DNA from: Planctomycetota bacterium | GTDB taxonomy: Bacteria; Planctomycetota; Planctomycetia; Pirellulales; Pirellulaceae | Direction: 5' to 3' | DNA: 64,000 bases | NCBI GenBank assembly: GCA_014381825.1 | Contig: JACNKX010000129.1 | Location: forward strand, 1-64,000 | In this document: one piece after another, positions 1 to 64,000 of the stretch | How the letters are laid out: each line of letters begins with the position of its first letter | Numbering within the stretch: the first letter of the stretch is position 1 | Translations under genes and position numbers: made by a program | The notes under the pieces: generated by a model | Seen by the model: the letters and a program-made list of their open reading frames with translations, nothing else | The model's database searches: none | Told to the model about the DNA's origin: nothing

Positions 1-142
1 AAAGTCGGAGGGGGGTTAGGCGTGGCGATGCGGGAAAACGATTACATAAGGCCGTAAGTAAGAGAACAGCGCCACGAGCAAGCATCATAACTTCTAGGAC
101 GATCTGACTTAATTTCATGGGAAGTCGACAAAAACGAACAAC
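1..142. other. Left-edge non-coding stretch
   Basis: No gene or structured RNA was recognised. The frame of the first gene is closed by a stop codon at 110-112, so that gene cannot start further upstream. The stretch presumably holds the promoter of the operon that begins at 143, but no convincing promoter boxes were seen. Confidence 0.4.
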
Positions 143-823
143 GTGACGATGATCGTCGTTGACATAGCGGTGGTCGGCGGTACGATGATGATGATCTGCG
201 GCGGTGTCATCTTCGGTGTCGTTATGTCGGTGCGCCAGGCGCGACAGGATTTCGAGCTGGGGATGGACGACGTGCAATGGGACGTTTCACAGGCGCAACC
301 CAATGTCAACGAGTCCATGGAGTTCGTCGCAACCGGACGATACTCGGACGCGATCGTTAGCATCGACGAAGGGCTGCAACTCGAGCCGGACAATGCCTTC
401 CTCCACAACGGCAAGGCTTGGATTCTTGCCACATGCCCGGATGACGCTGTCCGTGACGGCGAACTCGCGGTCGAACATGCCACCAAAGCGTGCGATCTGA
501 CGAATTGGAGCAGCTTCGCCTATGTCGATACGATCGCCGCCGCCTATGCCGAGTCGGGTGACTTTGAATCGGCCGTTGATTGGCAGGAGGAGGCCATCCG
601 ACTGGCAGGCGAATTGGTTTCAGACGACTTCTACGAACGACTTGAGCTATTCCAAGCCGACAAGTCATATCGCGAAGGCGTATCTCCTTACAAAGAGATC
701 ATCGAGCAGCCAGCCACCGAAGAGGAACCGATGGCAGCAGAATCCTCTGACACGCCGGAGGAAGGCTCGGCGGAGAACGACGACGACGAAAAAACAACTA
801 CCAACGAAGAACCCAACTCATAG
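143..823 (+). CDS. Membrane-anchored TPR-like protein
   Basis: The 226-residue product has one hydrophobic segment at about residues 4-28, then a soluble part with tetratricopeptide-like helices (about 50-170: FVATGRYSDAIVSIDEGL, then a second pair around AYAESGDFESAVDWQEEAI). The tail (about 190-226) is acidic and low in complexity. This suggests an inner-membrane protein with a TPR scaffold for protein contacts; no enzymatic motif is visible. The start is GTG at 143, with an in-frame ATG two codons later; a stop at 110-112 limits the frame. Only 15 nt separate it from the quinone oxidoreductase gene at 839, so the two are probably co-transcribed. The precise role is unknown. The TPR call rests on repeat spacing seen by eye. 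Confidence 0.75.
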   Translation: MTMIVVDIAVVGGTMMMICGGVIFGVVMSVRQARQDFELGMDDVQWDVSQAQPNVNESMEFVATGRYSDAIVSIDEGLQLEPDNAFLHNGKAWILATCPDDAVRDGELAVEHATKACDLTNWSSFAYVDTIAAAYAESGDFESAVDWQEEAIRLAGELVSDDFYERLELFQADKSYREGVSPYKEIIEQPATEEEPMAAESSDTPEEGSAENDDDEKTTTNEEPNS

Positions 824-838
824 GATACAAAACCGACG

Positions 839-1831
839 ATGAAAGCCGCTTATATCGAAGAGACCGGCCCAGCCGACAACATCACCTATGGAGACCTACC
901 GAAGCCAGAACTCACCGGCGCGCACGTACTCGTCAAGACCGCCGCCGTGGCCGTGAACCCCGTTGATACGTACATCCGCAACGGGGCAAATTACTGGGAG
1001 CTTCCAAAACCCTTCATCATCGGTTGCGATCTAGCGGGTAAGGTCGAAGCCACGGGGCCAGACGTCACGCGATTCAAGATCGGCGATCGCGTCTGGGGTA
1101 CGAATCAAGGGCTAATGGGACGGCAAGGCACTTTCGCCGAATACTGCGCCGTAGACGAATGTTGGCTTTATTCGACGCCGGACGATGTGTCTGACGAAAC
1201 TGCGGCGGCATGTGCATTGGTCGGAGTGACAGCTCACTTGGGCCTCTTCAGCAAAGCCAACTTGCAAAGCGGCGAATCGATCTTCGTCCACGGTGGCACG
1301 GGTGGTGTCGGCTCGATGGTCGTGCAAATGGCGAACGCCGCGGGCGCTCGAGTGATCACAACAGGCGGAAGCGACGAGAAGTGTGCCAGGGCGAAAGAGT
1401 TGGGAGCTGACGTCGCGGTCAATTACAAGGCTCAGGATATCGCTGCCGCGATTAAGGAGTTCGCTCCCAACGGAGTCAACGTCGTCTGGGAGACATTGCG
1501 CGAGCCGGATTTTGATGCGCTGACTTCGTACTTGGCCGAGCGTGGTCGCTTGGTGTTGATGGCCGGTCGCGACGCAAGACCTCCGTTCCCGGTCGGTCCT
1601 TTCTATGTGAAAGAGTGTTCGCTACACGGCATCGCGATGTTCAAAGCATCGCCCGACGAGTTGCGAGCTTGCTCTGTCGATATGAATCATTGGATGTCGG
1701 AAGGAAAGCTGAAGGCACAAATCGGCAAGACCTTGCCGCTCGCCGAAGCCGCCGCCGCCCATAAGTTGCAAGAAGAGAACACGCTTCAACAGAGCGGAAC
1801 TTTGGCGGGAAAGATTGTGTTGAAGCCTTAG
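839..1831 (+). CDS. NADPH:quinone oxidoreductase-like MDR protein
   Basis: The 330-residue product is a medium-chain dehydrogenase/reductase of the zinc-less quinone oxidoreductase type. The GroES-like N-terminal domain (about 1-125) contains AVAVNPVDTYIRNG and GCDLAGKVEATG, typical of this group. The Rossmann domain follows, with the glycine-rich dinucleotide motif HGGTGGVGS at 151-159. The cysteine cluster of a structural-zinc ADH is absent. Expected chemistry is NAD(P)H-dependent reduction of quinones or enones; the substrate cannot be read from sequence. Length is normal for the family. It lies in a tight run with the TPR gene upstream and a Gfo/Idh/MocA gene 37 nt downstream, which suggests a shared transcript. 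Confidence 0.88.
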   Translation: MKAAYIEETGPADNITYGDLPKPELTGAHVLVKTAAVAVNPVDTYIRNGANYWELPKPFIIGCDLAGKVEATGPDVTRFKIGDRVWGTNQGLMGRQGTFAEYCAVDECWLYSTPDDVSDETAAACALVGVTAHLGLFSKANLQSGESIFVHGGTGGVGSMVVQMANAAGARVITTGGSDEKCARAKELGADVAVNYKAQDIAAAIKEFAPNGVNVVWETLREPDFDALTSYLAERGRLVLMAGRDARPPFPVGPFYVKECSLHGIAMFKASPDELRACSVDMNHWMSEGKLKAQIGKTLPLAEAAAAHKLQEENTLQQSGTLAGKIVLKP

Positions 1832-1868
1832 CGCGTGTCTTAACAATTCGAGTATGGAAGGATGACTG

Positions 1869-2978
1869 ATGAGTAAGACGGTTAATGTTGCCATGGTCGG
1901 TTTGGGGTTTGGTGCCGAGTTTATTCCGATTTATCAAAGCCATCCGAATGCTAATGTTCATGCCATCTGCCGACGCAACGAAGCAGAAATGAACAAAGTC
2001 GGTGACACGCTCGGAATCGACCGTCGCTACACAAAGTACGAAGACGTGCTCGCCGATCCCGATATAGACTTCGTTCACATTAACAGCCCAATCCCCGACC
2101 ACGCTTGGATGTCGCTGCAAGCACTCGACGCTGGCAAGCATGTCATGTGTACCGTTCCGATGGCGACAACGATCGACGAGTGCCGTCAGATCGTGGCGAA
2201 GGTTCAGGAAACGGGATTGAAGTACATGATGGCCGAGACGGTCGTCTACAGCCGCGAGTACTTGTTCATCAAGGAGTTGTATGAGAGTGGCGAACTCGGC
2301 AAGATCCAATACATGGCGGCTTCGCACCCGCAAGACATGGATGGCTGGCCTGAGTATTGGGAACGCATGATCCCGATGCACTACGCAACGCATGTCGTCA
2401 GTCCAGTACTCGGTCTCGTTGACGGTCTCGCCGAACAAGTCTCGTGCTATGGATCAGGTACCGTACGTGACGACATCGCCGAGAAGTCCGGCAACAAGTT
2501 CGCCGTCGAGTCCTGCCAAATCAAGATCGCCGACAGCGATGTTGCGGCTCACATCTGGCGATTTTTATACGACACGGCTCGCCAGTATCGCGAGAGCTTC
2601 GATGTCTATGGCACGAAGAAGAGCTTCGAGTGGACGTTGACCGAAGGTCAGCCTCACGTGTTACATACGGCGAAGAAGCCGGAGCCGGAGATCGCCTCGC
2701 CCGTCGAAGTTCCGGACTATGCGCAATTGCTCCCTGAACCGATTCAAAAGTTCACGCAATCGATCGAAGATGCCGACCACCTTTCGTTCGTCCAAGGCGG
2801 CGGCCATGGTGGCTCGCATCCGCACTTGGTCCACGAAATGGTTTCCGCCTTACTCGAAGACCGAGATCCTCGACCAAATGCGAAGACTAGTGCAAACTGG
2901 ACTTGCGTCGGCATCTGTGCGCACGAGTCGGCTTTGAAAGGCGGCGAGGTCGTCAAGCTGCCGGAATTTACTCGATAG
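1869..2978 (+). CDS. Gfo/Idh/MocA family oxidoreductase lacking the EKP lysine
   Basis: The 369-residue product has the N-terminal NAD(P)-binding fold (GLGFGAEF, residues 11-18) and the C-terminal alpha/beta domain of the Gfo/Idh/MocA family. It has the usual family layout: INSPIPDHAWMSLQALDAGKHV, then the motif normally read as EKP. Here that motif is CTVPMA (94-99), so valine 96 stands where the catalytic lysine usually is. A downstream MPMHYATHVVSP segment supplies the conserved histidine region. Members typically oxidise sugars or sugar derivatives. The missing lysine points to a divergent subfamily whose chemistry may differ. ATG 1869 follows a GGAAGGA ribosome-binding site at about 1857-1863. 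It is the third gene of the run from 143. Confidence 0.9.
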   Translation: MSKTVNVAMVGLGFGAEFIPIYQSHPNANVHAICRRNEAEMNKVGDTLGIDRRYTKYEDVLADPDIDFVHINSPIPDHAWMSLQALDAGKHVMCTVPMATTIDECRQIVAKVQETGLKYMMAETVVYSREYLFIKELYESGELGKIQYMAASHPQDMDGWPEYWERMIPMHYATHVVSPVLGLVDGLAEQVSCYGSGTVRDDIAEKSGNKFAVESCQIKIADSDVAAHIWRFLYDTARQYRESFDVYGTKKSFEWTLTEGQPHVLHTAKKPEPEIASPVEVPDYAQLLPEPIQKFTQSIEDADHLSFVQGGGHGGSHPHLVHEMVSALLEDRDPRPNAKTSANWTCVGICAHESALKGGEVVKLPEFTR

Positions 2979-2993
2979 CAAGGAGCAACTTTC

Positions 2994-3272
2994 GTGAGTC
3001 AAGTCGATCCGGAAATCAAGGCGCTCCAAGATTCTATCTTCTTGTCGAAGGTCGCGCGTGCCCGGCGTGCGCCCATTGATGAAAAGATCTTTGACGGCCC
3101 ACGATTATTCGATCAATCATGCGCGCGAATGCGTGGTGGGATTCGACACGAGCACCCCGACTACACCGAGGAGCAAGTGGATCGTGAGCTTCGCCGATTT
3201 CTAAAGATCAAACGGTTGCTTGATGAGCGTGGTCTTTATGTCGACGCAGGGTATATCGATGAACAGCTTTGA
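2994..3272 (+). CDS. Small protein paired with a nucleotidyltransferase
   Basis: The 92-residue product begins at GTG 2994 behind an AAGGAG Shine-Dalgarno sequence at 2980-2985. It has no signal peptide or membrane segment. The C-terminal half (TEEQVDRELRRFLKIKRLLDERG) is a charged helix. I recall similar short proteins with a GIRHxxP segment lying just upstream of nucleotidyltransferase genes in planctomycetes and cyanobacteria, but no characterised family is known to me. The reading frame overlaps the next gene by 14 nt when that gene starts at ATG 3259, which suggests translational coupling. It may be an antitoxin-like or accessory partner of the nucleotidyltransferase; that is inference from the arrangement only. 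Confidence 0.7.
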   Translation: MSQVDPEIKALQDSIFLSKVARARRAPIDEKIFDGPRLFDQSCARMRGGIRHEHPDYTEEQVDRELRRFLKIKRLLDERGLYVDAGYIDEQL

Positions 3273-3831
3273 AGCGACCGCGCATGTGGTTACTCAGCTG
3301 GAAGACAAAGGCGTGCCGTACATGCTTGTTGGAGCTCTGTCGAGTAACGCTTATGGGATTCCACGCGCGACAAAGGATGCGGACATTGTTGTGTCGTTTG
3401 ATTCGATTGGCGTTGTCGAGTTCGCGAAGAGCCTGGGAAGCGGCTTCGAACTAGATCGTCAAATGCGAATGGAAACGATCACAAACTCGATTCGCAACAT
3501 CATTACTTATAAACCCACGAATTTTGACATCGAGTTGTTTCGGCTCAGTCACGATGAACACCACAAAGAACGTTTTGATCGTCGGAAACGTCGTTGGTTG
3601 GACGAGATCAAACGAGAGGCTTGTCTTCCATCTGCCGAAGATGTTGTCATTCAAAAACTGAGATGGAAGCGGCGCAAGGATCTGGACGATGCTGAAAACA
3701 TTCTCGCAGTCCGAGCGAAACAGTTAGATTGGGACTATCTCACTCACTGGACGAAGATTCACGGCACGAATGATTTACTCAATCAACTGCGTGACGAATG
3801 TCCGAATCTCGATTCGCTCGATGAAGAGTGA
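3259..3831 (+). CDS. Nucleotidyltransferase-fold protein (AbiEii/DUF6036-like)
   Basis: The 190-residue product (ATG 3259) carries VGALSSNAYGIPRATKDADI at about residues 24-43. This resembles the polymerase-beta type nucleotidyltransferase core, with the two metal-binding aspartates at D40 and D42. The first glycine pair is altered to GA. A basic segment HKERFDRRKRRW and a helical C-terminal part (QKLRWKRRKDLDDAENILAVR) resemble AbiEii-like or DUF6036-like proteins, where this half supports the catalytic domain. An in-frame start at 3220 exists, but it would place 13 extra residues over the upstream gene, so 3259 is preferred. The substrate is unknown. With the small upstream gene it forms a compact cassette of the size seen for toxin-antitoxin pairs. 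Confidence 0.75.
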   Translation: MNSFEATAHVVTQLEDKGVPYMLVGALSSNAYGIPRATKDADIVVSFDSIGVVEFAKSLGSGFELDRQMRMETITNSIRNIITYKPTNFDIELFRLSHDEHHKERFDRRKRRWLDEIKREACLPSAEDVVIQKLRWKRRKDLDDAENILAVRAKQLDWDYLTHWTKIHGTNDLLNQLRDECPNLDSLDEE

Positions 3832-3880
3832 TGCAACCGCAAAAAGCGAGCGAGCAAATGCCGGCCAAACGAGAGCAATC

Positions 3881-6703
3881 ATGACCGTAAACGTTTGCGC
3901 CTTTTCACGAGTAGCAGTGCCATCCTTTGTTGTAACGACGTTGTTGCTCGTCACCTTGTCGTCTGTTGCTAAGTCTCAATCCGTTAACGATCTCCTTCCC
4001 GACGACACGGGATACCACCGCACGGTCGTTCCATTCTTCAAACAGCATTGCCTGCCTTGCCACGGCCCAGATGATCAGCAAGCAGATTTGCGAGTCGATC
4101 AACACTTGCCGAACGACTTCCTCGACCTCGTCGCGAAAGGCAAGTGGGGCGAGGTGGTGAATGTCTTGAACAGCCACGAGATGCCGCCGGAAGATGAGCC
4201 GCAACCGAAGGTGGAAGAAGTCGCAAAGGTTGTCGATTGGATCACACAGCAGATGGTTCGCGCCGAGTTGCATCGTCGTGATTCCGCAATCGTCGTGCGA
4301 CGAATGAACCGCGCGGAGTATCGCAACACGATTCGCGATCTGATTGGGATCAATTTTGACACCGCCGGTTTCCCTCAGGATCCGCCAACGGGCGGCTTCG
4401 ACAACAATGGTGGAGCGCTGACGGTTTCGCCACTGCACCTGGAACTGTATTTCGCCGCTGCTCGAAAGATTCTTGATCAGGCTTTGGTTGAAGGCGAGCA
4501 GCCGCCAAGCTTGAAGTGGCGGTTCGAACCCGACTCGGGCGATTCGGATTCAAACCGAGTTGTCTACGATGGCCAGCGTGTGATCGTGAATGGCGCGAAG
4601 AGTCGAGTCGAGAACGGCTTCAAAGTGATGCATCATGAAAGCTGGGATCGGAAGCTGAACGCTCGCGACTTCGCCTTGCCGCACGAAGGAGACTATGTCA
4701 TCCGGATTCGAGCGGGTGGGAAAGTTCCAACTCGCGAAGAAGTAGTTAAGTCGGCAGACAAGTTTCTCAAGGAACGAATGGAACGCGAGCTTGCAAAGAA
4801 ACCGGATCGCGATCGATGGATTCGACCTCAGTACGAGAATGATCTAAAGCATTTTCAGACAGATCGCATGTACGATTATGGTCCGCCGCGACTAAAGCTG
4901 ATTCAGAATCTTGGTGGCCAGCCGCGTGTCTTGGCCGAGTTTGATGTGGCGGCTTCGGTCAACGAGCCAGAGATCTACGAAATTCCCTGTCGCTTCACGA
5001 CGCAGAGGGCTGGCATAACAGTCGATTACGCTTATTCGATCCCTAAGGAACTAGAGAATTTCTGGTTTCAAACCGGTGACGAGTTTGCTCGCCCTGAACT
5101 GTGGGTGGATTAGTTTGAAATTGAAGGGCCACTCTACGACGCTTGGCCTCCGCAGAGCCATAAAAAGCTCTTGTTCGACTCCACTTTGCGCAATCAAAAC
5201 GAACGAGAGTATGCACGACAAGTGCTGGCGCGATTCATGCGACGAGCGTATCGTCGCCCGGTGACAGATCAGGAAGTTGAGGCGAAGCTAACTCTCTACG
5301 ACACGGTACGCAAAGATGCACCTTCGCTAATTCACGCCATTAAGACCCCGCTGATCGCAGTACTCGTCTCGCCGCACTTTCTATATCTTGCGGAACCCAA
5401 TGTCGCCGTTTCGCTCCGCGAAACGAACTCTTCGACGCCCAGTCGCACGGACGACTTGCACACGTTTTCCGACAAACGCGGCCGCAAGCTCAAAGCGAGA
5501 GTTCTAGCTGTCACGAACGGCGACGTAAAAATCGAAAGGGAGGATGGAAAGCAATTTACGTTGTCGGTTGATATCTTCACGCAAGAAGATCAAGCGTTCG
5601 TTCGCAACATTATCGAAGCGTCTCGCGCGGGCGACGGGCCTCAAGTGAGCAATAGTGGGCGGTGGCTTGACGACATGGAACTCGCCTGTCGATTGTCGTA
5701 CTTCCTCTGGAGCAGTATGCCTGATGAAGAGTTGTCGCATCTTGCTGAGCGGGGCGAACTAGCAAACGACCAGACGCTTGCCGCTCAAGTCAACCGAATG
5801 CTGGCAGATCCGAAATCAGAAGCGTTCGTTGAAAACTTTGCAGGTCAGTGGCTGGGGCTCAGAGAAGTTGGCGCGAACCCGCCGGCGGCAGACCTGTATC
5901 CGCGATACGATCGGCACTTGGAACTATCAATCGTTGGCGAATCAAAAGCCTTCTTCCGCGAGATTCTCCAGCACAATCTAAGTGTAATGAACTTCGTGCG
6001 ATCTGATTTCGTTGTGATCAACGAGCGGCTCGGGCGATATTACGGAATTCCCGATGTGCGTGGCGATCACTTCCGTCGCGTGAGCGTACCGGAAGGTGTT
6101 CACCGGGGAGGAGTTGTCACGCAAGCATCCGTTCTCTCGACGACTTCGAACGGAACGCGGACCTCGCCTGTGAAGCGAGGGACATGGATTATGAAGAACG
6201 TCCTGGGCATCGATCCCGGATTGCCCGTCGCCAACGCCGGTGAAATCGCGCCGAAGGTACCGGGGCTCGACAAAGCAACCGTACGGCAGCGGCTCGAGAT
6301 TCATCGCGAACTGCCACAGTGTGCACGCTGTCACAACAAGATCGATCCGCTCGGATTCGCACTCGAGAACTTTAATGCCGCCGGTGATTGGCGGGATCGC
6401 GAAGGCTTTGGCTACAAAGGTCGAATCGGCCCGAATGATCCACTGATCGACGCGTCGTCGAAGCTGCTCGATGGCACCGAGATCATAGGCGTCGACGGCT
6501 TGCGAGATGCTTTGATGGACCAACAAGATCTGTTTTTGAAGTGTCTGGCAGGCAAGATGCTTTCGTACGCATTAGGTCGCGAGCTTGGAATTGCCGATCG
6601 CGTTCATGTTGATGCAGCCGTTCAGCACTTGAAAGAGAACGGCGACACGTTGAATTCGTTGGTGACATTCGTTGTCACGTCAAAGCCGTTTAGCCAAAAA
6701 TAG
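3881..6703 (+). pseudogene. PSD/DUF1592-type cytochrome protein with in-frame TAG
   Basis: This is a single reading frame of 941 codons broken only by TAG at 5111-5113 (codon 411). ATG 3881 opens a signal peptide (VPSFVVTTLLLVTLSS). A haem-binding CLPCH follows, then a DUF1587-like segment (RRMNRAEYRNTIRDLIG). A beta-rich region ends in RPELWVD, and the stop falls there; translation then continues in the same frame as FEIEGPLYDAWPP. Relatives read WVDWFEIEGP, so a G-to-A change of a TGG codon explains the stop. Beyond it lie DUF1595 (RRAYRRPVTDQEV), an SHD1-like insert, DUF1592 (RLSYFLWSSMPDEEL), DUF1588 (with CARCH) and DUF1585. The family is secreted and largely of unknown function. The stop could be a recent mutation, a sequencing error or readthrough; the rest of the frame is intact, which argues against old decay. 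Confidence 0.85.
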
Positions 6704-6780
6704 GGGGACAGGATGATACTGACTGAGCAATTATCGTTCGGTACTCATTATTCTGTGACTAGCCCGAAACGGACTAAATC

Positions 6781-8118
6781 ATGAAACCGCGACCACTCCT
6801 CTCTCGGCGCCATGTTCTCCGCGGAATCGGCGCATGCCTCAGCTTGCCGCTCCTTGAAGCGATGCTTCCGCGAGCTTTAGCTCGACCATCGACTTACGAG
6901 CCACTCGAATCATCGCTCGGCGTGCAGCCACGAATGATTTGCTGCTACGTGCCCAACGGTGTCAACATCATGGAGTGGGTGCCCGAGTCGACGGGTAAGG
7001 ACTACAAGTTGTCGAAGTCGCTCGAGACGTTGAAGGAGCTACGCGATGACTTCACCGTCGTATCTGGTATCGGTCACCCGGCTTCGAAAGGTGGTCACAG
7101 CGGTGCGGATACTTGGTTGACCGGAGCCGATCTTCAAGTCGTGCCCGGAAGCGACTACACGAACACCGTCTCGGCGGATCAAATCGTAGCGGAACTCCAC
7201 GGTAAACAGACTCGCTTTCCGTCGCTTCAGCTATCCGACTCGTCAGGCACCGGTTCGGCGGGACACAGCCATACACTTTCCTTCGACCGCAGTGGCACAC
7301 CCGTTCCCGCTGAAGACTCTCCGCGTCGGCTGTTCGAACGATTGTTCGTTCCAGAGAGTGCAGGCGATCGCGCCGCGACACTTCGTCGATACGCTGAAAA
7401 GAAATCGATCTTGGACAGCGTGTTGAAGGAAGCCAAGTCACTCAATCGGCGGCTCGGAAAGAAGGACCAAGAGAAGTTCGACCAGTATCTATCGTCGGTG
7501 CGCGCAACGGAGCAACGCGTCCAGCGGCTTGAATCCTGGATCGACATTCCGAAACCCGAGATCGATTCAAAGGGTCTGCAACTCGAAAGCCAGCCCCACA
7601 ACGCCCACGATCGACCGATGTGGATCGACGTGATGATGGATTTGTCTTATCTGGCGTTCGTCACCGATACGACTCGCGTCATTACCTACGAGTGGTCGCG
7701 CGAGGCGGGAGGGTACGGCGGTGGCGGCGAGAATCATCACGAACTTTCGCACCACGGTGGCGATGCAGGAATGTTGCAGAAGTTGGGTATCATCGATCGC
7801 TTTCACCTCGGTCATCTTGCCCGATTCATGCAGTTTCTCAAGTCTACACAAGACGGCGAAGGGAACATGCTCGACCAGACGATGATCCTGTTCGGTTCAG
7901 GCATGAACAGCGGGAAGGGTGGCGAACACTCGCCGAAGAACTTGCCGCTACTCATGGCAGGCGGACATCGGCTTGGCCTCCAGCATGGGCAGCATCTCGC
8001 GTTCGACGTTGACGATCATCCGCCGATGGCGAACTTGTTACTGACGATGGTTCAGAAGATGGGTGTGGAAACGGATTCGTTCCGCGACGCGACCGGCACA
8101 TTGGGCGAGTTGGCCTGA
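6781..8118 (+). CDS. DUF1552 family secreted protein
   Basis: The 445-residue product starts with a twin-arginine-like export signal (SRRHVLRGIG at residues 8-17, followed by a hydrophobic stretch). The body is that of DUF1552: YVPNGVNIMEW, GHPASKGGHSGADTWLTG, a helical middle with the segment RATEQRVQRLESW, and SREAGGYGGGGENHHELSHH near residue 310. In planctomycetes this family nearly always sits directly downstream of a DUF1592-type gene, as here (77 nt gap), so the pair probably acts together outside the cytoplasm. The biochemical role is not established. If the upstream TAG abolishes the partner, this gene may be orphaned. Confidence 0.92.
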   Translation: MKPRPLLSRRHVLRGIGACLSLPLLEAMLPRALARPSTYEPLESSLGVQPRMICCYVPNGVNIMEWVPESTGKDYKLSKSLETLKELRDDFTVVSGIGHPASKGGHSGADTWLTGADLQVVPGSDYTNTVSADQIVAELHGKQTRFPSLQLSDSSGTGSAGHSHTLSFDRSGTPVPAEDSPRRLFERLFVPESAGDRAATLRRYAEKKSILDSVLKEAKSLNRRLGKKDQEKFDQYLSSVRATEQRVQRLESWIDIPKPEIDSKGLQLESQPHNAHDRPMWIDVMMDLSYLAFVTDTTRVITYEWSREAGGYGGGGENHHELSHHGGDAGMLQKLGIIDRFHLGHLARFMQFLKSTQDGEGNMLDQTMILFGSGMNSGKGGEHSPKNLPLLMAGGHRLGLQHGQHLAFDVDDHPPMANLLLTMVQKMGVETDSFRDATGTLGELA

Positions 8119-8219
8119 GGCCCGGCGAACTTGTGCGACGCCATGTCTGGACCCCAGAATCGAGAATCCGAAGCTACTGTCTTCGGCTCGAATCACGCGG
8201 CTCGCGCCGGGCTAAGTGC
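8119..8219. terminator. Possible bidirectional terminator between convergent genes
   Basis: The 101-nt gap lies between the DUF1552 gene (plus) and the sensor kinase gene (minus). It holds a short hairpin, CCGAAG at 8168-8173 and CTTCGG at 8181-8186, and outer arms GCCCGGCG (8120-8127) and CGCCGGGC (8205-8212). No T tract is evident, so the assignment is tentative. Confidence 0.35.
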
Positions 8220-9998
8220 TTAGCCAATCGTCGAAACAGCAAGTTCAGCAGGCGGGTTACTGCGCGCGCTGTGTATCGGTAGGCGAATAATAAACGTTGT
8301 GCCTTTGCCGACTGCTGTTTCGAAGTCGATTGTGCCACCGTAGCCATCTACGATAATCGAATGGGCGATCGCCAAGCCCTGGCCTGTTCCCTTACCGACA
8401 TCTTTCGTCGTGAAGAACGCATCGTAAATGCTCATGCGGTTTTCCTCGGCGATGCCCGTTCCGGTGTCGGAAAATCTCAGTTCCGCTAAATCATCGACGA
8501 CTCGCGTCGCAATCGTTATCTTGCCTTGCGCACCCACCCCGTCGCCTGTGACGTCACTGATGGCATGGGCTGCATTGACGATCAGATTTAGGAACACTTG
8601 GTTGACGTCACTCGCATGGCAGTTGATCAACGGCATCGTGGGATCAAAGTTGGTTTCGACTTCGGCGAAGTGTTTCCACTCGGTGCTGGAAATCGCGATC
8701 GCGTTTTCGATAGCCCGATGGATATCCGTGTCCATCTGTTCCTTCTGACCGGGATGCGAGTAGACTTTCATACCTTGGACGATCGCGGAAATTCTGCCAA
8801 TGCCTTCTAGGGATTGTTCGATCGCGTTGGGTACTTCCGTGAGCAAGTAGCTCATGTCAGCGTCATTAATTGCCTTTTCTGTGACCGAAATATCGGCTTC
8901 CGTAACCGATCCGTCTTTGGCAGCCTGGAGCAATTCATCGTATTTGGCAAACACGTTGCTGATATCGCAAAAGGCATCCTGGACGAAATGAAAATTGTCG
9001 CCAACATATTGCGCTGGTGTGTTGATCTCATGAGCGATGCCAGCTGCCAGCAGGCCGATCGATTCCATTTTTTGGGCGTGGCCGAGTTGCAATTGAAGCT
9101 CTCGACGAGCTGTGATGTCATGCACGAACGCGTTGAAGAAACGAAAGCCGTCCAACTCGATTGGCGAGATGGAAAGTTCGACGGGAAACTCACGCCCGTC
9201 ACGTCGAACGCCGATCATCTCACGGCATTGGCCCGTCGACTGGGCGGCGAGTTCCGAAAGCCATTCATCGAGAGTCTCGTTCGAGTTAGCATCGAGCTTG
9301 AGTACGACGCCTAAATCCTCACAGTGGATATCGTCCGCCGTCCAACCGAACAAGGCTTCGGCCTTGCTACCCCAGTCGACGATCTGCCCCTCGCTATTAG
9401 CTTCGAGGTAAGCGTCGTAGGAACTGTCGATGATGGCTCTCGCATAAGTTGACTCGCGAGACAGATCCGCGATCTGTTGCTGCACCTGTTGACGCAACTC
9501 GTGTTTCTCGAGCAGAGACGATGCCATCTGTCGAATGACCGCAACGTCAAAGGGCTTCTTGAGAATCAGGAATCGATCGGATTGCTCCAGCTTCTCGCAT
9601 GTCTCCTCCCAGTTATAGTCGGAGAACGCCGTGCAGATGACGACTTGGATGTTGGGATCGATCTTCCACATTCGAGATATCGTTTCAATTCCGTCGATAC
9701 CCGGTGGCATACGCACATCGACGAACGCCACTTTGAAGTGCGTTCCGTCGGCGACAGATTGGCGAACCAGATCCAACGCTTCTTCCCCTTGATGCGCTGA
9801 CACAAGTTCGACCTTCAGGTCTGGCTTCTGGTTCGATGGCTCGTCGCCGAGCAGGAGCGCCTTTGCCGAATTCAAGGCTTTCGCGCTGGAGTCGTTGCTA
9901 CTCAATACTCGCCGATAATCTTCGTGAATCGCTGGGTTGTCGTCCACAATCAGGACACGTCGGACCTGTCCCCGGCCGGTGTTACTCGTATGATGCAT
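8220..9998 (-). CDS. REC-PAS-histidine kinase sensor protein
   Basis: The 592-residue product is a cytoplasmic two-component protein with no membrane segment. Numbered from ATG 9998, a receiver domain (about 12-160) has RRVLIVDDNPAI, phospho-acceptor D94 in FVDVRMPPGIDG, and K148 in LKKPF. A PAS domain spans about 184-300. The HisKA helix has H323 in AGIAHEINTP. The HATPase domain has the N box NLIVNAAHA (about 471) and G boxes DTGTGI (511-516) and GKGTGQGLAIAH. The receiver-first layout suggests it receives phosphate from another kinase or relays internally. An in-frame TTG at 10055 would add 19 residues; ATG is preferred because the receiver core still has an 11-residue lead. It follows the giant gene on the same strand after about 216 nt; a link is not shown. 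Confidence 0.9.
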   Translation of the reverse strand: MHHTSNTGRGQVRRVLIVDDNPAIHEDYRRVLSSNDSSAKALNSAKALLLGDEPSNQKPDLKVELVSAHQGEEALDLVRQSVADGTHFKVAFVDVRMPPGIDGIETISRMWKIDPNIQVVICTAFSDYNWEETCEKLEQSDRFLILKKPFDVAVIRQMASSLLEKHELRQQVQQQIADLSRESTYARAIIDSSYDAYLEANSEGQIVDWGSKAEALFGWTADDIHCEDLGVVLKLDANSNETLDEWLSELAAQSTGQCREMIGVRRDGREFPVELSISPIELDGFRFFNAFVHDITARRELQLQLGHAQKMESIGLLAAGIAHEINTPAQYVGDNFHFVQDAFCDISNVFAKYDELLQAAKDGSVTEADISVTEKAINDADMSYLLTEVPNAIEQSLEGIGRISAIVQGMKVYSHPGQKEQMDTDIHRAIENAIAISSTEWKHFAEVETNFDPTMPLINCHASDVNQVFLNLIVNAAHAISDVTGDGVGAQGKITIATRVVDDLAELRFSDTGTGIAEENRMSIYDAFFTTKDVGKGTGQGLAIAHSIIVDGYGGTIDFETAVGKGTTFIIRLPIHSARSNPPAELAVSTIG

Positions 9999-10214
9999 GT
10001 CGATGTCTCTGCGTTGCAGTGCTGCCCTTGCGTCCGATTTCGATACCAACGTCAACTCTTCTTCAACGTCGGTCTTCGATCGGCTAGCAACTGTACGCCA
10101 CCGAAAAACGCGGACTTGCCGTCTGCCGACAGGTTATTCGAGTTGTGGCATACCACACCCCTGCCTGCCGTTACGATCGGAACGATCGAATCGATTGGCA
10201 GTCGTCCGAGTGGC
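9999..10214. other. Gap between giant gene and sensor kinase
   Basis: About 216 nt follow the stop of the giant gene. A 71-codon minus-strand frame crosses it but has no coding features. The sequence CGATCGGAACGATCG near 10175 is a near-palindrome that might act in termination or regulation. Nothing else was recognised. Confidence 0.3.
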
Positions 10215-13200
10215 TCAAAGCCGAGTTGCCGCCGAATCAGCGGCCAGGACGTCCAGCAGATCTCCAAGCTCTTCGAATGTTCCCGACGGTGCTAGCCGGC
10301 GGTCCTTCTCCGAAAGATCCTCGCCACGAACAAGCTGCAATCCGATGTCGGCAAACAACTCGTGACGCGAGGTTGCCGTGCGCGATTCGACAGCCAATAA
10401 CTGGCTGACCGACTGCTGCGAATCCGAGTTCCTTGATGAGTTGCGTCCGTCGCTTAAGGCCAACGCGAAGTGATTGGACGCGGCAACGCTAAGCTGTGCT
10501 GATTCTACACTCGCTCCTTCGGAAATGAGGGACGCTTCGGCTTCCGCAGACAAGCCTCCCGCCCCGTTCAAGAAGTTGATAACAATGATGACGTCGACCG
10601 GTGCCAAAGCGTCGTCACCGTTGACGTCGTAGTGGAAGCTCTGCGGAAAGACCCCAGGTGTCGGTGTCGGCAGCGAGGTAGAGTTTTGAGTGTTCAGTCG
10701 ATTGATCATGATGACAGCATCGACCGGCGACACAAAACCGTCGTGATTCACATCCAGTGGATTGGCTGGATTCTGCCACGCGTGTGGTCCGGCAATGAAG
10801 ACATCGGTCCCATTCAAGTCAACGACATTGTGAAACACTCCGTTGATGAACTGGCCGCTAAGCAGCGAACCGCCACCAAGCAGGTCCACTACGTCCTCAT
10901 CGCCGAGATGTTCGACCACAATCGTCCCGACTCCGAGTGACCCAACCGCGAGCGTGTTGCCGTCGACGGTGCCACGCAAGATGACACCCAGAGATTCGGC
11001 GACCGCAACTCGCAACAACTCCTCTCCCGTCACGCGGCGCACGACCAGTTCGTCACCATCTCGGAAGACTTCGGATTCGCCTTCCGGGAGATCGACAACT
11101 GGCAACACAAGCGTTTCGGCCGTTGCCAAGTTATTGGCTGCGACCGGGTCAGCCATCTGAGCAGACACCGATGCGCTGTTTGTCAGCCGTCCCAGAGTGT
11201 TGGCTTGCACTTCGACCGTCACGATTGCGTCTTCGGAAGTGCCGAGACTGCCAAGCGAACACGTCAGTTGATGGGCATCGGTATCGAAGCTGCAACTGTC
11301 GGTGGGAGTTGCCGAGACAAACGCGACCCCGGAAGGCAGTCGATCGATCAACGTCACGCCGCTCGCGGCATCGGGCCCGTCGTTCGCGACGGTGATGGTA
11401 TACGTAATGTTGCTATTGGCGGCTGTAGGATCAGGCGTGCCGATCTTTATGATCGACAGATCCGCTGATCCACCGACAGGCGAGTCGTCTTCGGGAATCG
11501 CAATTCCACCCGGATCGAGAATCTCGCCGTTCATGGTGCCGTCGTGATCGCCGCGGCGACCGTCAACGAAATGAAGCAGGATCTGATCAACGTTGCCGTC
11601 AGAGTTCGTGTCCTGGAACTCTGCACCGGTGCAGTCATCTGGACCTGGATTCGTCGCGCTGCACTTGCTGGGGTCATAGAGGAATGAATACCAATGCGGG
11701 CTGGCGTTGTTCGGTTCTGGTCCGAACTTGTAGTACGTCGCCGAAGCCACCGGAATCGTAACGCCCGTTGGCACTTTCATCGTCACGGCCGTCGAGTTGC
11801 CGTTGGCGATCTGAACTTTGAACTCGAAGAACCCAAACGGGAAGGTTACGCCCGAGGGGACATTGCCGGGCGACGGATTGGGAACGTGCCGGGCATCCAG
11901 AAGTTGATGGCCCAGAGGAACTGACAATGCCGGTCCCGTCGCAGTAACTTCCGTGCGGTCAAAGCTAACGAGCGGCATGCCTGCGATTTCGTAGGCTCCC
12001 TCGTCAGCTTGCGGGCCCTGGTGCAGCGTCGTGTTGAATGCTTGTACGTTGATCGAATCGCCGAAGCCTATCGGTGCGCCGCCATCAAAGAAGATGCCGC
12101 CCGCAACATTGACAAGCCCGTTAGCAGTGTTGACGACAAACTCATCGCGTCCATCGCCGCCGAGAACTCGCACTGATTCCGTGCTGGTGGTCAGGAACTG
12201 AATCGGCAGCAGCGACGTGTGCGACTGGTGATTCTCAACGAATATCGTGGACGTTGGCGGCGGTGCCGGAGCGAAGATGAACTTCAGTTGTTCAAGCTTG
12301 ATTTGGTTGTCGAGGTCGTTCGCTTCGACAGTCAACGAATCGGACCCGGCTCCAAGATCAAGAGCCAGACCGGCGACCTGCACGAGCGTCAATTCGCCAG
12401 TCGTTCCTACTCGCTGTAAGACACCTCCATTAATGTCCGTTGGCTGGTAAGTCACATGGTCTGTCTCGTTCGTGGAGCTGGCTTGCACTTGGTTGCCCTT
12501 GGCGTCGACCGTAATTCGTTCCGTGCCGCTCACGGTCGTGTCGGGCAAGTCACCTTGCTGGATGATTGATTGACTCGGGAAGAGTCCAACGTTAACGTCG
12601 CTCGTCGCGGTTAGTTCGAGTGAGTCGTCGCCTTCCGCGAGATCGATCTCGACCGCGTCAATACTCGTCAAGTTGAAGCTTTGATTGTTCACGGTGACAA
12701 TTGCGCCGCTGAGAAACGCCGAGTCAGCATGAGCCGTACCATCGATCTTTAGCGTATCGGTCAACGCATCACCATTGATCGTCACATCTTCAATCCCGAT
12801 GAACGTCACTGGCGAATGCGAATTAACTCTGAAGTCACCAGCAGCCGTGCCACTGGGCGAAAGCAGAATCGTGTCGTCGTCGACGCTACCGGTGATCATC
12901 AGATCATCCACCTCGCCAAGGCCAACGAGATGCAACGCCTCTGTTCCGTCAGCGTTGACGATGGCGTTGTTCACGCGGACGGTCGCTGAGAGGTCGTCTG
13001 CCCCAGGTGAGTAGTTGAACGAGCCGAAACTCTGAATGGTCTCGACTGCGACAGTGTCCGCAGAAACGGATCCACCAGAGTCGATAGTGATCGAGAAATT
13101 GGTGAGGCCAGTTGGCGCAACTCGCGTCGCGTCGTCTCCATTCAGAGCCGCCACCGCCACTGAGCTGTTTGCGGTAAAGTTCACCAGACGCACATCAAGT

Positions 13201-16200
13201 CGATCGTCGATCGTCACGCGCGGAATGAGCGTACCGTTCCCGTCATCGACGGCTACGACGGCGATGCTGTCCGGCCCTTCGGTGGCCGAAATGGTGCTCG
13301 CCAGCGTTGTTCCGTCTGCATCGAGCACAATGTGTTCGATGTTCTCGAACTGTGTGACGTCGTTGCCCACGGAGCTGTCAGCATCGTCGAAGGTTACGGC
13401 TCCCGTACCGATCGCCGATCCCGGCACGACCGAGAATTCGGACACGGCTGTCAAACCGCCGCCGATTGGTGGCGGTCCTCCGCCAGTTAGTGTGGCGGCT
13501 GGTCGCTTTATCGTTAGTTTGTCGCTGGCGAACGGCTCACCGCCGTTGATGGTAACTGCTGGGCCGCCAGCGCCGTTGACGTTGATTGCGTCGTTGCCGC
13601 GTTGTCCATCGATGATCAGTGCCTCGGTCGTGTTCGCTTTGATCGCGATCGTTCTCAGCGAGTCAACTTGCACAGTCGTCATCGCACCGCGAACCACATC
13701 GATGACGTTGCTGTCGGCGTTGCCAAGCACTAGCACCTCATCCGCTCCATCAGACGGATCGATCGTGAGGCCGCTCGTTTCGTTAAACGTGAAGAGCGTG
13801 TTGCGTCCCTCGACTTTGAGCTGCTCGGTGTCCGCATCGACGGTCATGTAACGAATGCGATCATCGAGAGTCGACGCTTCGAAGACGACAGCCGTGTTCA
13901 GATTCGAGTTCGGAATGGGTGAACCGCCGACGCTGACGAGTTCGGCACCTCGGACTTTGACTTCCGCTCCCGAAGCCGTCTCGATGCGATCAACGATCTC
14001 GATCGCGCCGACCGCCGGCTGGATGACAGCGGTTTCGGCGAGGAATCCGCTGCCACGATAGACGACGAGGTCTTCTCCCGAGTCATCTCCCGCGTCGATC
14101 GTCATCGGCACGGTCAGCGACGCCGTGACTCCGGCGAGGTCGTCGCCGTCACCAAGATTTAGATCGAGTTCTTCCTCGTTGATGAAGTTGAACTCCTGCC
14201 CATTGGCAGTAACGCCCGTTTGCGAAAGCTGAACATTGTCGTGATCGGTTTGTGTATCGACAACGATGGTGTCTCGACCGCCTTGTGGATCGACCATGAA
14301 GACTTCAAAATCCCGCACGTCTAGCGCCGTCGACTCATTAAAGCGAATCTGCGATTCATCGTTGCCGAACGGGGTTAGTACGACGCGGTCATCAGGGCCA
14401 GGTTTGGTCGCGACGCCCTTGCTAGGTGCCGTGTAGATGACACTGGTCGCGGCTGCCGTCGATTTGTTGCCCTGTTGTTCTTGGGTTGGTGCTCCAGAGA
14501 CCTTAGTCTTGCCGATCAAGTAGTCATCAGGATCGGAACCATCTTCCAAGTTGGTTGCCCTGCCATAATACGTACCAGTCGACAGACGGATCGGCGATAT
14601 GGCAGGCGCGACGCATGGCCCGGTCGTCCTGACCATTGCCAGAACATTGCCCGCCGCGTCGAGCAACTCGAGTTGCAGCAGCGGATCAGCGCCAAGTTCG
14701 TTTGGGTCGTTGTCAATCAGGAGACTAACGATGTCTCCTTCTTCCGCTCGGAACTCGAAGAAGTCGACATCACCCGCAGCGACGCTTCCCGATGCGAGCA
14801 CGCCGTCGAATTGCACGGCTGTTTCGGGGGTGTCGTTCTCGCCCGATCCATCTTCCGACTCGTTCGTGATATTGGCCGAGTCGCCGACGGCGGTGAGCAG
14901 TAAGTACTCTTCGTACGTGGAATGTTGACCGGTGTCGACGATGAGGAAGGCGTTGCTGTCCGTCGGCGCAAGCTTCACGATTAAAGCCGCACTGAAGCCT
15001 GCTCCGCTGTCGTCGTCGATCTTGATGGATTCGCCGTTGGCGTCGAGCAACTCCAGCGTCGTATCGCCTGCCGGTGTCGTTCCGTCGAAGTTCGAACTCG
15101 CCGGCACAGTCGTCGCAATAACAATCGGGTCGCCCTGGATGCCGTCGAGTGGCAGTCGCCAGTAGTCGCCTGAACCTTCGTTGGGATCTGCAGGAGGTTC
15201 GCTTGCTTCACCGCCAGCCGGATGCCCAATCGGCCCCAACGTCGTGATCTCATCCCGTCCTTCAAGGCCGTTCACAACGAGTTCTTCGATTCCGTCGAAG
15301 TGTAGCGCCCGTGCTGGATCACCTTGCGTAAACGAGCCGGCATGCGGCGCAATGCCCGGCTGGTAGGTGAACGTGTCGTCTTCCGGTGTACCGCTGAGGA
15401 TTAGCTTGTCCTCATCACCGGCCTCGCCGCCCTCAACGATCAGCTTGCCGCTGAAGCCGATCGACGTGTTCTGAACGCCAATCGTATCTGTGCCGGCACC
15501 TGCGTCGATCGTGACATCTGTCGCGTTGCGGAAGTGGACGGGTGGGTAGGCATCTACTTCGACAACGCCGAAGCTCTCGTTGTTGAAACCATGGATGCTA
15601 GGCCGCGTCTCCTTTTGAGCGAAGTTGATGGCGTTGGCAGCGCCATTCGCAACAACGGTTGCGGCAGCCGACGCTGACTGAAATACTCCTTCGACGTTCT
15701 TAAAGTTCGTTTTTTGCGGATCCCTTTCCTCGTTTGTCGGGTTGGCTGAAATGTCATTATGAATCGCTCGGCCATCTTGTGGGCCATCATCAAACAGGAA
15801 GTGGGAGTCTACGTCGGCACCGCCGCTGAAAAGCAAAGAGTCATCGCCATCCCCACCGTCGAACAGGATTTCAAAGTTGAAGTGCCGCGGTACAAGCAGA
15901 CCGTTGTTCATGTCGATCGTGACGAGATCGTGCCCGCCGGCACCGAAGAAGGCAACGGCGCTGATCTCTCCCATTGGAACGCGGACTCCCGTCGGCCCGC
16001 CAATCTCTGCAGAGGCTCCCCGGCGAGTTACATCAAACACATTGTCTGCATCACTCCCATGAAACGCGACACGTGTCGCCCCATCCGCAGAACCAGCGAC
16101 ATCGATGCCAAGCGGCGCACCAAATACCTCATAAACCGTTTCATCGTGGCTGCTCGTCAGGCGGCGTAAGCCGTGAAAATCGAGAGACGTTCCAAGATCG

Positions 16201-19200
16201 ACGGCGATGCCGCGGTGCTGTACACCTGGCACGATGGTGAGCGAGCCCCCGGCTTCAATCGTTACTTCGGCGAGACCGCTGAATCTCACTTCTTCACTAC
16301 CATCTGACCTCGCCAGGATCTGATGCTCTTCAACATACAACTGCTGCGATTCGCTCGAGCTGTCATAGATCAGGCGATCTTCATCCGCCGCCCCGCCACC
16401 GTTCACTTCGACGATCAGATCTTCAGGGTCAATCGAGTGGCCGACACGGGCAGTGTCATCTCCCCCGCCAAGGTTCACGACGACGCGTTGGGTGTCAAAC
16501 GTGAGTCCGAAGGTCGTGTTGTTGACGACAACCTCTTGCACGGCAAACCCTTCGTCGTTTTCGTAGGACTTAACTTCAACTTCGTCCTTATGCTCGGTTG
16601 CATTGACGACAACGTTGCCGAACTCACTGATGCGTACTTGGCCTGCGCCAATGACGGTCATGGGGGGGCCAAACTCTGCACCCGAATTCAGAACATCGAG
16701 ATGGAAGGTCTGTGCGCAGTCACAGTTGGTGGTCAACGTTTGGCTCGGCTTCAGCACGATCGTCTGGGCCGGATCCGAATCGCTATTGAAGACATTAAAC
16801 TGTTGGCTTTCGGCGTGCGTTACTACGTCTTCGAAGTGATCAAGTTCGATATCGATGTTGTCGAGATGCACCATACTGCGGAATGGGTCATAGTCGATGT
16901 TCGCGTTTGAATCACGGGCAGTCACAAACAGCGAATCGTCGCCCGAGTCTCCGCCGAAGAGTTCGAACTTCGGAGCTCCGAGGAAGCCCTCTTGTTTTGG
17001 CGGAATTGTAACGGTGTCTCGCCCTTCTCCAGTATGAATCTCTACGGCGTTGACATCAGTGAAGAGAATCTTCTCGTAGTTTTGGTAACGGATAACCCCA
17101 TAGTCATTACAGATGAAAAAGATACATTTCTCTTCTTCGTCATAGGCGAAGTTTTCGTCTTGGTCACTGCCCTGCACTTGCAATTCATTCAAGATGACTC
17201 GATTAAGCACCGGTTCTAGACCATGGAACTCGATCGCCATGCGTCGAGTGCGCGCTCCTGTGCCAGCGTCGGTGCTGTCATAGTAGAGGCGACCCTCGGT
17301 GACCGTTGGGCCAGCGTCGTAAGTGAGCACATCGGCGGTTGGCAAGGAGTTCGATCCTGGATCGCCATCGATTGCGAGATTATCGTCGCCAAGTCCACCC
17401 AGATACGTGATCGGAGTGCTTACGAATCCGTCGTCAACATTGATCAGAAACGTGTCGTTTCCGTTACCGGTGTCAACTGTCAGCCTTCCCGGACTCGCGC
17501 CGCCGCCGTTCCAGCCAACCGTCGCGCCGGAAGCCCGGTCAAAGAAGCTGTCGGCAGAGAGAGTGAACGATTCGTCTATTGCATCTTGACCGACAAAGTT
17601 GATTGTGTCCGTGCCCAATGCGTTGATCTGGTAGCTCGTCGTCGAAGACAAGCCAGCGGGGACAACGTCGAACTGACCGAGACCGTTGATGCTTTCGAGG
17701 GTCAAGGTATCGAGGCCAGACGTGACGACTGCCCAATTGCCGACCCTCGCCCAGTTGCCGACGCGCGCCCAATTGCCGACACGCGCCCAGTTACCAACTC
17801 GCGCGATGGTGTCTGTGCCGTTGCCGTCGCCAGCGAGTTGCAGACCTGGGGCTTCCGGCCGGAAGGGCCATTGCAGATTGACGTTGTCGTCGCCGTCGCC
17901 GTTGATGGCGACTTGTCCGACTAAGACGGCGATGATCTTCGCGCCGTCGTTCAGGCCCGTGAGTTCGAGTGGCGAGTCGACTCCATCGCCTTCACCAACC
18001 ACAATCTCGAATTGACCTCCGGCAAGATCCGTTTCCAGCGAGCTTAGCTCGCCGTCGATCGTTAGTTCGCCAGCAAAGTTGTCGATGATCAAACTTCGAT
18101 TTGCTTCGCCTGCTTCTCCGGGACTGAGCGTGCTGAACTCGACGCCGCTGATTGTGCCTGGCTTAATTCGAGCGGATGGCGGCGTCTGGCCGCTGCCACT
18201 TCGCGGTGTGTACTTCACATTCGGCGATGGGCCCGACGTGGTCGTGGCCGTCTTGACTTGTTCCATCTCGTCGAAGCTGACTTGCATTCCGTCGATCACG
18301 ACGCTGCCAGCATCAGCCTCCGGACCATCTTCGATATCGACTTGCACGGCTCCCGCGGGAACATTGACTGTTAGCACGTCGCCGGTTTGTTCCCCGATTG
18401 GGTCACCGCCATCGATGTGGAACGCGGTAAGAGCGGTCGGCGTGACGCTAAACGTGTCTCGAGCCACTCCGCCGTCGACGCGCACCGAGGCGACGTTCAA
18501 CAATCCAATCGTCCGATTTACACCGCCGGTGAAATCGACTGCCGTGCCACCGATATCGATCGTGTCTTCGAAGGCAGTGCCGATCACATCAACGTGCCGA
18601 ATTGGTCGGCCTGAGCCAAGTGCTGGCGTGACCGCCGAGACAGTGACGTCGCCGGTTGTGTGCAGATCGAACTCCACCGATCCACCGCGAACATGAACGT
18701 GATCGGTTGCGATTGGAGTAACCGTGACTGCCGCCGTTTCGTCGGCAGCGCCACTTACGACGATGTCTGATTGATTGCCCAATTCGTTTGCCGTGCCTGT
18801 CACAGAAAACGATTCGACTCCAATCGCGGCGAAGTCGCGTGAGTCTTGGACAACGTTTGGCAGCATGACTTGGCCGGTGCTGTCGAGTGTTACTGCGACG
18901 TGATCGGTACCATCAGCGCCATCGACGATGAATTGACCAGCAACTTGCAACGCGCTGTCGATGCCGATGACATCGTTGCCCGACTCGGCACGAACTTCAA
19001 ACGATTCGAACGACTGCTGCACGAAAGCCTGCCCGTTGACGGAGACATCATTGCCTGCGAATCCAATCGCATCCGAGTGCGACGAGCCGAAGAGCTGAAG
19101 ATGGTCGCTTCCACCAAGCGGATCGATCGTCAACGTGTCAGCGCGGCGGATGTCTAACGGTGTGGCTTCGTTGAAGCGAAGCGTGGCGGCTTGGTTTCCA

Positions 19201-22200
19201 AGCGGCGTTAGTTGCACGACATCATCGTTGCCGGGTGTCGGCGGGATACTGCCACGACCGTGTTCACCTGGATCGATATCGCCGTTGATCGGGATACCTT
19301 CTTCGCCATCGGTGACGGCCGAATCGTTGTTCACATCGAAAACGATCAGCTCATAGTCTCCATCGCCCGTCGTATCACTGTTGCTCAGCCGAATGAAGTA
19401 GGTACCGGCGGGGAGTGGGTCGGTGACCGCCGCGTTTCCAACCGAGCCAGCGATGTTCGAGCCGCTCGCCAAAACGGTCTCACCGTCCATGTCGAGGATG
19501 CTCAATAGCGACTGCATTGGCGTGCCGCTATGCGTAGGGTCATTGCTGACGACGGCCGCAATTCGATGACTGTTGTTGACCTTGACGGCGAGCAGGTCGG
19601 CATCACCAACGGGAACGGAGCCCCTTCGAGCGATTCGCCTGTTGACGTTGAACTCCTCCTCAGCGCTGTCAGTTGTTTCGTCGTTCGGTTCGATCTCGGG
19701 AGTAAACTCCGTATCTTCGACGATCGCAGCAAACAACTCGAATTGCGGCACGGCCTGCCCATCGTTGCTCGATACGTCAAAGAACACGTTGTCGTGCAAT
19801 TCGAGGCCACCATTGATCACGATCACACCGCCGTTGTCGATCGATGGCTGACTCGGATCACTAACGACCGTCTCGGCGTCACTCCCCAACAACCGCACGA
19901 CAGGCAAGCCGCTACCCGCGCCAGGCGTCACAAAGCCAACGGCTCTTGCTTCGGGATCATTCGTTCCCGCCGTGCGGTATCGACGCGTGGGAGTCGTCTC
20001 GCGACTGTTGGCAACGATCTCATCGGCTTCCACGATGATCTCGTCGAACCCGCCAAGCCGCAATATAGCTTGGCCGTTAGTAAAGCTGGCGTCGGGTTTG
20101 TAAGCGAGATTCCCACCGCTGACGTGGACCACGTCATGCTGATCACGATCACCCGCGCCGAGGTAGATGTCATGTTGGCCGAGTGTTGCTGCGAAACGAT
20201 CTGCGCCGGCAAGGCCGTCGATGAGGATCGATGAATCTGTGCCAAGCGAAAACAGTTGGATGCTGGGCCGATCATCAATATCCACGACCGGCAAGCCAGG
20301 GTTGCTGACGCGAATATCATTGTCGCCCGAATCAGCATCGATGTTGATGTACGCATCGGAGTTGTTGAGTCGCGTCTTGATCAAGTCGATTCCGGCATAG
20401 TCGAGATGCGTGCCAGGTGCCGAGAAGCTATCGCCTGCAAGTTCGATGCGACCGGCATTCGAATCGTCGAACGGGATGAAGTCGACAGCCACCGAACGGC
20501 CTTCGATATCAAGTTCGTCCAAGTCGCCCGAACCGCCATCGAGATGAAGATCCAATGGAAGCGGATGGAAGACTTTGATGATGTCATCGCCACCACGAGC
20601 GTCGACGCTCACAGCTTCATGGTTGCTAAGCATCACCGGAGTGGCTAGCTGGCCGCCCAAATGTACTTGACCAGGTTTGATCTCGACGAAGTCATCTTCA
20701 ACCGTCCCGACTGCGACAAACTCATCGACACCGGCTCCTAAATCGGCGGTCACCGACTTCACGGAATAGACGTTCAGCGAATTCAGACCGCTCGGGAATG
20801 TTGGGTCAAACTCAGTGTGCAGAACGTCGAACTTACGGAAGCCTGTCTGCAACACGTTCGCATCAATGACCGGTTCAACTTCAAGCCGCTCATTGAATGC
20901 ATGGCCTTTGATCGATAGCGTGTCTGCGCCGCCTGAAGCGGGAATCGTAATGTCAGTGATGTTCGACATTTCGAGTTCGAAGCGATTCGTCGTTCCAGCT
21001 TTCGTGACGAACAGGTCAGCACTCTCCTCAAGCGACGATAGCTCGAATTCGAACACATCATCGTTCGACGAAGCATAGGCAACGAGTTCGTTCTCCGCGT
21101 GCGCAGAGCCAAGCGAGTCCTCGCCGCTTGCCACGATAAACCGCAGATCATCAATACCCGGTTGATGCGGAATCTCGACAAAGAAACGATCTCGACCTTC
21201 CAGTCCACTCAGCAGGAGCGCGGGGGTTGCCGAGACGCTTTCGACTTGGAATTGATAGACTTCTTTTTCCATAACTGAAACCTGCCCGAAGCGTTTGATA
21301 GGGCCAAGGAATCCGGCCGTCTTCGAGACGGTTTCGTAGGTGATGTCTTCGGCTTGCGACGTGCCATAGACATGATGGTTATTGGAATTCACGCTGTTGC
21401 GAACGGGCTCAAGCCCCGTGAATTCGACCGTCATCAGCCGCGTATTGCTTGCGTCTTCGAGATCCAATCGCCCATTGTGCGAATCCGGGCCGGGACGATA
21501 GATGGAAGTCTCGACCGCGATCGCTGGACTGCCGAAGATTTCCAAAGAATCAAAGCCACCCTCGCCGCCATTGAAACGAATCGGCACACCAATCACATCC
21601 GAACCGCGAGACTGATCGACGTCGATAAACAAGGTGTCGTCGTCGTCGGAGCCGTTGATGGTGAGATTGCCAAGTTCCGACAGCGGGATCGTGCGAGTCA
21701 ACTCGCCGTTCACCGATGCTTGGACACGACCGTCTTGGATCGTGAGGAAGAACGAATCGATGTGGCCGTCGTTCATCTCGGCTCCCGCGTCAACCGGGCC
21801 GAGGCCGGCTGCTTCCAACGTCACACCGCCGTCGAGGTTCGCATAGGTGATCGGCGGGAAGCCTGCGGCATTGATCGTGCTGCCGTCATCGGTCAAGTTG
21901 GCTCCGCCGGCGTTGAAGACCAGCGACGTTTGATTGTTCTCGCCGTTGATGTTGATTAAGCCAACGGCATCGCGGTTGATTACCATCAACTCTTCGTCTG
22001 CGCCAGAGCTTCCAATGTTGGACACCGTTAGACCTCGCGACTCTTGCTCCCCTAAGCCAACGGTTCCCAAGTCTCCAGAGTTGGCAATAGTAATCGTCGA
22101 GCCAATCGGCAAGCCGGCTGAGGTTGGATTGACCTGCACCGTCGGTGCCTGTGTTCCTTGACGATTGAAGATCTCGATGTTGTCGAAGGTGATTTGCTGC

Positions 22201-25200
22201 TGGGTGTCGGGCGGAGTCATCGTGAAAGTGCCTTTGCCCGAGCCGGTCAAGGTCAGCGTCGGTGGAGCATTCAAGAGTCGCAGATCGAGATCGACGGTAT
22301 CGGCGTGTGAGTTGGGGACACCTGGCTGGCCGAATGTTGGGTCTTGGCCTTGCACGTCGAAGCTGGTTGTTGTCTGTGGCGCGAACGTGAAGTGGTCGCT
22401 TTCGGTGTCGCCATTGAGCGTCGTGCCGTTGGTTGAGGCAACATTGCCCGCGATCTCGATTCGCGTTCCTGTCGAGTCGGCGTTGCCAGCATCTCCGTTG
22501 ATGATGATCGTTGTGGCTGCCGTGAGAGATGTTCCGGCGGAGAAAGTCGCGTTGTCGCCGGCGTCGAATTGGATGTTGTTTGCCGTGGATTGGATTGCAG
22601 CTCCGTCCGTGACCAGGATGTCGTCGCCCGTTTGAGCCGAATCAGTTGCGATCCCGTGAATCAAGCCAGCGGCTGTGATGTTGGCTTTGATTGTCAACGG
22701 GCTCATTGCCTCAAGCCGCACGCCGGCCGAGCCGCCAGTTGCAGAGATCGCTCCGTCGACAGATATCTCACCTTCGTTGGTCACCGACACATCGCCGCCG
22801 CCGGCGTTTGAGATGCCAGTGATGCTGAGCGCGCCGGGCGAGTCGGTGTGGTTGGCGATTTCAATGTTGCCCGTCGTTGTGTTCGTCGCGTTGAAGATCG
22901 CAACTTCGGTCTCGATTGCATCCCCATCGCCGATGCCGTTCACCGAGTTAATCACCACGCCACCGCTCTCAGCAATGATGTCGGGCGTCGAGTTGCCGCC
23001 GTCAACGACCGCACCTTCGCTCGTGTCGATGGTGATCGCGGCTGTGGAACTGCTGTCAGTTACTACACCACCGAGCGTGACATCTTCATCGGCATCAATG
23101 TCGATCGTGCCGCCAGATCCACTGCCCGTGCTCGCATCGATCAGCGATCCGTCGGTCATGAAGAAGTGACCGCTGGCTGCTCCGCCGTCGTCTTCGTCAG
23201 CTTTGACCCTGACGTTGCCACCCTTTGTTTGAACGGCGGCCCCCACCGTCAGGAAGCCGAGCGAAACATTGTCATCCGCGAGCAAGGTGACGGCACCGCC
23301 TGCCGTGGTGATGCTGTTAACGATCGAGAGGATCGAGCCAGCGCCGTTCGCGTCGAGCTTGATATCACCCGATCCTTTCACGTCCGCGCCGAGGCCCGAG
23401 GCGGGAAGCGAGATGCTGGTCCCTTCGGTAGTCAATTCGATGTTGTTGTTGCCGGCCGTATCGGCTTGAAGCAGTTCCAAGACAGAGACCGACGTGACGC
23501 CCGCGACTTGATTGAGTTTGATGTCACCGCTAACACTCACGTTCGTCGCGGAAACTTCGCTGACTTTGATCTCGATGTCGTCGGCATCCCCGATACCGCT
23601 TGCCGCTTGAAAAACGGCGGAGTTTGCTTCGACGTTAGCGGCTTCACTGCTCAGGTTGTCGATGATCTGACCGGCATTGTTCTGCGCTCCGAGAATCGAA
23701 CTGTCGGCCGTGACTTCAACCGAGTCGTCGGCATCCAAGATGCTCAGTTTCACATCGCCTGTTGCAAACAAGCCGATACTGCCGCCGGTCCCCTTGGCTT
23801 CGATCCTGACTCCGTCTGCCATCACGATGTCGCCGTCGGCGTGGCCGGCAGTTGGCAGGAAGCCACCGTTGTAGTCAGTTCCGGCGAGGATCGTCACACC
23901 ACCCGCACCGGCGGCGGAGATCGTGCCCGCATTGTGCAGCACGTCGTCGCCCGCGAACAGATTGATGACGCCACTGCCGCCACTCGCTGTGATGTTTGCC
24001 GCGACCGTCAAGTCGTCCGAGTCGCTGTTGCCTTCGGCGGCGAGCGTGATGTGTCCGCCATCGGCGTTCGAAACGAGTTGACTGACATTCAGCGGGCTAC
24101 TCGTCGAGATGACAATGTTGTCGTTCGCCGAGTTGTCATCCGTAGTGTCAACGATCGTCACGCCCGACAAGCCGTTGACTTGACCGAGCGTCAGCGCGCC
24201 GCTGTTCTCGATGTGGATGTCGCCCGATTCGGTAGACGCCGCGAGCATGCTCGTCTTCGTATCGAGATCGTTCGCATCCGTTCCGATCCCCAGAACGGCT
24301 TCGAGCGCGATGCGATTTGCTTCAATGTCAGTGTCCGAGTCGCCTGCGTCTACGATTGTACCAGTGGAAGTGACGTGTACATCACCCGTCGTCTTAAGAC
24401 TTGCCAACTGGACGAATCCAACAGCGGAGACATCGATCAACCCGCCCTTGGCGTCAATCGAAGTGCCATCGCTCATAGAGATGAAGCCGTTGCCGATTCC
24501 GTCATCGGCGGCTGCTAGCGTGACTGTCGGTGTGCCCTTTCCCGCGTCGATCTTGCCTGCCGAACTGTCAACTAAGATGTCCTGATCCGCTTCGACCGTG
24601 ACGGCTCCTCCATCCGTTTGCACGATTCCGCGGATGTGAATTGAAGTTTCGCTGTCAAGCGTAACGCTGCCGCCCGTGGATTCGATCACGCTCTTGCTAG
24701 GATCGGACGATGCTTCGACAGTTAAGTCACCCGTGCTTCGAAGAACAATGTCCGCACCAGCGCTCACTGCAGGAGTGATGACGGGTGTGAGTCCCGGAAA
24801 CCCGCCTCTTCCCGGCGTAAGTGGTCCGCCGATCGTAACTTGTTGTGCAAACTCCAACGTGCCAGAGTTGGTAACATAGATCGCACCTTGGCTTGCCGCA
24901 GACAGAGTCGTGATCTGACTTTTGACTGGCGTAACTGAGTTGCCAATCGCATCCCCGACGATAGTCAGGTGATCTCCTTGGACATTGGTTGCGGCAGCGC
25001 TGTTGCTCGTGATGTTCCCCGTCACACTTAGCAGCACATTTCCACTTCCTGCGGAGATGGTATCGAGTTCAATCCCCGCAGCATGCTCGGTAACAATGAT
25101 GTCGCCGTTGTTGCCTGTAGAATCAACAGACAACTCAACCGCTTCAACACCGAGGATGACACCATCAGCCCCATCTTCGACTTCAACTCGATGGGCAACG

Positions 25201-28200
25201 ATCGTCTTGTCAATTACTGGGACGATGAACCCACTCACCGCAGTTTGGGAGACCTTGCCACGGTCGCTATCCGCCGCAGCCCCTTCTTCGTCGGCAGCGA
25301 GCTTGACCGTGTGTTCGCCCGCACCTTTGGTCAAGATGCTACCGCCATCGATCTCGATGTCGTCGCCCGCAACGAATCGGAGCGACTCATTCGTCGCCGC
25401 ATCGAGTGTAACTTCGCTCTTGATCGTCAAATCATCATCAGCGTTCGTCGCGTCGTTCCCTGCTGTAAACGTCATGCTGTCGTTCGTCGTGACATCGCTA
25501 GTGATCGTCAACGGGCTGTTTGCTGTTACCGATCCGCCACCTTTCGAGAAGGACGAGCTGAGCGAGCCGACGCTGTCGATGTTCAACGCGCTATCGTTAC
25601 TGATGTTCACGACTCCGGAAGTGCTGTTGTTAAAGGCGACCTTGGGAGTCTTGAGATCGATGTCTTCCGCAGTCGTTCCAATCCCCGTCGCAGCCTGAAG
25701 AGAAACTGCGCCGGCGATGATGTTGGCTGCCTCGCCGGCAAGTGCGTCGGTAATCGCGCCGGTGCCGGAACTGTGCCTGTCGGCTTGAACCAGCACTTCG
25801 CCTGCCGTGCCGTCGTTGTCGTCGTCGGCATCGACCACACCTAGCAGCACGTTACCGCCGGCCTCAAGGATGATATTGCCGTCCTCTGATTTGACATCGG
25901 CCATCGCACCAAACGTGATATTGCCGTCGGCCAACAGCGTAATGTTCGCATTGCCGCGGACGCCGTCGGTGATTTGCAGATTGCCGGTCGTTTCCACCTG
26001 AATCGTGTCCTGGAGCGATCCGTTGAAGATAGACACGCCTGATAGGGTACTTACGGACGTGATATCCATGTTGCCTGCGTTTTTCACATCAATGTTGCCC
26101 GTCATCGTCATGGCAGCCAGATCGGCGACCGACAAATCGATGTCGTTAACCGCACCAATCCCTGTTTGCGCATTAAGCAATGTCTTTGCGGCCGTGATAT
26201 TCGGCGTTTCGGCAGTGGTGTTGTCGACGATCTCGCCAGATACGCTCGTCAATTGCACCGTGGCCGTTGAGATGATGCTGGTTACATCAATGTCCTCGCT
26301 GGACATGAGACTTACATCGCCACCGCGCGCATCAAGGCGGGACCCATCGAGCATCTCAATGGCCCCTGTGCCATCACCATCGTCGTCCGCGACAAGTTGG
26401 ATGGCGGTCGTGCTGCCAGCCAGCGGTGCAATCACACCGGTCGAATCAAACTGAATGTTTCCATCGGCATTGAGTTGCACCCCACCGCCACCGTTCTGAA
26501 GCAACGCCCGCAGCAAAATGTCTTTCGTAGCATTGAAGTCGACCGCCCCTGCTGTTTGAACCGTATCTAGCTGAGAGATGGTGTCTGCGGCCACGCTTAA
26601 CGCTTGCAGTTTCTCGTCATTACCGCCATGGTCGCTGAACTTGCCGAGCCTCACAACGAGACCAGAACCCCAATCAACGAGCGACAGCGTTGTTCCCGTG
26701 GCCGCCGACGCGACATCGGCGTCGCTTAAGTCGATGAGCGCCAACGACGACCATAGCGGACTGGTGTTGGCACCAACGATCGTCACATCGCCCTGTAGCT
26801 TAACGGTTGAGACCATCAAGTTTCCTCCAAGCGTGATCTCCCCACCGTTGGCTGCACTTCCACCGCGCGCATCGACATCGAGAGTGTTGATCGTCTCGAT
26901 CGAATCGCCACTGCCCGTGCCAGTCGGCAGCTTGACATCACCGCCTGTGCTAGTCGCGTCCTTGGTTGACGATGTATCGATGTCGAGTTGATAGTTGGCA
27001 GACCCTCCCGCCGTAATCTCGTCAGGCGAACTAATGTCAATGTTGCCGGCTGCACCAGATGTGGCTGCCAGCTTCGTGTCAATGTTGGCGAATGCATAAA
27101 CATGTACCGTGTCGGCGTTGATCGTTACATCTGCGCCGTCGGTCAGGATGGTTGTCGCATCGAGAGTCTTTCCACTGAAGTCATCAAACCAGATGTCTTC
27201 CCCAGTCAAAGTGACCGTCGCTGATGCGCCACCAAGTGAAGTATCGATCGTCCCGGTGATCCCTTCCATTTTTTCGGCGGTGAAGGCAACTGCGCCCCGC
27301 GTTCGCAAATTGCCCGAGAACGTAAGGCTGTCTCCCGTGCCGCCTTGCCCGTCGATGGTGATGCTGGCTGGATAGGCGATCGACGTGTTGCTCTTGATAT
27401 CAATCTCATCATCGCCATCGCCGGTGTTGATCGTCAGTGCAGTGAGGCCGCTGTTTTGATAGGTCTTGGTCGAGGTCTGCGTGCCGGTCTTTGTCGTGAC
27501 CTTCGTTGTCAGATCGTCGATCTCGACGGTCACCTCATCTTTGTTGGCGGTGGTCGTGATCTGCACATTGCTGACCGCCGCGCTGAATCTGACATTCAAC
27601 GGATTCTGCCCGCCGATGTTGAAGTTCGGATTGATCGAGCCACTGATCCCTGAATCGGTCACGGCGATCGCGGAGGTTTCAAACGGCCCGCCGCCGGTGA
27701 ATTCAACATCTAGCTTCTCGAACTCGAGCGATTGCACGAACTCGCCTGTTCCAGAGAAATCAACCGTGACATTACTGTTGTCTCCGCTACCGGTGATCTC
27801 GACGACTTGGTCGAGGATTACATTGTGTATGACGAACGAGGTGTTGCCGTCCCTGATTGTGAGTTGCTCGTCGTCGGAGGCCGTGAGGATCACATCGGAT
27901 TCATCTTTGGTGAACGTGACTGTGAACGCCTCATTGTTGACTGCCGTCACGCCGGCGGAGGGAAACTCAATGCGATCAAAGCTGACCGCCGCGTCCGATC
28001 CGATAACGATACTGCCCTCGTCGTCTTGAGGCCCCTTCTCGACTGATGCGTACGACGTGCTTCCAACAACGAGCAGACTGTCGAAGGTTGTGTTGACATC
28101 AGCCTCACCAATCGGATCACCACCATCGACGATGACTGGGATCGAACTCGGAGTAACCTGAATGTCGTCAGCGCCCTCATGTCCGAACAACTCAAGTGCG

Positions 28201-31200
28201 GCGACGCCCGAATAGTTGACTGGTAACATCGAACCAACAGTGACCATCGTGCCGGTCGCCGTGATCGTCTCTCCAGCAGTTGTACCGTCCACGCGCAATC
28301 GATAGTCGCCGGCAACCGCAGCCACATTCAATGTTCCGACCGCGTCCAGGTGAAAGTTTGTGCCAACCCCAGCATGCGACAGATCGGCGGTCGTTGCAGA
28401 GACTGGTCTGACTTTAACGTCATCGCCACTGTCAAAATTGATGGTTGCCCCAGAGCCATTGACACCTACTAGTTCCGTGCCTGAAAAGAGTACACGCCGA
28501 AGACCCGTTTCCTGGACAAAACGGTCTTCTGGGTTGATAGTCACCGCTGCTCCTGCCCCATTAAACTTTAACGCGTCTTCCTGGGAGCCATTCCCGCCGT
28601 GGATATCAAGATCCACGCTCGCACTTGCAGATACAGAGGCGAAGTCCGCGCCATCCAGCATATTGAGCACGTTCAGGACAAAGTTGGTTTGCCGAAGTTC
28701 TGCCCGTCCGACAAGCAGAATGTCACCCGCGGAGTTAACGTGAAAAACGTCATTCGCATTCGTGCCATGAACTGTCAATCTACCTAAGCCACCGACTGAA
28801 GTTAGATGGATCTCGTTTGTCGAGCCAAAGCCCTCAAATGCCACAGCGACGTATCTGTTAAGGATGCTACCGTGATCGTCAGCCGCACGGGGGATGACTT
28901 CGTAATCGTTCGAGCCTCCAAGTGTCAACTCGTCCGAGTCGCCTGCGACGGTCGTCAACAATTCTACGGCTAAGTAGCCGATTGTGCTGCCGTTTTGTAG
29001 CGCGCCGGCAACTTCAGCCGCCGCCAAATCAACTGCGAGTATCGTCGCGTTGCCGTTAACGATCAGCTCGTCACCATTTGCAGTTGGGTCGCCGCCGTTG
29101 ATCGTTAGCTTGCCAGAGAAGCCATCGACATCGTTGGCGATGTGGATCTGATCGGAGCCCGCACCGGCGTTGATCGTGACGTCAGTCTTGTTCGCGAATT
29201 CGATCGTCTCGAAGTTGTCGATTTGGACCTCGCCGCTCGCCACATTGCCGACGGTGGCCGTGCTGGAGTTCGGCCCGAGGTTGGCGTTAATTGCGTTGGC
29301 GGCCGCGGTTGCGTTGACGGTCAGCGTGCCGACCGTCAAATCAATGACAGGTTCGAGTCCTGTGAATCGAACGCGTTGGGTCACGTCACTGGCTTCGTGC
29401 GTGATCAGCCCCTCGCCGGTTCCAGGACCGACGGAGTATGTGGCCGAAACTGCGTTTGTCCCGATCAACTCCAACGTGTCGTCACCACCGTCGCCGTTGT
29501 AAATAATCGGAACGGGAATCAGACCGTTTACTTCGTCGATGGTCAGCAAACCATCGCCGTCACCCATATTGACAGTAACTGTCGGCGTCGTCGCGACGGC
29601 AGCTGTTTGCAACAGAATATCATTCTCTTCATCGTGCAATTCGATCTGCTCGCCAGTCGCGTCGAGACGCAGCAGCAGGTGTTGGCTCCCAATCGGTGGA
29701 TGCCCGACGAATGGCTCGTCGAGATCGTTCAAGGTGATCGTCAGCGCGGCCGTGTCGTCTGGATTGCCACCAAGCGTCGCGTCGTCGACTTCAACCGTCA
29801 CATCGAGCTGCGATGTGGCTTCGAAATTGAGCGTCGTCCCTGCCTTGATGAACAACTCCGCTCCGTCGATCTCAAAGGCGGCTGAGTTCGTGCCGGTCAG
29901 CGCGAGCGTTTCGCTTCCCAGCGCATCGTCCGACACAACGATGTCAGCGACTTTAATGCGGCTCGTTGTGCTGGTGTTCTCGTCTATCGAAGTGGTGGTG
30001 TTCTGCAATGCGACGGTCGGCGGCTCGTTCACATCGATCACGCTGACGGTTAACGCCTTCGCGAAGTTGTTCGCGCCATCAAAGACGTTGACTCGGATCA
30101 AGTATTCGTCGGCTGTTTCGAAATCGACAACTTCGTTCTGCTTGATTTGCAATGTTGTGCCGCTGATTTCGAAGCTGTTGTTACTGTCGTCACCAGCGCC
30201 GGGGACTAGCGTAAACGTGGCTGACGGTCCGTCTGGATCAGTTGCCGAAAGCGCTCCGATGGGAATCGGCCCGCCGCTCGTGTCGGCGTTCTCGGTGATC
30301 GTGCTGTCCGAAAGCAAGATGTCGGTCGGAGCCAGGTTGCCGGACGTGACGGTGAAGCCCGATGAGAATTCCGAACTGTTGTTTTGATTGTCGGTTGCCG
30401 TTGCGACGATGACGTTACTGGCGGCAAGCCCAAGGCCGGTCACATCGATCACGACTCCTGCTTTCGTGGCTTGCGCGCCGGCGACCGCATACGTATCCGT
30501 CCCGAGCAACGTTTTGCCTTCCGCGCTGCCAGTGGAATCGACCTTGAAGAACTGGACGGTGATGTCGTAGTTGACCGTGCCTGGAGCGGTGTTCGTAGTG
30601 TCGACAACGTAATCAACCGTCAAGTTGTTGCCGCTGAGTTCCGCTTTGCTGACTGTTGGAAAGTTCTGAGTGAGGTTCGAGCCAGTGTCGCCGTCGCCTG
30701 AGTCGTTCGCCGTTTGGGCTCCGTTTTGGTCGATATCGATACCGATGCCGGTGTTGTCGAAGAACGAGTTCGACAGCACGCTGTTGCCTGTCTTGGCAAA
30801 GTTGCTCATCACCAGCCCGCCAAGCCCGTTGAAGGCGATCGTGTTCCCGTCTCCCGCCCCAAGGCCTCCGACCATCGTGTTTTCAACGTCGACATCCAGG
30901 AAGATGCCGCTATCGGTGTTACCGACGTTGCCGGCCCCGTCCTTGTCGGTGCCAATCAGATTGCCTTGAATCGTCGCGCTCGGCGTGGCGTTTAGAAACA
31001 CACCAATCTCGTCGTTACCAGAAATCACGTTATCAAGAATCTGCGTGTTCACGGCTTGGAAGACGTCGATGCCGTGCTGTTGGTTGCCGATGTCGCTGGC
31101 ACCAGTGACGTCGGTGCCGATGTAGTTACCCTGAATCTTGTTACCCGACGCTGTGGAATCGGTAACCGTAACTCCCTTCTCCTCATTTCCGGAAATCACA

Positions 31201-32012
31201 TTGCGGGCTCCGGGAGTTGTGCCACCAACCGTGTTGTTGTCTCCGCCAAAGATCGCCACTCCGCCGAATGCGTTCTTCAGAGCGGTCGTGCCTGCTGCAT
31301 TGAGACCGATCAAGTTACCAGCGATGTTGTTCCCATCGGCTGTGTCAACGAGTTCGATGCCGGCTCCGCCGCCACCCGAGATCAAATTACCGAGTCCGAT
31401 CGTCGATCCAATTGTGTTGTTATCGCCAGTAACCAGAATCGCTGGTCCGGTGTTGCCCGCCGCCGTGTCACCGGCCGCATTTGTGCCGATGAAGTTTCCC
31501 TCGATGATGTTCGTGTCCGAATTGATCTCGATACCAATACCGCCGAAGTTCTGGATCACCAATCCGCGGACTTCGGTCTCGTTGGCGTTGATCGTCAGTC
31601 CCACCGCGTCTGGAGCCGAAGTACCGTCCAACACAATTGTTATCGTCGAGTTGAAACCCTGCCCGGCTCCATTCGAGTTGGCTGCCGCTCCAGCAGGCGA
31701 ATCAACGTAGCCATCGATTTCGAGCTTCTCGGTGATCGGGGGCAGGGCCGCCTGCAGCGCGATCGTTCCGCCCGTCGAGAACTTGATCAAGTCAGCCGTC
31801 CCGTTGGCGTTGGCCAAATCAATCGCCTCGCGCAGCGTCCCGGCACCTGCGTCGGCCATGCTGCTAACAACGAAAGTCGCCAGTAGGTTCCGATCCTCGA
31901 GTGATTCCATCAGCAATCGGCGGAAGGATCTGCGGTGCCAGGGGTTGCGTTTCCTGTTGCGACGCAAGGTTTTTGTTCGGCGGCCAAGACGATTGCTGAA
32001 GTCTTGAGACAT
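10215..32012 (-). CDS. Giant secreted cadherin/haemagglutinin/dockerin protein
   Basis: One open frame of 7265 codons, probably a surface or matrix protein. A basic N-terminus (about 1-35) leads into MESLEDRNLLA, the LEPR-XLL-type motif of planctomycete exported proteins. Next come TLREAIDLANAN and a right-handed beta-helix rich in GN and IG repeats (about 50-470), and two cadherin-like domains (about 560-770: PTDILLSDSTITENAD and TSIDENTS). A haemagglutinin-like region of long repeats follows (about 1600-3250), then PPC domains (about 4095 IEPNDETTDSAEEE, and about 5714), a DUF11 repeat (about 6847-6967) and a type I dockerin pair (about 7077-7151: LDVNHDGFVSPVDAVIMINRL and YDVNGDDALAPVDVIIVINFL). 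ATG 32012 has GAAGGAAAG just upstream. Ligands are unknown; calcium binding is likely at the cadherin and dockerin loops. Confidence 0.93.
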   Translation of the reverse strand: MSQDFSNRLGRRTKTLRRNRKRNPWHRRSFRRLLMESLEDRNLLATFVVSSMADAGAGTLREAIDLANANGTADLIKFSTGGTIALQAALPPITEKLEIDGYVDSPAGAAANSNGAGQGFNSTITIVLDGTSAPDAVGLTINANETEVRGLVIQNFGGIGIEINSDTNIIEGNFIGTNAAGDTAAGNTGPAILVTGDNNTIGSTIGLGNLISGGGGAGIELVDTADGNNIAGNLIGLNAAGTTALKNAFGGVAIFGGDNNTVGGTTPGARNVISGNEEKGVTVTDSTASGNKIQGNYIGTDVTGASDIGNQQHGIDVFQAVNTQILDNVISGNDEIGVFLNATPSATIQGNLIGTDKDGAGNVGNTDSGIFLDVDVENTMVGGLGAGDGNTIAFNGLGGLVMSNFAKTGNSVLSNSFFDNTGIGIDIDQNGAQTANDSGDGDTGSNLTQNFPTVSKAELSGNNLTVDYVVDTTNTAPGTVNYDITVQFFKVDSTGSAEGKTLLGTDTYAVAGAQATKAGVVIDVTGLGLAASNVIVATATDNQNNSSEFSSGFTVTSGNLAPTDILLSDSTITENADTSGGPIPIGALSATDPDGPSATFTLVPGAGDDSNNSFEISGTTLQIKQNEVVDFETADEYLIRVNVFDGANNFAKALTVSVIDVNEPPTVALQNTTTSIDENTSTTSRIKVADIVVSDDALGSETLALTGTNSAAFEIDGAELFIKAGTTLNFEATSQLDVTVEVDDATLGGNPDDTAALTITLNDLDEPFVGHPPIGSQHLLLRLDATGEQIELHDEENDILLQTAAVATTPTVTVNMGDGDGLLTIDEVNGLIPVPIIYNGDGGDDTLELIGTNAVSATYSVGPGTGEGLITHEASDVTQRVRFTGLEPVIDLTVGTLTVNATAAANAINANLGPNSSTATVGNVASGEVQIDNFETIEFANKTDVTINAGAGSDQIHIANDVDGFSGKLTINGGDPTANGDELIVNGNATILAVDLAAAEVAGALQNGSTIGYLAVELLTTVAGDSDELTLGGSNDYEVIPRAADDHGSILNRYVAVAFEGFGSTNEIHLTSVGGLGRLTVHGTNANDVFHVNSAGDILLVGRAELRQTNFVLNVLNMLDGADFASVSASASVDLDIHGGNGSQEDALKFNGAGAAVTINPEDRFVQETGLRRVLFSGTELVGVNGSGATINFDSGDDVKVRPVSATTADLSHAGVGTNFHLDAVGTLNVAAVAGDYRLRVDGTTAGETITATGTMVTVGSMLPVNYSGVAALELFGHEGADDIQVTPSSIPVIVDGGDPIGEADVNTTFDSLLVVGSTSYASVEKGPQDDEGSIVIGSDAAVSFDRIEFPSAGVTAVNNEAFTVTFTKDESDVILTASDDEQLTIRDGNTSFVIHNVILDQVVEITGSGDNSNVTVDFSGTGEFVQSLEFEKLDVEFTGGGPFETSAIAVTDSGISGSINPNFNIGGQNPLNVRFSAAVSNVQITTTANKDEVTVEIDDLTTKVTTKTGTQTSTKTYQNSGLTALTINTGDGDDEIDIKSNTSIAYPASITIDGQGGTGDSLTFSGNLRTRGAVAFTAEKMEGITGTIDTSLGGASATVTLTGEDIWFDDFSGKTLDATTILTDGADVTINADTVHVYAFANIDTKLAATSGAAGNIDISSPDEITAGGSANYQLDIDTSSTKDATSTGGDVKLPTGTGSGDSIETINTLDVDARGGSAANGGEITLGGNLMVSTVKLQGDVTIVGANTSPLWSSLALIDLSDADVASAATGTTLSLVDWGSGLVVRLGKFSDHGGNDEKLQALSVAADTISQLDTVQTAGAVDFNATKDILLRALLQNGGGGVQLNADGNIQFDSTGVIAPLAGSTTAIQLVADDDGDGTGAIEMLDGSRLDARGGDVSLMSSEDIDVTSIISTATVQLTSVSGEIVDNTTAETPNITAAKTLLNAQTGIGAVNDIDLSVADLAAMTMTGNIDVKNAGNMDITSVSTLSGVSIFNGSLQDTIQVETTGNLQITDGVRGNANITLLADGNITFGAMADVKSEDGNIILEAGGNVLLGVVDADDDNDGTAGEVLVQADRHSSGTGAITDALAGEAANIIAGAVSLQAATGIGTTAEDIDLKTPKVAFNNSTSGVVNISNDSALNIDSVGSLSSSFSKGGGSVTANSPLTITSDVTTNDSMTFTAGNDATNADDDLTIKSEVTLDAATNESLRFVAGDDIEIDGGSILTKGAGEHTVKLAADEEGAAADSDRGKVSQTAVSGFIVPVIDKTIVAHRVEVEDGADGVILGVEAVELSVDSTGNNGDIIVTEHAAGIELDTISAGSGNVLLSVTGNITSNSAAATNVQGDHLTIVGDAIGNSVTPVKSQITTLSAASQGAIYVTNSGTLEFAQQVTIGGPLTPGRGGFPGLTPVITPAVSAGADIVLRSTGDLTVEASSDPSKSVIESTGGSVTLDSETSIHIRGIVQTDGGAVTVEADQDILVDSSAGKIDAGKGTPTVTLAAADDGIGNGFISMSDGTSIDAKGGLIDVSAVGFVQLASLKTTGDVHVTSTGTIVDAGDSDTDIEANRIALEAVLGIGTDANDLDTKTSMLAASTESGDIHIENSGALTLGQVNGLSGVTIVDTTDDNSANDNIVISTSSPLNVSQLVSNADGGHITLAAEGNSDSDDLTVAANITASGGSGVINLFAGDDVLHNAGTISAAGAGGVTILAGTDYNGGFLPTAGHADGDIVMADGVRIEAKGTGGSIGLFATGDVKLSILDADDSVEVTADSSILGAQNNAGQIIDNLSSEAANVEANSAVFQAASGIGDADDIEIKVSEVSATNVSVSGDIKLNQVAGVTSVSVLELLQADTAGNNNIELTTEGTSISLPASGLGADVKGSGDIKLDANGAGSILSIVNSITTAGGAVTLLADDNVSLGFLTVGAAVQTKGGNVRVKADEDDGGAASGHFFMTDGSLIDASTGSGSGGTIDIDADEDVTLGGVVTDSSSTAAITIDTSEGAVVDGGNSTPDIIAESGGVVINSVNGIGDGDAIETEVAIFNATNTTTGNIEIANHTDSPGALSITGISNAGGGDVSVTNEGEISVDGAISATGGSAGVRLEAMSPLTIKANITAAGLIHGIATDSAQTGDDILVTDGAAIQSTANNIQFDAGDNATFSAGTSLTAATTIIINGDAGNADSTGTRIEIAGNVASTNGTTLNGDTESDHFTFAPQTTTSFDVQGQDPTFGQPGVPNSHADTVDLDLRLLNAPPTLTLTGSGKGTFTMTPPDTQQQITFDNIEIFNRQGTQAPTVQVNPTSAGLPIGSTITIANSGDLGTVGLGEQESRGLTVSNIGSSGADEELMVINRDAVGLININGENNQTSLVFNAGGANLTDDGSTINAAGFPPITYANLDGGVTLEAAGLGPVDAGAEMNDGHIDSFFLTIQDGRVQASVNGELTRTIPLSELGNLTINGSDDDDTLFIDVDQSRGSDVIGVPIRFNGGEGGFDSLEIFGSPAIAVETSIYRPGPDSHNGRLDLEDASNTRLMTVEFTGLEPVRNSVNSNNHHVYGTSQAEDITYETVSKTAGFLGPIKRFGQVSVMEKEVYQFQVESVSATPALLLSGLEGRDRFFVEIPHQPGIDDLRFIVASGEDSLGSAHAENELVAYASSNDDVFEFELSSLEESADLFVTKAGTTNRFELEMSNITDITIPASGGADTLSIKGHAFNERLEVEPVIDANVLQTGFRKFDVLHTEFDPTFPSGLNSLNVYSVKSVTADLGAGVDEFVAVGTVEDDFVEIKPGQVHLGGQLATPVMLSNHEAVSVDARGGDDIIKVFHPLPLDLHLDGGSGDLDELDIEGRSVAVDFIPFDDSNAGRIELAGDSFSAPGTHLDYAGIDLIKTRLNNSDAYINIDADSGDNDIRVSNPGLPVVDIDDRPSIQLFSLGTDSSILIDGLAGADRFAATLGQHDIYLGAGDRDQHDVVHVSGGNLAYKPDASFTNGQAILRLGGFDEIIVEADEIVANSRETTPTRRYRTAGTNDPEARAVGFVTPGAGSGLPVVRLLGSDAETVVSDPSQPSIDNGGVIVINGGLELHDNVFFDVSSNDGQAVPQFELFAAIVEDTEFTPEIEPNDETTDSAEEEFNVNRRIARRGSVPVGDADLLAVKVNNSHRIAAVVSNDPTHSGTPMQSLLSILDMDGETVLASGSNIAGSVGNAAVTDPLPAGTYFIRLSNSDTTGDGDYELIVFDVNNDSAVTDGEEGIPINGDIDPGEHGRGSIPPTPGNDDVVQLTPLGNQAATLRFNEATPLDIRRADTLTIDPLGGSDHLQLFGSSHSDAIGFAGNDVSVNGQAFVQQSFESFEVRAESGNDVIGIDSALQVAGQFIVDGADGTDHVAVTLDSTGQVMLPNVVQDSRDFAAIGVESFSVTGTANELGNQSDIVVSGAADETAAVTVTPIATDHVHVRGGSVEFDLHTTGDVTVSAVTPALGSGRPIRHVDVIGTAFEDTIDIGGTAVDFTGGVNRTIGLLNVASVRVDGGVARDTFSVTPTALTAFHIDGGDPIGEQTGDVLTVNVPAGAVQVDIEDGPEADAGSVVIDGMQVSFDEMEQVKTATTTSGPSPNVKYTPRSGSGQTPPSARIKPGTISGVEFSTLSPGEAGEANRSLIIDNFAGELTIDGELSSLETDLAGGQFEIVVGEGDGVDSPLELTGLNDGAKIIAVLVGQVAINGDGDDNVNLQWPFRPEAPGLQLAGDGNGTDTIARVGNWARVGNWARVGNWARVGNWAVVTSGLDTLTLESINGLGQFDVVPAGLSSTTSYQINALGTDTINFVGQDAIDESFTLSADSFFDRASGATVGWNGGGASPGRLTVDTGNGNDTFLINVDDGFVSTPITYLGGLGDDNLAIDGDPGSNSLPTADVLTYDAGPTVTEGRLYYDSTDAGTGARTRRMAIEFHGLEPVLNRVILNELQVQGSDQDENFAYDEEEKCIFFICNDYGVIRYQNYEKILFTDVNAVEIHTGEGRDTVTIPPKQEGFLGAPKFELFGGDSGDDSLFVTARDSNANIDYDPFRSMVHLDNIDIELDHFEDVVTHAESQQFNVFNSDSDPAQTIVLKPSQTLTTNCDCAQTFHLDVLNSGAEFGPPMTVIGAGQVRISEFGNVVVNATEHKDEVEVKSYENDEGFAVQEVVVNNTTFGLTFDTQRVVVNLGGGDDTARVGHSIDPEDLIVEVNGGGAADEDRLIYDSSSESQQLYVEEHQILARSDGSEEVRFSGLAEVTIEAGGSLTIVPGVQHRGIAVDLGTSLDFHGLRRLTSSHDETVYEVFGAPLGIDVAGSADGATRVAFHGSDADNVFDVTRRGASAEIGGPTGVRVPMGEISAVAFFGAGGHDLVTIDMNNGLLVPRHFNFEILFDGGDGDDSLLFSGGADVDSHFLFDDGPQDGRAIHNDISANPTNEERDPQKTNFKNVEGVFQSASAAATVVANGAANAINFAQKETRPSIHGFNNESFGVVEVDAYPPVHFRNATDVTIDAGAGTDTIGVQNTSIGFSGKLIVEGGEAGDEDKLILSGTPEDDTFTYQPGIAPHAGSFTQGDPARALHFDGIEELVVNGLEGRDEITTLGPIGHPAGGEASEPPADPNEGSGDYWRLPLDGIQGDPIVIATTVPASSNFDGTTPAGDTTLELLDANGESIKIDDDSGAGFSAALIVKLAPTDSNAFLIVDTGQHSTYEEYLLLTAVGDSANITNESEDGSGENDTPETAVQFDGVLASGSVAAGDVDFFEFRAEEGDIVSLLIDNDPNELGADPLLQLELLDAAGNVLAMVRTTGPCVAPAISPIRLSTGTYYGRATNLEDGSDPDDYLIGKTKVSGAPTQEQQGNKSTAAATSVIYTAPSKGVATKPGPDDRVVLTPFGNDESQIRFNESTALDVRDFEVFMVDPQGGRDTIVVDTQTDHDNVQLSQTGVTANGQEFNFINEEELDLNLGDGDDLAGVTASLTVPMTIDAGDDSGEDLVVYRGSGFLAETAVIQPAVGAIEIVDRIETASGAEVKVRGAELVSVGGSPIPNSNLNTAVVFEASTLDDRIRYMTVDADTEQLKVEGRNTLFTFNETSGLTIDPSDGADEVLVLGNADSNVIDVVRGAMTTVQVDSLRTIAIKANTTEALIIDGQRGNDAINVNGAGGPAVTINGGEPFASDKLTIKRPAATLTGGGPPPIGGGLTAVSEFSVVPGSAIGTGAVTFDDADSSVGNDVTQFENIEHIVLDADGTTLASTISATEGPDSIAVVAVDDGNGTLIPRVTIDDRLDVRLVNFTANSSVAVAALNGDDATRVAPTGLTNFSITIDSGGSVSADTVAVETIQSFGSFNYSPGADDLSATVRVNNAIVNADGTEALHLVGLGEVDDLMITGSVDDDTILLSPSGTAAGDFRVNSHSPVTFIGIEDVTINGDALTDTLKIDGTAHADSAFLSGAIVTVNNQSFNLTSIDAVEIDLAEGDDSLELTATSDVNVGLFPSQSIIQQGDLPDTTVSGTERITVDAKGNQVQASSTNETDHVTYQPTDINGGVLQRVGTTGELTLVQVAGLALDLGAGSDSLTVEANDLDNQIKLEQLKFIFAPAPPPTSTIFVENHQSHTSLLPIQFLTTSTESVRVLGGDGRDEFVVNTANGLVNVAGGIFFDGGAPIGFGDSINVQAFNTTLHQGPQADEGAYEIAGMPLVSFDRTEVTATGPALSVPLGHQLLDARHVPNPSPGNVPSGVTFPFGFFEFKVQIANGNSTAVTMKVPTGVTIPVASATYYKFGPEPNNASPHWYSFLYDPSKCSATNPGPDDCTGAEFQDTNSDGNVDQILLHFVDGRRGDHDGTMNGEILDPGGIAIPEDDSPVGGSADLSIIKIGTPDPTAANSNITYTITVANDGPDAASGVTLIDRLPSGVAFVSATPTDSCSFDTDAHQLTCSLGSLGTSEDAIVTVEVQANTLGRLTNSASVSAQMADPVAANNLATAETLVLPVVDLPEGESEVFRDGDELVVRRVTGEELLRVAVAESLGVILRGTVDGNTLAVGSLGVGTIVVEHLGDEDVVDLLGGGSLLSGQFINGVFHNVVDLNGTDVFIAGPHAWQNPANPLDVNHDGFVSPVDAVIMINRLNTQNSTSLPTPTPGVFPQSFHYDVNGDDALAPVDVIIVINFLNGAGGLSAEAEASLISEGASVESAQLSVAASNHFALALSDGRNSSRNSDSQQSVSQLLAVESRTATSRHELFADIGLQLVRGEDLSEKDRRLAPSGTFEELGDLLDVLAADSAATRL
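10560..10780 (-). other. C-terminal dockerin type I module of giant protein
   Basis: Two calcium-binding loops of dockerin type can be read: LDVNHDGFVSPVDAVIMINRL and, after a short linker, YDVNGDDALAPVDVIIVINFL. Each has the D-x-N-x-D-G/D pattern followed by a helix. In planctomycetes such modules occur at the end of large secreted proteins without classical cellulosomes, so the binding partner is unknown. Confidence 0.85.
17731..17802 (-). repeat. Four 18-bp tandem repeats coding ARVGNW
   Basis: Four adjacent 18-bp units (17731-17748, 17749-17766, 17767-17784, 17785-17802) differ at only a few bases and encode ARVGNW four times, at about residues 4737-4761 of the giant protein. Because the unit is a multiple of three, gain or loss of copies would keep the frame. 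No other stretch of this gene that I read is so exactly repeated. Confidence 0.9.
22900..26200 (-). repeat. Five long degenerate GIG-containing repeats
   Basis: Inside the giant gene a motif of the form GIG-x-x-x-D-I followed about 20 residues later by G-x-I-x-I-x-N recurs five times (GIGAVNDID, GIGTTAEDID, GIGTDANDLD, GIGDADDIE, GIGDGDAIE), at about residues 1950, 2112, 2577, 2807 and 3029. Between them lie variants of ITTAGGAVTLLADDNV and INADTVHVYA. This is a haemagglutinin-like beta-solenoid built by duplication and divergence. Confidence 0.7.
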
Positions 32013-32216
32013 CGTGCTTTCCTTCGATTTGAGGGCCAGAAGGGTCCGCTGTCAGGCTGGCGGATCACGTTGGGTGAGACTTCGCGCAGAACAGCGATAC
32101 GGGTGTTACTGCCCGCAGCCCTCAAAACCGGACTAATAAACTAGATTATTTTTCCGAGATATTTCTCGGTCCGGATTTCATGCCTTCGTGCAGTATCATG
32201 AATAGACGGTGTACCC
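32013..32216. promoter_or_regulatory. Divergent control region with palindrome
   Basis: This 204-nt gap separates the giant gene (minus) from the ECF sigma gene (plus) and must carry both promoters. A perfect hairpin-forming palindrome, CCGAGA (32154-32159), loop TATT, TCTCGG (32164-32169), lies about 47 nt before the sigma start and next to an AT-rich run. It could be an operator or part of a promoter. No -35/-10 pair was assigned. Confidence 0.4.
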
Positions 32217-32828
32217 ATGAGCAGCGGCATGAATCCTCCCGACGTACAACGCGATGAACGGCCTCACGAGCTGAGCGAGATCTTTGCTCAGCATCGCGAT
32301 CGCTTGCGCCGGATGGTGCGACTGCGGATGGACCGGCGGTTGCAAGGTCGAGTCGATGCTTCGGATGTGATCCAGGAAGCGTATGTCGAGGCGGCGCAGC
32401 GCTACGACGAGTACAAGCTGGACCCGGCGGTTTCGCCCTTTATCTGGCTGCGTTTCCTGACCGGGCAAAAGCTGATTCAACTTCAACGTCGCCATTTGGG
32501 TGCCAAGGCGCGTGATGCCAATCGAGACGTCTCGATCTATCGCGGTGCCATCCCCGAAGCGACTTCAGCGGCACTGGCTGCACAATTGATCGGCAAGCAG
32601 ACTTCGCCGACGCAAGCCGCTGCTCGTGCCGAGTCAAAGCTGCGCGTACAAGAGGCGCTGAACGGTATGGAAGACATCGACCGCGAAGTCTTAGCGCTGC
32701 GCCACTTCGAGCAGTTCAGCAACGCCGAAGTTGCCCAATTGCTCGATATCTCCGAAGACGCTGCGTACAAACGGTATGTCCGTGCCCTGAAGCGGCTGAA
32801 GGGCGTCCTTGGTAATATGCCCGGATAG
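32217..32828 (+). CDS. ECF-type RNA polymerase sigma factor (kinase-linked)
   Basis: The 203-residue product shows sigma region 2 (VDASDVIQEAYVEAAQRYDEY, about 46-66) and region 4 (DREVLALRHFEQFSNAEVAQLLDISEDAAYKR, about 145-185). The linker is short and there is no region 3, the layout of ECF factors. The LDISEDAAYKRYVRALKRLK helix-turn-helix is of the type seen in planctomycete ECF factors encoded beside protein kinases. The kinase gene starts 32 nt downstream on the same strand, so the pair is likely one transcript and the kinase may control the factor instead of a classical anti-sigma protein. It is divergent from the giant gene, a plausible target. Confidence 0.93.
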   Translation: MSSGMNPPDVQRDERPHELSEIFAQHRDRLRRMVRLRMDRRLQGRVDASDVIQEAYVEAAQRYDEYKLDPAVSPFIWLRFLTGQKLIQLQRRHLGAKARDANRDVSIYRGAIPEATSAALAAQLIGKQTSPTQAAARAESKLRVQEALNGMEDIDREVLALRHFEQFSNAEVAQLLDISEDAAYKRYVRALKRLKGVLGNMPG

Positions 32829-32860
32829 TTCCAAGGGCCTTGCTTCGACCGCGGTGACAC

Positions 32861-35800
32861 ATGACAGGTGATTCGGACTCGAAGACGATTCGCTTTGGCC
32901 ATTTGATGGACGAGTTTGTCGAACGGTTCCGTAACGGCGAGCAACCTTCGCTGACCGAGTACATTTCGCAGCATCCGGACCTTGAGGACGACATCCGCGA
33001 GTTGTTCCCGGCTCTGGCGATGATGGAGCACGCAGGCGACGTCGATCAGACTGGCGATCCAAACAGCGGCAAAGTCACGGCGGATGGTAACCTCCCGAAG
33101 CAACTAGGCGACTATCGAATCGTTCGTGAAGTCGGACGAGGCGGCATGGGCGTTGTTTATGAAGCGGAACAAGAGTCGCTGGGCCGCCGAGTTGCTCTGA
33201 AGATATTGCCATTCTACGCGTTGATGGACCCGAAGCACTTACAGCGATTTCATCGCGAAGCACGCGCTGCGGCTCAGCTTCACCATTCGAACATAGTTCC
33301 CGTCTTCGGAGTCGGCGAACATCAAGGTGTTCACTTTTACGCGATGCAGTTCATTCAAGGCCAAGGATTGGACGATGTGCTTGATGAATTGCAGTTGCTG
33401 CGAGCACGACGAGCGGAAGTGAAGGGCAAACCGAATACAGAGAAGCCAAACTCGACACGGGAAAACGAGAGCATTGCGGCCGAGTTGCTAAGTGGCGAGT
33501 TCAGCGAGGTCGAATTATCGGCGAAATCGGCAGGCGGTGATTCCGACCCGCACTCCAGCTCTCTTCCAAAGGCAGAGGAACCTAAAGGAGCCGACTCGTC
33601 GTCATCGGTCTCGTTACCGGGACACGATAATTCATCTGGTTCAACATCGTCCGATCAGCAGTACTTTCGAAGTGTGGCTCGGATCGGAACGCAGGTCGCT
33701 GACGCGCTTGCCTATGCTCACACTCACGGAGTCTTGCACCGCGATATCAAGCCATCGAACTTGTTGCTCGATGCCAGCGGCACGGTGTGGGTAACGGACT
33801 TCGGCTTGGCGAAGACGGAAGAGGAAGACTTAACGCGAACCGGGGACTTCGTCGGGACGTTGCGATATATGGCCCCAGAACGCTTCCGCGGTTGGTCCGA
33901 TCCTCGAAGTGATATCTATAGTCTTGGACTAACGCTTTACGAACTGCTCACCATGCGACCGGCATTCGACGAGACGGATCGTGGGCGATTGGTCAAGCAA
34001 GTCACGCAAGATAATCCCGTGACGCCTCGGCGGCTCGATCCACGCATTCCCCGCGACTTGGAGACAATCGTTCTAAAGGCGATCACCAAAGAGCCATATA
34101 CTCGCTATCAATCCGCGAGCGCAGTTGCCGATGACTTGCGGCTGTATCTCGCTGACAAGCCGATCGAAGCGCGGCGGACTCCGATGATAGAGCGCGCTTG
34201 GTTGTGGTGCCGTCGTAATCCGATCGTGGCTAGTCTTCTTGGCCTGGTTTCTTTGCTTCTTGTTGTCATCGCATTTGGTTCGGCGTTCGCGGCTTTGCGT
34301 TTGCAAGCGAAACACGAAACTGCTATGGAGAATCTGACGCGTGCAACAAGTGCGGAAGCCAAAGCGACTCGAAACTTGTACGACGCCTACTTAGCACGTT
34401 CTCGCGCCGAACGAAGAAGCAATCGGCCGGGTCGGCGGCTGAACGGATTGAGTGCTGTGCGGAAAGCGGCTCAGCAGTTAGCATCATTGAACGTGACTGA
34501 GGCAGAGAAATTCGAGCTTCGCAATGAAGCCATCGCGTGCATGGCATTGATGGATTTGAAGCTTCGCGTGAAGCATGTGCATGATGATGGCTGGGAGCAA
34601 ATTGCGTATTCGACGTGGGCTTTTGATTCCAAACTCGAACGCTATGCACATGAGACGGATACCGATATCATCATCCGTCGCACCTCGGATGGTGTGCAGT
34701 TGCACAAGCTAAGAGGGACGGAGCAGTTCGCTCATCGTGGAATGCGACCGTACATCCGTTTCAGCCCTGATGGTAAGTTTCTGGTTGTCCGCGGTTTTAT
34801 TGAAGGTGATCGCAATTGGCTATGGATGTGGGACATCGAGAAAGAAGAGCTAGTCTGGTCGGTTCATTCCGGTGGTCACGGACGATCGCTAGAGAACTTT
34901 AGCTTCTCACCCGACTCTAAACAGTTTGTCTATCTTGCTCGCTATGCCAAACTCACGATCTGCGATACAGCCTCGGGTAATTCGATCAAGCAGGCGAATC
35001 TTCAAAGCCTGCCACGTTTCATCGTATGGTCGCCCGTTGGTGATCGGATGGTCCTCGGCTCAGATGAGCGAAACACTTCGCAAGATGCTGCGAGTCAGGT
35101 GATCCAGCTTTTTGACATCGAATCGATGGAGCTACTCGATTCGATCCCTGTCCCAACGGCGGTGTTGTCAGCCGCGTGGAGTTCGGATGGAAGGTTCGTC
35201 GTCACGCCGTGCTTGGACACTCGGACATACATTTGGGACACCGAAGACTTGGATCAGCCACACGCCGTATGTGAAGGTCATCGAGGTCGCGTGATGCATG
35301 CGGTTTATAACCAGCAGGGGGATCTGCTGGTGTCAGCCGGGCGAGATTTAGAGTCGCGGATTTGGGATCCCGTTACGAGTGATGAACTTGTGGTCTTTGA
35401 TGCACCAGCGCTTAGATTCTCTCGTGATGACTCAGCGATCGCATCTGCTACGCCTGGGGATAGCGTTTCCGTCTGGGATGTCGTTCGTTCTCGCGAGTGT
35501 CGCGTCTTACGTGTTCCCGAGGTCCAAGAACGAGACAACACCGTCAGAAGTATTGCCTTCAGCCGTGATGGCAAGCTCATTGCATCGGGCAGCTATGTCC
35601 AGGGCACATGTATTTGGGATGTCGAGTCTGGAAAGTTGGTTCAACAAATTCCCGAGTGGAACACGAGCCGCGTGTTTTTTGATCGGCGCAGCGAGTGGTT
35701 CTTTGCGGCCGGGGCGACGGGACTGTGGCGTTGGCGTTTGGAAACGCTTCGAGATCCTAATCCTGAACCGTTTCTCGTAAATCCCGAACTCCTACTTGGC

Positions 35801-36469
35801 GTAACGTCCATGGACGTGAGTTCCGATGGTCACACGATGGCGGCGCAATCTGGCGAAACGATCCACATATTTGAACCGGATTCACCGGAGAACGCTGTGA
35901 AGATACCAGGCGTACGACACGAGCGGTTGGCTGCGGTCAGCCCGGATGGGGATCACATTGTCGCAGGCACTCCTTATCGACCGAACATTCGAGTGTGGAA
36001 CCGCAAGACGCAAGAATTGGTCACCGAGATTCCGGCGTTGCGAAACGAAGTACAAGCGATTGAGTTTAGCCCTGATGGTCGTTGGCTTTCGGTTTGCATG
36101 CCGGGCAGCTATGTGCTCTATGACGCTGAAACCTGGCAAGAGCACCGACGGATCGACCGTAGTCAAGTTGGTTCCGGTCAGATCGCGTTTCGCGAAGACA
36201 TGAGCATCGTTGCGGTCACGGATCTGTGGTACACGCGATTGTTCGATGTAGAAACCTGGCGAGAATTCGCTCGTTTACGAGGTCCGCGGGCGCCACGCCT
36301 CAATCGCCATGGAAACGAAGTCGGATGTGGTATCAGTTTTAGTCCTGATGGAAACCTTCTGGCAGTAGGAACAGAAGACGGAGTGATTCAACTGTGGGAT
36401 TTGCAACGCGTGCGATCCAACCTCGCCGAGATGGGTCTTGATTGGCAAGTCGACGTTGCGATGGACTAA
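32861..36469 (+). CDS. Membrane Ser/Thr protein kinase with WD40 repeats
   Basis: The 1202-residue product has a short N-terminal helical domain (about 10-60), then a Hanks-type kinase domain: G-loop VGRGGMGVVYEAE (91-103), K114 in VALKIL, LHRDIKPSN (about 292-300) and TDFGLAK (about 312-318), followed by MAPERFRG. An unusual hydrophilic insert of about 90 residues rich in Ser, Lys and Glu (about 185-270) splits the domain before the catalytic loop. One membrane segment lies at about 453-480 (VASLLGLVSLLLVVIAFGSA), then a coiled-coil-like stretch and WD40-like repeats (about 580-1190: FSPDGKFLVV, WSSDGRFVVT, ISFSPDGNLLAVG). The repeats would face the periplasm if the kinase is cytoplasmic. 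It follows the ECF gene, a known planctomycete pairing. Its stop overlaps the convergent SDR gene by 4 nt. Confidence 0.94.
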   Translation: MTGDSDSKTIRFGHLMDEFVERFRNGEQPSLTEYISQHPDLEDDIRELFPALAMMEHAGDVDQTGDPNSGKVTADGNLPKQLGDYRIVREVGRGGMGVVYEAEQESLGRRVALKILPFYALMDPKHLQRFHREARAAAQLHHSNIVPVFGVGEHQGVHFYAMQFIQGQGLDDVLDELQLLRARRAEVKGKPNTEKPNSTRENESIAAELLSGEFSEVELSAKSAGGDSDPHSSSLPKAEEPKGADSSSSVSLPGHDNSSGSTSSDQQYFRSVARIGTQVADALAYAHTHGVLHRDIKPSNLLLDASGTVWVTDFGLAKTEEEDLTRTGDFVGTLRYMAPERFRGWSDPRSDIYSLGLTLYELLTMRPAFDETDRGRLVKQVTQDNPVTPRRLDPRIPRDLETIVLKAITKEPYTRYQSASAVADDLRLYLADKPIEARRTPMIERAWLWCRRNPIVASLLGLVSLLLVVIAFGSAFAALRLQAKHETAMENLTRATSAEAKATRNLYDAYLARSRAERRSNRPGRRLNGLSAVRKAAQQLASLNVTEAEKFELRNEAIACMALMDLKLRVKHVHDDGWEQIAYSTWAFDSKLERYAHETDTDIIIRRTSDGVQLHKLRGTEQFAHRGMRPYIRFSPDGKFLVVRGFIEGDRNWLWMWDIEKEELVWSVHSGGHGRSLENFSFSPDSKQFVYLARYAKLTICDTASGNSIKQANLQSLPRFIVWSPVGDRMVLGSDERNTSQDAASQVIQLFDIESMELLDSIPVPTAVLSAAWSSDGRFVVTPCLDTRTYIWDTEDLDQPHAVCEGHRGRVMHAVYNQQGDLLVSAGRDLESRIWDPVTSDELVVFDAPALRFSRDDSAIASATPGDSVSVWDVVRSRECRVLRVPEVQERDNTVRSIAFSRDGKLIASGSYVQGTCIWDVESGKLVQQIPEWNTSRVFFDRRSEWFFAAGATGLWRWRLETLRDPNPEPFLVNPELLLGVTSMDVSSDGHTMAAQSGETIHIFEPDSPENAVKIPGVRHERLAAVSPDGDHIVAGTPYRPNIRVWNRKTQELVTEIPALRNEVQAIEFSPDGRWLSVCMPGSYVLYDAETWQEHRRIDRSQVGSGQIAFREDMSIVAVTDLWYTRLFDVETWREFARLRGPRAPRLNRHGNEVGCGISFSPDGNLLAVGTEDGVIQLWDLQRVRSNLAEMGLDWQVDVAMD

Positions 36470-37257
36470 TCGTCAGCCGTATAAGGCCACTGAGCCGCTG
36501 TCCAGAGCCCGCCGTCTACATAAACGGTCTGTCCTGTTGTGAACTCTGCGGCATCACTGGCGAGAAACACGACGACAGCAGCTACATCTTCGGCTTGGCC
36601 GATGCGACGCATTGGTGTGATCGAGCCCCAAGTTCCAGCATAGTCGCCTGCTTCGAGCTTTGTTCTCTCAATCTCGATCGCGCCTGGTGCAACGCAGTTG
36701 ACTCGGATACCGAGCGGTCCTAGTTCAACCGCACAGACTTTCGTTAGATTTTCGATGCCGCCCTTGGAAGCACAATAGTCAACCAGCGATGGGAACGGTT
36801 GCTTGTTGGCTCCGGAACCTATGTTGATGATCGAGCCGCCGTTGCCAAGCTCTTTCATCATCTTTGCGGCCGCCTGAGAACACAGGAAACAGCCTTTCAA
36901 GTTTGTTCGAATCGTGCGATCAAAGTCCTCCTCTTTGAGATCAAGCAGCGAAGCGAACGTTTGCACACCGGCGTTGTTTACGAGCAAGTCGATTCGCCCA
37001 GCTTGTTCTCGCAACTGCTCGAACATCGCCGTGATCTGTTCTCCGTATCCCGCATCGGCTTGCAGAATCCAGCTGCGCTGCCCAAGTCCTTCTACCTTGG
37101 CTGCCGTTTCCTCGGCACCAGCTTGATCGCGATTGTAGTTGATCGCGATATCCCATCCGACCTTTGCCAAGCCGTAAGCAATGCCACGACCGATGCCTTT
37201 ACTTGCCCCGGTTACCAACGCAACTTTGCTTTCGCTGTTCACACCGATTTCCTTCAT
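36466..37257 (-). CDS. Short-chain dehydrogenase/reductase
   Basis: The 263-residue product is a classical SDR. The NAD(P)-binding motif TGASKGIGRG is at 16-25, NNAG at 94-97, and the catalytic residues are S148 (in NIGSGANKQ), Y161 and K165 (YCASK). The C-terminal FTTGQTVYVDGG is typical of the 3-oxoacyl-ACP reductase and glucose 1-dehydrogenase branch. The substrate cannot be fixed. It is the last gene of the minus-strand run starting at 39849, separated from the dehydratase gene by an 88-nt gap holding a double palindrome, so it may be in the same transcript. Confidence 0.92.
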   Translation of the reverse strand: MKEIGVNSESKVALVTGASKGIGRGIAYGLAKVGWDIAINYNRDQAGAEETAAKVEGLGQRSWILQADAGYGEQITAMFEQLREQAGRIDLLVNNAGVQTFASLLDLKEEDFDRTIRTNLKGCFLCSQAAAKMMKELGNGGSIINIGSGANKQPFPSLVDYCASKGGIENLTKVCAVELGPLGIRVNCVAPGAIEIERTKLEAGDYAGTWGSITPMRRIGQAEDVAAVVVFLASDAAEFTTGQTVYVDGGLWTAAQWPYTADD

Positions 37258-37291
37258 TCAAAGTCAAGCGATTTGCTTTGACAAAGACAAT

Positions 37292-37349
37292 GTAGAACGG
37301 AATCTATTCCGTTCCTTGAGATTCGCAAACGGAATGAATTCCGTTCTAC
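37292..37349. repeat. Double palindrome in dehydratase-SDR gap
   Basis: Two perfect palindromes stand side by side: GAACGGAAT-CT-ATTCCGTTC (37295-37314) and AACGGAAT-GA-ATTCCGTT (37328-37345). In addition the outer arms GTAGAACGGAAT (37292-37303) and ATTCCGTTCTAC (37338-37349) can pair, giving two alternative folds. The right arm overlaps the stop codon of the dehydratase gene. It looks like a dispersed intergenic palindromic element and could act as a terminator or attenuator. Confidence 0.85.
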
Positions 37350-38341
37350 GATTTCAAACCACGACCATCCACCTTTTTGCCAACTTCCAAAATGGCTGGC
37401 AGTTGAGATAGATCAAGATTACCACCAGACAGAATGCCGACAACCCGTTTGCCTGCGAAACGCTCACGCTCCTTGCAAGCCGCCGCGAGCGTACCTGCGC
37501 CGGCTCCTTCCGCAAGATTGTGCGTGTGTTTAAGAATCCAATATGCCGCGAGTCGCAACTCGTCTTCTCCAACGAGTATCACGTCGTCCATCAATGCGTG
37601 CATAATCTCAAGCGTCATCTCGGCTGGAGCACGCGTGGCGAATCCTTCGGCCCACGTGTTTGCCGTTTCTGTAGTGACTAGATCCTTCGTTCGCCACGAA
37701 TTGGCGACCGCCGGCGCGTTCTCTGATTGAACACCAATCACCTTTGCTTTCGGATAGCGATGCTTCGCCACGACACAAGTGCCACAGACTCCACTGCCCA
37801 ACCCAACGGGAACGAGAATCACATCGGGCTCCGGCAGCTTTTCTAGGATCTCCCAAGCCATTGTGCCAACACCAGCGATCAACAGCGGTTCGTTCGCCGA
37901 ATGAACGTAACGGCCGCCGCGCGTTGCGACCAACTCTTCGACGAATGCTTTCGCTGCATCAAAGTCGCGACCGTGTTCGATCAGTTCAGCACCGAGGTTG
38001 CGAATTGCTCGGCACTTATCAGGATTAGCCCGTTCGGGAACGATGATCGTACACGGCACGTTAAAGTGCCGGCACGCAAACGCGAGCGATTGGCCTTGAT
38101 TTCCCGTCGAGACACCAACGATTCCGGCTGCGCGCTCGTCGTCGCTCATTGTGCTTACATAGTTGATTCCACCACGAACCTTGAATGCTCCGACTGGCTG
38201 GTGGTTTTCGTGTTTCAAATGAAAGGGAAAGCCCAGCAACTTTGAGAGGCCAGGCCATTCAAAAAGTGGTGTTGGGTCGAGCAACGAATGAACTCGAGGC
38301 AACGCGTCAAGCACATCGTCGTAGGAAACAGGCAGTGTCAT
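37346..38341 (-). CDS. PLP-dependent threonine/serine dehydratase-like enzyme
   Basis: The 331-residue product is a fold-type II PLP enzyme. The Schiff-base lysine is K54 in GAFKVRGG; STGNQGQSLAFA and VPVGLGSGVCG bind cofactor phosphate and substrate carboxylate; the end has GILSGGNLDLSQL. It resembles threonine dehydratase-like proteins without the C-terminal ACT domain, so a catabolic or broad hydroxy-amino-acid ammonia-lyase role is likely. Its ATG overlaps the stop of the upstream M81-type gene by 4 nt (ATGA at 38338-38341), which indicates translational coupling. Confidence 0.9.
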   Translation of the reverse strand: MTLPVSYDDVLDALPRVHSLLDPTPLFEWPGLSKLLGFPFHLKHENHQPVGAFKVRGGINYVSTMSDDERAAGIVGVSTGNQGQSLAFACRHFNVPCTIIVPERANPDKCRAIRNLGAELIEHGRDFDAAKAFVEELVATRGGRYVHSANEPLLIAGVGTMAWEILEKLPEPDVILVPVGLGSGVCGTCVVAKHRYPKAKVIGVQSENAPAVANSWRTKDLVTTETANTWAEGFATRAPAEMTLEIMHALMDDVILVGEDELRLAAYWILKHTHNLAEGAGAGTLAAACKERERFAGKRVVGILSGGNLDLSQLPAILEVGKKVDGRGLKS

Positions 38342-39849
38342 TTGATCAGGATGTTAGGTGCGGGTGACCATTCCACAATTTCGTCCCACGGCGAAAGCGG
38401 GCGAGGAATGTTGTTGAATGTGTAGTTCCAGAAATCTGACGGCGCACATCCGGGCGCTTTCACGCTGTAGATCGCGGACGCATGATTCTCATAAACGGCT
38501 CGGAATCCGCACGGACTCTTCGCCACGACAAGCGACGCTTCGAATGGTTCGAATCCTGCTGAGCGAAAGAACTCCGGCGCGAAGTGTGGACCGCTGCGAG
38601 TTGTAACGATCACGAACGTATTGCTATCGTGACGCAACACGACGGAACGTCCCATCTCGATGGGCATGTTTTTGCCAATGTGCCCCGTCATCGTAAATCG
38701 AGCATCGAAACAATGTTCGACAATCGCATTCAATTCGACAATCGTTCCAAAGCGGCTGTCGCGGACGCCACCTAGACGAACCGTCAACTCCGTGCCAATC
38801 GCGATGCTCTCACATCGCTCAACGACTTCCGGAGCGACTACCGTAACGAGGGCTTCACGCGGCCAACGGCATTTCAATAGCTCCTTCAGTATCCAAACGC
38901 TGTCGCCTGGCGCTCCGGACGTTGTTGCGTCGGCGGCGTCACTTAACACGGCTAGTCCACTCGCTGCGTGGCCAAGCCGAACGGCGTCTTCGGCCGAATA
39001 GAGCTGTGGCATGTATTCGCGTTTGCGGCGCCAGAACTCTTCGGCAACCGAGACACAAGCAGCACGAGCCGCCTCCGCATCGTTATCGGTCGTCACAATA
39101 ACACTCGACCCGAGTTGCGGAATGTCCATCCAAGGTTGTACCGGAGCGATACCGGCTGCTAAGACGATGGGGTTCGCTTCGAGTTCCACGACACGACGCT
39201 TCAAGTCAACCGCGATCCCCGCATCCGCTTCCGTATTTGAATTCTCTGCCGGAACAATCGCGGGAATCTTGCAGAACGCCGTCGTCGGCCTCGCACCTTC
39301 GAACAGCACTCGTCGCAAGGCTTCAGCCCCGCGCTGACCTGTTTCAAAGATATCGACGTGCGGCATGGAGTGGTACATGACGAGTACGTCCGCCGCAGCG
39401 GCCATCTCCCGCGTAACGTTCGTATGCAAGTCAAGTGTGGCTACAATGGGCACGTCCGGACCGACGCGTTCGCGCAATTCCTGCAAGATCGCACCTTCGA
39501 CATCAGGATGCCCCTGAGCGACCATCGCCCCATGCAGGGCGAGCAGAAACGCATCGACAGGTCCGGCCGCATCGACCGCGTCGAAGAACTCGTTTCGTAT
39601 CCAATCAAAACATTCAGAAGTTGCCATGCCACTCGGCCAAGCTGGCAAACGAACAAGTCCCACAATCTCTGGCGGCTGTGCCCACGCTCGCATCGATTGA
39701 ATGAACCCGCCGAGTTCATTCACATTCGTCATTTGTTCGACGAGTTCATTGCCGCGACAAATGCCAAACTCCTCGAAGTCCGCTCGCGTCGTCGCCAGCG
39801 GGTTCAAAGTATTCGTCTCTTGCCAGAGTTGGCCGATAGCAATTCGCAT
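38338..39849 (-). CDS. M81/MlrC-like metallopeptidase family protein
   Basis: The 503-residue product matches the M81 family (MlrC, microcystin linear-peptide degradation protein C; DUF1485). The N-terminus MRIAIGQLWQETNTLNP is characteristic. Likely metal-site residues lie in LALHGAMVAQGHPDVEG (H106, D116) and ATLDLHTNVT (D140, H142), with YHSMPHVD further on. Members cleave or amidohydrolyse diverse small substrates, and real microcystin degradation is known only for a few. Here it is coupled by an ATGA overlap to a PLP dehydratase and then an SDR, which suggests catabolism of an amino-acid derivative. The length of about 500 residues is usual. Confidence 0.9.
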   Translation of the reverse strand: MRIAIGQLWQETNTLNPLATTRADFEEFGICRGNELVEQMTNVNELGGFIQSMRAWAQPPEIVGLVRLPAWPSGMATSECFDWIRNEFFDAVDAAGPVDAFLLALHGAMVAQGHPDVEGAILQELRERVGPDVPIVATLDLHTNVTREMAAAADVLVMYHSMPHVDIFETGQRGAEALRRVLFEGARPTTAFCKIPAIVPAENSNTEADAGIAVDLKRRVVELEANPIVLAAGIAPVQPWMDIPQLGSSVIVTTDNDAEAARAACVSVAEEFWRRKREYMPQLYSAEDAVRLGHAASGLAVLSDAADATTSGAPGDSVWILKELLKCRWPREALVTVVAPEVVERCESIAIGTELTVRLGGVRDSRFGTIVELNAIVEHCFDARFTMTGHIGKNMPIEMGRSVVLRHDSNTFVIVTTRSGPHFAPEFFRSAGFEPFEASLVVAKSPCGFRAVYENHASAIYSVKAPGCAPSDFWNYTFNNIPRPLSPWDEIVEWSPAPNILIK

Positions 39850-40017
39850 AATGTGAACGGGCTCGTAAGTGAAACAAGATCAGCCGGTATAGTTATTCTG
39901 GGACCGAAAACGCGAGATTCTAAAGCACGTCGGTGAGGGATTGAACTCACACGCATTGAATTCATCGCCGCAGCAAAAGATAATGGTCTTGCGAACCTCC
40001 TCCCGAGAAGAGAATCC
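39850..40017. other. Divergent gap upstream of M81 and PSCyt1 genes
   Basis: This gap should hold two divergent promoters. It includes GTGAG, an 8-nt loop and CTCAC near 39932-39949, which resembles a tRNA T-arm, but no acceptor, D or anticodon arms could be fitted. No tRNA is called. AGGAGG-like sequences near 39998-40003 (CCTCC/GAGAAGAG) offer a weak ribosome-binding site for the downstream gene. Confidence 0.3.
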
Positions 40018-43000
40018 ATGAACCGTTTGCCGCCGAAGTCAGTAATATACGTCGCATTGGCTCTGCTTGGTAGCTTCCGTCACGTCGCATCTGCCGATGA
40101 AGAGATAGGTTTTGGTCGGACAATCCGACCGCTACTTGCCGCTAAATGCCTGGCCTGCCACGGCCCGGACGAAGAAGAGCGGGAGGCAGAACTTCGGCTC
40201 GACGTTCGCGAGTCGGCGATCGACGTGGGCGCGATTGTTCCTGGGAACGCTAAGGAAAGCGAGTTGCTTCGTCGTATATTTTCTGACGACCCGGACGAAC
40301 AAATGCCGCCACCAGACTCCGGCGAAACGCTTAGCACCGAACAGCGCGAGCAGTTTCGCCGCTGGATCAGCGAAGGGGCGAAGTACGAGCAGCATTGGGC
40401 ATTCGTTCCCCCGAAACGTCCGGCAACACCGACAATCAGCGATCCGTCGTGGGCTCGCAACGACATTGATCGGTTTGTTCTTGCCAGACTCGACGTAGAG
40501 AAACTATCGCCTTCCGAGGAAGCGGATCGCTATACACTCGTTCGTCGCCTGTATCTCGACTTGATCGGCTTGCCACCAACGCCGGAAGAAGCGGACGCGT
40601 TCGTCAACGACCCGGACCCGTTGGCATACGACAACTTGGTCGACCAGTTGCTCAAGTCAAAGCACTACGGCGAACGCTGGGCGCGATTGTGGCTCGACTT
40701 GGCTCGCTACTCCGACACGAATGGCTACGAGAAAGATCGTCCGCGCACCATGTGGCCGTATCGTGACTGGGTTCTTAAAGCGTTGAATGACGATATGCCG
40801 TTCGACCAATTCACCATTGAACAACTCGCAGGCGAGATGCTACCGAACGCGACGATCGATCAGCGAATTGCCACCGGCTTTCATCGCAACACGATGCTGA
40901 ATGAAGAAGGTGGAATCGACCCACTGGAGTACCGCTTCTATGCGATGGTCGATCGAGTCGCGACGACGGGCACGGTTTGGATGGGGTTGACGACCGGCTG
41001 TGCTCAGTGCCATACGCACAAGTACGACCCGATCTCGCACACCGATTACTACAGTCTCATGGGGCTGTTGAACAATGCCGACGAACCCGATCTGCTGATC
41101 CCGGACCCGGCGACACTCAAGCAACGGCAAGAACTCGAATCGCAGATTGCGGAACTGGAAGCGAGTTTGCCGAGTCACTTTCCGCCGACCGAAGGTGACG
41201 AGCCGGAGGAGACGCGACGCACGAAGAATCTTGAGCGACAATTCAACGAATGGCTGACGAAAAATCAAACCACGGCAATCGACTGGTCCATTGCTCGCCC
41301 GACGACGATGAAGACGAACTTACCGCGATTGGAGTTGCTTGATGACGGCTCGATTCTCTCAACGGGTGACATCACAAAACGCGACGTGTTTACGTTGACC
41401 TTCGATCTCGCGGCGTTCGAACTTCCTGTCACGGCGTTACGGCTGGAAGCATTGCCGGATGAACGGTTGCCGTCGAGCGGACCGGGACGATGCTACTACG
41501 AGGGACGCAAAGGCGATTTCTTTTTGAGCGAGGTTGATGCTTCGGTTGGTGACGTAGCGGTTGAGATTAACTCGGCTTCGCACAGTTACGGGAAGATCAG
41601 CATCGGTAGCGGAAGTGCCGGCGCGACGAACGTCCTCGATAGCGACGGTTCAACCGGTTGGTCAACTTCAGGTCGCGAAGGGCAAGCGAGCCAGTTGGTG
41701 CTTAACTTTGCGAAACCACTCGAACCGACTGGTACGCTGATGATCGAGCTGCTGTTCGAGCGACACTTTGCGGCCAGCCTTGGTCGCTTTCGGTTTTCAG
41801 TGACCGACCATGAATCCGCCAAGGCCACCGAGGCCCCTGTCGAAGTCGAATCATTGCTGGGTCGCGACGCGACGTCTTGGACCGAGCAGGAAGCAGCAAC
41901 CGTTCGATCGTACTTCCTCAGCGTGACGCCGTTGCTTGCCGACGTCCGCAAGCCAATCGACCAGTTGCGAGGCAAACTGCCCGCCGCTCCGATCGCGATG
42001 GTGATGTTAGAGCGACCTGCCGATAATCCTCGTCCGACGCACCGGCATCATCGCGGTGAATACTTGAGTCCGAAAGAAACGGTGGAACCCACCATTCCTG
42101 CGGTCTTCGCTTCGCTCACTGAGAATCCGCCGAAGAACCGGCTGGAGTTTGCGCAGTGGTTGGTAAGCGATTCTAATCCGCTCGCCGCTCGCGTGACGGC
42201 GAATCGAGCGTGGCGAGCGTTCTTTGGCGCAGGTTTGATGCGCACCAGCGGTGACTTCGGCACTCAGTCCGATCCGCCGACACACCCAGAGCTTCTTGAT
42301 TGGCTCGCGATTGAGTTTGTTGAGCGTGGTTGGTCGATGAAGGGGCTGCATCGATTGATCGTCAGCAGCGCCACATATCGTCAGAGATCTCAAGTGGCAA
42401 AGGACATGTACGCGCGCGATCCAGGGAATCGGTTGCTGGCCCGCGGCCCGCGATATCGAGTCGACGCCGAAATGGTGCGCGACATGATGCTGGCGGCCAG
42501 TGGCCGTTTGTCAGCGAAGATGTTCGGACCAAGTGTCTATCCGCCGCAGCCGGCGAGCGTGGCTGCTTTGGCTTACGGCAATGCGAAATGGAATGCATCG
42601 AGCGGTGAAGATCGATATCGGCGTTCGTTGTACACGTTCAGTAAACGAACCGCTCCGTTCGCCGCCTACACTGTCTTTGACGGGCCAACGGGCGAGAACT
42701 GTGTGCCGCGTCGCAATCGAAGTAACACACCGTTGCAGGCGCTGACGCTGCTGAACGACGAGATGTATATCGAGCTGGCTCGCGCTCTGGCGGAACGTCG
42801 AACATCGAACGTTGAACTTCCAACGTCGAAGGAAGAAAGGGCGACGGAGATTTTTCGGCGAGTATTGACTCGACCGCCGCACGATGACGAACTTGCGATG
42901 CTGCTGGAATTTCAAGACGGGCAGCAGAAGAGACTTGAAGCTGGCGACTTGGTGCCAAAGACGATCCTTAGTTCGCAAGAGGGTGACCAGCAAGCCGAAC

Positions 43001-43065
43001 GAGCTTCATGGGTGATGGTCGCCCGCGCCGTGATGAACTTGGACGAAGCGATAACGAAACAGTAA
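40018..43065 (+). CDS. PSCyt1-DUF1549-DUF1553 secreted cytochrome protein
   Basis: The 1015-residue product has a signal peptide ([11 protein letters not shown]), then a Planctomycete cytochrome c domain with CLACHG and QMPPPDSG (about 25-120). DUF1549 follows ([25 protein letters not shown] and [18 protein letters not shown]; a second CAQCH haem-like motif in [21 protein letters not shown]). A central beta-rich insert spans about 400-640, and the C-terminal DUF1553 has [22 protein letters not shown] and [20 protein letters not shown]. These proteins are exported and form a conserved pair with DUF1501 proteins, as here. Their function is unsettled. Residues around [11 protein letters not shown] come from a repeat-like DNA stretch at 42793-42830. 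Confidence 0.94.
42793..42830. repeat. GAACGTTGAAC-type repeat inside coding sequence
   Basis: Within the DUF1553 gene the DNA is built from short variants of GAACGTT and its complement (GAACGTCGAACATCGAAC, GTTGAACTTCCAACGTC). It encodes the low-information stretch [13 protein letters not shown] related run occurs at the start of the DUF1501 gene (GACGTTCAACGTTC near 43193). This looks like a REP-like intergenic repeat captured in a reading frame. Confidence 0.5.
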
Positions 43066-43072
43066 TAGACAA

Positions 43073-43146
43073 GGCGAGCGGGGAACGTCAGTCCCCTGAT
43101 CAAACCCAACGTGGCGCAATCAGGGGACTGACGTCCCCCGCTCGCC
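43073..43146. repeat. Long inverted repeat between PSCyt1 and DUF1501 genes
   Basis: Arms of 28 nt (43073-43100 and 43119-43146) begin GGCGAGCGGGG and end CGCTCGCC and pair with one mismatch; the loop is 18 nt. It starts 8 nt after the upstream stop and ends before the DUF1501 start at 43174. It could be a terminator or mRNA-stability hairpin, or a dispersed palindromic element. Confidence 0.88.
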
Positions 43147-43173
43147 ATTGTGATTACAGCGTAGAGAACGAGA

Positions 43174-44610
43174 ATGCCAAACTTACCTTCCGACGTTCAA
43201 CGTTCAAAGACTCGTCGCCACTTCTTTCAGAACTGTGGAGTTGGTGTCGGCAAAATCGCGCTCGCATCTTTACTGTCACAACAAGCCTTCGCCGATGCCT
43301 CGAACCCGACCGCTCCGAAACCAACACACTTTCCCGCGAAGGCAAAACGCGTCATCTACCTGTTCATGGCGGGAGCGCCAAGCCAACTCGAGTTGTTCGA
43401 TCACAAACCAAAGCTGACCGAGTTGGAAGGAAAGCCAATCCCGCCCGAGGTCATCAAAGGGCAACGCTATGCTTTCATCCAACCTGACGCCGCCGTTCTT
43501 GGACCTCGCTTCAAGTTCAGTAAGCACGGTGAATGCGGCGCAGAGATTTCTGACGTATTGCCGCATCTGTCAAGCATCGTCGATGACATCGCATTCGTTC
43601 GTTCAGTCCATACCGATCTGTTCAACCACTCGCCGGCTCAATTGTTCGTCAACACCGGCAGCGGGATTCCGGGACGACCGAGTATGGGTTCCTGGTTGAG
43701 TTACGGTATCGGGAGTGAGGCGAATGATCTGCCTTCGTTCGTCGTGCTGAACAGCGGCGGGAGTCTGAGCGGTGGAGCGGCGATGTGGAGTAGCGGGTTC
43801 TTGCCGGGGACGCATCAAGGCGTGCCATTTCGGGGCCAGGGCGATCCGATTCTGAATGTCTCCAATCCGAAGGGGTTTGACACACAGGCGCAACGCGACT
43901 CGCTGGATCTGATTCGCAAGATGAACGAACAGCGATTGGACGTTGTCGGCGATCCAGAAATCGCGACACGTATCAACGCTTACGAGATGGCGTTTCGAAT
44001 GCAATCGCGAGCTCCGGAGTTAATGGAGTTTTCCCAAGAAAGTCAGGAGACGTTGGATCTGTACGGTGCCAAACCAGGCGATGGGAAAGCAGCGTTTGCA
44101 AATAATTGTCTATTAGCTCGTCGCATGGCCGAAAGGGGTGTGCGTTTCATTCAGGTCTATCATTCAGGTTGGGATCATCACAGCAACGTTGAAGGCGGTG
44201 TCCGGCAGCAAGCTAAACTGACCGATCAGGCCGTGGCTGGATTAATTCACGATCTGAAACGAACAGGTTTGCTGGACGACACGCTTGTTGTTTGGGGCGG
44301 CGAGTTCGGTCGTACGCCGATGGTCGAAGCGAGTGTAGCGCTCGGTCGCACTAAAGGACGCGACCATCACCCGCAAGCCTATACGATGTGGTTCGCCGGC
44401 GGCGGAATTCGCTCCGGCGTTTCCATCGGAGCAACCGACGAATTGGGCTTTAACGTCGTCGAACACCCTGTGCACGTGACGGACATCCAGGCCACGATTC
44501 TTCACTGCCTGGGCATCGATCATCGTCAACTGGCATTCCGCTTCCGCGGTTTGAACTTTCGACTGACTGGTGTCGAAGAGCATCATCCAGTGGAAGAGTT
44601 GTTGGCGTAG
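43174..44610 (+). CDS. DUF1501 family secreted protein
   Basis: The 478-residue product starts with a Tat-like leader (KTRRHFFQNCGVGVGKIALASLL). The DUF1501 fold, related to the alkaline phosphatase/sulfatase superfamily, is evident from YLFMAGAPSQLELFDHKP, SVHTDLFNHSPAQLFVNTG, VYHSGWDHHSNVEGG and GEFGRTPMVE followed by GRDHHPQAYTMWFAGGG. It pairs with the DUF1549/DUF1553 gene upstream, the standard planctomycete arrangement. Substrates are not known. It is followed by a strong hairpin at 44638-44670. Confidence 0.94.
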   Translation: MPNLPSDVQRSKTRRHFFQNCGVGVGKIALASLLSQQAFADASNPTAPKPTHFPAKAKRVIYLFMAGAPSQLELFDHKPKLTELEGKPIPPEVIKGQRYAFIQPDAAVLGPRFKFSKHGECGAEISDVLPHLSSIVDDIAFVRSVHTDLFNHSPAQLFVNTGSGIPGRPSMGSWLSYGIGSEANDLPSFVVLNSGGSLSGGAAMWSSGFLPGTHQGVPFRGQGDPILNVSNPKGFDTQAQRDSLDLIRKMNEQRLDVVGDPEIATRINAYEMAFRMQSRAPELMEFSQESQETLDLYGAKPGDGKAAFANNCLLARRMAERGVRFIQVYHSGWDHHSNVEGGVRQQAKLTDQAVAGLIHDLKRTGLLDDTLVVWGGEFGRTPMVEASVALGRTKGRDHHPQAYTMWFAGGGIRSGVSIGATDELGFNVVEHPVHVTDIQATILHCLGIDHRQLAFRFRGLNFRLTGVEEHHPVEELLA

Positions 44611-44637
44611 GGCGGAAGTCGGGTCGTTTAATGAGTG

Positions 44638-44670
44638 CCGTAGCGAAAGTCGCCAAGACTTTCGCTACGG
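44638..44670. terminator. Perfect 14-bp hairpin between convergent genes
   Basis: CCGTAGCGAAAGTC (44638-44651), loop GCCAA, GACTTTCGCTACGG (44657-44670). The arms are perfect. It lies 28 nt after the DUF1501 stop and 28 nt before the end of the convergent methyltransferase gene, a position suited to two-way termination. It may also be a member of a repeated palindrome family. Confidence 0.8.
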
Positions 44671-44697
44671 TTGAATTCTCATTGGTCGATCATGCAA

Positions 44698-45540
44698 CTA
44701 CGACTGCTCGCGCAGTAGCGGAAACTGCGTGTATGCCTCGGGAAACGATCGCATATTATCGGGCCAGCAGTAGTCTTGGAGAGTCGCGTCGTCACTTCGG
44801 CGCCCGACGGCGCGGATGTAGCCAAGACATCTCCCTTCGTCGGCCTTGACTCCCTCGATCTCCTCCTTGTTGTCTGGATGAGCCGTCTCGTGCCATTCGA
44901 CCCAACGCTTCCAACCGTCTTCCATCGTGTCGGCAACTTCAACATCGACGATCTTCGTACGGCCCCAATGTCGCTTCCACCACGCCGCTGAATGCAAGCA
45001 CCAGAAATCCTCTGACCACATCTCAATGAGATGCTCGGGTGGCGATTCGAATTCGTCGATCAATCCCGCACCGGCAATTCCAATCTGCCCGCCGGGTTTT
45101 ACAAAATTCGCGAGATAGTTCAAATAAAGGTCATCCGTACCGTAGTAAGAGAATGAATCAATGACGACGATCGCATCGAAGAATTCTCTGGCGAATGGTA
45201 ATGCCCGAGCGTCGCAGTGGAAAGGGAAAACACAATCTGACAAACCAGCATCATTGATTCTCTGCGTGTTCTCCGACGCACTGATCCACAAGTCAGTGGC
45301 CCAGACTTGCACGTCGAACTCACGAGCCAAAAAGATCGACGACACCACGCGACCGCAGCCAAGATCCAAGACTCGCATCCCGGGCTTCAGATCGACAACT
45401 TCGGTCAGCCACTCGGTCAACCACAACGTATTCGATCCCATCGCGCTGCCAATCAGCCAATCGGGATGATACTTCGCCGATCGAGGAAAGCGATCCGAGA
45501 CTAAACGAGTGTCACTGTCCGGTTTTCCTTGCTGATTCAT
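44698..45540 (-). CDS. SAM-dependent methyltransferase
   Basis: The 280-residue product (ATG 45540) has class I methyltransferase motif I, VLDLGCGRVVSS (57-68), then WATDLWISASEN (motif II), FPFHCDARALPFAREFFDAIVVIDSFSYYG (motif III-IV) and a FVKPGGQIGIAG post-motif. It resembles UbiE/Cfa-like small-molecule methyltransferases; the substrate is unknown. The start overlaps the stop of the PaiB-like gene by ATGA at 45537-45540, so the two are co-translated. A longer frame reaching 45684 lies over the upstream gene and is not preferred. Confidence 0.88.
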   Translation of the reverse strand: MNQQGKPDSDTRLVSDRFPRSAKYHPDWLIGSAMGSNTLWLTEWLTEVVDLKPGMRVLDLGCGRVVSSIFLAREFDVQVWATDLWISASENTQRINDAGLSDCVFPFHCDARALPFAREFFDAIVVIDSFSYYGTDDLYLNYLANFVKPGGQIGIAGAGLIDEFESPPEHLIEMWSEDFWCLHSAAWWKRHWGRTKIVDVEVADTMEDGWKRWVEWHETAHPDNKEEIEGVKADEGRCLGYIRAVGRRSDDATLQDYCWPDNMRSFPEAYTQFPLLREQS

Positions 45541-46169
45541 TCGGCCTTCTCCTGAAGAGCCTTCGACATAAGCTCCGCGATCGAATGTGACTGTGCGCTG
45601 TCTCGTTCTTGCAATGCAACAATGACCGGCAAACGACGTTCGGGCGTGTGGTTCTGGCTGAGTTTCCACTTGCCTTCGATGCAAGTGATATCAATCTCGA
45701 AGCCGATGATCGAATCCAGCAATCCGTCGACAAATGTTTCGTCCGGCTGGTCGATTGACCATGATTGAGCCGTGCCGCCTTCGTACATCTCGACGGTATC
45801 GCGGAGCGTCTGAAGCAGCGCTTCGTGATCCGACACGATACGAAGTGTTCCATACACATGAACGGCAACGTAGTTCCAAGTAGGAACGACGTTTGTCGCT
45901 TCATACCAACTCGGTGAAATGTAGGCATGCGGCCCCTGAAAGATCACGAACGCTCTCTCCCCGTCAGCGTCCTTCCATTGCGAATTCGCGCGCGCCATAT
46001 GCCCGATCAGCTTGCCTCTGCTACTCGCATCCCGATCAAGCAGCAGAGGAAGATGACTCGCGACCGAACCAGCGTCCTGGGTTGTGATCAAAGTGGCGAA
46101 GCTATGACTCTCGATGAAATCGTGAAGCCGACCGACGTCTGTCTCAGCAAAACTCGAAGGGATGTACAT
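45537..46169 (-). CDS. PaiB-family FMN-binding protein
   Basis: The 210-residue product starts MYIPSSFAETD, the usual PaiB N-terminus. It continues with ATLITT, SHLPLLLDRD, GHMARANSQW, VIFQGPHAYISPSWYE and VPTWNYVAVHVYG, all hallmarks of the split-barrel FMN-binding PaiB family, and KLSQN near the C-terminus. PaiB proteins were described as negative regulators in Bacillus, but the family members are flavin or haem-type binding proteins of unclear role. A frame extension to 46277 exists but the family start is at 46169. It is coupled to the methyltransferase. Confidence 0.9.
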   Translation of the reverse strand: MYIPSSFAETDVGRLHDFIESHSFATLITTQDAGSVASHLPLLLDRDASSRGKLIGHMARANSQWKDADGERAFVIFQGPHAYISPSWYEATNVVPTWNYVAVHVYGTLRIVSDHEALLQTLRDTVEMYEGGTAQSWSIDQPDETFVDGLLDSIIGFEIDITCIEGKWKLSQNHTPERRLPVIVALQERDSAQSHSIAELMSKALQEKAE

Positions 46170-46499
46170 CGAAGTATCCAGGGGGCGAGCGTAACGGAAG
46201 TGAGCGGAGGGTGTGGTCGAATCTGCGAGCCCCACCAAGAACGGTCTCGAAGAATGGTGCGTCTCATACCTCGACACATCCTACGAATCTTGCGGAGCTT
46301 TCAAACGTCCGACTGAACGAAACTCGAAGGAGTATAGAGCAAACTCTCCACGACCTGGGAATCAATCGCCAACAGAGTACTGGAGACACAAAGACCCCTA
46401 AAAGGTTCATGCAAGTCGTAGACCGAACCGCGCCAGATAGCTTATCATCCGTCCGACATCGCTGCTGCGTTCCCACTCCACATTTTAAGGTAATTTGAT
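46170..46499. other. 330-nt divergent intergenic region
   Basis: This separates the PaiB-like gene (minus) and the FAD-linked dehydrogenase gene (plus). Short frames on both strands show no coding character. TAAGG a few bases before 46500 is a possible ribosome-binding site. No inverted repeat or RNA element was seen. Confidence 0.4.
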
Positions 46500-47879
46500 G
46501 TGAGCGATCCTCGCACTATTCCGCCTGAGCTGATTGAGCTGTTAGGTGATCGACTGACAATCGATCCGATCATCCGCGAGAAACACGGCAGCGACGAATC
46601 GTCGCATGCGCCCCACCCTCCAGACGCGGTGGCATATCCAGAAAGTACCGAAGAAGTCGCCAAGATCGTCGCAATTTGCGCGAGCCATGCGTTACCGATC
46701 GTTCCGTTTGGTAAAGGGTCCGCCGTCGAAGGTGGCGTCGTTGCGATTCATGGCGGAATCTGCATCGATTTAGGTCGCATGAATCAGATTCTGTCGATCA
46801 ACCGTGAGGACATGGACGCTGATGTCCAAGCCGGTGTAACCCAATTCCAGTTGAACGAACATCTCGACGGTACTCCCTTGTTCTTTTCGGTCGATCCAGG
46901 CGGCGAAGCGACGTTAGGAGGGATGGCTTCGACACGCGCATCAGGAACGAACACCGTCCGGTACGGCGCGATGCGTGAGAATGTGCTACGTCTGACGGTC
47001 GTCTTGGCGGACGGGCGAATCATCCGAACGGCAAGCCGTGCTCGGAAGTCTTCGGCTGGTTATGACCTCACCCGGCTGTTTGTCGGAGCGGAGGGGACGC
47101 TCGGAATCATTACTGAGGTTACGGTCAGGCTTTACCGTCGCCCGGAGGCCATTTCGACCGCGATTTGCGCGTTTGATTCGATCGACAATGCTGTTCGAAC
47201 GGTCATCGAAACCATCCAATCCGGAATTCCCGTCGCTCGTGTGGAGTTACTGGACGAAGTTTCGATCGATGCCGTCAACCGCTACTCGGACCTAGACTAT
47301 TCAGTCGCACCTACTTTGTTCTTTGAGTTTCAAGGCACATCCGCGAGTGTCACGGAGCAAGCGGCGTCCGTTGAGGTGATCGCGCAACAGCACGGAGGTC
47401 TCGCGTTTCAATGGGCTACCGACGAGGTAGATCGCGAGCGGCTGTGGCATGCGCGACATCAGGCTTACTACGCCATGCTCGCATTGCGGCCTGGCGCTCG
47501 ATCGATGACGACGGACGTGTGTGTCCCTGTCTCACGATTGGCGGATTGCATTCGTGAAACGAAGCGCGAGGTGGATGAGTGCAGCTTGCCATCACCGCTC
47601 TTGGGCCACGTTGGCGATGGGAACTTTCACATCTTGTTCTTGATCGATCCGGAACGGCCTGAAGAACTTGCGGAAGCCGAACGTCTGAATCGACGCATCG
47701 TCGAACGAGCCCTTTCGATGGATGGGACCTGTACCGGTGAACATGGAGTCGGGCTCGGCAAGGTTGACTTTTTGCCGATCGAGCATGGCGAAGCATTTCA
47801 CGTCATGCAGCAGATCAAAGCAACACTCGATCCGCAGGATTTGATGAACCCAGGGAAGGTTCTCAAACAGACGTCTTAG
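46500..47879 (+). CDS. FAD-linked D-2-hydroxyacid dehydrogenase (GlcD/DLD type)
   Basis: The 459-residue product shows the PCMH-type FAD-binding domain (YPESTEEVAKIVAICASHALPIVPFGKGSAVEGG, then GGMASTRASGTNTVRYGAMRENV, SSAGYDLTRLFVGAEGTLGIITE). The C-terminal FAD-oxidase domain has LGHVGDGNFHILFLIDP and GTCTGEHGVGLGK, where the histidines bind substrate and metal. It is closest to D-lactate or glycolate dehydrogenases without an Fe-S partner nearby. The start is GTG 46500; the ATG at 46498 is out of frame. It appears monocistronic. Confidence 0.92.
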   Translation: MSDPRTIPPELIELLGDRLTIDPIIREKHGSDESSHAPHPPDAVAYPESTEEVAKIVAICASHALPIVPFGKGSAVEGGVVAIHGGICIDLGRMNQILSINREDMDADVQAGVTQFQLNEHLDGTPLFFSVDPGGEATLGGMASTRASGTNTVRYGAMRENVLRLTVVLADGRIIRTASRARKSSAGYDLTRLFVGAEGTLGIITEVTVRLYRRPEAISTAICAFDSIDNAVRTVIETIQSGIPVARVELLDEVSIDAVNRYSDLDYSVAPTLFFEFQGTSASVTEQAASVEVIAQQHGGLAFQWATDEVDRERLWHARHQAYYAMLALRPGARSMTTDVCVPVSRLADCIRETKREVDECSLPSPLLGHVGDGNFHILFLIDPERPEELAEAERLNRRIVERALSMDGTCTGEHGVGLGKVDFLPIEHGEAFHVMQQIKATLDPQDLMNPGKVLKQTS

Positions 47880-47951
47880 CCCTTCGAACGAAACTCGCCC
47901 TTGCGCGAGGCAAACGCGAGCGAGATGTTACGGACAAACTGCTTGCCTTGC

Positions 47952-49700
47952 TCAGTAGACGCGACCGACCTTCGGCGGTTCAAAGAGCGAATCAGGCACC
48001 TCGGCGTCGAAATCGACGTAGATCCGCACCAATTGAACCGATTCACCACCGCTTGGGTTCTTGGAGGTAATTCGCACTTGCGATCCGTACCACATCCCTT
48101 GAGGTGACTTCTCCATTTTCTCGATCACTTTACTGCTCGTCACGATCTCTTCGCCGTGCTCGTCGGTATCGAGCATTTCCCAACGGGTGATTGCATGATC
48201 TCGAAGCGGATGGAGCCAAAAGCGGAAGGCGTCGGGTTGCCGAATCTTCCGCTTGTCCTTTGGGTCAGGCGCTGCCTGTGGCCTGCGGCCACTCACTCGC
48301 ACATGTAGAAGTACCGTGTCAGGTGGCCCAGTCGTTGGATTCATTTCCAAGACGGGCTCCATATGTTGATTGGGCACGCCCATTGGTGGACGACAGATGA
48401 ATTCGGGTCGACGAGACCAATACGGAGGAAAGCGTTCACCGAGTTCAGACTGCGAAGTCCAGTTCTTTACACCATCAATTCTCACTTGAGTTGCACCGTC
48501 ATTGTCCGTCACGAAGCTGCGTTCAAAATGAGTCGTTTGCACAGCCAGCGGATCGTCAGCACCGGGTTCGACCAAGTACATTGGGTAGTAATTGAAGTCA
48601 TTTGCACGCCGCTGCCACCAAGCAGTCATGTCTTCGTCTTCCGCCGGCCTTTCGACACTACGAACTTCGCCTGATGAAAAGGACTGGTCCGACCGAAACT
48701 TGTCGCCTTTGCGATACATGATCAGTGGACGCTCTAGCCACCACTTCTGGTTCGGCCTGTGCGTTATAACAATCGCCCGATAGTTGTCCATTCGATCTCG
48801 ACCGACACGTATCGTCTTCAGAATCCGTTCGATATCTTCTGACGGAACGCGATCCACAAGTTTGGCGGTCTCGGGCACACCAAGCTCGTACACATCTGCC
48901 GGCCCCTTCTCGGGATAATCAAATCGCTTCTCGCTGACCATCTCCTTGCCTTCCCAACGGCCTTCAAAGCGACAAAGTTGGGGCAACTTCGTATCAGGAT
49001 CAACACGAAACAGCATCTGCATCGGCTCTTCCCGAAACTGAACCTTCAAGTCGAATTCGAGCCATTGTCGATCACCGTCTTCGACACGGCGCAGCGTCTG
49101 TTCGACAAGCTTCATCTCTTCTCGTAGTGGGCCGAGAAACTCCATTCGTTCAAGAGGCGCGTCGACCAACTGCTCGTCTTGCAGCAACAGAGGAAGAATC
49201 GCGGTCATCGATTCGCTCATTCGGCGCGGCGAGCTTTCGGGAACACGATACAAGACTCCTTCTTTCATGTCGTACGAATAGTAGACCTTCAACTGATGAT
49301 CGTGATATTCGGTCCATCCCTTGTGTCGCGAAGCAGAAATGCCTTTCGACGGCGAGTACCAGGTTTCATTCGACTCGCCATTTGAATGAGTTGTCGTGAC
49401 GTGAATCCAAGGAAGCTTGAGAGCGGCGGTCGCGACGTCCGCAAAGCTGGTGCGCGGTCGTAAACTCCACGCGACGATCGCAGTCAGCACGATCGCGACA
49501 GTTGCCGTTGCGGCAAGACCCGACCACGCTCGATGGCTCCAGATTCCTTGCCGAGGCGTCGGCGATTTATCCGAGAGGACTGTCTGCGACCGAAACTCTG
49601 ATAGTTGTGAACGCAGTTTCTGTTCGACGTCGATGGGCACATCAACGTCCATGACCACATGAAGCAGCCGATCGACGTCATGATCTTCTTGAGAATTCAT
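47952..49700 (-). CDS. Membrane protein, putative anti-sigma partner
   Basis: The 582-residue product has a cytoplasmic part of about 55 residues (MNSQEDHDVDRLLHVVMDVDVPIDVEQKLRSQL), one membrane helix (about 60-80: WSGLAATATVAIVLTAIVAWSL) and a large outer part with beta-rich repeats and LolA/RseB-like lipoprotein-carrier flavour (YSPSKGISASRHKG, RVDPDTKLPQLCRFEGRW). The gene starts 2 nt after the ECF sigma stop, so the two are one operon; by position it should be the anti-sigma protein. It has no HxxxCxxC zinc motif, so the mode of binding is not shown. No homologue with known function was recognised. Confidence 0.75.
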   Translation of the reverse strand: MNSQEDHDVDRLLHVVMDVDVPIDVEQKLRSQLSEFRSQTVLSDKSPTPRQGIWSHRAWSGLAATATVAIVLTAIVAWSLRPRTSFADVATAALKLPWIHVTTTHSNGESNETWYSPSKGISASRHKGWTEYHDHQLKVYYSYDMKEGVLYRVPESSPRRMSESMTAILPLLLQDEQLVDAPLERMEFLGPLREEMKLVEQTLRRVEDGDRQWLEFDLKVQFREEPMQMLFRVDPDTKLPQLCRFEGRWEGKEMVSEKRFDYPEKGPADVYELGVPETAKLVDRVPSEDIERILKTIRVGRDRMDNYRAIVITHRPNQKWWLERPLIMYRKGDKFRSDQSFSSGEVRSVERPAEDEDMTAWWQRRANDFNYYPMYLVEPGADDPLAVQTTHFERSFVTDNDGATQVRIDGVKNWTSQSELGERFPPYWSRRPEFICRPPMGVPNQHMEPVLEMNPTTGPPDTVLLHVRVSGRRPQAAPDPKDKRKIRQPDAFRFWLHPLRDHAITRWEMLDTDEHGEEIVTSSKVIEKMEKSPQGMWYGSQVRITSKNPSGGESVQLVRIYVDFDAEVPDSLFEPPKVGRVY

Positions 49701-49702
49701 CG

Positions 49703-50236
49703 TTAACTCCGTACTGCGTTTGTCGGATCTAAATGTGAAAGAAATGTCTGTAGCCGAGTGCGCCCTCGCGCAACGTGAGTTCGTGCAGTCGCTTCACTGC
49801 ATTCCAAAGCCGTTGCAACATCCTGATACGACTGCCCTTGAATCACTCGCATCAGTACAGCGATGGCTTGCTGACGAGGCAGACGATGGATGGCGGTGGT
49901 GACCTCGAAATGCAATTCCTCGTTGATGGCACCTTCTGTAGGCGATGTCGCTTTGTCTGCTGGCTCTTCGGCGGCATCGGCTGGTTCGTTCCTCTTTCGG
50001 TCCCGCACTTTGCGGCGCGTCAGGTCGTAGGCGGCATCGGCGCACATCTTTAACACCAATGCCTCGGGACAGGGATGCTGAGTCACGCGATCCCACCGTT
50101 TCCAGATCGTCACCAGCGCATTTTGCAGAGCATCTTCCGCATCCTGCGAGTTTCGGACGATTCTCCATATCGACTGGATCATGCGATCCTCGATCGGACG
50201 CAGGATTCGGTCATACGCTTCTTGCGATTCATTCAT
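49703..50236 (-). CDS. ECF-type RNA polymerase sigma factor
   Basis: The 177-residue product has region 2 (RIVRNSQDAEDALQNALVTIWKRW, about 26-48) and region 4 (LPRQQAIAVLMRVIQGQSYQDVATALECSEATARTHVARGRTRL, about 118-162). The short acidic-basic linker is usual for ECF factors. It is followed after 2 nt by a membrane protein likely to regulate it. The factor is not of the kinase-linked type seen at 32217. Confidence 0.93.
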   Translation of the reverse strand: MNESQEAYDRILRPIEDRMIQSIWRIVRNSQDAEDALQNALVTIWKRWDRVTQHPCPEALVLKMCADAAYDLTRRKVRDRKRNEPADAAEEPADKATSPTEGAINEELHFEVTTAIHRLPRQQAIAVLMRVIQGQSYQDVATALECSEATARTHVARGRTRLQTFLSHLDPTNAVRS

Positions 50237-50512
50237 GGCAAGCGGTCTAGCCTCGTGTCATGTGCCGTCAAACCAACATTGTCACTCAGGTAACCGAATC
50301 GCAAACACGATTTGTGTACAGAAAAGTGCGATCTCGATTAACTTTTATTGCCTTTCCTCCGAAGGCGAACCGGTTTCGCCACTCTATTGCGCTGTCAGTA
50401 GCCAGATTCTAGAAGGGTGAGTTGCCACGCATCGGGTGGCGTTGAGATGCCCACAATTTGATATGCTATCCACGATCTGACCATCGCCCCGTCAATCGCT
50501 ATCGCACCACGC
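50237..50512. other. 276-nt divergent intergenic region
   Basis: Between the ECF gene (minus) and the uncharacterised gene at 50513. It is AT-richer around 50320-50360. No repeat or RNA element was recognised. It should hold promoters for both directions, the ECF one perhaps autoregulated. Confidence 0.35.
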
Positions 50513-51064
50513 ATGCCCAAGCAACCTTTACAGCAACGACTCGAGCAACAGCATTTCGACAACGGTTACGAGCTGGTCGATGGTGTCGCGATGCATGCAG
50601 AAAACGGCGATCGCTTTCAGATTCCGCACGACGTCTTGAAGAAACACGTAAACGTCGGTCATTTTGTTGAAGTGCGAATCGATTCACCACGGTTCTCCGT
50701 CCATAAAGATGCACCCATCAAGTGCATGTGCCCTGTCTGCAATGGCGAAGCGACCAAGCCAATCCTCAGTCATGATCATCCGGCAACGTTCGTCGAACTG
50801 CCCAAACGGGATGTGCCGTCGCGCGGCTGGGGCGAGGATTTTTGGGTACAGGTAACTCAGCGCAACGGCGATTACTTCGCAGCTCGAGTCGACAATCCAC
50901 TTTACGAGACCAGGCTGCACGGCGTGAATGAAGGAGATGTGATCTTGTTTCACGCCGATCACATACTCGCCGTTCATCCCAGTCATCGCGAAGAGATCGT
51001 ACTCGGGATGGACGCGGTGGATTTGAAAGAGCTGGCGACATGGCTTGCGTCACAACGTCAATGA
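50513..51064 (+). CDS. Uncharacterised protein with CxxC motif
   Basis: The 183-residue product has no signal peptide or membrane helix. A possible zinc knuckle CMCPVCNG lies in the middle (about 67-74). The C-terminal half (DFWVQVTQRNGDYFAARVDNPLYETRLHGVNEGDVILFHADHILAV) looks like a small beta domain, reminiscent of DUF2314-type proteins. The N-terminus is glutamine-rich. No function can be named. It lies upstream of the cupin and nucleotidyltransferase genes on the same strand but is separated by an inverted repeat. Confidence 0.7.
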   Translation: MPKQPLQQRLEQQHFDNGYELVDGVAMHAENGDRFQIPHDVLKKHVNVGHFVEVRIDSPRFSVHKDAPIKCMCPVCNGEATKPILSHDHPATFVELPKRDVPSRGWGEDFWVQVTQRNGDYFAARVDNPLYETRLHGVNEGDVILFHADHILAVHPSHREEIVLGMDAVDLKELATWLASQRQ

Positions 51065-51077
51065 GAGGTTCAAAATG

Positions 51078-51188
51078 TGGCCATCACTCTCCGAGTGATG
51101 AGCGCCGTAGCGGCCGTTCGGAAAACAAAGCCAGCTCACACGATTCGAATCTAATGTTGTGGGCTCATCACTCGGAGAGTGGTGGCTA
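51078..51188. repeat. Long inverted repeat before the cupin gene
   Basis: Arms at 51078-51103 and 51163-51188 share ATCACTCTCCGAGTGATGAG with two mismatches outside that core; the spacer is 59 nt. The core is itself palindromic (ATCACTC-TCC-GAGTGAT). It sits 13 nt after the upstream stop and may terminate that gene or be a miniature mobile element. Confidence 0.85.
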
Positions 51189-51208
51189 CGATCAAGAAAA
51201 CGACTGAT

Positions 51209-51535
51209 ATGAACAATCTGTTCTCCGAGATTCCCGAAACGCTGCAAGAAGAGCTGAAGGAGACTCTCATCAGCGCCAAATCGATTCGAATTGAGCGTAT
51301 CGTTTCGCGCGGTCAGGCGTCGCCCGAGGATTTCTGGTACGACCAAGATGAACACGAATGGGTCGTTGTGCTGCAGGGAGCCGCGCGTTTGCAATTCGAG
51401 AACGAGCTTGTCGAGCTATCGCCTGGCGCCTTCGTAAACATTCCAGCTCACCAGAAGCATCGCGTCGAATGGACAACGCCGGATGAACCAACCATCTGGC
51501 TTGCTGTCTTTTATGAGTATGACAACCTGGTGTAG
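51209..51535 (+). CDS. Small cupin-fold protein
   Basis: The 108-residue product (ATG 51209) is a single cupin barrel: GQASPEDFWYDQDEHEWVVVLQGAARLQF (about 35-63) and LSPGAFVNIPAHQKHRVEW (70-88). Likely metal ligands are H49, E50, H81 and H84. I recall a conserved family with the FWYDQ-EWV pattern and no assigned reaction. A GTG start at 51179 would lie in the inverted repeat and is not preferred. It is 24 nt upstream of the first RlaP-type gene and probably belongs to that operon. Confidence 0.85.
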   Translation: MNNLFSEIPETLQEELKETLISAKSIRIERIVSRGQASPEDFWYDQDEHEWVVVLQGAARLQFENELVELSPGAFVNIPAHQKHRVEWTTPDEPTIWLAVFYEYDNLV

Positions 51536-51559
51536 GCATGCGATATTTCGAGAAGACCG

Positions 51560-52510
51560 ATGAAAGAACGTGTTCATAACAGCTCGAATTTGATCTATTC
51601 GGTCGGAACGCAAGTCGTGACGCGGAAACCCGTGCAGGGCTCGCATGGACAAAGCATTCATCCGTCGGGAGCGGTCGGCGTCATCGTTCGATCTCCGGTC
51701 GATCGATCGCATTCATATCGCATTCGCTTCGTAGACGGATTCGAATCGGCCTTGCAACACGACCAGTTCGTGCAATTGGCTGAATTTAAGGAAGGGGTCA
51801 TTAACGATCAGGATCAAGTTCTTTCTAACCATGGGTTGCTTGACCGCGTCATCTTTCGCTGCGTGATTGGATCGCAGGCGTATGGCTTGGACGACGAGAA
51901 CTCCGACGTTGATCGTCGTGGAGTGTATTTGCCTCCGGCGAATCTGCATTGGTCCCTGTACGGAGTGCCAGAACAACTTGAAAGCGACGCGACTCAAGAA
52001 GCTTATTGGGAAGTTCAGAAGTTCGTGACGTTGGCGTTGAAGGCGAACCCAAACGTGTTGGAGTGCCTCTATACTCCCATCGTTGAAACCGCGACGCCGT
52101 TGGCGCAAGAGCTTATCGGGATGAAAGACATCTTTCTGTCTCGCGTTGTGTACCAAACATATAACGGTTACGTGATGTCACAGTTCAAAAAGATGCAGAC
52201 CGATATTCGCAACCAGGGGCAAGTGAAGTGGAAGCATGTTATGCATTTAATCCGACTGCTGCTGTCCGGCATCTCGGTGCTGCGTGACGGCTTCGTGCCG
52301 GTACAAGTCGGCGAGCATCGCGAATCACTCTTGGCTATCAAAGCAGGTCAAATGCCCTGGGGCGACGTGGAAGCGTGGCGTTTACGATTGCACGAGCAGT
52401 TCGACGCAGCTTTCAGCAGCACCGAACTTCCCGAGCGGCCTGACTATGAGCGAGCAAACGCTTTTCTCATTAAGGCGAGGCGACTGGCACTAAAGGATTC
52501 GCTGCCATGA
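51560..52510 (+). CDS. RlaP-type nucleotidyltransferase 1 with N-terminal beta domain
   Basis: The 316-residue product has an N-terminal beta-rich domain (about 13-73, VGTQVVTRKPVQG and YRIRFVDGFESALQHDQF) and then a polymerase-beta-fold nucleotidyltransferase of the RlaP/YcgL group (PF10127). The catalytic stretch is VIGSQAYGLDDENSDVDRRG (102-121), with G103-S104 and D116/D118 as metal ligands. The helix YWEVQKFVTLALKANPNVLECLYTP follows; at the position of the third carboxylate of its neighbour (D73) it has Q146, with E147 next to it. The family has been linked to RNA repair, but the substrate is not fixed here. The stop overlaps the next ATG by 4 nt. Confidence 0.85.
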   Translation: MKERVHNSSNLIYSVGTQVVTRKPVQGSHGQSIHPSGAVGVIVRSPVDRSHSYRIRFVDGFESALQHDQFVQLAEFKEGVINDQDQVLSNHGLLDRVIFRCVIGSQAYGLDDENSDVDRRGVYLPPANLHWSLYGVPEQLESDATQEAYWEVQKFVTLALKANPNVLECLYTPIVETATPLAQELIGMKDIFLSRVVYQTYNGYVMSQFKKMQTDIRNQGQVKWKHVMHLIRLLLSGISVLRDGFVPVQVGEHRESLLAIKAGQMPWGDVEAWRLRLHEQFDAAFSSTELPERPDYERANAFLIKARRLALKDSLP

Positions 52511-53262
52511 TCGACTACGAACTCTTGACCAAACAGGTGGAACGGCACCCGTACCCATTGCTGTTCGCAACGATCAGTGGCGCACACCTGTACGGCTTCC
52601 CATCGCCCGACTCGGACATTGATCTTCGTGGCGTCCATTTGTTGCCGTTGACTCACGTCATCGGTTTGGACCTCGCTGATGAGACCGTCGACAAATCCTG
52701 CATCGAGGACGGGCTCGAAATCGATCTGGTGACTCACGACGTCAAGAAGTTCTTCGGTCTGATGCTGAAGAAGAATGGCTACGTGCTTGAACAGGTCTTC
52801 TCACCCCTCGTCGTGCATACGTCGCCCGAACACGAAGAACTCAAACAGATTGCTGTCAACTGTATCACGAAGCACCACGCCCATCATTATCTAGGGTTTG
52901 CCGCGACGCAGTGGAAGCTGTTTCAAAAGGAACCACCACGCGTAAAGCCGTTGCTCTATGTCTTTCGGGTCTTACTGACCGGGATTCACCTAATGCAAAC
53001 AGGGAAGATTGAGGCCAATCTGCGAGTACTAAACGAAGCGGCACGCTTACCCTTCATCGACGAATTGATCGATCGCAAGTCGGCTGAACCAGAGAAAGGC
53101 GGGCTACCGGATGCCGATATGACCTTTTACGAAGCCGAATATGAACGGCTCACTCGCGAGTTGGAATCCGCTTCGCAAGTATCGAAGCTACCGGAAGTCC
53201 CGCGTGAGAAGGCTGCCCTGAACGACTTGCTCGTGCGAGTACGAATGAAGGAGATGCCATGA
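52507..53262 (+). CDS. RlaP-type nucleotidyltransferase 2
   Basis: The 251-residue product is a second PF10127-type nucleotidyltransferase without the N-terminal domain. The motif ATISGAHLYGFPSPDSDIDLRG (21-42) gives S24-G25, D37 and D39. A third carboxylate is likely D73 in LEIDLVTHDVKKF. The helix FFGLMLKKNGYVLEQVFSP matches its paralogue. All catalytic acids are present. It overlaps both neighbours by 4 nt (ATGA at 52507 and 53259), so translation is coupled. Tandem copies may form a heterodimer or act on different ends of one substrate; this is inference. Confidence 0.87.
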   Translation: MIDYELLTKQVERHPYPLLFATISGAHLYGFPSPDSDIDLRGVHLLPLTHVIGLDLADETVDKSCIEDGLEIDLVTHDVKKFFGLMLKKNGYVLEQVFSPLVVHTSPEHEELKQIAVNCITKHHAHHYLGFAATQWKLFQKEPPRVKPLLYVFRVLLTGIHLMQTGKIEANLRVLNEAARLPFIDELIDRKSAEPEKGGLPDADMTFYEAEYERLTRELESASQVSKLPEVPREKAALNDLLVRVRMKEMP

Positions 53263-55583
53263 GCGACGAAGCCGACGCGCGAACAGCTCAAGCACAACTC
53301 TTATATACTGAAGGCATCGCGCTCGTCGAAGCGGCTGAGTTCGACCAGGCGATGACGAAGTTCGACGAAGCCGCAGTGCTTGCTCCCGACTTAGCCAGCC
53401 CGCACAACGGTCGCGGCTCCGTCCTGTTACAGCGAGGAGACGTCGAGGAAGCATTCCTTGCTTTGAACGAAGCACTACGGGTTGATCCCGCTTTTGCAAA
53501 AGCGTACTGCAATCGCGGAACCGCGTTTCAAATGCAAGGCGATCGTGAGCGAGCACTCGCAGATTTCAACGAGGCGTTGCGACTCGATTCGTCCTTGGAA
53601 GGAGCAATCCTTGGTCGAGCACGTTGCTTGCTCGACCTGCAGCGATTCGAAGAATCCATCGCGGCATTCTCTGTGTGCATTGATTCAGAATTGCAATCCG
53701 CGTGGGCCTTTTCGATGCGGGGATCGGCGTTCGCCAATTTGGAGCAACACGATGCCGCGATTGCTGATTACGATCGCGCACTTCAGCTCAATCCGAAGGA
53801 TTCGTGGTCGTACAATTGCCGTGGCTGCTTACATTACAAACTCAATGACTATGAAGCAGCCATCGCTGATTGTGGCGAATCCATCCGTTTGGCTCCTGAA
53901 TACGCGAATGCCTATATGAATCGCGGTAGGGCCTACGATCGACTAGAAGATCACGAGGTATCCATCGCCGACTATGACAAAGCGATTCAATTCGATCCAA
54001 GTGATGCCGGAGCATACTACTACCGCGCGCGAGCGTGGGACAAACAAGACCAGTTACAAAATGCCATCGACGACTTGACTCACGCGATTCGTATCGAACC
54101 GACATTTCAAAAAGCCTACAAACGCCGAGCAAAGCTGCTCGATGCTGTGGGCAAATCGGATGAAGCGGAGCAAGACTTCATCAGAGTGGCGGAATTGGAC
54201 CCCGGAAACCAAACCGAAAGTGGGAATATGACGCAACGAAAGAAGCCGATTTGGCAGATACTTGAGAAGCATTTCGCACCGTCACCGCTGGATGACATCA
54301 CGATCACGGAGCGTCGCTTTCCAGACCGCGTTCGTGCCGACTTGCAACGCGCAATCGACAAATTGATCGCGGAACAGGCGAATCTCCTTCACTTTTGCGG
54401 TGTACGGAAACAGCATAGTTTCGATGGCATGCCGTTTTCGGAGCTTCTGATTCCCGATCGCAACGATCCGGCGCTGTCGGTGCCGCCGCAGTATGAGGAA
54501 ATCGATATCGGAGAAGCGGACACGGTCAAGTGTCTCAAGCTTGGTCTTTGGCTGCTCGAACAAGGCGGTCATCGGTTCGCCTTGTTCCTTGAGCCACCAA
54601 GTCGATTCGGTCGCGAAGGCGGACTTCGCTTTCAGATGGCGACGATCAATGATGAGCCGGGCACGGCGATCTCGAATACATTCTTTAAACACTTGGAGAA
54701 TGCGGTCTTCGAGTCGACTTGCTATCGCGGCAAGATTCTTTCGCTCCGAGTGAACGAACATTACTCGGGCGTCTCGACGGGCATCTCGGTGCATAAGCTG
54801 AAGACTGTTGCACGAGAACAGGTGATTCTGCCACGTACCACGCTCGATCTACTCGAACGCAATGTCATTCAATTCGTCGGACAACGCCAGCGTCTCAACG
54901 AGCTGGGGATATCTACAAAGAAAGGTCTCCTCTTCTACGGACCGCCCGGTACGGGTAAGACGCATACGATTCACTATTTGGCGGGTGCTTTGGAGGGCCA
55001 CACGACTTTGCTCGTTTCTGCTGAACAGGTCGGACTGCTTGGAGAGTACATGACTTTGGCGAGACTACTTCAACCGAGCGTCGTCGTCCTCGAAGACGTC
55101 GACCTGATTGCACGCGACAGAACACACATGGAAAGCGCTTGCGAAGAAGTCCTACTCAACAAGTTGCTGAATGAGATGGACGGTCTGCAAGCTGACGCCG
55201 ACATTCTCTTCGTTCTCACGACGAACCGACCGGAAACGCTTGAAGCCGCTCTCGCATCGCGGCCCGGTCGAGTCGATCAAGCGATTGAGTTTCCGCTGCC
55301 CGACGCTGAGGGACGTGGAAAGCTAGTCCGCCTTTACTCTCACGGCATTCAAATCAAGAATGATGTCGTAGAGACGACCGTCAAGCGCACCGACAAAGTC
55401 AGCGCCGCGTTCATCAAGGAACTGATGCGTCGCGCGATGCAATTCCACCTGGAACGCGACGATTCGCCTGCAATCGAGATTGAGGACATCGACCGAGCGT
55501 TAGACGAATTACTTTTCAGTGGCGGCACTCTGAATCGAAAGTTACTTGGCGCGCACGTAGAGCCGCCCGGCAGCAACGGCTAA
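53259..55583 (+). CDS. TPR-AAA+ ATPase of nucleotidyltransferase operon
   Basis: The 774-residue product has about eight TPR units (about 13-320; AYCNRGTAFQMQGDRERALADFNEAL, AYMNRGRAYDRLEDHEVSIADYDKAI). A middle domain of no known family (about 325-530) follows, then an AAA+ module: Walker A GPPGTGKT (561-568), Walker B VVLEDVDL (609-616), sensor 1 TTNRP, and the arginine-finger region LASRPGRVDQAIEFPLPD. The ATPase part is of the FtsH/Cdc48 clade but there is no protease or membrane part. It is translated with the two nucleotidyltransferases. It may remodel an RNA- or protein-bound substrate for them. The convergent DinB-like gene overlaps its stop. Confidence 0.9.
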   Translation: MSDEADARTAQAQLLYTEGIALVEAAEFDQAMTKFDEAAVLAPDLASPHNGRGSVLLQRGDVEEAFLALNEALRVDPAFAKAYCNRGTAFQMQGDRERALADFNEALRLDSSLEGAILGRARCLLDLQRFEESIAAFSVCIDSELQSAWAFSMRGSAFANLEQHDAAIADYDRALQLNPKDSWSYNCRGCLHYKLNDYEAAIADCGESIRLAPEYANAYMNRGRAYDRLEDHEVSIADYDKAIQFDPSDAGAYYYRARAWDKQDQLQNAIDDLTHAIRIEPTFQKAYKRRAKLLDAVGKSDEAEQDFIRVAELDPGNQTESGNMTQRKKPIWQILEKHFAPSPLDDITITERRFPDRVRADLQRAIDKLIAEQANLLHFCGVRKQHSFDGMPFSELLIPDRNDPALSVPPQYEEIDIGEADTVKCLKLGLWLLEQGGHRFALFLEPPSRFGREGGLRFQMATINDEPGTAISNTFFKHLENAVFESTCYRGKILSLRVNEHYSGVSTGISVHKLKTVAREQVILPRTTLDLLERNVIQFVGQRQRLNELGISTKKGLLFYGPPGTGKTHTIHYLAGALEGHTTLLVSAEQVGLLGEYMTLARLLQPSVVVLEDVDLIARDRTHMESACEEVLLNKLLNEMDGLQADADILFVLTTNRPETLEAALASRPGRVDQAIEFPLPDAEGRGKLVRLYSHGIQIKNDVVETTVKRTDKVSAAFIKELMRRAMQFHLERDDSPAIEIEDIDRALDELLFSGGTLNRKLLGAHVEPPGSNG

Positions 55584-56140
55584 GGAGGACTGCCTGCCAT
55601 TTCCTGACGAGCCAACGTGATCAGCATCGCATCGGGCAGATGTTTGTGCCCTTGCTGTCGAAGCATGTTGACGAGTTGAGCAGTCGTATATTGAGCGTGA
55701 GTACAAACGTGAAGCAGCACATCTACGCGTCTCGTGCCGTGAGGCTTGCCCGGCCCTGAACTCGTACTGACTTTATACACGACTTCATCGAGTGATTCGC
55801 TAGCGAGATGGGAGAGATATTCGTTCCACCGCCGGTCGAGTGCTCCCCACTTTGATGCCAACTCGTCGAGCGACGCAATAGCAAGTTCTCCGTCCTGATT
55901 TCCCGGCAGCTTTCCCCGCACGTCACCTGGAAGAAGAGGGTCTTCGTTGCCAAGCAACGCTTCCAGCCAAACATACTCGGCAGCCAGTAAGTGTGTTAGA
56001 GTTTTCCAGATCGAACCTTGGCCGATCTCCAAGGGCTGGCGCAACTGCTGATCGAGCAGCTGTCTGGCGGCTTCAAGCAACTGCGTGTTTACCCACTGCC
56101 GGTGTTGGTGCAACCGCTGTATCAGCGCGACGGCTTGCAT
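55580..56140 (-). CDS. DinB-fold putative metal-dependent protein
   Basis: The 186-residue product (ATG 56140) has the DinB/YfiT four-helix pattern: SIWKTLTHLLAAEYVWLEALLG with H50, and a C-terminal LLHVCTHAQYTTAQLVNML with H144 and H148, making a three-histidine metal site. AAGGAGGA stands just upstream, which fixes the start; the frame opens further to 56179 but without support. The family covers thiol transferases and hydrolases, often in stress or resistance settings. Its stop overlaps the TPR-AAA+ gene by 4 nt. Confidence 0.88.
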   Translation of the reverse strand: MQAVALIQRLHQHRQWVNTQLLEAARQLLDQQLRQPLEIGQGSIWKTLTHLLAAEYVWLEALLGNEDPLLPGDVRGKLPGNQDGELAIASLDELASKWGALDRRWNEYLSHLASESLDEVVYKVSTSSGPGKPHGTRRVDVLLHVCTHAQYTTAQLVNMLRQQGHKHLPDAMLITLARQEMAGSPP

Positions 56141-56466
56141 GACAATCCTCCTTATAAGATTGATGGTTTTCCAGGTCATTCACTTTCAAGGCAATGCCGC
56201 AATTGCGACTAAAGGCCAACGATGCCAACGCGAACTTTCCAGCTACGTGTCGTGTCACCGATGCGGCAGCTCACGATTTTGGCGACACGAACTACATCAA
56301 TGAAGTTCACTCGATAACATCACTTCCTCCGGACAATCCAGCGAGCTCGTTTGAACCGATCCAGTCTTACACGGACTGCACTGAACTACCATCCATGGCC
56401 AGCACCACATTGGCCAGATCCTCTGGATCCGGAATCAGCAGACTTGTTAAACCAAGGAGGAAGACA
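56141..56466. other. 326-nt divergent intergenic region
   Basis: The DinB-like gene (minus) and a cupin gene (plus) diverge here. A plus-strand frame from 56194 is open through to the cupin gene but its product is unlike the family and it is treated as untranslated. AAGGAGGA for the DinB gene is near 56148-56155, and AAGGAGG for the cupin gene is near 56454-56460. Confidence 0.5.
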
Positions 56467-56838
56467 ATGCCGACCCCAACCGTGATCAACCTAAAAGACA
56501 AGTTCGCTCTCTTTTCTGAGCAGTGGTCGCCAAAAATCATCGCCGAGATGGACGGCTTTCATTTCAAGCTGGCCAAACTGGAAGGCGATTTCGTCTGGCA
56601 CTCGCACCCAGACACCGACGAGGCGTTTATGATCCTCGAAGGCCAGTTGCGGATCGACTTTCGCGGTGGTGCCGTCATGTTGAACAGAGGCGAGATGCTC
56701 GTCGTTCCGAAAGGCATCGAACATAAACCGTTCGCGGAATCAGAGTGCCATGTCATGGTCCTCGTCCGTGAAGGCACGGTAAACACCGGCGACAGTCCAG
56801 CACACGAAATGACCACCGATCCAGACGCGCGGATTTGA
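56467..56838 (+). CDS. Cupin-fold protein
   Basis: The 123-residue product (ATG 56467, Shine-Dalgarno AAGGAGG) is a cupin: WHSHPDTDEAFMILEGQLRIDF gives H45, H47 and E52, and LVVPKGIEHKPFA gives H86, the classical metal-binding set. The family is common and of mixed or unknown function. The preceding open frame to 56194 adds 91 residues without recognisable homology and is rejected. It is followed by the double GNAT gene after 138 nt. Confidence 0.9.
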   Translation: MPTPTVINLKDKFALFSEQWSPKIIAEMDGFHFKLAKLEGDFVWHSHPDTDEAFMILEGQLRIDFRGGAVMLNRGEMLVVPKGIEHKPFAESECHVMVLVREGTVNTGDSPAHEMTTDPDARI

Positions 56839-56976
56839 AATGAGCGAGCCCTAGGGTTTCCCAATTAAGACGTCTCTCCAAAGTGAACCAATCTCACCGT
56901 TGGGTGTCCTGCGTCCGTGTGACAATCTTCTTCCCGTACGCTTCACGCCGCCACTCCGACGACTATTGGAGAGTAG

Positions 56977-57960
56977 ATGACCGACGAACTCGTTGTCCGC
57001 CAGTTTCAGGCGTCTGATACGGATGCTGTGACTTCGCTGTGGGAAGAAGAGCTGCCAAGTTCTCAACCTTGGAACGACCCGAGACAAATCATCTGTCGCA
57101 AGAGGCAACACAACGACAAGCTGTTCTTTGTTGGCGAGAAGGATGGCCAAATCGTAGCGACGGTCATTGCCGGCTATGACGGAATTCGAGGATGGATTTA
57201 CTCGATGGCCGTTTCATCCCGCTGTCGGCGACAAGGTATTGGCCGCAAGATGCTCGTCGAAGCCGAGAACGGTCTCCTGGCCCGCCGGTGTCCAAAAGTC
57301 AATCTGCAAGTACGGGGATCGAATTCAGAAGTCATCGAGTTTTATGGCCGCTGTGGTTATGCCATTGAGGATCGGGCAAGTCTTGGCAAACCCTTACGCA
57401 CCGATTCCAGTTCGATTGTTGATCCCGTTCCGACAATTCAAGTCAACAACGACATCACTCTATCGCAGATTTCATTGGATGATCGGCCTGCCTATCTCAA
57501 GCACCTGAACGAGACCAATGCCTTTCGCGAAAACATGGTGTCGATGCCCTATCCGTACGCGGACATCGACGCCGAGCAATGGCTCTCGAAAGTCGCTCAG
57601 GAAACGCTCGATCACGATCACTGCCGCAACTGGGCAATTCGCACGAACAGCGGCGAGTTGATCGGAGCAACGGGCCTCGTTGGCATCGGCCGACGCGAGA
57701 AAGCGGAGATCGGCTACTGGCTTGCCAAGCCGTACTGGGGTCGAGGCATCGTGACTGAAGTAGTTGGTCGCCTTTGCGGATTCGCGTTCGAAGAATACGA
57801 GCTGCGCCGGATCTACGCTCGGGCCCTCACGTCCAATCCAGCCTCTGCGCGTGTTCTGAAAAAGGCCGGTTTTGAGTTAGAAGGAACGCTCCGCAGCCAC
57901 GTCTTCCGCGACGGCAAGTCGTACGATGTCTCGTTCTTTGGTTTAATGAGGTCCACATGA
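56977..57960 (+). CDS. Two-domain GNAT acetyltransferase
   Basis: The 327-residue product fuses two GNAT domains. The first (about 4-140) has the acetyl-CoA motif SSRCRRQGIGRKML and the C-terminal VIEFYGRCGYAIEDR. The second (about 155-325) is of the RimJ/RimL kind, with IGYWLAKPYWGRGIVTEVV and SARVLKKAGFELEG. Substrates are unknown; amines, antibiotics or protein N-termini are usual. A GGAG site lies about 10 nt before ATG 56977. The stop overlaps the PhzF gene start by ATGA (57957-57960). Confidence 0.9.
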   Translation: MTDELVVRQFQASDTDAVTSLWEEELPSSQPWNDPRQIICRKRQHNDKLFFVGEKDGQIVATVIAGYDGIRGWIYSMAVSSRCRRQGIGRKMLVEAENGLLARRCPKVNLQVRGSNSEVIEFYGRCGYAIEDRASLGKPLRTDSSSIVDPVPTIQVNNDITLSQISLDDRPAYLKHLNETNAFRENMVSMPYPYADIDAEQWLSKVAQETLDHDHCRNWAIRTNSGELIGATGLVGIGRREKAEIGYWLAKPYWGRGIVTEVVGRLCGFAFEEYELRRIYARALTSNPASARVLKKAGFELEGTLRSHVFRDGKSYDVSFFGLMRST

Positions 57961-58760
57961 AACTGCTCATTGTTGATGCCTTTACGAATCGCCCGTTTGC
58001 CGGCAATCAGGCGGCCGTTTGCTTGCTCGGAGAGGAGCGAGACGGCGACTGGATGCAGTCTGTCGCAGCCGAAATGAACCTATCGGAAACAGCGTTCGTT
58101 CGCCCGCTCGCGAATGGCTTCGAGCTGCGTTGGTTCACGCCGGCGATTGAAGTTGAGTTGTGTGGTCACGCTACGCTAGCGGCGGCTCACGCCCTCTGGA
58201 ATGAAGAGGTTGTGAACGCGAGTGAGCCGATTCGCTTTCATTCGAAGAGTGGCGTGCTGACTTGTAGAAACGCTGGCGAGTTCATCGAGCTAGATTTCCC
58301 GGCCCTACGTGTCGAGGAAGTCTCTCCACCAATTGGACTCTTGGAGGCATTAGGCGTGACGCCTACATTCATTGGCCGATCAAAGTTCGACAAGTTCGTT
58401 GTTGTTGATTCCGAGCAAGTCGTTCGCTCGCTAAATCCTGACTTCACAAAACTGCGACAGCTTTCGATGCGAGGCGTCATCGTTACGAGTACGTCGAGCG
58501 ATACGCGGTTCGACTTTGTATCTCGCTTTTTTGCTCCTGGCGTTGGTGTCAACGAAGATCCGGTTACGGGTTCCGCCCATTGTGTGCTTGCGCCCTACTG
58601 GGGCGATCAACTTGGAAAAACAGAAATGACGGCGTTCCAAGCCTCCGTACGTGGTGGAGTCGTCCAAGTCAAAGTGAACGGCGAGCGAGTCATCCTGGGT
58701 GGGCAAGCTGTCACATTTCTGAAAGGCGAGGTTTCGGACGTAGGTTGTCGTTTGCCGTAA
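57957..58760 (+). CDS. PhzF-family epimerase/isomerase-like protein
   Basis: The 267-residue product follows the PhzF pattern: VDAFTNRPFAGNQAAVCLL, E44 as likely catalytic glutamate in MNLSETAFV, VELCGHATLAAAHAL, and a second domain with RFFAPGVGVNEDPVTGSAHCVLAPYW. PhzF proteins isomerise small acids without cofactor; the true phenazine function holds only for a few. There is no phenazine operon here. It is co-translated with the double GNAT gene. Confidence 0.92.
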   Translation: MKLLIVDAFTNRPFAGNQAAVCLLGEERDGDWMQSVAAEMNLSETAFVRPLANGFELRWFTPAIEVELCGHATLAAAHALWNEEVVNASEPIRFHSKSGVLTCRNAGEFIELDFPALRVEEVSPPIGLLEALGVTPTFIGRSKFDKFVVVDSEQVVRSLNPDFTKLRQLSMRGVIVTSTSSDTRFDFVSRFFAPGVGVNEDPVTGSAHCVLAPYWGDQLGKTEMTAFQASVRGGVVQVKVNGERVILGGQAVTFLKGEVSDVGCRLP

Positions 58761-58802
58761 CGATCGTTCTGGTGCTCTTTCGTTCCTGAAACAATCGAGG
58801 TA

Positions 58803-58892
58803 GGAACACTGATAATCGCTCATCAACACTGATAAGACACGGTCCGGTAACGGCTCTACAATTAGCGTTAATTAGTGCCGATTAGTGTTCCC
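58803..58892. repeat. Interrupted palindromic repeat (ACACTGATAA type)
   Basis: The left part has GGAACACTGATAATCG (58803-58818) and a second AACACTGATAAG. The right part has AATTAGTGCCG and CGATTAGTGTTCCC (58879-58892). The arms pair with small bulges. The pattern of two left and two right copies suggests a dispersed intergenic element. It lies between the PhzF and NimA-like genes. Confidence 0.65.
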
Positions 58893-58924
58893 ACATTTCC
58901 ACGCTGCAAGTAACGCCAAGCTAC

Positions 58925-59578
58925 ATGACATTTGATAAAACTGATCGCAACCAAGTCAAGCGATCCCCGCAGCGAGGTCACTACGACCGCGAGACGATCT
59001 ATCGCGTTCTCGACGCTGGCTTTTTATGTCACGTTGGATTCGTTGTCGATGAACAACCGTTTGTAATACCGACGCTTTACGGCCGTGAGAACGACAACGT
59101 CTATCTGCACGGTTCCACAGCCAGTCGGATGGTTAAGAATCTTGTCACTGGGGTTCCGGTCTGTTTGACAGTGACTCACGTCGACGGGCTTGTACTGGCA
59201 CGGTCCGCGTACCATCATTCGATGAACTATCGCTCGGTCGTCCTCTTTGGCACAGCGGTCGAAGCGATGGATGACGAGAAGGATCGAGGCTTGTTCGTCA
59301 TCTCCGAACAAGTGTTGAAAGGCCGTTGGGACGAGTCGCGTCTGCCGAACGAGAAGGAGTTGAAAGCGACGACCGTTCTTCGCATGACAATCGAGAGTGC
59401 GTCGGCCAAGATCAGAACGGGGCCACCCAACGACGAGGAGGAGGATTATGCTTTGCCGATCTGGGCCGGAGTGATCCCCCTACGACAGTCGTACGGCAAA
59501 CCGGAAGCCGACCCAAAGCTGAGTGACGGAATCGAGTTGCCAAAAAGTGTTGCGAATCTATCGGGAGTTACAGAATGA
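58925..59578 (+). CDS. NimA-like/pyridoxamine-phosphate-oxidase-fold flavoprotein
   Basis: The 217-residue product belongs to the FMN-binding split-barrel group close to NimA: RGHYDRETIYRVLDAGFLCHVGFV, PFVIPTLYGRENDNVYLHGSTASRM, and SMNYRSVVLFGTAVEAMDDEKD. Characterised NimA proteins reduce nitroimidazoles, but the wider family has many unknown roles. The stop overlaps the next ATG by 4 nt (59575-59578), so it is co-translated with the DUF1572 gene. Confidence 0.9.
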   Translation: MTFDKTDRNQVKRSPQRGHYDRETIYRVLDAGFLCHVGFVVDEQPFVIPTLYGRENDNVYLHGSTASRMVKNLVTGVPVCLTVTHVDGLVLARSAYHHSMNYRSVVLFGTAVEAMDDEKDRGLFVISEQVLKGRWDESRLPNEKELKATTVLRMTIESASAKIRTGPPNDEEEDYALPIWAGVIPLRQSYGKPEADPKLSDGIELPKSVANLSGVTE

Positions 59579-60156
59579 TCAACGAACGGCCAGAAAACTC
59601 GCCGCCGCAAGACATCAAAGTCGCCGTTATCGAAAGCGTCATTGCTTCGTTTCAAGCGAACAAGGAATTCGCGGACAAAGCGGTGCGCCAATTGCCGGAT
59701 GACAAACTTCACGTATCTCTCGATGCGAATACAAACAGCATCGCTGTGATCATGAAGCACATCGCAGGGAATCTGCGCTCGCGTTGGACCGACTTCTTGA
59801 CGACTGACGGCGAGAAGCTTTGGCGGGATCGCGATGACGAGTTTGTGGATTCCTTTGCAAACCGCGAAGCGTTGCTGGCGCACTGGGAAGAGGGATGGAA
59901 TTGTCTGTTTGCGACTCTCGAAAGTCTCCAATCGGAAGACTTGTCAAAGGAAGTGACAATCCGAGGCGAGTCGCATTCCGTTCCATTGGCGCTTCACCGT
60001 TCGTTAGCTCATTGCGGATATCACATCGGGCAAATCATGATGATCGCTCGCATTTTAGCCGGTGATGAATGGGAAACGATTACGATTCCTCGCGGTGAGT
60101 CAGCAAGCTATAACCGCAAAGTTTGGGGCAGCGATTCCGTAGACGCTCAGCAGTAG
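59575..60156 (+). CDS. DUF1572 (DinB-fold) protein
   Basis: The 193-residue product has the DinB-like helical bundle with H62 in IMKHIAGNLRSRWTDFL and H146 and H150 in LAHCGYHIGQIMMIARIL, a likely metal triad. WKTW-type sequences seen in other DUF1572 proteins are replaced here by a polar tail. The function is not known. It is coupled to the NimA-like gene. About 150 nt without a convincing gene follow before the aminotransferase. Confidence 0.88.
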   Translation: MINERPENSPPQDIKVAVIESVIASFQANKEFADKAVRQLPDDKLHVSLDANTNSIAVIMKHIAGNLRSRWTDFLTTDGEKLWRDRDDEFVDSFANREALLAHWEEGWNCLFATLESLQSEDLSKEVTIRGESHSVPLALHRSLAHCGYHIGQIMMIARILAGDEWETITIPRGESASYNRKVWGSDSVDAQQ

Positions 60157-60306
60157 AACGGAGCCGCGATGAACGTTCCAGAAGTTCCGTTCGACTTCTC
60201 ATGGTTCGCGAGTCGCGCCGCGGTTTCGCGACAAGATTGAGGCGACTCGTGGACCAAATCGCCGACCCGCTTCACATGTCAAGAACAACCCAGGTGAAAT
60301 ATCCAG

Positions 60307-61434
60307 ATGAAGCTTCCACGGTTTGAACTCGATCACTGGTTCGCGGTCGCCGAAGGCCGATTCGATCTCTCGCTGAGCCACTCGGCGTGCGAAATTCAAT
60401 GCGCTGCAGACGTTCTCGATAATGCCGAGTTGAAAGCATTCGCCGAGATACCACTTGGCTACGGGCCGTTCGATGGATTGCCGGAGTTACAACGTGCGAT
60501 CGCCCGGCAATACGAGTCGATTGAGCCGGCGAATGTGCTGACTTTCAATGGTCCGAGTGAGGCGATCTATACGTTCATGCAAGCGACGCTCGAAGCCGGC
60601 AATCAAGTTGTCGTTCAGTCGCCGTTGTTTCACACGCTTCACGCAATCGCACGACAGATCGGTTGTGAAATCAAAGAGTGGCAACCGACGGACGAGTTAT
60701 CTTGCGAGTTCGATGTGGCCTCTCTTGCTGCCGTCTGCAGCTCATCGACCAAGGCGATCATCATCAACTTTCCGCATAATCCGACGGGGCAGATGATTTC
60801 GGAACGCGCACTACGACAAATCGTCGACATCGCCAATTCGGTCGATGCCATTCTGTTCAGCGACGAGGTATTCCGCTTGCTAGAACTTCCACCACAAGCA
60901 ACGTTGCCAGCCGTCTGCGATTTGTACGATAAGGGTGTCTCCATATCAGGCATGTCCAAACCGTTTGGTCTGGGCGGGCTCCGAATTGGTTGGATGGCAA
61001 CGCAACGTGAAGACATTCGTCAGGCCGCCAAGGAGTATCGCTATTACACGGCCGAGATGACGAACACACCCTGCCAATGGCTTGCCTGTCGCGCGTTAGA
61101 ACGCAAAGACGATGTACTTGCACGCAATCTGGCGTTGATTGCTGCCAACCTCAAACGTCTCGAATCGTTCGTCGAATCGCATAGCGACACGCTGCGGCTG
61201 TTTCGACCTAAAGCAGGCACGATGGCAGTGGTCGAGCAGCGAACGGCGATGACCAGTACGGAGCTCTGCGAGCGGATGCTCGACGAGGAACGGGTTTTTC
61301 TTGTACCAGGCAAGCCGCTCGGCATGTCTGATCGATTGTTGCGAATTGGGCTGGGCCGGTCAGACCTTGAAGCTGGCTTAGCGCGATTCGACCGATTTCT
61401 TAACAGGCTCGCGGAATCGGGGGAGACACAATGA
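60307..61434 (+). CDS. Class I/II PLP aminotransferase
   Basis: The 375-residue product is a fold-type I aminotransferase: YGPFDGLPELQRAIARQY, FNGPSEAIYTFMQATL, NFPHNPTG (substrate carboxylate region), DEVFRLLE, and K218 in SGMSKPFGLGGLRIGW as Schiff-base lysine. The end has LRIGLGRSD with the substrate arginine. Aspartate-type or capreomycidine-synthase-like members are similar; the substrate is open. AGGTGA lies just before ATG 60307. The stop overlaps the next gene by ATGA (61431-61434). Confidence 0.92.
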   Translation: MKLPRFELDHWFAVAEGRFDLSLSHSACEIQCAADVLDNAELKAFAEIPLGYGPFDGLPELQRAIARQYESIEPANVLTFNGPSEAIYTFMQATLEAGNQVVVQSPLFHTLHAIARQIGCEIKEWQPTDELSCEFDVASLAAVCSSSTKAIIINFPHNPTGQMISERALRQIVDIANSVDAILFSDEVFRLLELPPQATLPAVCDLYDKGVSISGMSKPFGLGGLRIGWMATQREDIRQAAKEYRYYTAEMTNTPCQWLACRALERKDDVLARNLALIAANLKRLESFVESHSDTLRLFRPKAGTMAVVEQRTAMTSTELCERMLDEERVFLVPGKPLGMSDRLLRIGLGRSDLEAGLARFDRFLNRLAESGETQ

Positions 61435-61871
61435 CTGACGCCGAGTTCCTCGCCGCTTTCGAGAGTTGCGCGTTGCCACGCGAGCAATGGACGCATCAGG
61501 CTCATGTCCGAGCTGCGTTTCTATATGCCTCGCGATCTGATTTACCAACTGCAATTAGACAGGTGCGAACAAGCATCAAGGCATACAACAAGGCGACCAA
61601 GACTCCCGAAGCAACTGACCGAGGTTATCACGAAACCATTACTGTCGCATTCATGCAAATCGTCTTTTCCGCAACGGTGCAGACGGGCCCGCATAACTCT
61701 TCGATTGAATTTTGCGAAGCCCACCCCGAGCTGTTAACGAAATTCGCCTTGCAGCAGTACTATTCCAAAGAACGGCTAATGACGCTTGAAGCCAAACGCG
61801 ACTTCGTCGCGCCGGATCTGTGCCCGCTGCCGATTTCCGCTTCCGACTCGATCACAAAACTCAACCCGTAG
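61431..61871 (+). CDS. Conserved small protein of unknown function
   Basis: The 146-residue product has QWTHQAHVRAAFLYASR (about 20-36) and RGYHETITVAFMQIV (about 64-78), with conserved histidines that could bind metal, and ends FVAPDLCPLPISASD. I recall a widespread family of this size with H-x-x-H-V and YHET motifs and no assigned function. The C-terminal residues ISASDSITKLNP look like an extension beyond the usual PLP end and come from DNA shared with the truncated GNAT frame. It is coupled to the aminotransferase gene. Confidence 0.8.
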   Translation: MTDAEFLAAFESCALPREQWTHQAHVRAAFLYASRSDLPTAIRQVRTSIKAYNKATKTPEATDRGYHETITVAFMQIVFSATVQTGPHNSSIEFCEAHPELLTKFALQQYYSKERLMTLEAKRDFVAPDLCPLPISASDSITKLNP

Positions 61872-62149
61872 GGTGCATCGCCATTCGCCCACTCAACCAT
61901 TCGGAATGTGAAATGAAACGGCTGCGGGTAGATGGTGATTCCCGAGGCTTGGGTCTGGGAAGAGTGCTGGCTAGAGCCGCGCTCGATGAAGCCAGAGCGA
62001 TCGGTTATACAGTCATGGGCCTCGATACAGCCGCGGAGATGGTCGCCGCGATCTCGCTGTACCAATCACTTGGCTTCACCGAGACGACACCGTACACGCA
62101 CTGTCAACTTGCGGGGGCGATGTTTATGGTGAAACGACTGGACGACTGA
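61820..62149 (+). pseudogene. N-terminally truncated GNAT acetyltransferase
   Basis: The 109-codon frame starts at GTG 61820 inside the previous gene and covers the second half of a GNAT fold: PVGCIAIRPLNHSECEMKRLRV, the acetyl-CoA motif SRGLGLGRVLARAAL, LDTAAEMVAAISLYQSLGF and the closing strand. Typical members have about 50 more residues at the N-terminus (first strands and helices), and these are absent from the upstream DNA. A deletion fusing two genes explains both this and the tail of the upstream protein. It may be inactive. Confidence 0.6.
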
Positions 62150-62169
62150 TCGGCTCTGGAATAAGCCAA

Positions 62170-62589
62170 TCAGCCGGCAGGCTTCCGAGTTTGCCAAACC
62201 CAATACAAAACACCGACTAAAGCGCCGAGTGACTCGCCGGTGGCGTGCATGTAGTTCGTGAGTCCAGGTGTTGATTGGCCTATGACGTGTTGTAGCAGGG
62301 AAAGCAGAATGCAGATGGCCGCGAGAATAATTGCCGTCGTGACTCGCGATCGCGACGCCATTAATGCGCCAACGAGTGAGAACGCAAGACCACTCGGAAG
62401 TAATTGTACGAACGGAAAGACAAAGGCAGGATATGCTGGCCCCCGCAGATCGACACCGATACGCGAGAGCAGAAAGTCGAAAACACCAGCAAACAACCAG
62501 CTGGAAACCATCGCGGCTGGCACAACGCTTATCCACCGTAAAATGTTGACCCAGCGGCGACTGGGCTCCGATGGCTTGAGCTGGTTCAT
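62170..62589 (-). CDS. Small integral membrane protein
   Basis: The 139-residue product (ATG 62589; an in-frame GTG at 62598 adds 3 residues) has about four membrane helices (WISVVPAAMVSSWLFAGVF, AFVFPFVQLLPSGLAFSLVGALM, TTAIILAAICILLSLLQHVI, and ESLGALVGVLYWVW). No family was recognised. It is 17 nt downstream of another membrane protein gene, probably the same operon. Confidence 0.7.
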   Translation of the reverse strand: MNQLKPSEPSRRWVNILRWISVVPAAMVSSWLFAGVFDFLLSRIGVDLRGPAYPAFVFPFVQLLPSGLAFSLVGALMASRSRVTTAIILAAICILLSLLQHVIGQSTPGLTNYMHATGESLGALVGVLYWVWQTRKPAG

Positions 62590-62605
62590 GCTGGTCACTT
62601 TGAAA

Positions 62606-63160
62606 TCAGTTCTTCGCTGACTCGATGAACTTTGCCAAAATCAATCCTGTGATTACCCACGCCGAGACGTGATAAAGAGCGTTGTACAGCTTCCAAGACC
62701 AGTCAATCTGCCACCAAACTATATCACCACAATCGATGAGAACGGAAGCAGTGACTCCCGCCAAAGCAATGAACTTCACACGATCAACATAAGTTGGCAG
62801 AGCTGCCCGCACCTGAGACATCAAGATACAGATCAGTCCGATCACGACTACGTTCAAGAGAAAACCACCGACCATGATCGATGGGTCCATCATGGGTCTA
62901 CCATTGGCCGCAATCATATGGACCATCGCCACCGGCCCTTTATCGAACAGCCCTTCTGCAGTTGCTTGATCGTGGCCAGCTCCTGGCACGAAGTACGTTC
63001 CGTTCTCTGGGAAGTGGGCCAACAACGCTTGACCAGCGGCAGCGTCGTCGGGCGCGTGCTTCCAGATCATCGTTGGGTAGGGGCCAAGTCCCCAATAAAC
63101 GAAACCCCACATATAGAGCACGACAGACGCAATCACGATTCCAAGAATCATCTTCTTCAT
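62606..63160 (-). CDS. Four-helix membrane protein
   Basis: The 184-residue product has an N-terminal membrane helix (MILGIVIASVVLYMWGFVYW), an outer loop of about 65 residues (HAPDDAAAGQALLAHFPENG, then GHDQATAEGLF), and three further helices. The pattern GFVYWGLGPYPTMIWK plus the soluble loop is seen in small proteins of unknown function in Planctomycetes and Bacteroidetes. No enzymatic motif is visible. It is the first gene of a two-gene unit. Confidence 0.75.
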   Translation of the reverse strand: MKKMILGIVIASVVLYMWGFVYWGLGPYPTMIWKHAPDDAAAGQALLAHFPENGTYFVPGAGHDQATAEGLFDKGPVAMVHMIAANGRPMMDPSIMVGGFLLNVVVIGLICILMSQVRAALPTYVDRVKFIALAGVTASVLIDCGDIVWWQIDWSWKLYNALYHVSAWVITGLILAKFIESAKN

Positions 63161-63196
63161 GAGAATTCGCTCCCGCCAAAGTACTTCTTCATCGGT

Positions 63197-63469
63197 TCAA
63201 AATAATGCGTCGACCAAGCCCAGTAATTGCTTGCGACGTTCGACGAGCGCTCGGAGCTTTTTCTCTTCTATCGATTTGGCGACCTGGGCATTCGGCTTAA
63301 CGACCTTCCCGTAGAAGGCTAGTACCTGGGCATCAATGGGATCGGTCTTGGCATCTCGGCCGATGCCGTCCGCGAAGTCACGCACGCGCCGCGGATTGAC
63401 GACAGCCAACGCGATGTTGTGTTCATGGAGCAACGCGACGAGTCGTTCCTCAACGCCTATCCTGAGATA
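63197..63469 (-). mobile_element. IS110-family transposase remnant
   Basis: The frame reads GVEERLVALLHEHNIALAVV, then NPRRVRDFADGIGRDAKTD and PIDAQVLAFYGKVVKP, the DEDD-transposase region of IS110 elements (NPxxVRDFAxAxGxxAKTDxIDA). Stops at 63470-63472 and after LVDALF leave only about 91 codons of the usual 300-400, missing the N-terminal catalytic start and the whole C-terminal part. No insertion-sequence ends were found. It is a decayed insertion. Confidence 0.85.
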
Positions 63470-63703
63470 CTAGGTCCACCGACGGCCACGTGAATCGAAG
63501 GGTGTGAATCGCAGTTCTATTTCGTCCAGCTTTCGGCTTTCATCCAGAGAGAGATGGAATCTCAGTCGGGCGTAGATCGCGGAGAGTCTTCAGTCGACGA
63601 GTACAACCAGTGCCAGCGAAGACAACACGATCGCTTCATGATTGATGTTGATCGTGGCACTGGGGCGAACTACGGCACAAAGAAGAGCCAGTCGCCAAAT
63701 TGA
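63464..63703. other. Gap between IS110 remnant and sigma-factor gene
   Basis: About 240 nt with no frame of interest. It may hold scrambled insertion-sequence DNA. Nothing else was recognised. Confidence 0.3.
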
Positions 63704-64000
63704 TCACTCTGGCAAAGACAGCTCATCGAGTTTGCGACAAATGAGTTCCTTTTCGGCGTTCGTCGGGGCTAACTTCCAGGCTTGCCGGAGCGACGTTTTC
63801 GCCGTTTCGATATCGCCAGTTTGTCGCATTAGTTCTGCGCGAGTAGCGTGCCAAAGGTAGTAATCCTTCTTGAGTTTGTCAGACTTGATGGCTGAGAACG
63901 CTTCGAGTCCAGCCTCAGGCCCGTCGCGATGACCGATGGCGATGGCTCGGCTTAGCTCATGAACGGGCGACGATTCGAGCGAGCACAGCACATCGTAGCC
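63704..64000 (-). CDS. C-terminal end of COG4941-type sigma factor (partial)
   Basis: The visible 98 codons run off the window edge. They read GYDVLCSLESSPVHELSRAIAIG followed by HRDGPEAGLEAF, KKDYYLWHATRAELMRQTGDIETAKTSLRQA and a C-terminal ELICRKLDEL. This is the TPR-like C-terminal domain of the long ECF sigma factors of the COG4941/DUF6596 group, which carry sigma regions 2 and 4 in front. Those regions lie outside the window. GTG 63991 is not the real start. Confidence 0.8.
   Translation of the reverse strand, partial: GYDVLCSLESSPVHELSRAIAIGHRDGPEAGLEAFSAIKSDKLKKDYYLWHATRAELMRQTGDIETAKTSLRQAWKLAPTNAEKELICRKLDELSLPE

Follow-up and report, generated by a model that had tools for sequence, protein, structure and literature searches.

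An in-frame TAG in a planctomycete PSCyt/PSD (DUF1592-type) gene is probably a very recent nonsense mutation

Introduction

Why does a planctomycete gene that is otherwise open from end to end carry a stop codon near its middle? The gene lies in the window (the whole 64,000-nucleotide stretch of DNA that was analyzed), which belongs to contig C86 of a 9.69 Mb genome assembly with 238 contigs and an estimated contamination of 2.71%. In Belinky et al. 2021 (PMC7918605), bacterial in-frame stops are described as widespread, mostly short-lived, roughly on the scale of single-nucleotide polymorphisms, and on average under purifying selection; many artifacts are also expected. The domains of the interrupted gene also occur with conserved neighboring genes in a study of Verrucomicrobia that reports their functions as not known and raises a connection with the use of carbohydrates as a suggestion (PMC5615132). 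A first-pass annotation of the window had offered recent pseudogenization, a base error, or readthrough as explanations of the stop, and we weigh these readings here.

Results

The interrupted gene and its immediate surroundings comprise the following features.

3881..6703, + strand: PSCyt/PSD gene (DUF1587-DUF1595-DUF1592-DUF1588-DUF1585), interrupted; 940 codons followed by the terminal TAG
5111..5113, + strand: in-frame TAG at residue 411, from the translation and the alignment of relatives
3881..5110, + strand: upstream part with PSCyt1 and PSD3, 410 residues expected as truncated product
5114..6700, + strand: downstream part with PSD5, PSD4, PSCyt3 and PSD2, expected to be lost
5420..5665, + strand: SHD1-like stretch between PSD5 and PSD4, from a loose-threshold Pfam match
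6781..8118, + strand: uninterrupted HXXSHH (DUF1552) gene, from a domain search

Translation of 3881-6703 confirmed the in-frame TAG as first reported: it is the sole internal stop, the frame is the same on either side of it, and the remainder of the 940 codons is open up to the terminal TAG at 6701-6703. Six PSCyt/PSD domains, all above their Pfam cut-offs, follow one another in the order PSCyt1, PSD3, [TAG], PSD5, PSD4 (DUF1592), PSCyt3, and PSD2, with PSCyt1 passing by a modest margin (27.5 bits versus a cut-off of 22). The two halves are thus successive portions of a single known architecture, and the earlier statement that the protein continues as expected past the stop was upheld. Both CXXCH heme motifs are retained, as CLPCH at residue 57 in PSCyt1 and CARCH at residue 814 in PSCyt3. 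Because the 529 open codons 3′ of the stop encode four ordered domains, this DNA is coding and the TAG is not a chance triplet in noncoding sequence. The automatic ORF call begins at ATG 3770; we placed the start at ATG 3881 because a signal-peptide-like stretch (judged by eye) follows it and because it lies 3′ of position 3831, where the upstream ORF ends.

Domain order and the CXXCH motifs identify the predicted protein as a member of the PSCyt/PSD (DUF1592-type) family. It resembles the planctomycete-specific cytochrome c/PSD proteins with an adjacent HXXSHH gene in its domain order, its two heme motifs, and its DUF1552 neighbor, and differs from them by the premature TAG and by the SHD1-like insert, which the alignment of 16 relatives revealed in only one other locus (L059). 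The SHD1 match had an E value of 0.018 and 15.3 bits against a cut-off of 23.7, with no match at a threshold of 0.01. A DUF1552 homolog lies 3′ of the ortholog in 12 of the 16 relatives; none was found after the gene in L059, L062, L063, and L064 within the 6 kb examined (1.8 kb for L063). Elsewhere, the window holds a second pair, of another PSCyt type and without stops (40018-44610; a PSCyt1-PSCyt2-PSD1 gene and, after it, one with DUF1501), a gene for a 1202-residue protein that joins a protein kinase domain to WD40-type beta-propeller repeats (32861-36469), and one unbroken ORF of 7265 codons on the minus strand (10215-32012).

The nearest-relative set of 16 loci consisted of L059-L071 together with L030-L032, the latter being three further long matches from a search of 60 related genomes, 58 of which yielded a match. 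The genome scan was queried with the downstream half of the gene and the best 80 of 396 loci were kept, a selection that may omit the window's own genome or a very near one; the nearest named relatives among these 80 were mostly Planctomycetota and Verrucomicrobiota. At the column of the stop, the aligned relatives carry Trp in 14 of 16 cases and Arg in the other two (L065 and L070), and the frame runs continuously through this point in all 16, with L063 incomplete at its 5′ end. The premature stop therefore stands where 16/16 orthologs read a sense codon, as expected of a pseudogene. In the tblastn rows the Trp codon is TGG, so the commonest codon at the column is one transition away from TAG. 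A tblastn row covered the column in 101 of 138 loci (102 rows, L097 appearing twice); two of these loci are the window gene itself, leaving 100 rows from 99 other loci, the weakest of them badly aligned and little informative. A stop shared by orthologs, which recoding would predict, occurred in 0 of the 16 nearest relatives and 0 of these 100 rows. That TGG and TAG differ by a single change is borne out by these data, and the claim of Trp as the family residue was slightly too strong given the two Arg. The first-pass annotation had named relatives whose gene truly ends at the column as counting against its reading, and we found none among those examined. The best matches to the interrupted gene in two congeners had 48% and 45% identity (at most 14 candidates scored per genome) and look like paralogs rather than the ortholog.

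Constraint on the frame was counted over 13 relatives with 53.6 to 66.0% identity to the window protein, after L063, L068, and L070 had been dropped as partial or near duplicates; conservation was thus judged for a single genome against distant relatives, and the counts are not dN/dS values. At columns invariant in the 13 relatives, the window gene departs at 0/55 positions before the stop and 1/138 after it, so that relaxed selection is apparent on neither side. The corresponding values for L059, the nearest relative, are 0/55 and 2/139, and the spread over the 13 relatives is 0 to 9 deviations before and 0 to 5 after the stop position. At columns allowing one exception, the window gene deviates at 2/88 before and 4/174 after the stop, inside the range of the relatives. 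Of 8451 possible single changes in the gene, 321 generate a stop; given this number, the lack of decay and of any second lesion points to a very recent loss, if the loss is real. These counts cannot separate a mutation from a base error, since the latter predicts an identical intact frame.

We also considered whether TAG is read as sense in this organism. A sample of 894,068 bases contained 337 long ORFs (stop-to-stop frames of at least 300 codons), of which 128 end in TAG, 121 in TGA, and 88 in TAA, the internal TAG of the window gene being counted among the 128 by construction. The genome yielded four RF-1-type matches, none with an internal stop; NCBIfam models assigned the two long ones to release factor 2 (L169), which lies above its cut-off, and release factor 1 (L170), which lies above the NF001859 cut-off and 0.15 bits below that of TIGR00019. 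TAG being a common terminator in the sample and release factor 1 being present, stop reassignment was rejected. Pyrrolysine decoding was likewise rejected, as the C-terminal PylS model gave 0 matches in the genome (13 of 14 controls matched, one of them above the cut-off). The tRNA search, in which 150 of 271 first-look candidates were scored, returned 67 matches; none of the 65 with an anticodon call carried CUA, and two degenerate matches (C31 and C52:8855) had no readable CUA. A suppressor tRNA was thus rejected as far as these matches reach. One of the degenerate matches, a relic at C52:8855-8918, has CCACTAA as its loop, where CTA is shifted by one place from the position of the anticodon, and fits the model only over positions 5 to 66 of 71. 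It lies in a dense 4 kb array on C52 (L173:8855-12817) of about 20 tRNA genes with mixed anticodons, several of which are low-scoring or degenerate and many of which repeat anticodons found elsewhere in the genome. As to a stimulatory structure, the RNA fold 3′ of the stop had a z score of -1.17, with 23 of 200 shuffles folding equally well.

The genomic background of such stops was counted over six families. The counts cover matched domains only and the entries are matches rather than genes, some genes giving two; for three families a subset of candidates was scored (sulfatase, 150 of 305; PSD1, 150 of 162; PSCyt2, 150 of 159).

PSD4: 0/28 matches with an in-frame stop
Sulfatase: 2/139 matches with an in-frame stop
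PSD1: 1/145 matches with an in-frame stop
HXXSHH: 0/27 matches with an in-frame stop
PSCyt2: 2/144 matches with an in-frame stop, one a short match below cut-off
SBP_bac_10: 3/59 matches with an in-frame stop

With 8 stop-bearing matches in 542 (∼1.5%) and TAA, TAG, and TGA all represented, it is unremarkable here for a single member of an expanded family to carry a lone stop, and such stops are not specific to TAG. Seven of the eight were inspected, C68 being the exception. The sulfatase on C236 (TAA at C236:32182-32184; L233:2183-2185) and the SBP_bac_10 gene on C1 have one stop each in an otherwise open frame, as does the C113 sulfatase, whose stop lies 48 bases from the contig end. Copies on C18 and C217 appeared decayed or frame-broken by eye. 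On C66 (L236 and L235; C66:11000-18500), a gene of a related family has PSCyt1, the initial third of PSCyt2, a TGA, the remaining PSCyt2, and then a partial DUF1501; about 3 kb away, on the opposite strand, lies a decayed PSD1 remnant with two TGA codons. Judged by its structure, the C66 PSCyt1-PSCyt2 gene is a true pseudogene, which implies that genuine lesions happen in such genes in this genome.

A codon-usage screen of 0.89 Mb for split genes found 240 stops flanked by 100 open codons on both sides; the screen is weak, 40 of the 240 having been printed and 19 inspected, including that of the window gene. For fourteen of the 19, a start codon is no more than 7 codons away, and these read as ordinary adjacent genes, whereas the five without a nearby start are the window gene and four others that resemble antisense frames by eye. 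No second clear split gene was seen among the 19. The counts of stops within domain matches serve better as a background than this screen.

Discussion

The stop at 5111-5113 probably arose very recently, as a nonsense mutation in one of the roughly 27 genes with PSD4 in this genome. Most likely, a transition created the stop in one of many paralogs. Ribosomes would halt at the TAG, release factor 1 being encoded, and the product would be a 410-residue fragment with one heme motif, PSCyt1, and PSD3, lacking PSD5, PSD4, PSCyt3, and PSD2. Such a fragment is most likely non-functional, and its loss is probably tolerated because many paralogs remain. We infer in this way that the base is real, the product null, and the persistence of the allele due to redundancy. 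The TAG fits the pattern described by Belinky et al. (PMC7918605), a single stop in a gene otherwise marked by purifying selection; the present case differs in that one genome is considered and conservation is drawn from distant relatives, not from dN/dS. We regard the case as ordinary. Planctomycetes were not mentioned among the listed matches to literature on in-frame stops or readthrough.

Of the three explanations offered initially, recent pseudogenization agrees best with these observations. It ranks above a base error, which we consider rather unlikely yet still a real contender, and recoding is unlikely. Were the TAG a consensus or sequencing error, or the base of a minority strain in the 238-contig draft, the gene would be intact in the organism. 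A single wrong base would account for everything, including the unrelaxed constraint, and the zero decay would be seen equally if the base were wrong or the gene were translated. The draft state of the assembly with its estimated contamination, and the closeness of the C113 sulfatase stop to a contig end (less than 50 bases), also speak for an error. The contig, however, is 74 kb long and the codon sits 5.1 kb into it, the same window sustains an uninterrupted ORF of 7265 codons, and the C66 pseudogene, as judged by its structure, shows that real lesions occur; none of these points is decisive.

Readthrough, or a natural suppressor that yields some full-length protein, seems very improbable and is the reading most disfavored of the initial three. 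Conservation flanks the stop on both sides, and many bacterial in-frame stops are argued to keep dN/dS below 1 (PMC7918605). Against this, TAG ends 128 of 337 long ORFs with release factor 1 present, no CUA anticodon was found in the 65 of 67 tRNA matches that could be read (150 of 271 candidates scored), PylS was not found, the stop is absent from every relative examined, the fold after it gives no clear signal (z of -1.17), and other genes of the genome carry all three kinds of stop. Basal-level readthrough of the TAG is possible. We give hardly any credence to an extension of this idea, that a genuine stop is read through in part and that in-frame stops in the expanded PSCyt/PSD and sulfatase families of this planctomycete would serve to hold redundant paralogs at low expression, as a reversible switch. 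Equally slight are the chances of a functional split into separately made proteins: the downstream part stays open over 529 codons and has an in-frame TTG and ATG 19 and 41 codons past the stop, but the frame runs through in 16 relatives (L063 being incomplete at its 5′ end), and the downstream part would lack a signal peptide though its PSCyt3 bears a CXXCH heme motif, and c-type heme at such motifs is normally loaded outside the cytoplasm.

The preferred reading, a recent nonsense mutation, would make this locus a family member at the first step of loss; were the base wrong, it would be an error of the draft, and on its own the finding has little significance. The proper annotation would be a probable young pseudogene, entered as a single gene and not as two.
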